Below are positions 1 through 64,000 of a stretch of DNA of 64,000 bases, piece by piece; within the stretch, counting starts at the first letter, position 1; each line of letters starts with the position of its first letter. The DNA comes from Nautilus pompilius. Its lineage: Eukaryota > Mollusca > Cephalopoda > Nautilida > Nautilidae. The DNA lies in contig JACATO010002730.1 in the NCBI GenBank assembly GCA_018389105.1, forward strand, positions 124,001-188,000, read 5' to 3'. A model generated the notes under the pieces. That model was not told where the DNA came from, ran no database searches, and saw only the letters and a program-made list of their open reading frames with translations. The translations under genes and the position numbers were made by a program.

Positions 1-230
1 ACTGACTTTCCACCATGTCAGATTAGGGCCCATACCATTATATTTCTATTTTCATACCTGACCATGAACTGAATGAAGACACTGAAGTTTAAGGTATACG
101 TTAGGTCTTCTCCAAATCCAGATGTGTCCATCTATACTTAAATTGTTGAAACCTGGTTCATCAGCAATAATTACAAATCTTACATGAAATATCATCTGAG
201 CACACCTTCTAATGCATCTTATTCCTACTG
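1..230 (-). pseudogene. Decayed Tc1-type transposase fragment in Cactin intron 12
   Basis: Translating the minus strand from about 173 down gives IIADEPGFNNLSIDGHIWIW directly followed by RRPN, in one frame. This resembles the Tc1-family block FSDESRFN..DGRVRVWRRPGE around the first catalytic Asp. The next 60 bases are frameshifted but still suggest the MVWG block. The remainder runs off the left edge. Upstream sequence to about 490 may belong to it but cannot be aligned by eye. It sits antisense to no exon and shares the gene's transcribed strand. Confidence 0.5.
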
Positions 231-722
231 AACAATAATGGGTTTCTGAGTACTTTGGCTCATTTCTCTTGCATGGGTGATTTCAGTAAGAGAATGTTAA
301 TGGTTAGTGTAGTGCAGACATGGCAAGTAATGGAATGTTCTTGACATGGTGTCAATGACGAAGACCTTCAAAGTCATTTTACTACAGCAGTGAGATTCAC
401 CTTTGTGAACTTGATGATAATACTGGCCACAGATATACATGAAATATTAAGATCTTGGCAATCTGACACAGACAAGTAGTCATAACCTGAATGGTCAGAT
501 GCATTCACTTATGAGAAAATTTTCAAGAGAACTGTTTGTGTGTGTGTGTGACTGAAACATAACCATATCTAAAAGGTGCAGATACAGATAAAAAATTTTC
601 TTTAAATTCCAAAGCTTTCCAAATTTGGTATCATTTTTAAAAGTTAATAATTCAGATGAGGGATACAGAAATAAATAAGCAAAAATCGAACAAACTGTTT
701 TGGTGGCTGTAAAGGTACGTAC

Positions 723-832
723 TTCTTGCTTGAGCTTAAACAATTTCTGCCTCAGTACCTCCTGATGCCGTTCTCTCAGCCGTGTCCGTGCAATGTGTGC
801 CTTCAGCTGCTCCAGCAAAGATTCCCAGTAAC
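723..832 (-). CDS. CACTIN: Cactin exon 12 (last exon in window)
   Basis: Codes residues 395-431: YWESLLEQLKAHIAR then RLRERHQEVLRQKLFKLKQE. The acceptor is AATAAG and the donor is taken as GAA|GTACGT. A second GTACCT donor six bases further would add two codons. The next exon lies outside the window. Confidence 0.93.
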
Positions 833-3800
833 CTTATTAATTCAGACAAAGAATGTGGATTTCCATGACATTTAAAAAAAAAAAAAACTATACAATCTCC
901 CTATTTTAGTAATACATGAATATAATTTGAAATTTCTGTCCTTTGAAACGAACAAATTATGAAGCTGTATATTTTATTGAAAATAGCCAAAAAGAATCTA
1001 AATGCTTTTTCAGAATTAACAAATAACCAATAATGTAAACTTAGATCATGCATGTTTAAACTTTACATACAAGCTATTTCTTTTAATAGAATTTTCCTCC
1101 CACAATAATATCACCAGAATTTTTTTTTTCTTTTTACTTTTATACCCTGGTTGGTGAGTGCCATCACATGTAACAGAAAATAATTGGATACTATTTACCA
1201 ACATCAATCCCTTCTCCACCTTTCAGTTTCCTTTTGATTTGGTCATCAAGCAAAAGTAGCTGGTTGGTTGTTTTCCCTTTAAAGATATTGGCCACCTCAC
1301 TTCCAACAGATTGGTTGATTCCTTCTCGACGCTCTCCAGCATAATCTATAAATTGTACAGATTTACTAGTTAAATATAAGTGCATTGTTGCAATACAAAT
1401 CTACTCTGTAAAATATTCCGAATTTTTAATCACAACATTACCATTTAATTCCCTTGACATTTAAACCTGTCTAACTGAAGTATCTCAAAGATTCAAAATT
1501 AAATTAAATAAAAAATCTGATTTAACAGCTATTACATTATGACATTGCAAATCCAAATGGAATTTTGTCAAAAAAATGTAGTGCCGTGCTATTAGTTTGG
1601 CCACCTGAAAAATGAATGCATCTGACAAAAATGTACATACGAGGTCTGTTGAAAAAGTATCTGACTTAATTTTTTCCCGTGGGAAGTAATGATGTTAGGG
1701 AGGCAAAAGTGTGCATAGTGGAGCCTCATGCCTTCATGCACATGTGTGGTTTTTGGCAGGCTTGCTGGATGCGTCAGTTACTGTCAGGCAGCCAGCGTGT
1801 GAGGTGCTGTACTACTTACTCGTCGCATTTTCATTTCACTTGTGATGACGGAACGTGCGGAGCAACAATCTTGCATCAAGTTTTGCCAAAAGCTCAGAGA
1901 TATCAAAGCAGAAACAATTCGCAAAATTCAACAGGCTTTTGGTGACAATGCCATGGGTGTTACCCAAATAAAAGAATGGTTGGTACAACAGGTTTAAAGA
2001 TGGCTGCACATCAGTGGAGAGTGACCAGCGTTCTGGGAGGCCGTCAACAAGCCACATTGCAGTTGTTATCCAGAAAGTGCGGACCTTGATAATGGAGGAT
2101 TGTCGTTTGATGGTGTGGGAAATTGGTGATGAGGTTGGGATCAGTAAAGATTCTGCACATGCAATTTTAAAGGAGGATTTGGACTTGCGCAGAGTGACTG
2201 CGAAACTTGTGCCCAGGCTGCTTTCTCAGGAACAACAACAACTTCGTCTTGAGGTTGCGCAGGACCTGCTGGATACTGCCAACAGGGATCCTGAGTTCAA
2301 GAATACCGTGATAACTGGAGATGAGACATGGGTGTACGGGTACGATCTGGAAACCAAAGCTAAATCATCACAGTGGAAGCACTCAACGTCAGGTCCGGAG
2401 CAAAAAATCAAGGTGATGCTGACTGTTTACTTCGACTATCGAGGTGTTGTGCATCATGAATACACACCAGAAGGACAAACAGTTACAAAGGAGTACTATC
2501 AGGAAGTCCTCCAACGTCTTTGTGATGCAGTTCGGCACAAGAGACCAGATCTGTGGGCCTTGCAAAACTGGCAGCTGCATCATGACAACGCCCCGGCTTA
2601 TTCGTCGCAGCTGATCCAAGGTTTCTTGACAAAGAAAGGCATTTCGCTCATTTGCCAGGCTCCCTACTCTCCAGACATGGCTCCTGACTTCTGGTTGTTC
2701 CCAAAAGTGAAGATGCCACTGAAAGGCTCCTGCTTTGAGAGCCAAGAGGACATCATGCGGAATGTGATGGCAGAGCTGAGGGCCATTCCAGAAGAAGCAT
2801 TCCAGACATGCTTCGAACAGTGGAAGGATCGCTGGGCTAAGTGTGTGGAGGCACAAGGGGCCTACTTCGAAGGGGATTAGCAATTGAACCCCACCAAGTA
2901 CGTAATTTTTTTCCCCCAGCCTAAGGTCGGATACTTTATCGAGACCTCTTATTTTAAAAATGATTATCCATACATACATTTGACATTTAGGCAGGCAGAT
3001 AACTAGTATGCACTATCCCCCACACTGAAGACATGTGGATTGGGTTACATTTCTATTTTAACCAAAGTTCATGCTATAGGCAGTTCATAGGGCATTCAGA
3101 GTCAATGAAAAACAGCCAAAGATTTCAATAGTTTTCAAGGATCCCAAAGCAACGTTATCAACAATATTCAGCATGGTAAATGCCACTGCTGTGGCAGTGA
3201 TCTGGAAGGCTTTCAACAGTGACACTACAACAATAATGTGACATGTTCATGTTTTCTGCTGACATTTTCTTGCTGATATTGTCCATGCAGCAGAAATGAG
3301 CCAAGGATGGTTCAGCACCATCTCCACCAACTTGGCTACAAAGGGTGTGTAACATGTAAGAAATCCATTCTGTCCAAAAATAATAAAACAATACAAAAGA
3401 TCTAATCAGAGGACCTCTGGCAAGCATCACATACTGGCAACATGCTTCTTCACCAATGAGATCAGGTTTTAGCAATTCGTGGCTGAGATTTACAAATAAA
3501 AGATTTTAAAAACAAAAATTAAAATAAAAACAGACCCCACCCCCTTATCCTCCCACTCCGGTTGGATTTAATAAAAATAAAAAACGGCCTAAGCTCCTTG
3601 ACCTTTATAGCGTCTTAAGGACATAGAGAGAAAACTCTGTTCTAGAGGGTTCAGCCTGGATAAACCTATCTCTCCTGAGCATATCAGATTATGAAGGAGT
3701 TGGGTAGCCCGCTGCTCTCGCTAGGATGAGGTACACTAACATTAAGAAAAAAATAATACAGGTCGAAATAAGATCTCACTTATAAACAGCTAAGGCGGCC

Positions 3801-6800
3801 AGTCGTGGAACCGACCCAGCTCCCACCACATGCACTTGCAAACTTAACAAACATGCCCCAACAATTACACCACACCACCCCACCAAAAAAAAAAAAAAAA
3901 GAGATCACAACTTGATTTACAGATGATCTTCAAACCACTGTCAAGTACGGAAGTGGGAGCATCATTGTATGGGATGCAATGTGGCATAGTTGAAACACAG
4001 AATAAGTGCTTGCCAAAGGACAACTCAATTCTGCCAGCTAAATTTTCATTTTAGACAGATAAAGAATAAGGAATACTGGGAGTTAATACCCATATTCATC
4101 AAGGTGGTGATGCTACATACCACACAACACACATGACCACAGTCTGGAAGAAACAAGACATTCAAATTCTTCCTTGAGTACAAGAAAGCCTAGATATTAA
4201 TTCAATCAAGTATCAGCAACAGCATCTAAATTTTCAGTAGAGAACAACCCATGCACATTCAGCTAATATGAAGGAATTAAAGGAAGCTCTCACACAGATA
4301 TTGCGGAACCCAGACCAGACTGTGATACAAAATCTCACTGATTCAATATCAAAGTGTATAGCCTCTTCATGCTGCAAAAGATGGCTTGAGCAGATGCTAG
4401 CAAAGAATTTAACTTTGCCACAAGTTCTTTTTGCTGTTTACTGCAACAAACTAACATATTGTAATAACTGGTGGTCAAAATAATAATGTAGGGAACTGTA
4501 TAATTCAGTTATATTTCTTTTCAACTTAAGTGTTTTTACTATCCTAATGCCTCCATATTTTCTGTCTACTCTGCATTTTGTATCTTAAAGAAACATGTGT
4601 TCCCTTTCAAACATTCTTTCTATAATAAATTTGGTAGAGCAATACATGTGCATAGTAGTGAAATTTCAATTAATTTTCTTAATAAAAAAGAAGAAACGAC
4701 TTATAAAATATGAGTTAAAAAATAACTGATATAGCATGTGTGAAATAAATGACTTTTGTACAGAAATGTTTTATTATATATCTATAATAGAATTATCCTG
4801 ATCTCAATGAAAATAGCAAAGAAGATTTACTTATTAATTCAAAGATGTAACATAAAGGATGCTGTAGCAAATGATGTCCTAGGAATGACAGGTATTGTGG
4901 TCATGACTAGCTATAATTCCATGAAAACCCACTGTAAAATCAACTAAAATAATTATTACGCATGTCATGTTAAACAATTAGCAAATTACTGTCTAAGGTA
5001 AACCATGATATTTTTAGATTATTTATTTAAATTAAATTCCTTGGGATGATTAACCATTAATCAGCTAAACAATATTATTTTTATTATCAAATTATCAAGA
5101 ATAAGTGCAAACCTCTGGAACATGGGTCAAGTTTCCGTAATTTGCTCACTTCGTCTTCTGTTACAGTGATAATGTCTCTCCAGTAATCAGCATTTTTGCC
5201 TTGTTCTAATTCTAGGTAAACTTTAATGTCTTCAAGCAAGTCTTCCAAGTCACTAACAGTCAGACCCTACAGGAGTTAAAACGAAAAAAACACATTTTAC
5301 AAATTACATTACAAAAGTAGACCAGTGATACAGTACATGGCAATATGCACATGCAGTTTTCTAGCTGAAAAACCCGTAGTTGCTTGTGTGGTTTTAAATA
5401 GTTTAATTATGCAGTGGTAAACAAAACATTTCATTTACAAATAAGTTAAACATGCATTAAACATCATCAGCCAGATAACATCTTAAACAATCATTTTTTG
5501 AGAAAAACAAACATCATTGCTAATTCATTTTTATGTTCAATGAAAACCTAGAAAAAAATAAAAAAAGAAAATCAAGAGTTTACACAAATCCAAAGTCCAA
5601 ATAGACAACCCATTTAGTCAGGGATTCTCTGCTGTTTTAAAGTGTTGAAATCAAAAACACAAATTTTAACAATGGTATAACTTTCTTAATGCTGCAAAAT
5701 ACAATCATTCAAATAGATTTCTCCCTTCTACACACTCATGCACAAAGTTAAGGAAAAACTATGCTTTGTTCAAGTTAAGTTTCAAAACTAAATAGAACTA
5801 CATTCCTCAAGATTTTGAAAAATGGAGTATGAGTCTACTTACGTACAAGTATGTATAAGGTTCATGCATTTCTATAGCCAATTCATCATCTTCAGCACTG
5901 ATATATTTTGCTAGCAAATCAATTGGTTTTGCTGTTTTATGTTTTAAAAGAAAAGAAAAGGAAAATTTCAATAATTTAAGCAACAAATAAAAATATGTGC
6001 ACTAAAATTTATCATCTCCGATAATTAAATCTTCCAGATTTTCTTCTTAAACTAGAACTTGTGCATGGATTTTACAAGTGAAAGAATTAATTTTATGGTT
6101 GTGTATGTGTTTGTATATATGAAATTTAAAATTTCATTTGTTTTCTGATGCAGCACTTTTTCCACTGCTACTACTGTTTTAGAGCCGTTTTTCATTTTGA
6201 GTTTTCTGCAACTCTCGTTAGATGTCTTCATAGTTGTATCTACCTAGTGGGTTACCTGTATAGGATAGACAGGCTTGTAAGGTTATGCAATAATGGATTT
6301 AATTATCTGCATACATTGCTAAACTTACTAATTAAAGAAAAACTAACTACCTACCAACAGTTTATTCTTGCTGTAGACTTAAAACAAAACAAACACATAC
6401 TTGTCATACAAATTTAGCAAAAAAAAAACAATGTAAACAAAAAACTATTAATCGTATTTGATCGTTCCTCTTTTTTAATTGATATATTTGCCACATTTTA
6501 CAAATAGCAGCAGCCACCAAAGTTAATTTGACCTTGATAAATTTTCATTTATTGTAGATGGCAAGTTTTAAAACAACAACTTTTGAGTTTGAACAAGTGG
6601 TCTAAACTGCATTTACTTTCAAGTATATTGTGTAGGTATTAAACAGAAAAGACCAGACAAAAGAAAAAAAAAACAAAATATATTTCGAGAATGGATTTTG
6701 TTGCTGTCTTTTTATCTATTCACATCCAAGCAAGAGTCATATGACTGCAAATTTTGCAAGATTCTTCTTGACTGACATAATATTAATTTTATTTAATTAT

Positions 6801-9800
6801 CCACACAAAGACGATAAATGTTGTAGCTGTAGTATTATGCGAGCATTGAATTATATCAAAAGACTGCCATGATAGTATTTTTAATTACTACTCTTTCTTC
6901 ACTTACCTCTTCCATCTTGTATTCTAATTTTAGATCGGAGTTTTGCTTGATGCAAATGAAACTAAAAGAAAAAAATGTGTACAAACTTATTTAGATAATT
7001 TAGGATACTACTAATTTTATTTTTTTAAAAAATCAGATTAGTTTCTTCAAATGTAAAATAAGTAATTTGGAAACAGACAAGGTTATGCAACATAATTAAC
7101 CAAAGACATGTCTACATTGGCTTTTTATCAAAAAGTACCAATATTTTCAGGTTAAAACAATAAAGAAAAGTTTAAAAGTTAATTAAGTTTTTTTTTTCTG
7201 TTCAGGAAGAATCAGTTACCCTCTATCTAATTAAGTTTTTTTTTTCTTTCAATGAAATGTCTGACAATCTAAGTGGATGCATTTAGTTAAAAACTTAATA
7301 CAACATTTAGTAAACAAAAGGATGAGTAATGTTGTGAACTAATAGCCAAACAATAAAGTGCATGTCTTCAACAATGCTTCAGTTTAAGTTACTTTTTTTT
7401 TTACAAATTCTTTTCTGTGCATTATAAAAAAAATAGAATAAAATAATTATTATTCACAAAATAGATTTTAAGAAAAAGATAATTTCCAAAATAGCATAAA
7501 ATTCATTTGTTAAAATTTATACTAGTTCCAACTGATTTTATCAGAAAGAATGTCTAAAGTTTAAAATTTTCAAAGAATACCAGTTAAACTGAGAAGTGCT
7601 ATCAAAGAACATTTCAAAAAGTGATGAAAGATTTGTAACAGGTATTTCTCAAAATGTTTTCTAAGTGGATTGCTAAAACAAAAACAGATTCAATAAAAAT
7701 ACAACGAGGAGGACCATGCTGTAAAAACTTAAAATAAGTGGTTAACTGTTTTTCTTCATATGCAATTCTGGCCATTTGAAAATAAACTGTATGCAAGCTA
7801 GATCAGATTTATTTTGGGTAGTAAAAATAGCGATTTCAGATTTTTATCAAGTCACGTTTGCTTCACAATATGAGACTTATAGTCTTAAAAGATACAATGT
7901 AATCTTAATGTTAAGTAATAAAACTCCAGGTACATTCTGACACAATAAATAAACTTGTGTGTGTAAGAAAAAGCTTTCTGGGACTGTCCATTTAAATAGC
8001 TAATCATAATAAAAATGTTAAACCAATTACAGAATCTTCCTGCTTCTCCCATTCTCTAAAGTATTCAGCTTCTTTTTCCCTCTGAAGTCTTTCCTACAAA
8101 ATTTTAAAAAGAGAAAAATGGTTGTTATACAATATTAATCACATATGAAAGAAAATTTGAGCAGTTAAAAAATTGCTATAAAAGATAGGAATATTAAAAT
8201 ACAAGTTTATTTGTAAAAAGATATAGTGACATTCTGGGCTAATAAGTATTTTTGTAAAATGACTCTGTTATTACTGATTAATGTTCAGGTTAATATAAGC
8301 ATGTGACTGTGAGAAGCTACATCTTTTTCTTTACACTCAGCACTGAAAACGAATTTTAAGGCAATTACTTCTTGTGCAAGAAAAAAAATTTTTTTTTCAT
8401 TTATGTTCCAACTACAGGTGAAATTCTGACAAAATTGTGATATTAGCACAAGTGAAAAATTACTTTATAGCATGGATGAATGAACACTGATTAGAAAATT
8501 GTGCACACATTCAAAACCAGTTAAAAGTTTTTTTCTCCTAAAACTCTTTAAAAATACCAATATTTGAAGTAAATAGCAAGTTCCATGTAAAAAAAACAAA
8601 CAAACAATACAAATAAATAAGACAAAATTTTAAGGTTTGTGAAAGCCATGAAACTAGAATACACTTAATCTAATTTTATGAAACTCACTTTCAATGCATT
8701 AGTAAAACGTTTTGTGACTTCTTTGAAACTTACCCTCTCTTTTTCTCTTTCCTCCAACTCTTTCTCTCTTTCCAGTCGCCGCTTTTTAACTTTTTCAAGT
8801 TCTTTCTGGTGCAGATTGAAAAGAAAAGAAAATTGATTGAAAATGCATTGTCTCACTGGAAACAGAAATATCAGTAGTATTAGCAGTAAACGCAGCAATA
8901 TTTTTACTATGCCAAAAATTTTAAAAGATATGTTTGTGTTTGTGTGAGAATTTGCTTAACCAATAAAACTAGAAAGTTTCAGTAAACTCTCTGGAAAGTA
9001 AAGATATATATTGCATTTTATTTTTTTAATTAATAAATAGGACAGTAATCAAAGAACAAATGAATGTATGTGTATATCATGGCAAGACATAACATGATAA
9101 TACAGTTTAAAAATTTGCTTCCTTGTATGTGTTAAGAAAACCAAGTTTCATATATCCAATAGTGGTTTACATTTTCAGACAGCATTTGATACTGAAACCA
9201 AATATTACCCGGTTTTCTTCCATTTTCTGCTTCTGCATCTTTTGTAATTCTGTTTGATGCAAGTTCTTTTTCCCCTCTTTTTCCATTTTCTTCTGCCACA
9301 GGTAGGTGTCCAGAAGGTGTTCATCACCAAAGGGATTGTCAGCATTGGTGTACCCCTAAAACACATTAACAAATTTATTACATAAAAAAGAAACAACAAC
9401 AAATACCACAAAAAGCAAAGAAAATGCCTGGTTAAATAAGAGAGCAGAAAGAAAAAGAAACATCTCTTAAACATAAATTAAACAAAGACACAAGAGGCAC
9501 AGAAATTTTATTTTTATCTAAAAGGCTGAGAAAGCTGATGAAATTCTTGAAATCTGAACAAGACTGAGAGGTTTAATACATCACATCTGTCTGGTATAGA
9601 GAATCTATCACTGTTAAATCACATTGCTTTAAATTCTAACTGTAAATGTTTTCAATAATATCAAAATATACAGATGCCTACATTCATATATTTCAGGAAT
9701 ATATAAACATATATCTTTTTGCTATTTATATGCTATTAGACAATTCCCATGCATTTAATGAATAATTCCACAAAATTGTTTTCTTTCTTCTGAAAACTTT

Positions 9801-12800
9801 TATCTATTTAGTAAAAAAACTAACTTATAAAAGAACCATTACACTAATTAATTTATTTTTTAAAAGTTTTTTTTGAAGTTAGTTTTTCAAAGAAAATTTC
9901 TGTATGCGAATGAAATAAATATATTTTGGAAAAGAAAACAAGAATGCATTATTCTTAGTTTTATTAAAATCATACATATATCAGAGCAGATAAATGAAAC
10001 CATGCAATAAGCTAGAAAATCAATTAGAAAATATGAAGATACTACAACCAGTTAGTACTGAAAAAGGGAGAAGTTTCCAAGCAGCAGCTTCAAAGAAAAA
10101 CAACAATAACAGGAAAATGTATTGTTCTCTACTTACTAAATAGTCTTGATCCCATCCCATTTTTTCTTTCCGCCTCCGCTCTTTGGCCTCCTACAATAAA
10201 GAGAAGAATTTCTTTGGTTAATGGTCCTCTGACAATATGACAATTAAAGAGCATCATGAAACCAAGATATTAAAAAAACCCGCATGCTTACCTTCTTAGC
10301 TAGACGTCTGGCTCTCTTTTCTTCTGGAGTTTCAGTGGCCTTTAAAAGTTCTTTCCTTTTTCTTAAATGCATATAATTAAAAAAAGATGAGAAAATTTGA
10401 TTTCTTTACAAATTTGAAATTCTTTACTTAAGAGGAAATCAATATGCATAAAACAAAGTGAGTACCATCTAGGTATCCAACAAATTGAAAAAGCACAGGT
10501 ATTTTAACACTTGGCCAAACTATTACCATAATAACATTAGCCTTTTGGATATTGGGGTGGATATTTATTATAACTTTCTGAATGAAATAAGGGCATGCAC
10601 ATCACTAACAATGGAATTTGTTCAGTGACATAATTACTATAATTCTACGAAAAATTTTTATAACATGCTGAGAAAATAAGTATATTTCAGACATATCACA
10701 TGGTGGTGTCATGTTTCAGGATGGAAGGGTCCTACTGCATGCTTTCCATAACCATTATGGTTTGGCATATCACAAATTTAACACAAAAAAATGTTTCAGA
10801 ATGTCTCATTGCAAAGATATAGTTGTTCAAAGTTCCTTGCAACTCAGAATTGTCCTTATTGAAGAAACAGCATTTGAAGATTTACACACAAACACATAAA
10901 TGCCTTTACTAAACATCTGGTGGTTTTGGATGAGGAAAATTAATTTTAAAAAGTTTGTTGTAAATTTCGTTTTAGTTTGACTATTCCAAAATAAAAAAGA
11001 TTGTCCAAAAGATGTTTTCCCAGTGCTATTATCAAGTGATGGTCTCCCTTTAACATGTGCAAAATGGTGTACCCAATGATGAAACAAAACAAAACTGAAA
11101 AAAGCTGAAGATTATTCACAAATTAAGAAACAAATTTTAAGTAATTATAGTAATAGAACACATTACAAATGAAAATAAAGCAGTAAATAAACAACAAAAA
11201 CAAAATAAGATTATAAATATAATAAAAGCTGTTATTGCACATATATTCTACAAATCCTTTTTTTTTTTTTTTTACACACAATTTAACAAAATTACTGTGC
11301 TATAGCAAGAAATTTATGTTGTTTAAAGATTTCAAACTATCTACTGAATTCACATTCCATCCTGTTTATTTTTTATGGAAACCTCCAAAACATACATACT
11401 TTACTTATTTTTTCTTAAAAGACACCCCTCTGCAACCTATGACAAAATGAAAATAAATCCAATAAAATTGGTTTAGAAAGTATTCCAATGTAAGAACAAG
11501 GTCCCCAAAAGCCTAAAGCAATGAAGATATGAAACAAGGTTAGGTATTACCTTTTTTGTTCTTTTACTTCATCTATGTTCATTATTTTTCCCTTTTCAAA
11601 ATTATTTCTATCAGGTGATATCTCTGCTTTTCCCATGCTTTCGTTTCCACTTGATGATGACGATGACAAAGATGTGCTTTTCAATTTAGAGGAAGATGAT
11701 GTGTGACTGCTCTTTTTGTACTTTACCACTGGAGACTGATATCTGGACTTGGAGTTAGAAGAACTTCCACTTTCACTCTCAGATGAAGTTCTGCATTATA
11801 AAAATTGCTATTAAATAATTTTAAAGATAACATATTAATAAATGTGATATTTTTTAAAGTAACAAAAGAAAAAAAAGTGTCATCTTATTTATTGATACAG
11901 ATCATTCGTGAAATTATAATTGAATGCACTCACAAAGATTTTTTAAAATATCAGATAAATTCCTTTATTTCTTTTTTTTAAAATTAATTTAACATTTTCA
12001 AGGCTTTCTAGGTTTTCAGCTGTTGTTACTCATTTATAAGTTGAAAATCACTGACTTCAGAAAGCACCTCTACGACGAATAATTTAAGGTGCTGTTTATG
12101 AAAGAACGACATAAAGAGAATTGTTTGATCACCATTACAATTCAAATACCAAATAATTTTCCCTTTGTGGTTCTCAACTTGAAAAAAATTATGACACAGA
12201 TTCTCTTTCAAAGAGCAGCCTTAAATAAGCCCTAATGTTAGTTCACTTATCATAACAAACAAAAGTTTTGTACAAATTAATAATCATAGACGAGTTGGTG
12301 AAACATTAAATGTGTTAGCACGCTATCTGTCATCTCCCTTATACCAGATATTCTGCTAAACAGCTAAAAATTACCGATAATGTATCAGTGCCAATCGTTA
12401 TGTAAAATTACAAAAAAAGTCAACGGCCGTTAAATGTTCGTTGGTCCGATTGATAGTGAACTCGCTTCTCTCTCTCTCTCTCTCCACCAGGTACCCTCGG
12501 CGAGTTCGTTATTACTACTGTTCCTACAAACCAGAGACGAAACACGAGCTGCTAATGGTGGTGGTGGTGGCGGTGAGGGTTTTGTCCGTTGAGGTTCAGG
12601 AAACAAGGAAACGGGTACAATAATACCGATGGTCGTAATATCGAGGGTGGGATAGGTTCGTCTGAGGGAGGGAGGGAGCTGCGGTGTACCTCGCCCCTGG
12701 CGGCCATTTTATAAACACACACACACACACACACACAATATCTCGAACAGAAAACAAGCTGTACATACAAACCTCTCCCTTTTCCTTTCGAGTTTCCTGT

Positions 12801-12864
12801 GGCTGGATCTTTCCTTTGATCGCGAAGAACCTTCACGTGTCCTCTTCTCTTTGTTACCCATCAT
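723..12864 (-). CDS. CACTIN: Cactin, N-terminal 431 codons in 12 exons (gene continues off the left edge)
   Basis: Cactin is a conserved nuclear protein of the spliceosome (C complex). In Drosophila it was found as a partner of the IkB protein Cactus and affects NF-kB signalling. Exons on the minus strand: 12864-12773, 11790-11551, 10361-10292, 10190-10137, 9355-9209, 8805-8734, 8093-8031, 6961-6907, 5931-5843, 5266-5113, 1345-1199, 832-723. Each has AG/GT borders and the phases join into one frame of 1293 nt. Recognisable blocks are ETPEEKRARRLAKK, GYTNADNPFGD, KPIDLLAKYISAEDD, EMHEPYTYLYGLTV, LELEQGKNADYWRD, GERREGIN and RLRERHQEVLRQKL. Residues 1-110 are Ser/Lys/Arg-rich, about 111-250 charged and probably coiled coil, about 245-431 the Cactin middle domain. 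Vertebrate Cactin is roughly 750 residues, so over 40% and the conserved C-terminal domain are missing only because the window ends. I saw no break in the coding exons. Confidence 0.95.
1199..1345 (-). CDS. CACTIN: Cactin exon 11
   Basis: Codes residues 346-394 plus one base, with AGERREGINQSV and VANIFKGKTTNQL, both close to the vertebrate Cactin motifs. The acceptor is TTATAG and the donor GTTG|GTAAAT. Confidence 0.94.
1640..2949 (+). mobile_element. mariner element, 1.31 kb, with inverted ends and TA flanks
   Basis: The left end CGAGGTCTGTTGAAAAAGTA and the reverse complement of the right end, AGAGGTCTCGATAAAGTATC, match over about 28 bp with few differences. TA lies on each side (1638-1639 and 2950-2951), the expected duplication for Tc1/mariner insertion. 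Length and layout are typical of mariner. It lies in intron 10 of Cactin, antisense to the gene. Confidence 0.9.
1845..2880 (+). pseudogene. mariner transposase, frameshifted
   Basis: The reading frame starts at ATG 1845, in an N-terminal helix-turn-helix region, and ends at TAG 2880. Its length is that of a normal mariner transposase (about 345 codons) plus one base. A small duplication near 1977-1983 shifts the frame, so translation from 1845 stops early, while an open frame of 288 codons runs from 2014. The catalytic blocks are visible: TGDETW (Asp codon at 2320), HHDNAPAY (2584) and SPDMAPDFWLF (2686). The second and third Asp are separated by 33 residues instead of the usual 34, because APxDF has lost one residue. 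The frameshift, and possibly this deletion, should make the copy inactive. Confidence 0.9.
3530..3900 (-). repeat. SINE-like repeat family 1, copy A
   Basis: This region, read on the minus strand, aligns by eye with two other places in the window (26500-26800 and 36222-36492). Shared landmarks are GTCGGTTCCACGACTGG, AGCTGTTTATAAGTGAG, GAGAGCAGCGGGCTACCCAA and GAGTTTTCTCTC. A run of A at 3884-3900 marks one end. No protein is encoded. It lies in Cactin intron 10 beside a Tc1 relic. Confidence 0.75.
3905..4370 (+). pseudogene. Decayed Tc1-type transposase, C-terminal half
   Basis: Plus-strand translation gives TVKYGSGSIIVWDAM, close to the Tc1 block TVKHGGGSIMVWG, near 3940. Further on PVQESLDINSIK (near 4170) resembles WPAQSPDLNPIE, with the catalytic Glu replaced by Lys. 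It ends with KELKEALTQILRNPDQTVIQ, like the Tc1 C-terminal helix. Several frameshifts and stops separate these. The open frame at 4268-4483 is only the tail of this relic. Confidence 0.6.
5113..5266 (-). CDS. CACTIN: Cactin exon 10
   Basis: Codes residues 295-345 plus one base: GLTVSDLEDLLEDI, LELEQGKNADYWRD and TEDEVSKLRKL, all Cactin middle-domain motifs. The acceptor is CTGTAG and the donor AGAG|GTTTGC. A 3.8-kb intron rich in transposons follows. Confidence 0.95.
5843..5931 (-). CDS. CACTIN: Cactin exon 9
   Basis: Codes residues 265-294 with KPIDLLAKYISAEDD and EMHEPYTYLY, both strongly conserved in Cactin. The acceptor is AACAG|C and the donor TTGTAC|GTAAGT. It is completed by GLTV from exon 10. 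Confidence 0.95.
6907..6961 (-). CDS. CACTIN: Cactin exon 8 (55 nt)
   Basis: Residues 247-264 plus one base. It reads FHLHQAKLRSKIRIQDGR, matching the conserved QAKLRSKIRI motif at the start of the Cactin middle domain. The acceptor is TTTTAG and the donor AGAG|GTAAGT. Confidence 0.93.
8031..8093 (-). CDS. CACTIN: Cactin exon 7 (63 nt)
   Basis: Twenty-one codons, residues 226-246, including REKEAEYFREWEKQED, which matches the Glu-rich segment before the Cactin middle domain. The acceptor is TTGTAG and the donor TCT|GTAATT; both borders are phase 0. Confidence 0.92.
8734..8805 (-). CDS. CACTIN: Cactin exon 6 (charged helix)
   Basis: Twenty-four codons, residues 202-225, almost entirely Glu, Lys, Arg and Leu (KELEKVKKRRLEREKE). 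This is a likely continuous charged helix or coiled coil. The acceptor is ACCAG and the donor AGG|GTAAGT; both borders are phase 0. Confidence 0.92.
9209..9355 (-). CDS. CACTIN: Cactin exon 5 (GYTNADNPFGD block)
   Basis: Codes residues 153-201. It starts with GYTNADNPFGD, the most diagnostic Cactin signature in the window, followed by a Lys/Glu/Gln-rich helix. The acceptor is TTTTAG and the donor CGG|GTAATA. Both borders are phase 0. Confidence 0.95.
10137..10190 (-). CDS. CACTIN: Cactin exon 4 (54-nt micro-exon)
   Basis: Eighteen codons, residues 135-152, basic and ending MGWDQDYL, just before the conserved YTNADNPFGD block. The acceptor is TTGTAG and the donor TTA|GTAAGT. Both borders are phase 0, so skipping it would not shift the frame. 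Confidence 0.92.
10292..10361 (-). CDS. CACTIN: Cactin exon 3
   Basis: Codes residues 111-134 including ETPEEKRARRLAKK, a highly conserved Cactin block. The acceptor is TTTAAG and the donor AAG|GTAAGC. It ends in phase 0. Confidence 0.93.
11551..11790 (-). CDS. CACTIN: Cactin exon 2 (Ser-rich, low complexity)
   Basis: Codes residues 31-110, dominated by Ser with Lys and Glu (SSESESGSSS near its start) and ending in EVKEQK. The acceptor is TGCAG|A and the donor AAAAAG|GTAATA. The Ser-rich composition fits the disordered N-terminus of Cactin. It enters and leaves in phase 2. Confidence 0.88.
12463..12484. repeat. (TC)n microsatellite in Cactin intron 1
   Basis: A short pure CT run ending before CCACCAGG. 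Confidence 0.85.
12714..12737. repeat. (AC)n microsatellite in Cactin intron 1
   Basis: About twelve AC dinucleotides, 36 bp from the exon 1 donor site. Confidence 0.9.
12773..12864 (-). CDS. CACTIN: Cactin exon 1 (start codon)
   Basis: Encodes residues 1-30 plus two bases of codon 31. It opens with two consecutive ATG codons (12864 and 12861) followed by a Lys/Arg/Ser-rich stretch. The donor reads GAGAG|GTTTGT. The exon is too short to appear as a long ORF and was placed by phase with exon 2, where AG+A makes Arg. Either Met could be the start; the upstream one is used here. Confidence 0.85.
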
Positions 12865-12915
12865 AAACAGCAAACCGGTTCGTTTGTTTTACTTCTAGCG
12901 TAAAAAAAGAAAAGT

Positions 12916-12923
12916 ACTTCCGG
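12916..12923 (-). promoter_or_regulatory. ETS-type site in the probable Cactin promoter
   Basis: The minus strand reads CCGGAAGT about 52 bp upstream of the Cactin ATG, inside a locally CG-richer stretch without an obvious TATA box. CCGGAAGT is the core bound by ETS/GABP factors and is common close to start sites of housekeeping genes. Its use here is inferred from position only. Confidence 0.4.
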
Positions 12924-13626
12924 GAAAGGGGAGTAATTCTTCATTTAGGCATTTGAGTTACCAAAGTTTCCTCCCTTTAAAATTCTTCCTCTCTGTTTCA
13001 TTCTCCGCCAGCAAAACAAAAACAAAGATTAAACATTTTTTAAAAAAATATGTTGATGTTGTTGTATAATTTCATTCCGGGTAAAAGTTGAATCCTTTTG
13101 TCGCAGGGTGTATAAGACTGACGGATCAGGAAAGTATTCACCTGACTACGAATAACTGTGTCAATCGTCTATGACCTGAGTACTTAATAAGAAATCTCAT
13201 TCTAACCTCAATCAATCACCCTGACCAAATGTGATAGCCAAACTTAAAAAAAAAATGTAACTTTTTATTTTAAAACGAAATCAGAGTTGATAACTGTTTT
13301 GTTTGAGGTTTGTTACATAAAAAAATAGTTTTCTTTCTCTTTTAAATACTAATTAGGATACACCACATAATACCGATAATAAGAGAGGAATTATCTCCCT
13401 TTCACTATAAATTCTGTAATTCAGCATTTAATTTATTAGTTAATATAAACTGAAAAAAAAATTTACAATAACAAAATTTAGATTAAATTGAACTATAAAA
13501 TTTTTTTTAAGCAGCCCCGTTCAATTCTGTTTTGGTATTATTAAAATTTGGTGGATTTGTATTTAACCTTAAAATTACAGTTGAGTGTTTATGACCTAGC
13601 TTCAGATGTAATCTTCTTGTTCACAG

Positions 13627-13691
13627 AAACCATGGAAACGCATCACGAATTGTTTCCTTCCAAGTTATTTAATTACAAAAAATTATATACG
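13627..13691 (+). other. Exon-like stretch divergent from Cactin (candidate)
   Basis: A pyrimidine-rich acceptor TCTTCTTGTTCACAG is followed by AAACCATGG, a good initiation context. Twenty open codons (METHHELFPSKLFNYKKLYT) then end at a strong donor ACG|GTGAGT. I do not recognise the peptide. It would start a gene transcribed away from Cactin, sharing the roughly 0.7-kb region between them. Single splice-like motifs are common by chance. Confidence 0.25.
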
Positions 13692-14476
13692 GTGAGTTGC
13701 ATTTTCCCTCTTATTTCTTTAGGCATTAGCATAAAAAGGCATGTAAATATTTTATTATTTGCAATATGGGATGAAAATGAGTGCCACTCTAAGAAAAAAC
13801 AAGTCTATTTTCATCTTCTGCAATTTTAACAGAATAATGGTGAAGTGCAGCCATTGTTTTAAATTAGTACTGTCTTCTTTTATCTTCTGTTTTTTTTTAC
13901 TCTATAAAGCGATGCCGTCTTGAATATTTTTTAATAATTCAACTTAAAGGGAGATAACAACAGGTGTCTTAAAAATTTACTGATTTTGATTTTAAAAGAA
14001 CAGAAAAAAAACAAAACTAAAGCAACATCCCACAATATTAAAGTAATAATATTTTTTTAAAAGGAAAAAGAATGTAATTAATTACTTTCCTTGCTATTTC
14101 TATAATTCCTCCTTTCCCCCTGCTTTTCGGTCTGTGCAAAAGACAAAAAAAACAAAAACAACCTATATACTAACAAACCGCCAGCTGTCAAACGCAAACA
14201 AACAAAAAATATCAACAAAATAAAAGAATCACCAACTATAAAAGACAGCGTCAGTAAACAAATAACTACTTTCGGTAATTCTAGGTTAAATTAACTGCCA
14301 AATTGTTGTTCTTGCTTTCGGCTTCTTTCTCTAATGATTATTTATTTGTTTGTGAAGAAAAAAAATTTTAAAAAAAAGCACATTTTTCACAAATAAAGGA
14401 CATAGAACAGTTGAAGGCTGCTCTCAAACAAGAAAAAGGGAGATTTCTTGTTCTTGTTCCGGAAAATACCCTATAG

Positions 14477-14581
14477 ACTTGCTGGAGAGTAGTTGCCTAT
14501 GCAAATGAATGCTGTTCGACAATGAACCGCGGCTCATGTAGCACTTTAGAAATACCGGATAGAAGCTTTCCCCAAAGAAAG
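14477..14581 (+). other. Second exon-like stretch, same frame (candidate)
   Basis: Between CCCTATAG and the consensus donor AAAG|GTAAGT lie 35 open codons in phase 0, the phase left by the candidate exon at 13627-13691. The peptide is Cys- and Ser-rich (begins TCWRVVAYANECC) and unrecognised. The acceptor lacks a good pyrimidine tract. Confidence 0.2.
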
Positions 14582-14939
14582 GTAAGTTTGCATGCATCCA
14601 CTGAGTGTTGCTTGTGTACCATCACAAGGCTACAAGAAGCACTAGCGAGTAGAACCGACAAACTCTGCTCAGCTGCGCAGAAAATGAGAATGCGTTAATG
14701 ATTGCAGGAATATGTGATGTATCAGTGCATCCAATCATCCTCATCACTAAATTGAGGTAGGACAGCATAAGAAGACCGTGCAATTAAACAACCCTGTTTG
14801 AATGGCATTCTTACGAACGTCAACAGTTTTCTCATACAAGTAACGATCTAATTTGTCATTTGTTGATAGCAGATTTCAAGTTGGTCACCAAATCTGTCAA
14901 TTTTTCGCTTAGGCCTCCCGATAGCCTGGACGTTTTGGT

Positions 14940-15120
14940 ACCAGCTGATGTGAACACTAATTATTGCAGTCAGTCAGTGGTTCTGGACCGGAAAGTGACA
15001 ATCCAACGGCACGCCCCTCCGTATGCTCGCTCACTCGATGTTCCAGCGGGACGGTGCTGTTCTCACACAGCAAGACAGAACGCAGTCGATGCGCTTGACT
15101 GACCACAGAGATCTGATGTG
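14940..15120 (+). pseudogene. Scrap of Tc1/mariner transposase around the second catalytic Asp
   Basis: Near 15040 two overlapping frames read MFQRDGAVL and, one base shifted, HTARQN. Together they resemble the FQQDNARPHTARQ block of Tc1-like transposases. Surrounding sequence is GC-richer than its neighbourhood but too decayed to place other motifs. Confidence 0.35.
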
Positions 15121-16584
15121 AACGCTAGTGCAAGTTTCGGATTATTAGTGGTCGTCGAGCTCACCAGAGTAGTATTTGTACCACAACCCCGTCAGCAGCG
15201 TCAAAACATCGTTACAGCCAGGATACGATCCATATGTCCATCAACCCAGGCTTTTCATTGTATGTGCATAGCGTAGGGTAGCAGCTCTTTCAGATATTGA
15301 CTCGCTGACTCATTCAATTTAAATACTTGGGCAATAATCTGCGTTGCCGTGGACGTACATCTCTGTTCATTCTACAAAGTGACGCTAGTGGCTCTTATAA
15401 CGAAAAGTGTTGCATTTTTTAGTATACTGGCAACATAGCTAACACCAAAGAGCGGCTAGTGATTCGTATCACTGAGAACTTAAACGCTCAAATTTGTTTA
15501 TTATTAAAAAAAAGAAAAAAAAGTACAGCCTAAAACTTTTCTTTGCTTGTAGTTTGGGCAACAAACCTATTCTGAAAACTGGTGGTTATGACAACTATCG
15601 TTCAATAGCGAGCTGCTGCTCACAAATGTTGCAACACTTTGTCGCGAGCAGCCCCCGGAGGGAAATTCTAATCTGGACAGTTTCTGTTTTTTTGTTGTTG
15701 TTGATTAATTCCAAATACTTTGGTCTGTAGCATCATATATATATTTTTTGTCCTTTGGGTTTCGTTCCTAATGAATAAGTATTTTTTGTTGTTGATCTAT
15801 TTTACTTTATATTACAAATATTAAGGAACGTGAATTTATATCAGTTCCATTTCTAGTTTTAATTGCAGAGAAATGGTATTTTCAGGCAATGAGTGAGAGC
15901 CGAGAAAGGTTTGAATACAAATAGATGGTCATTAAGCGAGATAACAGGAGGGCATCGTTATAAATAAATTAGCTAAGCTAAGAGCCTGGCTGGCTCATGA
16001 AAAACGAGGACAAGCTAAATACTGGTCAGATGCGTTCATTTAGCTGTCGCCCAACGTTGTTAGTCGCTCCATGTGACTGACTTCCACCCGTTCAACAAAC
16101 TGCTCTTGGTAGTAGACATCCAAACAGAAAGCTGGTAATTTTGACGTTCATTCTTCTGGTAACCGTTCTTTATAGCAGTTGTGAGAAATATAATTCTTTG
16201 GAAACCTTGAAAGCAATCTAGCGAACAACTGATTTTGAAAGAAACGCCGCTTGTTCAATTTTTGGTTATAAAAAAAAAAAAAATTTTTTTTAAAAGAATC
16301 TTCGCAAATTCTTTGTTTGAAAAACAAGAACTGGAGCAGTAAACCAACCAACTTCGGTAAATCGTAGTGAAATAACGAATGTGAAAACATGCAGTGATGT
16401 CGGCATCTTCGTGTAATTTCTGAAACACAAATGCTAAACAATATGAACCTGAGATAACGTCCAATGACCGTGCGGGTTACAATATCTGAAATGAAGCTCG
16501 TACCGCTATTCATTACGGTGCTAACCATTGTATGTGGTAGTATACTGTGCTTCATCGTAATATACATCTGTGTTTTGTGCATTA

Positions 16585-16917
16585 TTATGGATTTGCTGTA
16601 GCATTTTTCATAAGCGGGTCAACATTTAAAAACCTGAATGCGACGAGTGCCTTGTTCCATCTAGGCGGGCAGAAAACCCAGACGGTGTCTGCGCTCTTCC
16701 GGGCGTCGTCGGGCTGTTCAAATGTTGTTGCACTAAATTTGCAGGCATCGTTTTCAAGGTCTAAGTCGATAAAGCGCGGTAGGAAACAGTCAAGCTTGCT
16801 GTCGCTTTCTAGACGAGACGCGGTGTGCAAAGCCCAGTCGCTCCGCCCACACTCCAACAACATCTGTCGTGTCGGAACCGGCGTCACGGGTTTCATTTTG
16901 ATTTTGCGAGCTGACAT
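16585..16917 (-). other. Coding-like ORF in a GC-rich patch, unrecognised
   Basis: An open frame of 110 codons starts at ATG 16917. It has balanced composition and CpG-rich codons, unlike the surrounding AT-rich DNA. It reads MSARKIKMKPVTPVPTRQML at its start and contains DCFLPRFIDLDLEND. That motif only loosely recalls the D-R-F/Y-I-P box of Cdc20/Cdh1-type proteins, so I make no family call. A donor-like CAG|GTTTTT lies near 16635. The opposite strand is also open for 126 codons (16547-16927), so chance openness in GC-rich DNA is possible. Confidence 0.3.
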
Positions 16918-16929
16918 CGCTAGCTGAAT

Positions 16930-19900
16930 GTAGAGATTAAGTTAGTGGTTTTCTTGCCGTCAGACGGCGCTACAAGGATCTTCGCTCTAATCGGCTGGTG
17001 AGTCAACGGCTTCCGCTATCTAGCCATACGACTGTAGAGTAAACAGAGAGAAGTCAATTAAACAGTATGTGTTTTGTCGCACAAAAGAGTGAAACTAATC
17101 GAGAGTTAACTGTTAATGTTTGTGTCGTTTAAATTTTTTTTTTTACTTTAGCCGTCAGGAATTAGAAGCCACCTGTTAGGTTTGAACAATTCCTTGTTAG
17201 CATCACCAACGCACATTATCCGACGAAAGGTCTATTTTTTAAATACGTTTTACCCTCTCTCTCTCTCTCTCTCACATCACACATAAAACATACACAACAT
17301 GTATTTTTTAATGTCTTAGAAAGAACAAATCCACGACATTGGGTGGTTTTCATTATTTTATCAAAAAGACAGAAGTTTTCCAAACTATAACACGTAGATT
17401 TTTTCAGATTTGAACGAGAAGAAATGTAAATTTCTGCAAAAAGCTCGAAAAATTATTGAATTGACTTGTACTTATACACAGCAGCAGAAGCAGCTACATT
17501 TTAAATAATAAAGTTATTGGAACTGAAGCTTGCGTAGTTATATGATTAGTATTAGTATTAACGATTCAGTTATAAAACTATGAAAAACAATTAATTAATT
17601 ATTATAATGCTAGTAATTTAGACACAGTCATCTGGTATTCTGATCTTTTTAAAGGTAAACGTAAAAGTATACTGAGAAAATACCAATAAATAAATAAAAA
17701 AACCAGTACATCATCTATCACAATCATGGAGTACCTAAATATTATACACTCTATATACGACTATGATGCTTATATAGAAAGCATAGCGTTGCCAGAAAAT
17801 GTTTTAGAAGTACTGATAGTTTAAAATGAGCAAAATTTAGGGGACGTGGTAGTCATATGACTGTCCTACAGAGTTCGAGGACCTAAAAGCTCCATTTGGA
17901 AAATCTCCTTCATACAGTTTCTTTTCTTTCTTTTGTATCTCGTCTGTTCACGTGGATTGCTTCCTGTCACTCCGTTTTCTCTCCTAAAAATTCAGATCTC
18001 TAGTAGCGACTTCCCTGCCGCTGCACGTAGAGCAGGTTTGGAAACACTTCCGAGAAGACAACTGCGGCACTATGCTTCTTTTTACCACGGTTATTTCCCC
18101 TGTAAACGTCGGTTTACGCCCAAAACAAACAAAAACAGAACTGAATAGAGTTAAATGATTATTTTAAAATGCTTTCGTAGATTAAATTTAGGATTGTGAT
18201 TCTAGGGAACTTTAACAGTCCTGCAATTTTTAATGCTCCATGGTACATAATATCTTCCAACCCACATGATCAAAATAATAACATCATCAACATGGTCAAT
18301 GTTTGCCAACGACAGGTCCCTGGCTTAGAGCCCTACCAGAAAAATGAATGCGGATGTACGACGAATGATCGTACTAGAAATCTTCAGTTTCGATGTGGGA
18401 GAAAAGTAAAATGACCGAATGAAAGCTTCACGGCCGGCTAGTGAAAGGAACAAGATGAAACATTGTCAGGAAGGTACGCCCAGTCGAGCCTGTTCCGACC
18501 GGGATTTCAAATACGGAACCCTCAATCTTATGTATTATATGAAGCTCTGTATTATAGGCAGCCACCAGATCGCTATGAAGTTGAATGTAATCCGTTCGAT
18601 AAGGGTTTTACTGGTATCGTATACTTTAAAGAGTGCACGATCTATTTACGTTTACTTTAATCGCTGAGAACTGAGCTCTTTCAAAAGCTCAGTAAATTTT
18701 GTTTTCCAAATTAGTTTTCGAAAATATTCTGCTTGTTTGAAACATTTTTAACAGTTTAGTAGGTTAGGGTTTTATAACGCCGTTTTAATATAGATTTTAG
18801 TTCCTTTATCTACATATAAATAAAAAGCAGGTGAAAACATACGCCATCTATCTCTCTTTCAACATCATGGAAAATCGACCATGACAATATAAACAGTGTT
18901 AAGTAAATTAAAAAAACAAACAACAAAGACTCTACTCCTGTTGCCTCGGAGCCAGGTTGTCTTTCGATTTTACGTATTTATTGGCTGACACCAGAATTTT
19001 GATTAGTTTGCAATTGGTAGAAGTTTACACAGCTTCTTTTTCTCCAGAGTTGGTTAAATACCCAATAATTTCTCACGTTATCTATTTCTGTATTTGTTTT
19101 TTTTTGTTTCGTCTGCACCGCTCTAATTTTTGTTTTAATGTATTTGGTAAACAACTATTACAAGGTAAACAATAGTAGCAACTTCAAAACAACTCTTTTG
19201 GAAAACACGTTTTCATCCATCTCAACTTGATCGATGGCTTTTGCGGATACGCTGTCATTATTTATAGTAATCTAAATTTGAAACAGTGCGCCAGAGGAAA
19301 AGCAAACTCGGTCGTCTCTCGCTGAATGGTTTAGACAGCTAATGCCCACCTTGCCAATATCCCGACGTGTTTTGTCAACATTCTTTCGACAGAGTGAAAC
19401 CTTTGAAAAAACTCAACATGTCATGTCAGCGTACGTATCTGGAGGGGGAGAGAATTAGCTGCGGAGCATTTTCCAAGCAGCCCTTTATATAACAAATAGA
19501 TAACAACATTTTTGTTTTACTTTAAATCAGAAAAATGGACGAAACCACCAGCATTGGGGGAGACCAGGAACAAGTTGTTACTGACTGCATCTGTAATTCA
19601 CAATGAAATCTATAGATGAGTTATAATCGACGTTCAAAGAGCAAAGTATGTGAAGTCATTTATAGCTCATGTAGACGTTTAAATGGGAGTTATTGGCCCT
19701 GTATCAACTGGCCTAGCTCTTCCCTACATCTCTTAAGTAAACGTTATTATTGTAAGGAATGTCTATCATTGGTCTTTTTTGGAAGCATTTTGAGAGTAAT
19801 ACATTAAAATTAATTTTGTCTGTTAGTTCGAATAATACAATTTTAAACTCTTTTTTCTTAAAACTAAATAAGTTTTGTTTATCCACATGATGCAATGGAT

Positions 19901-20700
19901 ATTTTTAAATACTAAGCTTTTACGGTGCGAGATGGATAAAATTAATTAATTTTCTAGTTTAACTCCAAGTTAGTATTTTCCACAAAACATCAAATCAAAC
20001 AACGACAACAATTTTATTTTTTCATTTTCAATTTTATAAAAAAAAATTTTTTAAATCGTGAAGGAACTCATTCTTAACTAAATAAACGAAGGATAACTAA
20101 AGTCAACTGTCAGTTCTGATGAGAACGTCATTACAATTTAATCTAATCATCTTCGTTTCAGTAAACGTAAATCATTTTTATCCGATTACAATAATCAGTT
20201 ATAAAAGAATAACGACATTAGTTTTTCATGCCGAAGGATAAGTTACTGAAGGGGGAATTAAAGGCATTATTGGATTAAAGCATGAATTATCGATATTACT
20301 GTAATCTAGTTTAAAGAGTTTACAAGGATATTTCAGGTATCATTCTGCTTTAAGTTTTAAATACTTCTGAAATCGCGTGCTGTATTTCATGACAACGCCG
20401 ACGACGTGAGACGTAAATTTCTTGGAGCGGAATTTAACTAAGGATTTTCTGCGCCGCACTGATTGCTGATGTAAATCCCTGTTCAAACTTTGTGACGGGG
20501 ATTGTTCTTCCATTACAGCGCTTGCTATATATTTTTTCAGAGAGTAACGGCACGTGCAGTTAGTTTCTGGTGCTGCAAAAGTTAATCATCGAAATTATCT
20601 GCATTACATCATTTGCTTCATCATAATGTAAAAAAAGAGCGAAAAGTATCAAACAAACAACATTTTTACTTTAATGAGATTCACTGATTTTGAAAAAATT
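16930..20700. other. No gene recognised
   Basis: AT-rich DNA with only short ORFs and no familiar motif. A possible tRNA-like scrap (GTTCGAGGACC near 17873) and the CT run at 17256 are the only marks I noticed. A short ATG frame at 19533 (24 codons) follows an acceptor-like TTTAAATCAG but has no support. Confidence 0.4.
17256..17274. repeat. (CT)n microsatellite
   Basis: Nine to ten CT dinucleotides. Confidence 0.85.
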
Positions 20701-20739
20701 AACTGAAAGGAAAACATAAAAAAAAAACGAAACCTAAAG

Positions 20740-23700
20740 TTGATATAGTTAATCTAAAAAACCGCAATTAAACAAAAAAGTTGATTAAAGTCAAGGTTAC
20801 CAAACAAATCAGGAAACGGTAATATAGGTAATCTAAGAGAAATTAAACAATTATTTAAAAGTGATGACATGCAGTAGACACTAGATAAATAAAGAAAATA
20901 CAACAAAGGAAATGTAAAAAAAAATCCAAAGAAATAAGAAAATCGTGATAAATTTAATATAAAAGAAATCAAATTAATAACAAAAGGCAATATAGTTAAT
21001 ACAAACCAAACTAATAATCAAATGATAATAAACCTAATGTAAAAGAAAACAAATGAAAAGAAATGATAATAAAGAAAACCTAAAAAAATCATTAAATGAT
21101 AATAATAAATGTTATGTGAAAATCAAAAGTAATTAACAAGTAAAGATAAGAGAAGGAAAAGTAATCAAACATATAAGCAAATAATGATAAATGTAATATT
21201 AAAAAAAATTAATTACTGATCACACAGTGATAAAGCTAATAGAAAAATGATAAACTAATAAAAATCATGGTCAAGCTAATGCAAAGAAAACAAATATAAG
21301 GCGAGCATAAATGTAATTTAAAAACAAAAGAATAAACAAACTGATATAAGAGTAAAAGATACAAAACAAACAAACAAATGGTGCTAAAGGTTATATAAAA
21401 GGAAGAAAAAAGTAAATAAATATAATGCGGATAATATAAAGAAAACAAACAAATAAACAAGAATGTAAGTTTAATATAAAAATAAAATAAATGGGGATAA
21501 ACATAATAAAAACAAATAAAGAAATTATTTAAATGCAATATAAAAGAAGTTAAACAAATAACAAAAAAGATAAAACTAATGTAAAAATCTAAGATATAAT
21601 ATAATAACTACACAAAAAATGTTAATGTATACTAATAGAAACAATAATTATAAACAAATTGTGGTAAACATATTATAATTCAGTCATAAATATAAACAAA
21701 TGGTCATAAATTAATGTAATTTAAAAGAAATAAATAAGCAATTAAAAGAAACCAAAGAAATAAACACATGAAAATAAAATTAATGTAAGTCTGGCGAAAC
21801 AGGTATAGAAACTGAAAAAAAATTTAATGTAACTAAAAGCAAAAATATAAGCAAATGACAATCAAAGTAATGTAAAATTAACCGAACAAATAAACAAATG
21901 ATGAAAAAAATAATTAATGTAAAGAAATCATTCATGTAAAAAACGGTCATAAAGTCTATGCAAAAGAAACGAAACAAAAAACAAAGTGATATAATGATAA
22001 TAAACAAAAACAAATCAAATATGCGAATGGTGATAACTGTTTGTGAAAAGCAAATATTTAAACAAATGGAAATAAACGTAATATAAAAAACCGAACCAAT
22101 AAACAAATAAAGAGAAAGATTGCGTAAAATTAGTGAAGAAAATATACAAATGGTAAACAATTTAATATAAAAACCAAACAAATGAAAGTGATAAAGGTAA
22201 TAAAACGAAAAAAATAATTATGCAAATATTTTGTAACAAATAAAAGAGTAAACAAAAAGTGTTTAAGATAATATAAAGGAAAGGAAATAAATAAACAAAC
22301 GGTGACTAATGTATTGTAAAAAAGCAATTGTAAATGAAACTGGAAATAAAGAAAAGGTGATAACGGTAATAAATAAGAAAGAGATTATGCAAACGATAAA
22401 ACTGCATAGTAAAAGAAACCAAACAAACAAGTAAATAGTGATATGGCAATGAAAAAATGAGTAAAATACGCAGTGATAAAGATAATGCAATTGAAACCAA
22501 GAAATAACTAAACTGTGATAAATGTAATGTAAAAATTCAAACAAATAAAAGAAACATGATAATTGTATTGTGAAAAGAAATAAACAAATGAACTTATTGT
22601 GTTAACGCTGTAGATTTGAAACCATAGAATAAACAAATGGTGGTAAAGGTAATGGAATTGAAACCAAAAAGTGATACTTGTAATGCAAAAGAAACCAAAC
22701 AACTACGCAAATGGTATAAAGGTAAGAAACTGAATTCCAGAAAATAACCAAGTAGTAATAAAGGTTATGCATTTTAAACCAAACAAATTACCAAGTGGTG
22801 ATAAATGTATTGTAAAAGAAAGCAAACTAATAAACAAATTGTAATGAATGTAATGTGCAAAAAAATTTAAGTAAACGATTATAAATGAAAGTATTGTAAA
22901 AGAACCAAAACAAGGTTTCAAAAGGCGACGAATATAATTTTGAAAAAGCCAGTATGTAAGCAGATGAAAATAAAAGTAATGTAAAAAAGCCCAAACTAGT
23001 AAACTAAAGAGGATAAAAGAAATGTAAAAGTAACTAAACAAATACAATGTAAATAAATAAAATATATAATCAAATTGTAATGGAGATGTAACATAAATTA
23101 TTTAAACAAAAAATAGTAATAAGTATAACGTAACGAAACCAAATAATTGGGCCGTTCACATAAACTTTTGTTCATTTCTATTGTTTCGATTAGAATGCCT
23201 TTATCAAAATTTTAAAATTTATTTCGCTTCCTTTACATTATATTTATCAGTGTTTGGTAAAAAAAACAAGTTAAATTAAGAAACGGATTAAAATTTAAAT
23301 TTAAAAGCCTCCAAAATTAAAAAGACAGTGATAATAGAAATGAAAAAGAAATTAAACAAATTGTGATAATGCTTAAAACATTAAAATAAACAAATAGCTA
23401 TAAATAAAATTAAGCAAACAACCAAACTTTTAATGTGTAATGTAAAAGAAAATAAATAAGCAAACAATATATGTAATTAAAATGGAGATAAAGATAATGT
23501 AGAAGAAACCAGGTGAATAAAAAAATTATAAAGGTAACAAAAATGCAAAAAAATAAAACAATAGCTCATAATTGTAATATAAAATAAACTATACAAGTAA
23601 CCAAATAATTAAATGAAACATACAAGAGATCAAAAGTATTAACTAATGGTAATAAACGTAATGTAAATTAAAACAATGAAATTATAAAATGATTTAGTTA

Positions 23701-23930
23701 ATGCAAAAGAAACCAAAAAAACATTACAAAAGGCGGTAAAAGCAATGTAAAAGAGAACATAAAAAAATAAACATTTGATAATAAATATAATGTAAAAGAA
23801 ACCAAATAAATATGCAAATAGGAATGAGGGTAATATAAAAGAAAGCGCATATAAATCAAATGTAAATAAAGGTAATGAAAATAAAACAAATAACACTGTG
23901 CAACACAAAATTTTTCGCATAAACAAAAAT
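20740..23930 (+). repeat. Degenerate minisatellite, units about 40 bp, roughly 75-80 copies
   Basis: About 3.2 kb is built from variants of one unit containing GATAAATGTAATGTAAAAG and AAACCAAACAAATAAACAAA. Unit length varies from about 36 to 43 bp and neighbouring units differ by substitutions and small indels, so it is old. The strand is A-rich. Many hydrophobic ORFs on the opposite strand (Phe, Leu, Ile, Tyr-rich, with recurring FFYITFI-like phrases) are translations of the repeat and not genes. Confidence 0.85.
23150..23265 (-). repeat. Inverted units inside the minisatellite
   Basis: Here the unit appears in reverse orientation (CTTCCTTTACATTATATTTA, then CAGTGTTTGG), with plus-oriented units on both sides. 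It suggests a small local inversion in the array. Confidence 0.6.
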
Positions 23931-24010
23931 AGATGATTTTGGTCAAATCATAAGTGCTGAGTTAAAAATGCACGTTAAAACATTGTATCACATATAGTTT
24001 TTTGTTATTG

Positions 24011-24031
24011 TGATATATATATATATATAGG
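24011..24031. repeat. (AT)n microsatellite
   Basis: About nine to ten AT/TA dinucleotides between the minisatellite and the transposon-type pseudogene. Confidence 0.85.
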
Positions 24032-24354
24032 CGTCCGAGTTCAAACAGTTGTAGAAATTCAAGGAGTGAATCGACGGAGCTGAAATTTGGTGAACAGATG
24101 GCAGGATGAATTCTCAGTCGAGTTGTATATCTGTTTCAGGATTAACTGGCCCAGTTATGGACTAGTCGACCTGGGACATCGGATGTAAGGGACTCAGATG
24201 TAAGGGACCAGTTTTCCAAGTCCAATCAAGGCAAAATATATTGATATCAACTCGGATGTAAGGAGCTTGTTAAATGAATGTGTATTTACAACATAATTGA
24301 TGCCAATTTTTTTACAACATAATTGAGGACAATAAACTAGTCAGTACCTACCAT

Positions 24355-26074
24355 ATGACAGATTCTTTGCCCCTTACCATGGCATCCGGACGAGTTTGTG
24401 CGAATAATCCAAATAGTTTTTGTTATGTTTGCGCCAAATTTACCAAAAAATCACAGCAGGGAAAAATTATAGATCTGGTCAAAGTTGCATACCATTCTTA
24501 CTTCATAGTCAAGCTTGGAGACCAGGACAAAAGTTGGGAGCCTCATATAAATTGCAATACTTGCTATTCTGGTCTCACAAAAATGGACGAAAGGCACTGG
24601 AAATATGCCCTTTGCAATTCCAATTGTTTGGAGAGAACCTAAGGATCACTAAACAGACTGTTATTTTTGTATGTCAATGATATCTGGGTATTCAACAAAG
24701 AACAAGCACAAAATAGAATACCATGACATCCACTCTGCTATAAAGTCTGTTTCTCACAGTGATGAGCTACCCGTTCCAATACCACCTTTTAACTATGAAG
24801 ATCTTCTTGAAGTTGGCAGTAATTGAGAACCGAAAAACAGGAAGTGGTCATCTGACAGTGATTACAACCCTGATAAGGAGAATGACCCACATTTGATAAC
24901 ACAATCTGAACTCAATGACTTGATTCGTGATCTAAAACTAACCAAGGATAATTCAGAATTGCTTGGTTCAAAGCTGCGGCAATGGAACTTGTTGGCACCT
25001 GGCACACTGATCTCAGTTTACAGGAATCGCGGTGAAAACTGGACAGCTTTTTTGAAACCAAGGAAATCTTTGCTATTGTACAGATATCAATGGTTTGATG
25101 AATGAACTGGGTTATTATCATAATCCGGATGAGTGACGGTTGTTTATTAATTCTTCAAAGCTCAGTCTCAAGGCAGTTTTGCTGCAAAATAGCAATATTA
25201 ATTCATCTGTCCCAGTGGCCCATGCAACTGGAATGAAAGAGCCATACAAATCCATGGAAACTATATTCAATGCCATCAAATACAGTGAACACAATTGGAG
25301 CATATGTGGGGATTTTAAAATGATTGGCTTACTTACTGGAATGCAAAGTAGTTTTACAAAGTATTGCTGCTTCCTTTATCTGTGGGATAGCAGATCCACT
25401 CAGCAGCATTACCAAAAGAAAGAATGGCCAAGAAGAGAAAGATATGTACCTGGTGAAAGCAGTGTAATGCACCAACCATTGTTAGCTCCTGAAAAAATTC
25501 TTCTACCACCACTGCAAATCAAATTAGGTCTAATGAAGAATTTTGTGAAGGCTATGAACAAAGAAGGTAATGTGTTTAAGTACCTCAGAAAAAAATTTCA
25601 AAAAATGAGTGATGCCAAACTGAAAGAAGGGATTTTCATTGGGCCTCAAATCAGAAAAACTCTTAATGATCCAGAGTTTGAGAAGCAGTTGAATCAATTG
25701 GAACTTAATGCTTGGCAATCCTTCAAAGCAGTTGTCTGTCACTGGTTTCTTAGGCAATAAGAAGAGAAAAGACTATATAGAGCTAGTCACCAAACTTATT
25801 GAAGATTACCATGTGATGGGTTGCCGCATGTCACTTAAAATGCATTTTTTATATTCACACGGACTTCTTTCTCCAGAATATGGGAAGCGTTAGTGATGAA
25901 CACGGAGAACGTTTTCATCAATAAATTTCCTACATGGAGCAGCGATATCAGGGCAGATATAATTCAACTATGATGGGAGGTTTTTGTTGGTTTCTTCAGA
26001 GAGAATCGAGTGTAAGCTACACGAGACACTCACGTAGTACAACATATTTCAAACAGAAGAAAGCTTCTGAATAA
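24355..26074 (+). pseudogene. Uncharacterised transposon-type protein, broken copy 1
   Basis: A relic of about 570 codons, in several frames. The N-terminal part (24355-24642) has CYVC and HINCNTC pairs suggesting a zinc-binding module. After a frameshift comes a DCYFC motif, GYSTKNKHKIEYHDI and DELPVPIPP. The C-terminal part (25140-25760) reads LKAVLLQN, ICGDFK, FTKYCCFL, KILLPPLQIKLGLMKNFVK and KEGIFIGPQIR, then SDEHGERFH in another frame, ending at TAA 26074. At least three frameshifts and several stops break it. It matches a multi-copy family known to me from arthropod and mollusc predictions without an assigned function. A second copy at 38640-40170 sits between inverted repeats, so a transposase is likely. 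Confidence 0.75.
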
Positions 26075-26239
26075 GATGATGCCGGAAGTGATCGAACCAT
26101 TCATGACAATGTACGAAACGTTTCTCACTGAAAAGTAGTATAAAATCTTGACTTTTACTGAATGGGGCATATTATGAAAATCTTTGAGGTATTTTCCTTT
26201 GAACTATTAAACTTCTAATAGCAAAAGATCTAGACGTGC

Positions 26240-26344
26240 TAGAGAAAAACGGATGGTACCATTGAAATCAGCGTGTAAAAATTAACCAGAAATATCTAAT
26301 TATACGTATGCGGAAAACAAAAAGTTGAAATTTGTTGCATAACA
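26240..26344 (+). mobile_element. Probable decayed right end of copy 1 element
   Basis: The reverse complement contains TTAATTTTTACACGCTGATTTC and then TAGCACGTCTAG, matching the subterminal part of the element at 38640-40170 (CTAATTTTTCATGCTGATTTC, then CAGCACGTATCAG). Counting the same 69 bases outward lands on TGTTATGCAAC, a weak match to the CACTGGTCAAC terminus. I could not find the left end. Confidence 0.45.
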
Positions 26345-26499
26345 CTGGTAGTTGTAATGATTTCCATGGGTTTTCGCAAATACCCCAGTGCGTAGAATTA
26401 CAACGTGATTATCTAATTAGCTCTCAAAACCATCTCATAGCAGGAGTACAGGAATTTCGATATCTTCCATGTAATTTTCAAGATTATTCGCTTTATTCT

Positions 26500-26800
26500 T
26501 TTTTTTTTTTGGTGTTGTGCGTTGTTTAGGGGAGTGTTTGTTAGGTTGCTTTTGTATGTGGGTGTAGCTGGATCGGTTCCACGACCGGCCGTCTCAGCTG
26601 TTTATAAGTGAGGCCTTATTTCGACCTGTGTTTTGTTTAAAGTGTACCTCAGCCTAGCGAGAGCAGCGGGCTACCCAACTCCTTCGTATTGCACGCAGGA
26701 GGGGTAGGTTTGTCCTGGCTGAACTCTCTAGAAACAGAGTTTTCTCTCTGTATGTCCTTGTACTGAAAGGGAAGTTTGGGCCACTGTTTATTTTTCAGTT
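26500..26800 (+). repeat. SINE-like repeat family 1, copy B
   Basis: Same family as 3530-3900 and 36222-36492. It carries GGTTCCACGACCGGCCG, AGCTGTTTATAAGTGAGG and GAGAGCAGCGGGCTACCCAA. Copies A and B also share the part after TTTTCTCTCT (TATGTCCTT, then a GGCC-containing stretch and TTTATTTTT), so the unit extends past the core seen in copy C. Confidence 0.75.
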
Positions 26801-29800
26801 TCCAAAAATGGAAGGATGGAGAGCTTTATGTTAAATTTATTTTAAATACTACAAAAATTGAAATTTTTATTTTGAAGAATTCAAAACAGGAACATGTACT
26901 TAACTAGTTTTTTCATTTGGTAGGATGTTCTATGAACCCGGAAGTTACTTTGCAACTGGGTTCCACAATTCATTATTATTTCATGTGTAATGTTTTAGTA
27001 TCAATTTTGCTTCTTCATATCATAAATTATTTTTGTTCTGCTGTTAGCAAAGTCAGTGTTAACATAATATTTATGTATTTAAAGCTACTATATTACGATA
27101 GAACCACATATGATATCACTAGAAATAAAATTTTATGGAAATCTCGACAATGCGACAAACTAAAACAATGAAGATAATGTGGTTATTAAATAAGATGTCT
27201 GGCTCACTGTTTGTTTGTGGGTAGTGAGACTTGACAAACCATAATGAGAATGCACGGTTTATTTTAAAATACATAGCTTGCCAGAAATTTCGTCTCCGGG
27301 AATACAATTTTATTTGTTTTTCTACTTATTATTTATTTTAAAATATCAATTTCTTTCATAAGTTTATTTAATGCTTCATGTTCATATCGTTTTAACATCC
27401 TATATTTTGTGTCAAAAATATTTTCTGCATCTGATCTGAATAAAACGTTTATGGTTTTAACTCTTTTCCCCGCTACATTTTCCCTAAATAAATATTTTAA
27501 ACACTTTCTGAAAAATACTAATTCGAGACGTAAACTAGTATAACGTGAATGACCTATACGGACCTGTTTCACGCCAAGATGAGAGGGCTAGCACATTTAT
27601 CTTTTGGAACCGGAGCTCATGATAATGAAGCTATTACTATTGCTCTGTAAAATGAGTCAAATGCAAGCTCTTCGCTTTATTTGCATTTTAATATAATTTT
27701 TTTTTGGTTTTACGAGATTTGTCAAGGAGAACTTAACTGGGTATTTTAAAATAATTAAGAGTTTGGGGGTCTTGATCGTCTGGAAAATTAATGGTTTGGT
27801 TGTGTACGGTTAGAAATACTGGAGCTGTGACTATAAAATGGCTATTCTTATCAGCGTGATTTGGCATCATAAAAATTTATTAATAATAAGTGTAAATGAA
27901 TGGAATAAATGATCATCGCTATTAGTTTATAGTTATTTGTAAACCTGTTTAAAATTCAAACTTTCTGCTGATTTTGCTGTAGATACTTTATGTAAATCAA
28001 GCCTCCTATAATAAATAAATTAAAACTAAAATAATCTAGCACTGTAGTCTTTGAAATATCTGAGGTATTTATTGTTCAATGAAAAATATAAAAAATATAA
28101 AAACATGTATAGTGAAACAACTTTTTAACTTCTCAGAAACATTACCACACAAAAGTTTTTCTGGGAACTTTATGCAAGCTATAATAACATTATATTTCTT
28201 GGTATAAGCTACTGAAAAATAAAAAACCTCTTGCTACTCTTTTCCAGCTGATTACAAAAATTTCTTAAAATATATTACGCATGTAAATATTTATGATTTA
28301 AAATAGCTAATTAATTTAATCTTAGAATGCTTTAATGTTTTTATATTGTTTTCATTAATATTAAAACCAGAAAAGAGAAAAAACAATAAAAACGTACACT
28401 AGCATCAAAATGTTCTCAACATTTCCAGTCATTTCAGTAGGCTTCCAAGAGACAAGAACAAACTTATTACCAAGTGTATATTCTTCGGTAATTTTTTTGT
28501 ATTTGTGCCAGAGAAAACACAATTACATTATCGTTACGTATCGAATGCAGATCATTTATATATTGCAGATAAAACAAAATAAAACGGAGTCGCATCGTGC
28601 AAACTATCATATGAATATTTAGCATGTAATTTTATTAATCTATCCTTTCTTTTAAAAATGCTAAAAACAGCGATGAAAACACTACTGTTTAAAATCTTGT
28701 CAATCACAGTTTTCCATAAAGTCATGAAACCCCATATATATATATAACGAGACCACTGATAAAGTATTTAGAATTGAAGCAAAAAATGTATGCAGAAGGG
28801 TGTGAGTGTGGGGATAGGAGCTACCCTTTATAAACAAGAAGAAAAAAATTTTAATTTCGTAGCTACTAAATTAGTGAAGATTCATAAAGTCCATCTTCAG
28901 CAACGTTTACGGACAATAAAAAAAAAAAAAACAGAAACATACATTAGACGATATTTAATAACACGGTAAAGACATGTGTTTGTATATGATAAAGAAAAAA
29001 ATAAAATTTTCTTAGCCATTCCGCGTGGCTGCAGGAGACATAAAACTTTGTTTTTACTATATCCATCGCTACGTTAACTGTCAACTTTTAAAATTGGTAT
29101 TACACAAACAAAACTTAAAAAAAGAGCTGCATTCATTTATTTTAAAAGTTTGCTTCATTTTCATTAAAAAAATGTTCTCACTTATTATATTTCAGTTTTT
29201 CAGACCGAAACTTATTTTATAAAAAAAACACACGTAATCAAAGAAATCGTGTGTGTGGCCCGTTTACCAAACAGTCCCTTAATGATGGATTGTGGACTGT
29301 TCTGAAGGTTTATATGTTTCGAACGACTCTCTTATTGGAAATATTTTACCACCTCCAGGATATTTATTTCGGTGTTGAAAATTTTTTTAAAAAAGAAACG
29401 CTGTTAAAAACATGCAGGTGTACAAAACCAAAGAAGCGTAGGCTTCATCATAATTTAGGTCTAAAACGTATGCCAATGTTAATGCGAGTACAAGTGTGTT
29501 TATAGCTTCAAGGGTCGTCATGAATGGTAAACATTAACTGCAAAATAAAATCCATTGCTAAGAATAGAGAGAAGTCGTACGTGGTTTCTGTGTGGGTTTT
29601 TATAGCGCGATGTAGCCTCGGGAAGTTTGAGAGACCGGTAGAGCGGGAGGAGGAGAAAGCGTTGTCTCCGACTTGTCTCCCAGCGGGCTCAGTGTTCCGT
29701 TTATTTCCGGCCGCTACCCGTCAAGTAGCCGTGTGTCCCTATCGATCGCTCCTCCAAGATGAAGTTAATTATTACAGGCCGGAATAAAAATACGTCTCCA

Positions 29801-30055
29801 CTACCAGGTCCATACTGAACACAGGAACGCCATAGCAAATTGTTAACGCTGCAGTTGTCTTTAAAGCAAAGTCGTGATCTAAATATCTGTTGCTGCAGCG
29901 CACTTCTTGTGTCAGACATTTTAATAATAATGCATAGGTGACAAGAAAAAATGTACAACATATATACAACAAATAATGTCCATTTAATTTCTTTGTTTTG
30001 TTGAATGTATTTCTTAAATTCCTTTTTCTTTAGCAATTCAAATAGGTATTAATTT
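26801..30055. other. No gene recognised; GC-rich patch at 29560-29830
   Basis: AT-rich sequence without familiar motifs. The patch at 29560-29830 has many CpG dinucleotides and sharply different composition, with an 87-codon plus-strand ORF (29524-29787). It could be a promoter-type island, a first exon or an old insertion. No homology is visible. Confidence 0.35.
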
Positions 30056-30059
30056 TTTT

Positions 30060-30710
30060 TTCGTCACCAATTGTTTATTTGTTTGTCTTTTACATTACAT
30101 TTATTAGCATTTGCATACCTCTTTGATTTCTCTTACTTTACATATTTATCTACGTTTGTTCACTTATTTTTCTTCTACAGTGACATTATTCGCGCTTGTT
30201 TGCATACTTGTTTTTTCTTTGCATTCATTTTATCTCCATTTGTTTATTTCTTTCATTTCGTTCTGGTTATCTATTCCATCATTTGTATATTTGATTGTTT
30301 TTTAACATTACATCAATCACCTTTTCCATATTTATTTGCTTTCTATTAGATTATGTTTATAACCGATTCGTTATTTCTTTGACTTCTATAACATTACCCT
30401 TTAACCCTTTAGTTACTTTCTTAAATCCTTTTACATTACATTTATTACCATATGCGTATCTGTTTGTTTCTGTTTTATATTTTCTTACCATTTGTTATTA
30501 TTTAGCTTTCTTTTACAATAAATTTAACTCTGTTAGCTAGGGATTTTTGCTTGGCCTTGATCATCGTTTTCAAAATTTATTTGCTTTCATTCAAAATACA
30601 TTTATTACCATTTGGTTATTTATTTAATTTTCTTTACATTAACTTATAACCCTATGTATATTTCTTTGGTTTCTTCTACACCATTATAACATATTTTTAT
30701 TTGATTCTTT
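30060..30710 (-). repeat. Minisatellite, same unit as 20740-23930 but inverted
   Basis: The plus strand here is T-rich and reads TTTTACATTACATTTATTA followed by variants of CATTTGTTTATTTGTTT, the reverse complement of the large array's unit. About 15 degenerate units are present. The ORFs at 30071-30540 are its translations. Confidence 0.75.
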
Positions 30711-32739
30711 ATCATACAAAAATGACAATTTGATTCTGTAGTCTTGCTACAAGTTAAGTTAATATTTTAATATTTTCTATAGTAAAAACAAATAAAAGGT
30801 TTTTAAAAATGTTCTTTAGATATAATAAGAAAAATGTTTTGTTGAATCATGTCATATGAATAGCAATAATAATGCATTGCAAATATCTTTGGTGCTCTGT
30901 AGTAAAAAAAAAATTGACATCCGAAGAAGATATGCATAACATACAAGCATTATTAAAAACCTTTAATAAATTCGATAACATATATTTTTTATTTACAAGT
31001 TCTTTGTTTTTATGTTTTTCTTGAACCTTAAGCTCCAATTGGATATCCAGTATTTTCAATAAGATAGCCATTACGGCCGACTGTAAATCGACCACGTTTT
31101 ACAGATGTTTGTAGCTTTTGAGCATGCATGCTTTACAAATTGCATCTTCAAAACAAAAGGACGAACCTCTTCTTTAGATAACCACTAAATCGTATTATGC
31201 CTATGGAGGTCGATGTTGGATTTTAGTTAGCCATCTTGTAATTGTGCGGTTTGTGACTGACCAGAACACTTCAACAAGCAAAGAATACCTCTCATTTCAG
31301 TGAAGAGAAAACATGCTAAAACTATAGCAGTAGGCGAAAAACCTTAGCACCGGAAGTAAACCTACAGAAAATTTGCTGATGTTCATGAAAGGATATTTCA
31401 TTTCCACCTGATTGGTTAGACTTTCAACACAATCCTGCTCCAATGAGAATCAGACTGCTGTCGCTGCCAAAACGTGCAATCACAAATTAGCCGCTTTAAA
31501 TATATTTGTTTTTATATTATAGTTTTACTTTAAGAAAGGCCTAATATTAAAGTTACACATTCCTTTGATTAATTATTTAAGGGTCTTATTAAAATTTTTC
31601 TAAAGAAATATAAAATTAGAAAACCCAGATTTGTATTCTTGTTGCAAAATAACAAGTATCATGTATTAACAAAATAAAGAGAAAAAAATACTAATTTTAC
31701 CCATTCCGTTAGATAGCACTATATCAAGAAATATTAAACTAAATATTTAAAGCTGAAAATTTTATTCGTTTTCCTAAATTAATTTATGCAGTAATATGTC
31801 TTATACAGGCATTTGTGTGGTCTGCAATGGATAGGAGCTCGAGAAGTATCCCTATCAGTACCATAACTTGGTTTGGCAAAATTCCCATGGAGTGTAATTT
31901 ATACGAATCTGTCGGCGTAGATTTCTTCCTAAAGCTAATCATCAGATAATTTTTTGCGGGAACTTTCTTTAGCTAAGTCAGGACGAAATGCGTCAGGCAC
32001 ATTCGCACCTGGTCATTGTTTCCGGTGTCATATGATTTCATTTTTCGCTTGGCTAGTGTATCGCTACTCCGACATGTTACAGTCTGGTGAAAAGGGGGAT
32101 ATACTGCAAAATAAAGGTAAAATGCGAGCGTTTCTAACCAGTTAACATTCAAATTAACTAGAGTTCCAAGAATGATCCTACACGGCTAAATAATTTAGAC
32201 AAATCAAAACGACAAAACAATGAACAATAAGGTGAATGGACCCAGAGGGTCTCTTCGTAGTGCTATCTTGTGGTCTGATTTCAATCTACTCAAAGTTTGT
32301 ATTAACTTACTGGGCTGACAGTTGCAACTTGTATTGCTTTATTAAACGACTTCGGAGGCTTCAATTTATAAGAGGCATCAGCAAAATTAGAGAATGAAAA
32401 ACATCTATGCTAGAAAACTAAAGCAGCTTGAAATAATGAGAGTGAATGTCTTTTGACCGGAATGATACTGAAACAGTTTTCAAGAGTACAGTATGTCTAC
32501 AGGACACATATTTGTGACTTGTGTTAGTTTTCAAGGATCAACATTTCTGGTTATGGCACTTTATTATGCAAATCTAATTAACCAAATGATTTTTTTTAAA
32601 AGTCGTCTGAGGGAGAGATATAAGAAAACAAAAGGAAAGATAAGGTTTATCGAAATTGTCAGTGATGATATAAATGTATAGAAGCAGCCCAAAATATTGA
32701 TAAATAATTGAAAAGGCATAAAAGGAAGGTGAAAAGTAA

Positions 32740-32778
<39 letters not shown>

Positions 32779-35700
32779 GAAGGGTTAGCTGTTGCAGTCA
32801 GGTTGTGGATAAATCAAGTTTGAACAGTTTTCAGATAACAGAAGCAAAGAATGGCTCTATAAATTGCAGTGACAGCTCGATCGAGTCTTGACGGCGTCTG
32901 ACCATAAAGTACGGGCGCGGGTTTATGACCCTAAGCAGCTCGAGCCTCGGCCGACCGTTACAAACTTTGGATAAAAATGTCGCTGACTCTCGCCCACTGG
33001 TCGGTGTTTTACCGATGACACAGGCGAGATCGCACGCTTCATTAACGGCCGGTATTTACGCGTCCCTGACACGCGGTCTATTGGCCTGCATCGTGATTTA
33101 TTGGCAACAAAAAACAACAACCTCTCAACGCCGGCCAAACATTTTTATGGGTGGAATGCACGATGGCATCAACAGCAGAACATCAGATCAAGCCGACCCA
33201 TTAAAATAGAAGCAAATTTCTATTGTAAAACTGCAGTTAAAGTCGGGTCTCGCAGAAAAGTGATTTTCAGGCTCACCCCTCCCTAGGAACCTCGTTTCGA
33301 ATTGCATATTATGTCCACATTATTAGATTAGCTTTAAAGAGGAATCCACACGTTGTTTTTGAGAATGGCTGTCCTGGTAATCGGTTGTTTTAACCCCTTT
33401 CACAACAAGTACACGGGCTATTTCAATGGCTTTTGTCTTATATTTTTGATCGACTACTTAAACACACGCAAGATCAACAATTTAAAAATAATTTTAGAAA
33501 AGGTACGCTCAGAATTTAGCGACAATAATTAAGGAAATAGTTGTTGTTGTAGCATGTTAATTTTCTGCGGAAAGAACGCAAATGCAATCAAGCGATATGT
33601 TGAATTTATTTATGAATGTACATTGTCAGTGAACTTTCCTGACAAGTTAACATACTGTAAAAACAGGCTGCCATAAAGATAATATATATACATGTTTTTA
33701 TGCAAGTTTCTTTAGCAATGATTTAAAATTTTCTTACTCGTGTTAATTCACTATAGAGTTTGCACCATGAAAAAGTTATTTAAAAATGCCAATTTCATGT
33801 TTGTACTAAAAAAAAATTGTGGCAACGAGTTAATTTTTAATAACTACAAGATAATACTAATGTGTTTTTCTGCTTACGTCATCGTAAAAGGATAAAAAAA
33901 TACGTAAGCTAGGATAAATGCAGAAAGAAGAACAAAAAGCAGAAAGCATTTGATAAATTTCAGGAAAACAGCCAATATTTTATGAAAAGTGTAGAGAAAA
34001 TTTATTAAATTATTAGTGCTACGCGTAATTTCACCTTTGAAAAAAGACCAAAGATGCATCAGCTGCCATTATTGGTCTACAGACGGTTTCGTAGTGACAT
34101 GATTGAAGATTTTCAAAAGACTTTTCCAAAAAAGATAGGCAAGTTCCTTGAAACTAGTAACACATCATTTATCATTAGAGTTCCTGTATAAGATAAATCA
34201 AAGTCGTTCTCGATTAGATATTGCAAGATGTCTTTCAATCGTTTAAATTACCTTCCCTAAATACTTTACCAGTATGTTCAGTGGAAGCAAAAAAGAAAAT
34301 GTTTTCTAAAAATACTAAACTTGCAGATTTTGGCGAAGAAGGGTTTATATTTATTTTAGAATATACTTGCTCTTCTGAGCTTTTTATCTGAATGATTTTA
34401 AAAGGCCGATACAAAGTAATTTCAGTAATATATCTACGGAAATCTAAGAAATTAGATAACGTAATGACAAAAATATTTTAAATAGTTATCACTCTTTGTT
34501 TCTTTGCATGCAGGAAGCTGGTTTCCACTTTCTTCCAATACTTCTGCTTTTCTATCTGTTATAACCTCCTGTCTACTACACAAGGTATTGTTTCTGATAT
34601 GGAGGTGGAACTTTCATAAGGATTGGTAATTTATCAGCTGAACTTTCTACTTTGATTACCAAGTCACAATCCTTAAAAATGAACTTGTAATATTTGGTTT
34701 GAGAATATTTATGGAAGTCCCATAGTACACACACACTGGAAGACCTATTAGAGCTCGTCTATATAACTGGAAAGCAAACCGAAATGTCGGGAAAAAACGC
34801 ACGAGCCAACAGTTTGACAAAGAAGATCCTGAAGGAAAGACATATCTAATCTTAAAATAAACCATTAATTTTAATGCAAGCTTCTACTGTGATTATAGTA
34901 TTAAAAAAACAACAAAAAACTGGATCATTACATACTTTGCTTTCAGCTAATAATATTATAAAGTAAAAATTACAAAAATACAAAGCGATTCAATTAGATA
35001 TTTGGTAAATAACAGGGTTTGTTTTAAAGTGTATAATCACTTCTTTTGCTTTTACATTTAAGTATAAGTGTCTGCCAAACAAATATTAAATGTATCCACT
35101 TTTTTACAGTATGCATTGCAAAACTTTTTAAAAGGCATGATTTTACAGATAGAAAGAGTAAATGCTTTTGTGTTGTTTTCCTTTAAGCCTTAAAATTACA
35201 ATTATCAAAACAATATAGGCATATTTTAATATAAACTGTATAAATTAATTAAAGATAAAGCATTTGTGCACAATTCAAAATTGACCATAAGGTTGGAAAT
35301 ATAGTGATCATATTGCGCAATATCTAAACCCTATATAATGCAATTACTTACTGACGTCTTATAAACGAGCAGACACTGTATAGCTGCTTCTGACGTGCAC
35401 CACAACTCTGAATATGTCTCATTACTGCTCACCAGACGTCAGACGCAGTCTTATAGTAATGGATTCATTCTCCTCTGCTGTCAAGTATTGACAATTCCGG
35501 AATAGTCCCTGAAGCACCGGATTGCTGTCCAATACGCATGCAAAGCTAATCTAGACATTTTTATAGGGGTATAGACAAAAAATAAAAAATAAAAACAAAC
35601 AAGGAGACCATAGAAATATCCATTTCCTCTTGAAGTTGATTTTTTTTACTGTTTTTGCATTTTGACTCTTGCATTATCGTCCATGAGGTGAACTGATTGC

Positions 35701-36221
35701 TGCAAGTTCGTACAAAGAGTAAAATATCAGTTTTAATGACTTTCAGGTCCGAATACCCAACTAAAACACCATAGAACCGTACAGTGAGCATTATGTTTGT
35801 TTCGCCAAACATGGGAAGGACCATGAGTAAAGTAAAGGCTCATTTAACTCATATTAACTAAAAACAACTTCTTGTTTGCTAAAGTACAGCGTAGATGAGA
35901 CTTATACACTCCATTCTCGATCAGCGGTGTGCTTGTGTTAGGCGTGTGTGAAGTACAGGGTATCTAGTTTGTAGATTTTCAGTGTAGCCGATTTCCTAAG
36001 TCTGATCGAAGCTACATTATCACGCATGTACCATAATTTGATCTGGATGGCGCATGCAGAGATGGTGCGGTTGAGCTGAGCCAGATGAGAAATGCAACAG
36101 TTATTGGTACGATTACTACTGCTAAGGCACCACTTGTTTCATGAGCCAAACTGCCCTCTTTGTTCCTCCTCAAAATCGCCTGGTAACACGCTAAATTACA
36201 CTAATCTATCAACTAATGATC
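30711..36221. other. No gene recognised; GC-rich patch at 32870-33290
   Basis: Mostly AT-rich anonymous DNA. A CpG-rich patch at 32870-33290 is open on both strands (94 codons plus, 71 minus), without recognisable motifs. A TA-rich microsatellite lies just before it. Confidence 0.35.
32748..32776. repeat. (AT)n microsatellite
   Basis: About 13 TA dinucleotides after a short A run. Confidence 0.9.
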
Positions 36222-36492
36222 TGTATTTTTTGTGGGGGTGGTGTGGTGCATTTGTTAGGGCATGTTTGTTAAGTTTGCAAGTGTATGTGGTGGGAGCTGG
36301 GTCGGTTCCACGACCGGCCGCCTCAGCTGTTTATAAGTGAGGTCTTATTTCGACCTGTATTATTTTTCTTAATGTTAGTGTACCTCATCCTAGCGAGAGC
36401 AGCGGGCTACCCAACTCCTTCGTAATCTAATACGCTCAGGAGAGGTAGGTTTATCCAGGCTGAACCCTCTAGAACAGAGTTTTCTCTCAGCC
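36222..36492 (+). repeat. SINE-like repeat family 1, copy C
   Basis: The cleanest copy of the core. Near its left third GGTCGGTTCCACGACC can fold as a 5-bp stem with a 6-base loop containing TTCC, reminiscent of a tRNA T-arm and thus of a Pol III B box. The match to copies A and B stops at GAGTTTTCTCTC. Confidence 0.8.
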
Positions 36493-38636
36493 ATGGCTAG
36501 GTATCGCTGCTCATGGGGAAGTTGTAGGCGAAACGCAGTAGTTCAGCTCCGTAAATTTCATTTTGCGACCATTTTCGATAGGTTTCATATTCCAATTTAA
36601 CCCCTGTTATGAACAGCTGGAATTACCTGACGCTTGTATGATTTTTGCTGCTGCATCTTACCCAGAGACAGAGAGCCAAATGTAACACATAAAGAAACAG
36701 AATTCTCGTATGTTTTACGCCGTTCTTTGAGAGGGGAAAAATGACAATGCATATTCAGTGGTAAGAACTACTGTAAACAGTCGTACATTTCGCAAACAAA
36801 ATATCTCGATAATATTTTATTCAGAATATGATATAGTTACTAAACACGATTTGACCATATTTTAAATATATTTTGGTTCTAATGTTCCTTATGTGATCAT
36901 AGAAAGAATATTGACGCATCCATGAAAGAATGAAAGATTAGTTTCCTTAATAGAATAGTTTAAACATGAGTATGTGTTTCATGATTTTAAAATGCTAAAA
37001 TACAGCATGTTAATAATGTTAATTATGGACTACAATAGCTGTCTCTCTAAATTGTAATTTTAGAATTTTTTGTTCTTACTACTATATAAGAATTTAAAAT
37101 TATTAGCATATTCGTCTGAAGATTGAAATTAATACAATGGACGAAATTAGCAAAATTATTATTGATCTCAGCTGTTTTTTCCAGGAAGAGTTTTCTGCAG
37201 CGAATCAATACTTGCGTCATTTCACTCTGACTTTAAATGAAAAAAAAAAACAAGCTATCTCTAGAAGCAGGCTTCTGATCTCTTCAAAAATCTTCAGGAA
37301 AATGAATACAAAGAGCATTTATTAGCTTATTTGGATGGCTTAAGAAACAATTGCAGTATTCTACCCTCAATAGGAAATAAAATAAAAAAATGAAGTTAAA
37401 TCAAGCTAACGCTGGTATACAATTATTTCTGCAGACAATTGTGTCATTAGTATTATAAAATTTACAGTTTGGCGAACCAGGCGTTCACTCTGAGGTCTGA
37501 GTGTGCGGATACAACCTGTTTTGCCAGTTTCCGGGAAAAACATCTGTATTGAGGAGACGCTGTATGTCCGCTGAATAGCAGAGCCCACAGACTTGATTTC
37601 CCGTCTCATCTAGCGGTGCCAATTCCTTTCCTACATATCCGGTTTTCGACAGCTTCTAATAAAACTAAACAACTTAGCCTTCGCAAGGGGGTGCAATCTG
37701 CATTGTGCGAGCACCTAGCGATCTAATTAACGACATTCAGACAGATTCGACCCTTGGGGGAATTAAATAAAAGTTGTGGCTGAAGAAAAGCAGGATTCTA
37801 GTCTGATGTGTTAAATTGCTTCTTTCTCATCGCATCAAATAGTGAAAGCTTGTATCGAGAAACGCCAGAGTGTAGTACATATCCAAATGACACAAACCCT
37901 GTGATTGAGTGACAATTTTAATCTACTTTGGTGCTGAATGTCTTTCATTTATAAATTAAGGCTTAATTTTCTTAAAAGAGTACAGACCATTAAAATGCAC
38001 TACAACAAAGGAAATCGAATTTCTGTCTGCATTTAGAAGATTGAAATGCAAAAAAATTATAGGAACAATTAACGTGAAAAATATATTTTTGTATTTATTG
38101 TTATATACACTTTGAAGCTAAAAATAAAACAAAGAATATTTTCATTACCTTTTCATATTATACGAGTTGAAAATAGAACCTAAAAGACTGATGGAGGTAG
38201 TTCATTTTATACATTATCAATATGTTCATAACTGCACTTAAGGAATACATTTAAATTGCAAAACAGAAAGACTTTTTATTCATTCTGTTTTAACATTATA
38301 CTGTACAAAACTAAATGAAAACTTTGTTTTTAGATTACTGATGTTTTGACAGAAGACATTTTTATTAAAATTTAATTCGAAATATAGAAAAAAATTCAGA
38401 GCTTTTCTTCACATAATAATCTTTCAAAATAAACCTTTAAAACTGTAAAGGTTCTGTCGATTTTCTTTTTTCTTTTCTTTACTAATCCTGACGAGGATCA
38501 TTTGGGTCATGACTAAAATATTCATGCTGGAAAGAAACACTATCAAGCTATAAATAAAATGATAGAAACTGTTTTATATAGTTGACATTATCCAAGATTA
38601 TGGTTATTCGCTAAACACATCATAATGTTTAATAAA
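36493..38636. other. No gene recognised
   Basis: AT-rich, short ORFs only, no familiar motif. Confidence 0.4.
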
Positions 38637-38639
38637 TTA

Positions 38640-40170
38640 CACTGGTCAACAAGTATTTTTCATCAAGCATATGTCAAGGTGTACTAGTGTAGTTTTTAAT
38701 GCTGATTTCAAATATATAATTAGTTTTTTGACATCACGTACAGTTTTCAAGATGAGAAATTTTTTGATTTTAGCTCATGCATTATATAGAAATTCCAATT
38801 AATGACATCTATGCATGTATTTCATTTATATCATGGAAACATACCTTTAAAATAAACTACATTAGTCATTGCTGCATTGTTCAGATGCAATCATCTTAAA
38901 TTAACCAATCAAGTTTTGTCTGATGAAATAATTATTTCAGCATCTCATATTGTCAAGTTTATTGACTTTTCAAGACGAAGTTTAAAAGCTGTACTTCTCC
39001 ATAATGGTAATTTGAAGCCCTCCATTCCTATTTCACACTCCGTTCATCTTCATGAATCATATGAGAATATGGAACTTTTACTTCATGCCATTGCCTATGA
39101 AAGATACTCATGGAAAATATGTGGAAATTTAAAATTCATTGGAATGTTAATGGGAATGCAGTCAGGTTTCACAAAATACTGTTGTTTCTTGTGTCTATGG
39201 GATAGTCGGGAAACTGACAGACATTATTCGGAATCAAACTGGCATACAAGAACATTATACCAGCCAGGACTGTCTAGCGTCAAGAATACACCTCTTGTAG
39301 ATCCATGAAATGTCCTATTGCCTCCTTTGCACATAAATCTTGGACTGATGAAACAGTTTGTAAAGACACCAAGGAAGAGAAATGCCAGAGGGTTTGAGTA
39401 TATTGTAGAAAAGTTTCTCAAAATCACACAGGCGAAGTTGAAAGAGGGTATCTTTGTCGGACCCCAAATTAGAGAAGTACTCAAAGATGTCAACTTCAAG
39501 ACAACACTGGATGAACTGGAACTGCCTGCCTGGAATGCTTTCAATTGGATCTGTGAGAATTTCTTGGGCAACAAGAAGGCAATGGACTACAAGGATGGCA
39601 TCAAGAATCTTCTGAAATTTTACTCAGCAATGGGTTGTCGCATGTCACTGAAAGTTCACTTCTTGAACTCCCATCTGAATTTATTCGCAGATAACCTTGG
39701 AGCAATATCTGATGAACATGGTGAAAGATTTCACCGGGACATTAGTGCTATGGAGAAACGGCACCAAGGCTTCTAGAATGACAGTATGCTGGCTGACTAC
39801 TGCTGGACACTTTACCTTGATCAACCAGATCAATAACACCGCAGGAAATCCAAATCACAATGTTTCTAACTCTGTTGTTCTAACTTTTCTGTTTTGTCTG
39901 ACCCATTTTTTGTGTATTCACTCTTTGTAGAATGATAGTGATGATTTTTAACTCAATAAACTCATTTACTTTCTAAAAATAATATGTCCTTATTTATTAC
40001 GTTAATGATTTCATATATACAAATATGTAAATATTTGCATGTATCTACTGAAAAACTGATACGTGCTGCATACAAATGGAGTGAAATTTTGAAATCAGCA
40101 TGAAAAATTAGTCTAAAAAGTTGGTTTGCATTCATAATGAGTATAATACATTTAATTTAGTTGACCAGTG
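38640..40170 (+). mobile_element. DNA transposon of unassigned superfamily, 1531 bp
   Basis: It begins CACTGGTCAAC and ends GTTGACCAGTG, a perfect 11-bp terminal inverted repeat. TTA stands immediately outside each end (38637-38639 and 40171-40173). Inside both ends, in inverted orientation, ATGCTGATTTCAAA recurs about 70 bp in and a CACGTA..CAGTTTT block further in, which looks like transposase-binding subterminal sequence. CACTG ends with a 3-bp duplication recall the EnSpm/CACTA-Chapaev group, but other groups cannot be excluded. The protein is described separately. Confidence 0.75.
38877..39836 (+). pseudogene. Transposase-type protein of unknown family, copy 2 (two nonsense codons)
   Basis: One continuous frame of 320 codons, interrupted only by TGA at 39306 and TAG at 39774, ends at TAA 39834. 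Landmarks are LKAVLLHNGN, WKICGNLK, GFTKYCCFLCLWDSR, LLPPLHINLGLMKQFVK, AKLKEGIFVGPQIR, MGCRMSLKVHFLNSHL and SDEHGERFHRDI. It matches the C-terminal half of the relic at 24355-26074. The N-terminal half, including the Cys-rich region, is missing, so this is an internally deleted element. The acidic residue in ICGDxK of copy 1 is Asn here. No function is established for the family; its location between inverted repeats supports a transposase. Confidence 0.75.
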
Positions 40171-40904
40171 TTATCAAAAAACACGCAACATGGTTAAAAA
40201 ATTTTATGTATTGAAATTTAAAATTTGATTTTAATTGAAGGCATACTTTGTTTAGTTACATTTGCTGCTTACATTTTGCGTAGTCACTTCAGATCAAAAA
40301 AATCTCCAGGGAAACCCATATCGGTAAATCAACGGTAAACTGAAAATTATAACAGGACCAAAACGGAACGACTTTCTAACCACTAATAATCGTCCAATTT
40401 GCACCTTCACACTGATAAAAAGATGCAAATTTATTATTTTTATGTTAACAAATACAATAAAAATGGAAACGTAAATTAGTGTGAAATTTATAAAACCCTC
40501 AAACAAAGATTTCAATGTTAAAACAAACATATTTGCAGCTTTAATATTTGTTATATGTTCAAGAATGTCTGCAGAGTCCCATTTCTGCGTCCAAAGAAGT
40601 AATAAAGTTTCATTGTTTAATGAATAGTGACGATTGCTGGCTCATATTTTTCAAACATTTAAACATCGGATTAAAAAGAAAAATTAACAAAAGAAATTAA
40701 GATGATTGAATGTCTCGGATTAGTTATCAGAAGACACTATAACGTGCATGAAATTTAAGATATAGATTTCCCATAATGTTTTTGAAATGCAAAAATGAAA
40801 TTTGTTTAGTTTTTTAAATAAGTTTATTAGAAATAATTTTATAAAATAATGCATCGATTACTTAGCTTCAGGTTAGGTTTATATCGACTATTTTTTGCTG
40901 CGGT

Positions 40905-41235
40905 ATGAATTAAATGGGTGGTGGGTAGTTCTGTATGTAGATTATTAGTTTTGGTTAAGTGCTCGTGTTCGAATCCCGATTTAGACAAGATCATTTCGGC
41001 GTATCTCACTACCATTCTTTTTCTTCATCAGCCAGCCGCGTAGGTTTTCTCAGGACAATCTGGATTTGAATATTGTTATTAGGGAATTTGGTTAGGTTCG
41101 TTTGGTATCAACATGTAATGATAACAGTTGTCGTCAAAAGACTGAAACACCCACAACGTACTACTCTGCCCATTTCGCATTGCATAGCTCTTTAACTTCT
41201 TCTCTTCGTTTGTCTGCCACGAAATGTGACATATA
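40905..41235 (+). repeat. tRNA-derived SINE-like sequence
   Basis: GTGTTCGAATCCCG at about 40967-40980 closely fits a Pol III B box (GGTTCGAATCC). About 45 bases upstream TGGGTAGTTCTG-type sequence could be the A box. The following CAGCCAGCCGCGTAGGTT is similar in place to the CCAGCCGGCCGCCTGGGTT of the SINE at 60985-61330. Confidence 0.5.
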
Positions 41236-42959
41236 AAGGAAGGAAGGATGAATTAAATATCACCATGCTACGTAATATTTAAATCTGCAAAGATAAAACA
41301 ATAGTAAAAAACAACAGAAAATCCTTCTTTTAGCTAAGTGTCCACTAAAGTTTGAGAGTTGAAACAATGATTTCTCATTTAAGTTAGGAAAAAAAACTAT
41401 TTAAAAACTTTCTAAGATCAAATAAGCGAGTTTAGTAGTTTAAAATTATGGTATGGAGAGTGTTAATAGTATATTTTGGAAAAGAACCAGTGCTAGTCGA
41501 ATTGCCTGATTACAAAATAAATAAATCTTTCAAAGATAGAGTTCCATTGCACAGACAAATATAGAAAAAAAAATATCTGCTGATTAAGTTACTGAAGAAG
41601 ACAAGAGGGAATCAGTATCTTAAATTAGTAACAAATTCAGAAACAACAACAACAACAAAAAGTATCTTAATTTGATAGTTGGCAGACAACAAGGTAATTT
41701 TCTATAACATTCTTAATGCAGTTTGCCGTTTTGAACCCTTAGTCTAGTCTGTAATAAATCACTCGAGACGGTCAGATCTGGCGATGTAGCATTGTTCTGG
41801 AACCAATCACGCAGTATTTTCCAACGCTTATCTATAGCTCCCAATTCGACCTCAACGCATCAGCGTCCACGCGAAGAATCCACGGCTGCAGGATCGCCAT
41901 TCATTCTGATAACTTATTAACGTTTGTTTAAGGTTGTTTCCTGTCGAATGTAAACCGCTTCATTTCAACCATCTTGAGAGGTTAAGATCTGTCGTCCATT
42001 TCAAAAGATTCTAAATAAATGCGCATCGATTTTGGTTCACTAAATTTAGCGTAAGTATGCAAACTTTGGACGGTTTAAAACGTTAATCTTACCTGACATG
42101 AATCGGAGTTTTACCCGAACAGTTCTGAAGATCAGTCTTCCAATATAATTTTTTTAATTTAACACCAAATAAGGTCTTACCCAGAGAATATGTCTTGTTT
42201 CATGAAAGGGTTGTCAATCAGCCGCGAAAATAGCATTAGCAATAGATTTATCAAAGGCTAATCAAATCTATGCAAAAATAATTCTATATTTTCACTAATA
42301 TGTATGTGTGTGTAACATATATTTGCCAAATTCTTAGCAGTAGATTACAGAAAAATGATATTCAAGACGAATAACTTCCATTTTGATGGTATGTGCATTT
42401 TACAGACAAAAACCTTATTGCTCCATTCGCACAATGTAGCAGCCATGTAACTTCGAATTTTTTGGAAGAACAAATCTGTTAACAATAATTCAAAGATATG
42501 ACACACATTTAAAAGGCACACTGGATTAGATTCATAGATGGTTGCATTGTCAAATGAAATAAGCTTCACGATGGACTAGTAAGCTCTACACGCTATGCCA
42601 AAAAAGAAATTATCGGAGAATTGTCATGAAAGACAGCTAGTAGTCCAAAAATATATAATATGCGATTTCATTATTCGCCATGTTTTCCCACCATCTGAGA
42701 AATTTGTTTATTACAAAGTAATGAAGATAACTCATACAAACCTCTATATGCATACATATAAAGTTCTTCACAAAACGATTACAAACAATAGATAGCTAGC
42801 TTAAATAAAGATATTGATATAAACATAATGGCATAATCAATTAAAAACAATAAAATTTTTTAAAGAAGCATTTTAATTTGTAACAATAATATTTGTATTT
42901 TCAATTTCTCTAATAAAACTAAAGCTGCATTTTTAAATTTAATTTCCTTGGTGTGCCAA

Positions 42960-44115
42960 TGGTTTAATTCAAAGTCTAAAGTTAAGAAACACGTGAATCT
43001 TACTGTAAATAAGAATGGTAACAGAAAAAAAAACTGGGTATAAAACACAACCAGCAGGTCACAGAATCGAATCTCATGCGTACAAAGTAAATGCTCCATA
43101 ATGCAGTCATATGTTGATGTAGTTCACTGAAAAGTCGTCATACAAACAATCTGAAAGTCCACACCTGCAGAAGACTACTGTACAAATACAGACTGTGTTA
43201 TCATCATAGTGTGGGGAATACTATGACTTCTGGAAACAAAATATTACACGATAAGTGCAACTAGTAAAGGCTACTTCATGTACAAGATTGCAGGCCGATA
43301 TTTTATGATTTGATATAAGCTGTATGGATGACTTTGTGGGATACATGAAACTGGTACTGTTGACAAAAGAAGCAGTGGAGGAAGAATGCCGAAACTCTCC
43401 AAAGGTTTTGCTAAGTAACACGAGGTATGTTCTCTACGTAACCGACAACGATCAGTAGAGATCTTGCGAATTACTTATCTGCAAGAACAGATGCATACAT
43501 GTTTTTTTTTTCAAAACAGTAAGATACGCACTAATAGAAATTGGTCTCAATGGATGTGTAGCAGCCTAAAAATCTTTTCTGAGGAGAGCCTCAGCAGAAA
43601 TAAAATACTGATGTGACCAAATCTGTAAGAAGGTGCGCTTTATAGATGAATTTAAGTTTGAACTGTTTCACAACAATCAGAGGCAGGTTTTTTAGGCTGA
43701 TCTTGGAGCGGTATAACAGACAATGTATAACAGATACAGTTAAACACGACGTAGATCGATACAAGCGTGGAGCTTCGTATCAGCCAAGGGTGACGGAAAT
43801 TTCCATAAAATCGAAGGTATATTGACGGCCGATAGGAACACGCAGGTTTTTATCCAGCGCGCCGCCATTCCACCAGAAAGGCATCTCATGCTTGTCTTGC
43901 ATTAATTTTTAACATAGTAATGACCTCAAGCATACAGCCAATATGGTAAAAAAAAACTGTTTGGCACGTAAATAGAACATTTACTTGGTCTTCAAAAATT
44001 CCTGATGTGATCGTCATCGAAGTTATGCTGGGTTATATGATTTCTGAGAAAGTCAGACAGCAACCAAAATCTTGAATGAATTGTGGAAGCATTAAAAAGT
44101 AATGTTCTATATAAC
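42960..44115 (+). pseudogene. Tc1 transposase relic, decayed subfamily, copy 1
   Basis: Motifs in order on the plus strand: a leader at 43040-43100 also present in the copy at 59340-60540; TGTVDKRSSGG-like and KLSKG sequence near 43360; VRYALIEIGLNGCVAA near 43522; FIDEFKF near 43645 (the first catalytic block, FTDESKF); HKIEG-like and LTAD-like sequence near 43810; NNDLKHTANMVKN near 43915 (the QQDNDPKHTA block); and a degenerate SPDxN region near 44005. Many stops and frameshifts break it. Ends were not found. Confidence 0.65.
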
Positions 44116-45109
44116 GAAAAGGAATCACATACAAAATGCTAATGCAGTGTAAAACGTACTGATTTTATTTTTGTATATGTTCTATAATAATAAATGTTAT
44201 TATTACAAGTTTATAAGTACCACTTAGTCGTTATCTGTGTATTCTGCTTGTGTTTTCAGAATTATTTTCAATAACATAATTTTTAAATTTTGGTTTCAAG
44301 AAAAAAACAAAAATATTAGTTAATTGTTCTTGAATTCTTGTGGCGTTACCGTCCGCGTCATTTGCTGTATGTGCAACCATAACGTTAATATTTATATTAC
44401 AAAATAACGTAGTTTTCCAGATGGTGAAATGTTTGTTGTGAAAAACATGCAAGACTAATCTGGGGTATGTAGTAGTCTGGGACATAATGTAAGCTGCATC
44501 ATTTCGGATTTTGCTGTGATTCTTCCATCTCTGACGGACGTTGAGAAGAGGCTGCTATGCTGGAACGATCTGATCTGAGGTCATCTACATCTTGAATAAC
44601 TCCACAGCTGGACAATAAAAGATTTTTGAAAGTTATCCCTGAAAACCAGAAGCGCCAAAGAGAAAGAGATCAGCTTGAAGACGTGTGACTTTACTGGACT
44701 AAAATTTCTATATACTGCTCTTTGGGGATCGATCGGTTCACCACTGACACTTTGACACTGCAGAATACCCATTGATTAAGTAGTATATTTTACGAGGCCA
44801 TAGGAACCACTTTCTAGAAACTAGAACCGTGCCTCGTTTACTTATGCCCCGCAATGTTTAGAATCAGGCTCAACTCCAATAGCACCAAGCAGGATTTGCC
44901 TTTACATGCAATGAACAATAGTTTAGTTTCCAGCGAGAAATCTCCTTTTCTGCTGCATAAAGTCGATGGTGTATAGAGAGTTTACCAATAAATAAATAAA
45001 TTCTATACTACACCTAAATATGCCACACTGACCATTTTGATGAAGAAAAACTTTGGAAAGAATGAACTATAGTGACAGTATCGAACTTTTTACGCCTACA
45101 GAAACACCT

Positions 45110-45370
45110 GATAGCGAGTAACAGACGACATACCACACTCCGGGCATTGCCACGTTGTTTCTTGCATACAGTACCATGGTAAAGTTTTTCCTCCATGCCA
45201 ACACTCAACCTCATACCGTCAGGTATCTCGGGATTACGTGTACATCGTCAACATCAGTTCCCTACAATGGCCGTTTTGTTCTCCATATCTGAATTTAATG
45301 TAAACCACTGAGATGAAATTGATCCTCATTCTCAATATAGACACTCATTATCTTAGACTCCTCAGAAAAA
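45110..45370 (+). pseudogene. Tc1/mariner transposase scrap, second-to-third catalytic region
   Basis: FFLHANTQPHTVRYL (from about 45186) resembles FLHDNARPHTARYL, with Ala where the second catalytic Asp is expected. One frame over it continues as RDYVYIVNISSLQWPFCSPY and LNL, close to NISVLQWPxxSPDLN. This is a different subfamily from the neighbouring copies. Confidence 0.5.
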
Positions 45371-45837
45371 ATGTCAGGTATTACAGGAAAGCCCCAAACA
45401 GATCGTGCGGCAGGAGGTGACGTCTATGAAGTAAAAATATCAGGTTGTATCAAAAGTCGTGACGCACATCATGTACTAGACTACAGAACAGGCAGTTGGT
45501 CTTTTAATTGTTATTCGGTTGTTCTGATGAGTGCAACTAATTTCTTTTCTTGAGACGATTGACTTACAACGCATACTTTAACATATGAGCAAATGTATAA
45601 TGAAAGTGACAATGATTATATTTATTATGACTCTAAACATTGTTTGTGCATAACTTTTATGAAGAGTAACGGAAATAATTATAAAAACACATAGAGAATA
45701 TGCACAAATAATAAGTAATTTAAGCTGAGAGACATATATAGTAAATACACAATGCATTATTACAAAAATATTTAAAAAACAAACGAATTCCCTGTACAGT
45801 ACATTAATATTTTGTGTGAGATCCCTTTGCTTTATAG

Positions 45838-46990
45838 AGAGCATAACACACCTTCTTTCATGCTTTCATAGAGTTTATCAATGTAGGACTGTGGAATGTT
45901 GTCTCAAATATCCAGTGACATTTTCCGAAATTCATACAAAGTGTTTGGTTTCCGTTTTCCTTTCTTAGTATCCATCCCATATAATCCCATATAACCTTAG
46001 TAATGTTCATATCAGAACTTTGTGTAGACAAAAGCATTTTATGAGTATTCCCTGAGCCCTTTACGTTCCGCACAGTTTTTCATCATACTGGCTGTATTAC
46101 TGGGTCATCGGCATATAGAAAGATAAATCCAAGCTAAATGAGATGTCTTCCTGATAGAATAGCATGCTAGATAAAAATTTTCCTTTATGTGTCGGCAGTC
46201 AGTGTACCTTCGATTTTATAAAAATTTCCAACAACCTTCTCTGACATGGGATCTCAAACTTATACTTATCTACTCCCGTGCTTCACTGTAGCCGTTATAC
46301 ATTGATTGCTGTATCAATCTAAGGTCCGCCTTCAAACAAACTACCGTTGATTATTGAGAAACAGTTCGAAGTTTAACTCATCTCTAAAGAGCACCTTTCA
46401 GGTTTGGCCATCTTATTGTTTCATTTGTGCTGCTCATTTCGATCTTGCCGTTTGGTTGTCTTTCCTCAACAAAGATTTTCGGGCAGCTATATATCTACTG
46501 AAACCGCTTTGTGCTAATATGTTTTTATTGCTTTTGAAGAAATGTTATCACCGTATTTGAAACTAGATCCTACGCAAAATCTTTACCGGATCGTCATCGA
46601 TCACAGATAAAAAAACCTTGTGTTATTTAATTGCACTTTTGTTAAAGTTTGGGGATTCTTTCTCGACTGCGTCTTATTTCCAACAGTACCAATTTTAGTT
46701 ATTTTTTCTCAGAGATTGAATATGGCTTCTTTTGAAACGTTGTCAGGCTGCAATGTTTCGCATGGAATGGCTTTCAGTAGCTAAGACTTTAATTTATATA
46801 CACGCTCGTCATCTGATATTTCCTTCTAAGGATCCATCATATTTACCACTCATTCATCGCGCACTACAATGATATTATTTCCCACATAATTATAGCCTTT
46901 CTTTAGATGTTGCTGCAAGTAATGAATCACAGAATACTATATCAATACGTGATTGTACTATGAAACACTTCAATTTTACATATCCGACTC
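45838..46990 (-). pseudogene. Tc1 transposase relic, decayed subfamily, copy 2
   Basis: Minus-strand motifs: IGTVGNK near 46700; VLFRDELNFELF near 46395 (first catalytic block); TVKHGSR; NFYKIEGTLTAD near 46215; HAILSGRHLI; QSSDMNITKVIWDY near 46015, corresponding to QSPDLNPIEHLWD; and a tail GNQTL..FETTFHSPTLINSM. Multiple stops are present. It matches the copy at 59340-60540 over its whole length, including the C-terminal ILRK.NxNxTL tail. Confidence 0.7.
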
Positions 46991-47040
46991 CATTCCATTT
47001 TACCACGTGTTATTTACATTTCATAGCTAGTGTGTCGTTA

Positions 47041-47062
47041 CTCTCTCTCTCTCTCTCTCTCT
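47041..47062. repeat. (CT)n microsatellite
   Basis: Eleven CT dinucleotides. Confidence 0.9.
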
Positions 47063-49410
47063 CCGTATTATGCGAGATAACTTTAAACTTGAAAATTTCA
47101 AAATATGTTTTTTTCTGACGCTACCTTGCACATATTTTCTACTCTTTTAGAAAACATTAATTTGTATTCAAAATAGTAAATAAACTTGAAGACACAGTCA
47201 GGATAGAAAAATCAAAGCTAGTAACAGCAGCCTGAAACCTAAAATACTACCGACTGCACTAATTATAATTGCAATATCACACAACAGTTAATTACTTTCT
47301 ACATCTAAATAAATGTAGCGCACCACTCCCGAGATTAGGGCCTAGATTTTCTAAGAAGGAACAACAGTACTGCACTTTGGTTTCAGTTTTATTTAGAAAA
47401 TGTGTTGGACGACAACAGAGGATTTTAAAAAAAAATCTGGAAATAAGCAGAAAAAAAAACTGCAGTTTCGGCTAGTAAAAAAAAAAATGAACGAAGAAAT
47501 TTCTTTCCAGAAATGCTTTTGTAAAGCAGAAACCAGTCGACCGGAAGAAGATACAAATTTTAAGAGGTTTTACTGACAGCCACTTGACATTGTATCATCT
47601 ACTCCCATAACGTTTTCTTCCCCTCTTCAACAAGACAGACAAACCAGGCTTAGACTATATTTTTGTTAGATAGAGTACTAAAACCAAACCACACACACAC
47701 ACACACACACAAATGTATGTATGTAAATAAAATGAAAATTTAATTCATACACTGAGGTTTTAGAAATCTAATTTTCACTGACCATGGTTGTGTTTAATGA
47801 TGTAGCCGCATTCGCTCTATCTCGAGAAGCTTCCTCACCGCGACACTGGAAACATATTGGCCATACTCATTGCTAGCCCTTTGCTACTGTGATAGTGAAT
47901 TATCAATCCTTTCTTTATTCTCTGAACAAACTATATGTAATAATTGCCAGCAAGCTATGTTTTAAATAAATATGCACTTTGAAGCAACACGTCTGTAGTT
48001 TTACACAGATTATCCTGGACAGGTGAGAGCCTGCGGCATACAGTTGCCGGAATAGAAGGAATGAAACAGTACGGTACTTCCAGCGAACATTCTTCAAGAG
48101 AGAGAAGTAGAGATTGACCTACAGACCTAGCTTGACTAATGAACTGTGAGTCATTATGCTATTGAAACATGTTCGTAGTTATTTAGCTGCCATGCATTTG
48201 TAATTTATTTTACTGAATTCCAAAAAAAATGTTCAAACTAAATGATGATAATAACCCTCCAAAAAAAAACATGATGTATTTATTTGAAAATGAAGCTGCT
48301 ATTAACCAAATTAACAAAGTTAATTAATACAAATAGGTAATACTTCATTTAGTTTATTTGAGAAAGCCACCCAATATTTTAATGTTTAAATAGCTTACTG
48401 AAGATACACATTTCCTGCCTCGTCTTTCGAGCTAATGGAACCACGAGGCCGCGGCAAAAGATTTGAGCTGAAATCTGGTTCCGCAGAAAACATTTAAAGT
48501 GAATTTATAACCCAATCTATTGTCAGCTACTTAAAGTTCAATATCCCAAATGGGATGTGTGCACTTAAAACTTTTTAAAAGATCTGTTCGGTTAACTCCG
48601 GATATGGGGGCTATATATTGCGAGGAAAATGTCGAAGAGATTTTTTTTTTGGAAATGCTTTAATGCCCGGTTAAACTCAATCCTTCTTCTCGTGTGTCAC
48701 CATTGCACTGATGAGCGAGTTCCTTGTTGGCCCAGACATGTAATTGGGAATATTTATGTGCGCGCGCATACACAGCAACTGAACTGGTTTGGAAAACCCA
48801 AATCAATAACGCAAGGTATGAAATACTGAGAAACACACTTTACTTTCCACATACCTGCAAAACTAAACAAATAAATAGAGCTAGATCTATGCTACTTTTC
48901 TAGGGAAAAAACAGTGGAATTTTTTCTTTGAAATTTTATCTTATCTGAAAAACACATAGGTTTTTTCCTGTTTTCCCGTTAGCACCTTCAGGCTTCTTTT
49001 TCTCTACTGTTTATACACGTCCTACTTGTTAGAAGCCAGCAACACATAGCTGATTCAGCTTCCCATTTTTTCACAAACCATTCCATCTTTAAGAAGGAGC
49101 CTTCAGTTTATGTAACATATTCCCCTTATATGGAATTGAACATACTCGTCTTATTATTCCGTTTTATCTTATTTATAAATGAATGAATGAGACGTTTACT
49201 AAGAAAACAATGAATAAAGTAAAACGAAATCTAGTACATAAAGATAATAAAAATGGTTTAAAGAGGATATAAATGCTTTTAAAATATTTCCAAGAAAATA
49301 ACAAAAAAATGATTAAAAGAAGGCTACTAAAACATGTTTTTATTTATTCTTTTAATTATACAAACCCCCACAATAAAAGCAAACATGAAATACACCACAC
49401 CCATATAAGA
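47063..49410. other. No gene recognised
   Basis: AT-rich sequence with short ORFs only; the CA run at 47691 is the only mark. Confidence 0.4.
47691..47711. repeat. (CA)n microsatellite
   Basis: About ten CA dinucleotides. Confidence 0.9.
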
Positions 49411-49517
<107 letters not shown>

Positions 49518-50493
49518 GTTAACAAGGGAATGATAAGAACAGCCTAATCTATGGGAAAACTGACATTACAGAACGGTTTCGGAAAATGAAGCGGATACGG
49601 ATGGAAGAGAAGATGAAAAGCTCCCCATCCATGATGTCAGGTACGCCTTCTTTGATTGGTGTATCTAATGCACCACATATATTTCAATGTACTTTTAATA
49701 GAACGCAAAAAGCAATGTAAGGTAAAACAAATGTTCAGACAGACATTAGTGACAGTCTAAAAACATAAATGAAAGTAGTTTATAAAATAAATAATTGCTG
49801 ACTGAGAATCTTTGTTCTCTCAAAAAAATCAGTCCATGTGTAGAGGAAACGTTGCACATTATTTTGTGAGTGTTTGAGAATCTTTTATAAAATTCAGCAG
49901 CAATCAACAGAGATGCCGTAAGGTCATCTCAGAATATTTCTGGTATGCCTAGTTAAATTTTTAAATTGGAAAAGAGTCTTTCCTAGAGTTACACATCTGT
50001 CTGTTCATATGGCTATTTAAGAAGCATTTCAAAATAAGTAGTTCTGTAAAATTATAAGACGTATCTGACTTGAAGTTCAAATAATGACAAATGTCAAATG
50101 TAGAATGCGGTTAACGATTGTTTGTCTAAAAAATCCACTCATAGAAACACTTTAGCTGACAAGAAAGCAGCGCATTTTATCATTCTCTTATCAAAAAGCA
50201 TAAATAATCTCTTTTTTAAAACTATTTGCAAGATGAAAATGTCTGACGAGACTAAAATTTGATTACTTAGCTAGAAAATACGTGCAAAACACTGCTGGCC
50301 TGTATGTTGCTCAAACGTCAAAGGTAAAAAAAAAATTACAAGTCAAACATCACTTTAAATAAAAAATCCGTTCAGTTAAGATAAAAGAAACTAGTGGAAG
50401 TCATCGTAATGTAACAGATTTTTAGTTCTGTTAGCAGTAAAATTTTCCAGAAAAACAAATAAAGAGCGTAAACATACATAAAATGTTCGCGTA

Positions 50494-50532
50494 TGCACAC
50501 GCACGCACGCACACGCACGCACGCACACACAC

Positions 50533-50588
<56 letters not shown>
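50494..50588. repeat. (AC)n microsatellite with GCAC variants
   Basis: The left third mixes ACGC and ACAC units and the right part is pure AC. It creates false Cys-Val ORFs on the minus strand. Confidence 0.97.
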
Positions 50589-50590
<2 letters not shown>

Positions 50591-51082
50591 TTCTTACTGC
50601 TGGTTGTGAATTTCACATAAAAGAAATCCGTTGATGTAAATTCTTATATAATTTATCTTTAATGATGTAAAATAAAAAAAAAACATTTTTACGAGCAATT
50701 AGCTGACATTCAATATAAAAGCTAATAACTGTCATGTAATAAATAACACAAAATATGATTTTGGATTTTGTGTCAGTCATTAAAGAGAAAGTAAAGATTA
50801 ACTCTTGTCCGGTAATCATCAACAAACGTTCGATTTTTAATTAAGAATAGATATTAAATTAATGATCCAAAGAACAAATACAAAGACATTACAGCATGAC
50901 ATACTGGGAGCATGGGCGAAGTCAGTAAGATTGCTACGTAAATATTGTTTTATTTAATCTACGATTGTATTATTATAAATAGATTTTTCACTTTACAACA
51001 AGTTGAAATGTTTGATGTTTAGTGGACCTAGTTCTCAAAATGTCACATCTAATAGCAGTGTTAGTTATAGTAGCATGTTGTA

Positions 51083-52710
51083 CATCGGTGTGCAAAAATC
51101 TTGCATAGAAATGACTAGACTTAGAAAATGGGTTCTTATTTTGTAGAAATTAGTGACTATTGTATGCTTTCTGTTTTAATTGAAAGGTATCGATGTCTTT
51201 AAACGATTTATAACACTAAGATCCATTTTTAATTGCACAGTCAAAATTTAAATAATACAATAATTAGCATGAAATCGGCGTGTGCAAAAGTGTTGCATAA
51301 ACTACAAAAAATTATAATATATATTTTGTGCTATAATAGTTTAGGATGGTAGAATATAAATATGAAAAAACTGTCATTTTCCACTATTCTGATTCATTTT
51401 CGTTCAATAAAGTGATGCCGAGAGTCACATATTTGACCCCCAAACAGCGGGCCACAATCGTTCGCTTGAAAGAAGATGGTGAAACTGAGTGGGTTATTGC
51501 GGATCGTATCGGTTGCAAGCAGTTGACGATATCTCGCACCCTGAAACGTTGGAAAGCCGATGGGAGCCTAATTTCGAAACGCAGAGCCGGCAGATCGCGG
51601 AAAACGACGGCTCGACAGGATCGTCTGATCGCCCGTATATCGAACTCGGACCGATTCCGCACTTCCACAGACATCCATACCGCCTTGTCAAGGCACCATG
51701 GGATCCAGTTGGCCTCGTGCACCATCAGACGCAGACGGCGTTTGATCCACATGGGACTGTTCGGGTGATCGGCACAGAAGAAGCCGTTCATAAGTCTGGA
51801 CAATCGTCGAAAACGACTGCAGTGGGATCGCGACCATCTCCACTGGATCGTGGCCCAGTGGCCCCGAGTGTTGTTTTTGGCGAAAGCAAATTCGTGAAGG
51901 TCTACTCGGTGGGTTGGATGTAAGTTCGGTGATCGATATCCGAGAAATACCATCCTAGTTACACTCGACCGACTCTGCAGGCACGGGGATATGCTGTTTT
52001 CAATCGTCCGGTGTCGGGCCGTTGCATCACGTGGAGGGTCGAATGAATGCTCATGACTATGCTAAGATCGTCTCGGACATTGTCGAACCGTATATGTGTG
52101 ACCACATGCCCCTGACGGCCATCTATCAGCAGGACATTGCCCCTATCCACACAGCTAGGTGTGTCAAAGCCTTGATGGCAGAGTTGCGAACCCCCTCCTC
52201 GACTGGCCGGCTCAAAGCACGGATCTCAATCCCATCGAAAACATTTGGCACTCGAATAAACTCAGCGTTATTGCCAAAAAGCCGAAAAATAAAACCGATT
52301 TGAAACGTAAAATCAAGGAAGCCTGGTCAGAGTTCAGTAGTGACAATTGTCAGCGTTTGATAGCAAGCATGCCTCGTCGTTGTGAACAAGTTATCAAGAA
52401 TTTCGGATATTCTATTCATTATTGATAGATCTGATCACTTTCTGCATAATTGGAATTGAATCTGAATTGATTAGATATCTGTCTAGTTTTTTATGCAACA
52501 CTTTTGCACACGTTTATTTGATGCAAATGATTTTCTAAAAATTATAACTTTTCTTACAATAAAACAATATGCTTGATAATATTGGAATGGATGTTCAACA
52601 GTAATATAGAAATTCTCTAATGAACAAGATTTGATAACAACTGCTTTCTATAAAATGCGAGCTAATTTACACAAAAAATTATTTTTATGCTAGACTTTTG
52701 CCCACCGCTG
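51083..52710 (+). mobile_element. Tc1-type element with IR/DR double-repeat ends, 1.63 kb
   Basis: The outer ends are CATCGGTGTGCAAAAATCTT and, reversed, CAGCGGTGGGCAAAAGTCTA, each bordered by TA (51081-51082 and 52711-52712). About 195 bp inside each end an inner repeat recurs: CGTGTGCAAAAGTGTTGCAT at 51279-51298 and its inverted copy at 52490-52512. Long inverted ends with two direct repeats each are the IR/DR layout of Sleeping Beauty-like Tc1 elements. Confidence 0.85.
51414..52425 (+). pseudogene. Tc1 transposase of the IR/DR element, frameshifted
   Basis: ATG 51414 opens the paired DNA-binding domain (TYLTPKQRATIVRLKEDG, then QLTISRTLKRW). The frame breaks after RRLIHMGLFG (51768) and continues shifted as KKPFISLDNRRKRLQW and VAQWPRVLF. 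At the first catalytic block VLFSDESKF the Asp codon has lost one base (near 51880), leaving ESKFVKVYSV in another frame. The second block IYQQDIAPIHTARC (near 52130) and third WPAQSTDLNPIENIW (near 52205) are intact but in different frames. It ends with SMPRRCEQVIKNFGYSIHY before TGA 52423. The family is normally about 340 residues with a D,D34E triad; this copy is inactive. Confidence 0.85.
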
Positions 52711-52712
52711 TA

Positions 52713-55320
52713 TATCAATGCTCGACAACATCGTTAGCGAATGCCAACCGAAACACAGGCTAAAGCTTAATGATTCTGTCAGGAATTATAACTGGCTATG
52801 GCTAATTGGATCACGGTGATGCTTCCACTGAATGATGCTATACGGAGGGGTTGTTAAATTGAATGTAGTACTAGTAAATGTTTAATGAAGGTATCTGAAA
52901 TGAGCACAACATGTTGTGCAGTTGAGGTTAGTCAATCAGAGTAACCACTCTGTAAAGTCTCTGCTGAATAAACTAGTAACACATAAAATCTTGTCTCCTG
53001 TGTTGATTATCTGCTTCGCTATAGATGTGTTACGGCAAACTTTGAAAGATAAACGAAAGTATTTGTTTCACCAAATTCTTGCACCATTATCGGGTAAGGC
53101 AATTAGCGTTTCAATTATTTTAAAAGAACGCTGTGTATCCTCTTTGAGATTATCAAGTATAAAGACATAGCCTTTTGATATATTCAAGAATCATAAAAGT
53201 CCAAGTACACTTATTTAATGACAACCTTAGAGAGAGAAAATTTCATCATTACATGCTATTTCTTCACCTCAACCTATGTGCTAGCGTCGGCACATAAGAC
53301 ACCTATCAGCGAATTCCACAGGTTTCACTTTGCTAAACTAATCGAAGATTAGACGTACACCTACGGCAGAAAGTCCTCACTAAATTTCTTTATTTTAGAT
53401 GTGAAAGTAAACCGGAAAGCCCGAAAGAAATACGGTATTTGAAAGACATTAAATATGGAAAATACAGTAAAAGCTAGGTAACTGCCAAGGATCAATATAA
53501 GAAAATACAATAAAACAAAGAAGACAGATTCCTGTTTGCACATATGCCCTCACTCTACCTGATTTGACAGTTATTGGAAAACTATCCTGGAGTGTCTGTT
53601 TTTCTAAGTACTTTGCAATAAGTCTCCCTTAACATTTATCGTGATATCGTGACATTGCAAACGCCATTATAAAGATTGTTCAAATAAACATGGCGCCAAG
53701 ACAAGATTGAAACATAAAAAAGCGACGAGAAACAAAACCCTTTGAATAAGTAGATAGAGAAACAAAGTACTTGAAATATGAATGCAACCTGACTAGTGGA
53801 TAATTGAGAATTTGAGGTGGTTGATATTTGAAATAGATAATAAGTTCACATAAGATTTTTACGTCAGCTAAATGATTTATAATAAGCAGCTTTAAAAAAT
53901 AGGATTGATTCTACAGGGATTACATCACTTACATATTCTGTTTAAAATGGTTTAATTGGAGATTGATATTCCTGTTTATAAATTTGTCATTTGTGCCTGT
54001 GCATACAGCACTATCTTGAAATTATCCTGTTCTTTCTACTTTACTAAATTTAGTATTTATGTTTATGACATAATACAGTGAACAGTCTACATTTATTACT
54101 TGTATCAATTTAATCAACGATCTATATTATTTCTATGAAACCTTAAACAATCTTTCGTGTAATATAGTCATGAAAAGATAAAGAAAATTGCTAATTTTTT
54201 GTGGATATATGATGTCGTCAAGTTTGAATTTAGCCAAAAAAATTTAAAAAGCGATGGAAAAAATGGTAATCTATTGAGTAAGGAAATACTGAAAACAAAG
54301 AAGGCATGGCTCTTTGTAGAGATTAACTTGACTAAAGCAGAGAGGAATTCCTCGACAAAAGTTTGCATTGAGGCGAAAATTGGCAAGTAGGGAAGGAAGA
54401 GAAAACTGGAAAAACTATCTTGAAAAAAAACTGCTTCTTCCTGCTAAGCGTGGACTTTGTATGAATCAGGCGTTTTTATTTATTGGACATTTACAACTGA
54501 ACATGCTTTTATCGGCTACTTTAGTTCTTCTTTATGAGATCGACTGGATCTTATAAATCCCGAAATGGGAAGGCCTCTGGAATTTTTTAAAAATAATTCA
54601 ATTTGATTCTGATGGAATTACAACGTGGACACAAATCACGCTGCCACAAGCACATGACTTTGAGGTTTTTTATTTTTGTTTTTATTTCCACAAAAGGTAT
54701 GGAACAGATATTTTTAAAATATTAACAAATGCAATAGAATAAAGGACTGTTGATTTTTTGATTATGGAAAACCGCACAGCGGTTAGAAATGGAATATTCT
54801 GTCATAAAAATACTGAAGCACTTTAGAAAAAAACCGAGGGGAAGTTTTCAGTAAAAGTTCGTTTATAATGCAACTAACGAAATGGAAATTATACACTGAT
54901 TATATCTGTCATGTAGAATCCGATACATAATAAAAACCGGAAGTTCATCTCAAAATATTTTAATATAGAGCATCTAATCGGTACACGTGGTATTACACAC
55001 AAATCAACAAAGGGTATGGTTTCTAGGAGCTGCATTATATGCCACGCAGCGCCATCTCAATGATCTTATCATAAGGACCTACTCTTAATGAAATGAAACC
55101 TCGAGTTGGATCATGCTCTAAATTGGTATATGATGTTGCATTTACAGTTTATCTACGTTCAATCTCATCATTTCGCACGATCAGATTACAGAGAAGGCAA
55201 TGGGAACAAAGAAATGGCGTGTTTCTAGAGACAATCTTGACACGCTCTTGCAACATGAGAGCGCACGTTGTGTTCCTGAAAGTGTGAAATTCTTGATGAT
55301 GTTCAAAGAATTACACAGTA
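52713..55320. other. No gene recognised
   Basis: AT-rich, short ORFs, no familiar motif seen on either strand. Confidence 0.4.
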
Positions 55321-55329
55321 AACTATGTC

Positions 55330-56016
55330 AAGACGATAATGATTCATCGAATAGTTTTTTTTTTTTACTATCGTAGCTTGGTTCAGTGTCTACGATTGTT
55401 AATTTATTGGAGTCACAGTTGACGATAATGTTGAGTGAGTATTCTACTGTGTAGATGTCTTTCTGTAAATCAAGAAGCACGTAAACGTAGTTTGATTGTG
55501 ATACCGTTGACAATTCGTAGTCGATCCTATACTGCATGAGCTGCTCGAGACGCCGGAAACAGTCTGTCTCAGCAATGATCGCGTAGAACTTGATGGGTCA
55601 GTTTAGATACGATGAGATGTAATTTTTCTGGTCTTGGGTAATCTTTAGTAGTGAATATTCGCTGCAGTTGTGGCATTAACCTCACTTTGGCGGTCTATTC
55701 ACATTTTATTTTTTGTGCAACAAATCTTATCATGGTAGCTTGAAATTTACCTACTGCTTTTTCCTGTTGTTATCCTGGCAATCTGTATATGGTTGCTCAG
55801 AAACTTGTTTCAAGACATGACTGAGAAGCCTTTTCCTCGCCAGTCTTTATACTGTTCAAGGAACCACCTTATTTTGTGCTGCAGCGTCTGGTTTATGTCA
55901 CACAAACTACATGGATTCAGTTGCATGAATACGTTTCGTGAAGGCTCCAGTGGACCGTGACAATTAATGTTACAGCGGTAAGGGTATTTATTTCGTTGAC
56001 CTTGGAAAGATGTCAC
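55330..56016 (-). pseudogene. Broken coding fragment of unknown identity
   Basis: Three minus-strand stretches read like protein and follow in order. The first, 56016-55810 (68 codons), has paired Cys (CNINCHG, then CSLCDIN) and LQHKIRWFLEQYKDWRG. The second, about 55690-55570, contains MPQLQRIFTTKDYPRPEKL and HLIVSKLTHQVLRDH. The third, about 55585-55330, has FRRLEQLMQYRIDYELSTVS and YVYVLLDLQKDIYTVEYSLN. Frameshifts separate them and a run of A follows the last. Codon composition differs from random AT-rich ORFs here. I do not recognise the family; it may be a retrocopy or a transposon protein. Confidence 0.4.
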
Positions 56017-56769
56017 TTTTTAAACAAATCAAATATATATGACGACAAACGATTTCACTTTAAGATTGGGACGTTTGTAATGTGTTTCAATATAAAAAGG
56101 ATGTCGAGAAGGGTAATTAGTAAAAGAGGGAAGGCATTACGTTTATCTTATTTTGTAATATTACAGTTTCTAGATATTAACAAAAATAATTTTGTTATTA
56201 AAACTACATAATTTAAAAGTTAACTATTACATTTATTTTTAATTCAAATATAAACTTTTGGAAGTAGTTAAATATTTTTAAAATTTAGAATGTTTTTAAT
56301 GATTTTATTGCAAGAAACTTCGTTTTAAATATTAGGCGAAGTTTACTTTTTTTCATTTTAGAATAAGAAAATGTTTCTTCGGTAAATTTTGTTTTTATTA
56401 GCCACTCAATAAAATTCTCAAGAATGGATTGTAATCAAGAAATCAGATGACGCCAAAAGAGATCATGTTAAACATATATCAGATAGTCGTTACTTAGGTA
56501 AGAGATATGCATTTGTTAATTAGATTTTAAGATACAGCTCGCTGATAAAATTAACTGCATATGACATCTTTACACCTAGGATTCTTTTCTTTGAGAATTT
56601 TTGACGATTTAACGAAGTAAATTCACAAAATGGCGAATTTAAAAGCATTATTTATTTAATAACTCATATGAAGAAACATGTACGCGAAAATATAAACTTT
56701 TTTATTAAAAGAATAAATTTCATTTGTTGAATGGTAAAAACAAAAATTTAATTAACTGAAAGATAAAAA

Positions 56770-57015
56770 CAGGACGGAGGATGCGGTAGTCTTGTGGTTG
56801 ACAGCTGGAATGCCATAAATTAATGCCCGAGTTCGGAGCCGTCTCGGTTTGGCGTGGCTTCCTTGCATGATTTCATCTCTCTTCATTACCAGCTGGGTGC
56901 TCTTCTGAATTTTTTCTTTTCTTCCCACATCTGAAAAACGAAGATTCTGATTATGAATTCCTCTGCCAAAGTCGGACGTTCTGCGATGCGCTTTCTATCA
57001 GAAAACCTCGACACT
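56770..57015 (+). repeat. SINE-like repeat family 2, copy 1
   Basis: GCGGTAGTCTTGTGG and GAGTTCGGAGCC (about 56830) can be A and B boxes. Downstream GAAGATTCTGATTATGAATT and GTCGGACGT align with the same segment of the copies at 60985 and 63615. Confidence 0.55.
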
Positions 57016-59335
57016 ACCTCACCAGGCTTGTTTCCCTTTTTGAAAGCAATCTACAGAAAAAAAAGGTAATGACATTTGAACAGTCGACAGCAAAATATCT
57101 AATCAAAATATAATTCTGATTGCGTAGAAAACATGCATCGAATATTAAAAATATCAAAGCATTAAATTCATTTATACATAGACAACACAACTGTATGTCC
57201 ATCTTCTACTGTGAAGACTTCAACATGAAGATTATTTCTTAACTTAAAATTAATGAAGAAACAAACATATTGCTGAGTTAAAATAGCCCGACTTACTGAA
57301 AAAACATCCAAAGATATCGTTGTAAAGTAACTTTAATCTCTTCACCTGTGTTGTACTGTTGACAAACACAGCTTTAGATGTTTGTGATGGGTTTCATTTA
57401 TTTATAATCATGTCTACTTATTGCTGTCTCAGCTGTACGCCATACGACCAGAACCAGTTTCCCCATCCGTATGATAACTGGAGAACCCGGATGCAGCTTA
57501 TAATTGATTCATTTATTTATTTGGAAATAGCTGTTTACTTTTGTTATTTATTTACAAAGTCGTTTGTTTTGCAAATGATAAGGCTGCCTTTTTTTCATAA
57601 CATTGCAATTTCCTCTAACAGAAAAGGGTTAAATGTAAAAATAACTATTTCTTGTGCACCAATATGCTGCAAAATATTGGTTTTGTAGGTGAGACGGCAG
57701 TGCGTTGGTCTTGGTCGGGGTGACAGCCCCTGGATACTAACAGACGCCGAATACAATGTTTCCATGCTTTGTTGCTTGAAAAATCTGTTCATAAAATTAT
57801 ATGAAAGTACGATTTATTAAAACACAATCTAGTTGCAGATCATTGTAAAGATTAGCATAACTTTAAGTCACCCAAATCTTAATTAATCGAAAATCTCACT
57901 TACACGTTGCTGGAATAAATAAGCAAATGACTAAATTCGAAAATATATCAAAGAATGCCAAAATATCTCCATAATTTCTTTACAGCAGTAATTTATATAT
58001 AGAAAAAATCATTCATGATTTATAGAAATCCGTATACATTTTCCCAGTGTTTTCAATGGAAATTTTCAGTGTAGTTTAGCTTCTTTTCGGATTAAACAAA
58101 AAGGCTGGAAGCCATTCTGGCTTCAAAAAAGGCAAAGTCTAATGGGTTTTAAAAAATCAATTTACTCTGAATTATATTTGTTACCAGATTTTCATGATTT
58201 AAGTAAAATCTGTAGGGAGCACGTCGGGCAGATTGAGTAATGCTTCTGTGCCTTTTTGACACAACCTACACATGGTAAAGGATGATCTCGATATCGTCAA
58301 ATATAAAAGAATGTTGGAGAGATCCTTGACCGAAATATTAAGTCTTTTTGTCCATCACGCAGATATCAGAGTGTAAAGGCAGTTTTACGATGACATAAGG
58401 CGTGTACTGAAACACACCTTTCATGTTTTATCTGTGGTGTATCTGCTACTGTCGCAATTAGCTGTCAAACATTTTAAAATAACCAGTATATTTTTATAAA
58501 CGTGTGGCTTTATATACGAAGGCTACAGATCAACCTGTCCAACAGAGCAGCCATTGGTAAAACACTGATGAAAGAAACAATTAAATTAGTGTAGAAGACA
58601 ACTATCAGATCGAACTGACTGAAAACAAAATCCAATGTGCTGCACACGCTAATTTTTCAGTTTTCTTGACTTGTCTAACCTACACACAGCGTATTACGTC
58701 AAAGAAAGCGCCATTTTTGAACATCGGAATTAATGATTTCAGCTCCAGTGAATCAGATCGAATGAATAGGAAGTCTTACAAAAAACAGTGTCGGTTACTT
58801 AGCAAAACGCAAGAAAAAATTTTTAAAAAATTCCTTCTTCCGAAAATGCTACGAAAAAAACATTAAAAATATATTTTTTGTGCATGAAGGAAAAGGCATT
58901 GGTAGGTAGGTGTCAAGAGAGAAATGGTACCAGCGGATGCCAAAACCTCTGCCTTTATAGAAATCGAAGTAGATAGATCGTTTGAATTTTAAAGAAATAT
59001 AATTTCAAACAATCTGATAGATTAGCGAACACGATCAGGGAAATCAATAAAAGAAGACTACTTTTTTGTCACGTAGAACGCGAACATGTACTAATAAACA
59101 ACACCAGCATCAAGTGTCTCAGGAAGAGCGTTTACGTCTTCCTGATCTCTTTGATTTTGTAGATGAAGTATCTACGGTAACGAAAATAATTGTGGAAACA
59201 CACTGGATATGCGTAACTAATGAATAATTACAAAAATAAAGACACGTATAATTCATACACAATGGACTATGCCGAAAATATATAAAAAAAAATCAAGATG
59301 AATACGTTGCACATAATAGGAAAAGATAGTATTAA
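57016..59335. other. No gene recognised
   Basis: AT-rich; ORFs under 110 codons with no familiar motif. Confidence 0.4.
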
Positions 59336-59339
59336 GCCC

Positions 59340-60540
59340 TTCGGCTTATTTAAAACTTTTTCATGTTCCCCTACAGGATTTCAAAGTAAGATTGTGGAAT
59401 GCTGTTCTGAATATCTTGTAGCCCTTTTTACAATACTTCCAAAGTGTATGATTCCGGTTTGATTTTCTTAGTATCCATATAATCACATATACTCTCAATA
59501 ATGCTTGTATCAAAACTTTGTGCAGAGCAAATGTTCCATCAATCGCTATACGTTCCAAAATAATTTTTTATTACATTGTCTCTATGCTTGGGATCGTTAT
59601 CATTTTGGAAGATGAATCACCATCCAATGAGATGCTTCCTGACCGAATGGCATGATAGATAAGAACTTTCCAATATCTGTCGGTACTCAGTATATTTTCG
59701 ATTTTATGAAAATCTCCGACACCCTTGGCTGGTGTACGGCCCCATATTTGCATTGATCCACCGCCATGCTTCAATGTATCTGTTGTAACTCTCTGGTCCG
59801 TCTTCAAGCAAATTTCCATTAATTATTGACAAACAGTTCAAACTTGATCAATCTGTAAAAAGCAGCTTCTTTTAGGATTGGTCAGACCATTGTTTCATTT
59901 CTGCTGTTCATTTCAGTCTTGCCTTTTAGTTGCCTCTCCTTAACGAAAGGTTTTTCAGGCAGCTACACATCTATTGAGATCACTTCGCACTAATGCGTAT
60001 CTTACTATTATTGCAAAAAACGTTAACACTCGTACTTGCCGCTAGGTCTTTTGCCAGGTATCCACTGGTGTGTTGTCTATCACGTAAAGAACATACCCTG
60101 TTACATTTGACATCACTTTTCTTCCTCACCTCTTCCTATTGTCACAGTACCAGTTTCGCGTATTTTTCTTCAGTGCTTTCCAAACAGATCCTGGAGCAGC
60201 CTTCACTGGCTAAGCCTTTAATTTCTCTACGCTTGTCATGATATTTACCTTTTAACAGCTATAATATTCACTACACATTCTTCACTACCCATACCTTGAC
60301 AGTCGTTTTGAGAGTGAGACATCTTTTATTTGATTACATTACAACAGTCCCAATGTATTGCGTCAACGTATAAATGCTGTATGAAGCATTTCATTTTTAC
60401 ACATGAGATGCGATTCTATCTCGTGTTATTCACATTTATAGTTAGTTTTCTCTTTGTTCCCATAATTATTTTCAATAATGTATGTATCTTTTTGAGAAGT
60501 GATTCGTTGAAATATCATTACCTAAATATGGGTATATATT
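59340..60540 (-). pseudogene. Tc1 transposase relic, decayed subfamily, copy 3
   Basis: Minus-strand order: a leader at 60440-60350 matching that of the copy at 42960; VRYALVRSDLNRCVAA near 59995 (compare VRYALIEIGLNGCVAA in copy 1); PFVKERQLK near 59950; TDTLKHGGGSMQIWGRTPAK and GVGDFHKIENILSTDRYW at 59800-59660; HAIRSG; a degenerate FxxDNDPK block near 59590; and the tail ILRKSNRNHTLWKY with FRTAFHNLTL near 59470-59380. Stops and frameshifts are frequent. Confidence 0.7.
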
Positions 60541-60984
60541 TTGCAGAAATTTCTCATTAATGTTAAACTGATAAAAATTAAAGGTATTGATATCGATGAG
60601 AATTTAATACTTTGGCTTTGTGATTAATTATTAAACATAAAACTGAGGGATATTTTAGACGGTGTTACATCTCTCATAATGGAAATTACAAATGTCACAC
60701 TAACAAGAATATTTTTGGAAACATTTTATTTGATGTTTTCAGAAATGACGTACATTCATTTTGTATTATTAGTGAATAATTTTTTTGGAAAAATATCATT
60801 TCTTAAATTTGTGAAGTCATACGGAAGAAAGAATTTTTAAAAGGACATCAATTCCAGAAAAAAAATATTAAAAATAGTAAGCAAAAAGAGGGCCCTAAGT
60901 GGCAGATTACCTTTAATATTTAAAAATTTTAACCTCATTTACAGATTACTATATCAACTCATATAATTCTTAGAAACTAATTTT

Positions 60985-61330
60985 ACGGATGGTGCTGTGG
61001 TCCAGTGGTAGTCTGCTAATATTGAGGGCACGAGTTAAAATCTCTGTCGAGATCGGCTTGTTTTGGCTTATCACCCTTCACCAGCCGGCCGCCTGGGTTC
61101 CCCCATAATCTCTCGTGTGCTTCTTCATCTACAAAAATGAAGAATTCTAATAGGAACTTTATTAGGTCGGCCAGAATCGCAGAGAACGTCCGCGCTTTCG
61201 TGCTGACTATGGTTTCCGGTGTCCCCTTTCTTCCTTGTCCAGCTAATATTCTGGATAGGAACACGACAATAACAAATAGTGTCATCAGGAACGAACGACA
61301 TCTCCGACAAAATCATCTACCATGTTTATT
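60985..61330 (+). repeat. SINE-like repeat family 2, copy 2
   Basis: TGGTCCAGTGG at about 61000 is an excellent tRNA A box, and GAGTTAAAATC about 30 bases later is a decayed B box. The body has CCAGCCGGCCGCCTGGGTT and AATGAAGAATTCTAATAGGA, shared with the other copies. Confidence 0.65.
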
Positions 61331-63600
61331 ATTTGAAATGCAATGAAGCAGTGGTAGGTGTATATTTAGTATTAGCATTACAATTTGGACGCTGGAAGCT
61401 CAGATATCTAGAAATTTATAATTAATTTGAGGACACGTTTTACGTGCTCGCACGCTTTAAGGAATCGTAATTCATACATTATCGGGAATTAGTAAGTTTC
61501 TTTCTCTTTATTCTGAAGCATCACAACAGACATTTCAGCAGCTTACATGCCGTTCAATGTAGTACACAGCCAGCGACATTGAAACGACTTTCGAAAGTTC
61601 AGTGATTTAGAAGAATCGAAGTCTCACAATAGGTAAACTTCTTGCTATAGGTGGAAAGCTGATTCTCGCCTCCCTCTAAAACTTCAGCTATTTTTTTCAT
61701 TTTCCGTTTCGTCTCAAAAGGTACGGATGGAGTCGCTAGGAAGGTCGATGTGAAACGAGAACGATTTCTTTTCAATTTAACAACATTAGCTTCTGTGTAA
61801 GCAAATATCTACCCTTGCAACCAACACAACGTCATTACGTCGCAATGAACTGATCCGCCGTCAGATGGCAGCTTCCCAATGGTGAACATGGACGTCACCT
61901 GCATATCACGTAAACGGAACGTTCATTGAATCTAGCTTGCAGAAACGACTTTACGCTTTAGAATAGCGGGGGGAGTTGTTGTTTTTGCTTTGATTTTCCT
62001 TATTCTTGATCGGTTATTCTTTTTTTTAAGAATGATACTTATTGCAGACAAAATCGGCCGTGTATGGAACGTTTTCGTGGCGGAAACGTAGGCTGTCCTT
62101 TTAGGGGGAAAAGACGATTCGATAACACCAGCGGCACACACAAACACGGCAAACGAACAAACACAATTTCTGAACATCCGAAAAAAATTTTAAAAAATCC
62201 ATTCAAATTACTATGCCTTTTCTGCAAAAATGTCTCAAGACCGTTAGTCTTTTGTCTAGTTAGCGCCGTATGGTTTTCTTTGCTGCTGTTGTTGTTGTTT
62301 TTCTTGCCAAAGACGCCTGCGACAAGTTATCAAAATGTTCTTTAAATACGTGACACCCAGAAAGACAATTGATTTTGAGGAAGTATTTTCCTCAAACGGA
62401 AGGAGGAAAGGAATGGGCACGAAGGAGCTAAAATAAATATCCTATGCATTACAAAGAGCAGTAAGATGCTGCCAACATTAAACCTACACAGTAAACCACA
62501 TTCATCTCTCTGAAAATAATCTTGGCCGAGATTATATAGTTTCATTTTCTTTCTGTTTTACATTTAAATTCAGCTATTTTGCAATGCACCTCTGGCAAGA
62601 CGGACGTCGTAAAAAAAAGCCGAGAAAATTACGCATGTCTGGAAAAGCGTATGTTTATCAAACACGTTCCTTGTTTTAGATCATTTCACATCGATACTAA
62701 ATTCCGTCGGTGATTGCGCAGTTCTCTTATCTACTTTAGATAGAGAAATCTGCGTATCACAAAATGGTGAACTTGGGGTTATGGCTGTGATTTAATAGCT
62801 CTGAGAGAATCATTATAAAAGCTGCCTGAGAAACAGTACGTTTTATATTGCACTTAAACGTCTCTCAATTTCCTTCTGGCTGATCTACTCAAACTTAGAA
62901 GATATGCTTGGCGCAGCTTCCTTCCTTTTCTATAAAAGGTATACATTGGTTGTTGATTTAATAATAAAAAAATATCAGCATTAAAAACATAGCTAGTATA
63001 AGAACGTTACGTCAGTTTATTTTAAAGGTACAGTAGTTTGAAAATGTTACGTCACTTTAGTTTCTTGGTTTTCGTGATAAAGACAAATTATCGCTCTAAA
63101 GAAGCACTCTGATTTTTTTCTTTTATTTTCAGTACATCAAGCACTAATTACCTCCTGTCATTATGAAGAAAAAAAACTGTTTCGTTATTTAAAATAATGA
63201 TTAATATTTTCACTCTGTTTTCAGCATAACAAACGATAAATATCTAACAAGGCGAAAACGAGGAAGTAAATTTTTTGAAACGTAACGTAGTTTGTATGAA
63301 TGCTTGATTATTATGGACATTTAAAAAAGTTGATGAGATAGTATTCTTGTTTAGAAAGAATTCTTCATTAATATAGATGAGGTTTCGGAAATAACTGCTG
63401 TGGTACCACTTTTATTGGTAGGTTAACAAGGATTGATAGGATTCTCGATTAATAAAAATTTATAAAATAATGGATGGAATTCAACTGTTTTGCTCAAATA
63501 TAATACAAAAGAAAAGAAAATTTATTTTCTCAAAGTTCTCTTCTGGTTTCGTATTGGAAAGCAGACGAATACGGGATCACCCATGATGGTATTTTAACAA
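61331..63600. other. No gene recognised
   Basis: Short ORFs only. 61850-62130 is somewhat GC-richer and open on both strands but shows no recognised motif. Confidence 0.4.
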
Positions 63601-63614
63601 TTATATATATATAT

Positions 63615-63945
63615 ACCCTGCGGCAAGTGGTCGGCGAATCAGCGGTTGGTCCACTGGAGTGCCAAGTTTTAGAGCTTAAGGATAGGGACCAGTCAGATTT
63701 GGCGTACCTCCCTCCTTTGTTGTTTTTTTCTTCTTTTTCTCGCTCTTCGTTACTAGCCGATCGTATGAATTTTTCCCAGACAGTCCAGTTTCCTCCTGCA
63801 TTAAAAAAAATGAAGAATCTACTAGGAATTCTCTTTTGCTGATGTCGGCAGTACTTGGCGTGTAACAGCGACTCCACGCCCCACTTCAGGGTAGTCTCTC
63901 GTAAAATCTGGTAAACAACAACAACAACAACAACAACAAAAAACA
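63615..63945 (+). repeat. SINE-like repeat family 2, copy 3, with (CAA)n tail
   Basis: AATGAAGAATCTACTAGGAA and GTCGGCAGT match the bodies of the copies at 56770 and 60985. The element ends in GTAAAATCTGG followed by about eight CAA units (63915-63941), a SINE-type simple-repeat tail. The tRNA-like head is missing or decayed. The 138-codon minus ORF here is its translation. Confidence 0.65.
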
Positions 63946-64000
63946 AATTCCTGGGACAATTAAAACTATTTCATATCTTTCTATGCCGACAACTATAAAT

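Follow-up and report, generated by a model that had tools for sequence, protein, structure and literature searches.

The stretch of DNA analysed here (the window) comprises 64,000 nucleotides of the Nautilus pompilius genome (assembly GCA_018389105.1, contig JACATO010002730.1, positions 124,001 to 188,000 of the forward strand), and contains a short element, delimited by exact terminal inverted repeats of 11 bp and by the trinucleotide TTA on both sides, which encloses the remnant of a protein-coding frame; the coordinates of its parts, together with those of a more decayed relative, are collected in Table 1. A previous sequence-only reading of this stretch had reported perfect inverted ends flanked by TTA, mirrored subterminal blocks including CACGTA, and a frame carrying the motifs SDEHGERFH and PPLHINLGLMK. 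All of these features are present, the blocks occurring at both ends on opposite strands and the two motifs belonging to one frame, which is interrupted by TGA, TAG and TAA stops; the interval that had been delimited, 38637..40173, corresponds to the element plus both target-site duplications. That reading missed the internally deleted state of the copy and the presence of the diverged relative. If the inverted repeat is searched for along the window allowing at most one mismatch, three matches are obtained against 0.70 expected, a number reached in 4 of 100 shuffles, while perfect matches are confined to the two ends of the element.

Table 1. Position and strand of the two elements of the window and of their component parts.
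Feature	Position	Strand	Remarks
Whole element, internally deleted non-autonomous copy assigned to Chapaev3	38640..40170	+	1531 bp
Left terminal inverted repeat CACTGGTCAAC	38640..38650	+	11 bp, exact
Right terminal inverted repeat CACTGGTCAAC	40160..40170	-	11 bp, exact
Left target-site duplication TTA	38637..38639	.	preceded by A
Right target-site duplication TTA	40171..40173	.	followed by T
Left subterminal bipartite block GCTGATTTCAA-N23-CACGT	38701..38739	+	candidate transposase binding site
Right subterminal bipartite block GCTGATTTCAA-N23-CACGT	40061..40099	-	mirrored with respect to the left block
Internal deletion junction (approximate)	38957..38958	.	two aligned pieces overlap by 2 bp
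Transposase remnant	38958..39866	+	residues 252-554 of the 554-aa form
In-frame stops of the window frame	TGA 39306-39308, TAG 39774-39776, TAA 39834-39836	+	all in one frame
Second decayed element of the same group (approximate)	23894..26339	+	transposase remnant 24391-26047

Alignment to full-length copies found elsewhere in the genome reveals that about 840 internal bp are missing from the window copy (positions ~329-1169 in the numbering of the copy L036), so that the N-terminal half of the open reading frame, including its Cys/His part, is gone. Moreover, an Asn replaces the candidate second catalytic Asp (ICGNLK instead of ICGDLK), a substitution encountered in only one other distinct copy among the scored loci (L019). 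Because of the internal loss, the three in-frame stops and this substitution, the window element is a dead copy; its differences from the open copy L031, some 20.5 nonsynonymous and 1.5 synonymous, fit decay without constraint.

The window's own assembly (728 Mb) was searched for other copies, and their ends coincide with those of the window element: exact left ends preceded by ATWA occur 601 times and exact right ends followed by TWAT 640 times, the reversed control patterns giving no match in either case; the 20-bp pattern employed for the right end is the majority end of the family, from which the right end of the window copy itself differs. The leftmost 150 bp found matches 97-100% identical in 40 out of 40 scored cases (the best 40 of 1027 first-look candidates), and the protein is likewise far from single-copy, all 150 scored matches having E < 1e-89 (150 of 5618 candidates, most of them unscored). 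It must be kept in mind that most of the sampled copies were chosen by protein match, and thus that lengths, target-site duplications and coding content describe a non-random sample. As for the flanks, the share of left ends carrying ATWA is taken from the flanks actually read, where it amounts to 43 of 51 distinct ones. Both ends were read in 33 distinct copies, the window copy included; ATWA stands on the left in 26 and TWAT on the right in 27 of them. The two 3-bp flanks are identical in 24 of the 33 (11 TTA, 11 TAA, 1 ATA and 1 CTA), so that a consistent flank, as anticipated by the sequence-only reading, is the rule, with identical TWA pairs in 22; in the other nine copies the flanks are not identical, two of them pairing TTA with TAA and seven carrying TWA on one side only. 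Four further pairs, recovered from short pieces, are TTA/TTA, TAA/TAA, TAA/TAA and TTA/TTC (a fifth belongs to one of the copies included above). In 14 left/right end pairs matched by eye, preselected for ATWA and TWAT, the same W was found in 11 and TTA on one side with TAA on the other in 3. Mixed TTA/TAA flanks despite intact ends are seen at C20:245321, C29:507899 and C36:270285 and at loci L026 and L028; recombination between copies is one possibility for their origin.

Paralogous empty sites are available for one insertion, that of the copy L022, which lies within repetitive sequence. When its two flanks are joined through a single TTA, the query matches 38 places besides the two sides of L022 itself, at 76-97% identity (best 40 of 54 candidates); 29 of the 38 extend 8 bases or more past the join in both directions and, as judged from the extents of the alignments, 19 of these 29 are equal in length to the query, the remaining 10 differing from it. 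The window element has no empty counterpart in the genome, its flanks being unique: the joined-flank query matches only the two sides of the element itself, and these two matches overlap by the three TTA bases.

Ten full copies measure 2331-2390 bp, and two more of that length have less regular flanks. Pairwise divergence among the ten averages 2.4%, and each departs from the majority sequence by 0.9-1.9%; such a low divergence indicates that the family spread recently. Among the nine long frames that were translated, at loci chosen by protein match, five (L031-L035) run without interruption from MSRQ into the C-terminal region and the other four start later, behind frame breaks; in L031 (2294 bp) an open frame of 618 codons yields a protein of 554 aa from MSRQ, which contains the first likely Met. 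Within this young family dN/dS is 0.73 (36 pairs), a value which is uninformative since copies decay after insertion. The shorter copies can be grouped by the breakpoints they share; one breakpoint, 344/1357, recurs in 5 of the 33 paired copies, whose flanks differ, as would be expected of copies moved in trans by full ones. In L036, overlapping alignments at positions ~254-338 suggest short repeated units before the open reading frame, variable between copies.

The protein encoded by the full copies presents, in this order, D254, D308, C327-x2-C330, LH376, H485-x4-H490 and E504/E507; in other words C(2)C, LH and H(4)H, the published Chapaev motifs, follow one another between the second Asp and the Glu. 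Conservation of these positions was assessed on tblastn rows, in which overlapping loci are counted more than once: C327 is kept in 48/53 rows, C330 in 49/52, H376 in 51/52, H485 in 47/48 and H490 in 49/49, the second element of the window departing at C330 and H376. The candidate catalytic residues, assigned by position, are D254 (29/34 rows), D308 (42/46), E504 (48/49) and E507 (49/49); D254 is replaced in 5 of 34 rows and D308 in 4 of 46, three of which are the window locus. The N-terminal region harbours the CxxC pairs 13/16, 57/60 and 93/96, along with H54 and H109. An N-terminal Chapa zinc finger is described for Chapaev3 in PMC4411706, and these Cys/His pairs could represent it; no Chapa hit was seen in Pfam for the L031 protein, zf-AD appearing as a weak match at a sub-threshold E of 0.68.

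The family had been known to the sequence-only reading as uncharacterised predictions only; this holds insofar as Pfam and NCBIfam return no hit above cut-off (best sub-threshold values in Pfam: STI1-HOP_DP 0.024, Baculo_8kDa 0.079, besides zf-AD; in NCBIfam: FtsA 0.1), but what it reflects is a gap in annotation rather than an unknown kind of element. No match above chance was obtained in PHROGs, where, of the window pieces P0001 and P0002, the latter gave two at ~0.26, nor was any relative retrieved by a sequence search of the PDB, whose RAG1 chains gave no detectable match; FtsA, at E 0.74-1.8, was taken as a chance match. No relative was confirmed by tblastn in viral and prokaryotic contigs; the DEHGERFH codon pattern had no match in viral contigs, and nine prokaryote loci containing it, which have little beyond the peptide in common (best E 0.72), were discarded. 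The four motif peptide strings do not occur in the literature searched. An AlphaFold model, built from an alignment of three window-only translations, has a mean pLDDT of 34.9 and a pTM of 0.24, values too low for the model to be of use.

Taken as a whole, these properties indicate that the element is very probably a dead, internally deleted copy of a cut-and-paste transposon of the Chapaev3 group (CMC/CMCT clade), and that the protein is its transposase. The sequence-only reading had pointed to the EnSpm/CACTA-Chapaev side, and the placement can be narrowed to Chapaev3 by the traits given in PMC4079192, that is TWA duplication, CAC..GTG ends, motifs and size; homology to the group is judged by motifs and anatomy, named families being compared through their published descriptions. 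In PMC4079192 the Chapaev motifs are given as C(2)C, LH and H(4)H, the TWA duplication lies between A and T in all Chapaev3 elements examined there, and a 556-aa transposase is reported in an element of 2,289 bp. Garfield, Merrow and Conan, as described there, share with the Nautilus family the TWA duplication preceded by A and followed by T, the CAC..GTG termini (present here in the exact ends and in the paired copies), a transposase of ~556 aa in which the same three motifs occur, an element size of ~2.3-2.45 kb and the occurrence of internally deleted derivatives. Differences also exist: the transposase is encoded here by a single open frame from MSRQ, whereas Garfield and Merrow have two exons (most other Chapaev3 appearing single-exon, according to PMC4079192), and the 601 exact left ends exceed the copy numbers among the entries consulted for Garfield and Merrow in its table. 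On this reading, the Nautilus family is a further member of an already known group.

The residue order of the protein matches that described for the CMCT clade in PMC12730594, where C(2)C and H(3-4)H lie between the second D and E. Transib and RAG1, which belong to this clade, have the same arrangement and CA..TG ends, according to PMC12730594 and PMC4411706; in the latter, the legend to Figure 2 of Kapitonov and Koonin places both Chapaev and Chapaev3 within the Transib superfamily. The duplication found here, TWA, is 3 bp long, both in the 33 pairs and at the empty sites of L022. Transib and RAG, by contrast, produce 5-bp target-site duplications. RAG1 has D708 and C727, and the spacing of 19 residues between D308 and C327 equals that between these two, a coincidence which may serve as a lead, not as a test.

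Among the alternatives, a sister lineage not described before, still within the CMCT clade, having TWA duplications in common with Chapaev3 and branching outside it, would agree with the fact that named Chapaev3 are compared by description and that Pfam and NCBIfam give no hit above cut-off; nevertheless, every published Chapaev3 trait that was tested to an answer is present, and we regard such a lineage as improbable. An element of EnSpm/CACTA proper, with CACTG ends and outside Chapaev3, is highly improbable: it would share the CACT(G) termini, the clade-level motifs and a short duplication of 3 bp, but would leave aside the A-TWA-T preference, the transposase length and the size of 2.3-2.4 kb, all close to the Chapaev3 values in PMC4079192. 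At E values up to 10 the L031 protein has no Pfam hit to a CACTA transposase domain, nor to the Harbinger DDE domain, in both cases an absence of hit only. The CACTA domains are those named Transposase_21 and kin. TWA duplications are also known in PIF/Harbinger, and the TTA and TAA target duplications of the family would suit an element from that side; against it, the ends are CAC..GTG, the succession C(2)C, LH, H(4)H is that of CMC/Chapaev, and a Pfam search with the L031 protein returned no DDE family, Harbinger or other, leaving this assignment with very little credit.

The inverted ends around the frame had been considered direct structural evidence that the family is a DNA transposase. 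The conclusion is supported by the same-ended copies, the TWA flanks, the high copy number and the Chapaev motifs, but a single copy is insufficient for it, as a captured gene could sit between terminal inverted repeats. That the protein represents a host gene captured by the element, or a passenger in it, the element being moved by another transposase, is indeed compatible with the window copy taken alone and with the existence of deleted copies, and the presence of the protein in all full-length loci proves nothing by itself, because most of these were fetched by protein match and contain it by construction; yet this is the least credible of all the readings, given that the full copy L032, translated in three forward frames, shows no other long frame, that in a diverged subfamily, whose terminal repeats have other letters, this protein recurs together with these subterminal blocks, and that the protein has the motifs of the Chapaev catalytic region. 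For ten loci the left end was the sole criterion of choice; both ends were found in three of them (L001, which is the window copy, L004 and L007), all with the C-terminal part of the protein.

The diverged subfamily is represented in the window by the second element, whose transposase pieces are 54% identical to the main family over the longest aligned stretch. Its left end is CACTGTGCAACA, with ATAA in front, while at the right end the last 5 bases seem to be missing and the TAA flank is kept; the end sequence of this subfamily, together with ATWA, occurs 58 times genome-wide (control 0). Between the two window subfamilies dN is 0.39 and synonymous sites are saturated (110 differences over 125 sites), from which it follows that the protein was under selection.

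The subterminal blocks of both subfamilies conform to the pattern GCTGANTTNAA-N22/23-CACRT, which occurs in the window four times, precisely once at each end of each element, and in none of 100 shuffles; this count is post hoc, the pattern having been written from those four ends. Genome-wide, 1681 matches were obtained, as opposed to 8 with the reversed control. In the main family, 31 left ends were examined: 12 have no exact block, and in 17 of the other 19 it lies 62 bp from the tip. Of 34 right ends, 10 have no exact block, and in 21 of the other 24 the distance is 72 bp. The window element has 61 and 71. Constancy of this kind carries little weight by itself, since the copies of a family are related by descent. 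For the second subfamily, both measurable left ends (in the window and at C84) give a distance of 62, and the right distance is 67 at the single end available, in the window, which would become 72 if five terminal bases were lost there. The protein matches of this subfamily with at least 75% identity (C49, C59 and C84), inspected by eye among the matches listed up to contig C95, have at least one correctly oriented block nearby in three out of three cases. The spacers of the 12/23 recombination signals differ by about one helical turn, and the ten-base difference between left and right ends also corresponds to about one turn, the likeness being our own reading. That Chapaev3 ends might possess a fixed one-turn asymmetry, which in a relative of RAG1 would be a counterpart of the 12/23 pair and would enforce the pairing of left with right, is a speculative extension which we hold to be unlikely; the 62/72 arrangement is, in any case, the only part of these results that might surprise a specialist.

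On the Chapaev3 assignment, a mechanism may be outlined. The longer relatives would supply the transposase, encoded in one frame of ~554 aa; its N-terminal Cys/His region and neighbouring parts would bind the ends, the probable sites being the subterminal blocks located 62 bp from the left and 72 bp from the right tip, and a putative DDE core of RNase H type (candidate residues D254, D308 and E504 or E507) would cut at CAC..GTG, the C(2)C and H(4)H pairs being predicted to bind zinc. The excised element would then join ATWAT targets with a 3-bp stagger, whereby TWA is duplicated; shorter copies, such as that of the window, presumably arose by internal deletion and may have been moved in trans.

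The assignment provides a name and a role for a protein family present in at least hundreds of copies with no Pfam or NCBIfam hit above cut-off, and it allows predicted proteins bearing these motifs to be masked as Chapaev3 transposase instead of being counted as host genes. The combination of a large set of young insertions with a sharply defined candidate binding site makes end recognition by a RAG1-related transposase testable.

Other features of the window include an open mariner-type transposase frame at 1972-2880 (+), of 302 aa between stops (Pfam Transposase_1, E 1.4e-13), and a 142-aa frame with helix-turn-helix hits at 51340-51768 (+), which looks like, and was labelled by us as, the N-terminal part of a Tc1-like transposase. 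The region 20001-24000 displays a strong excess of A over T (AT skew 0.31-0.36) and a few short, degenerate A-rich tandem units.
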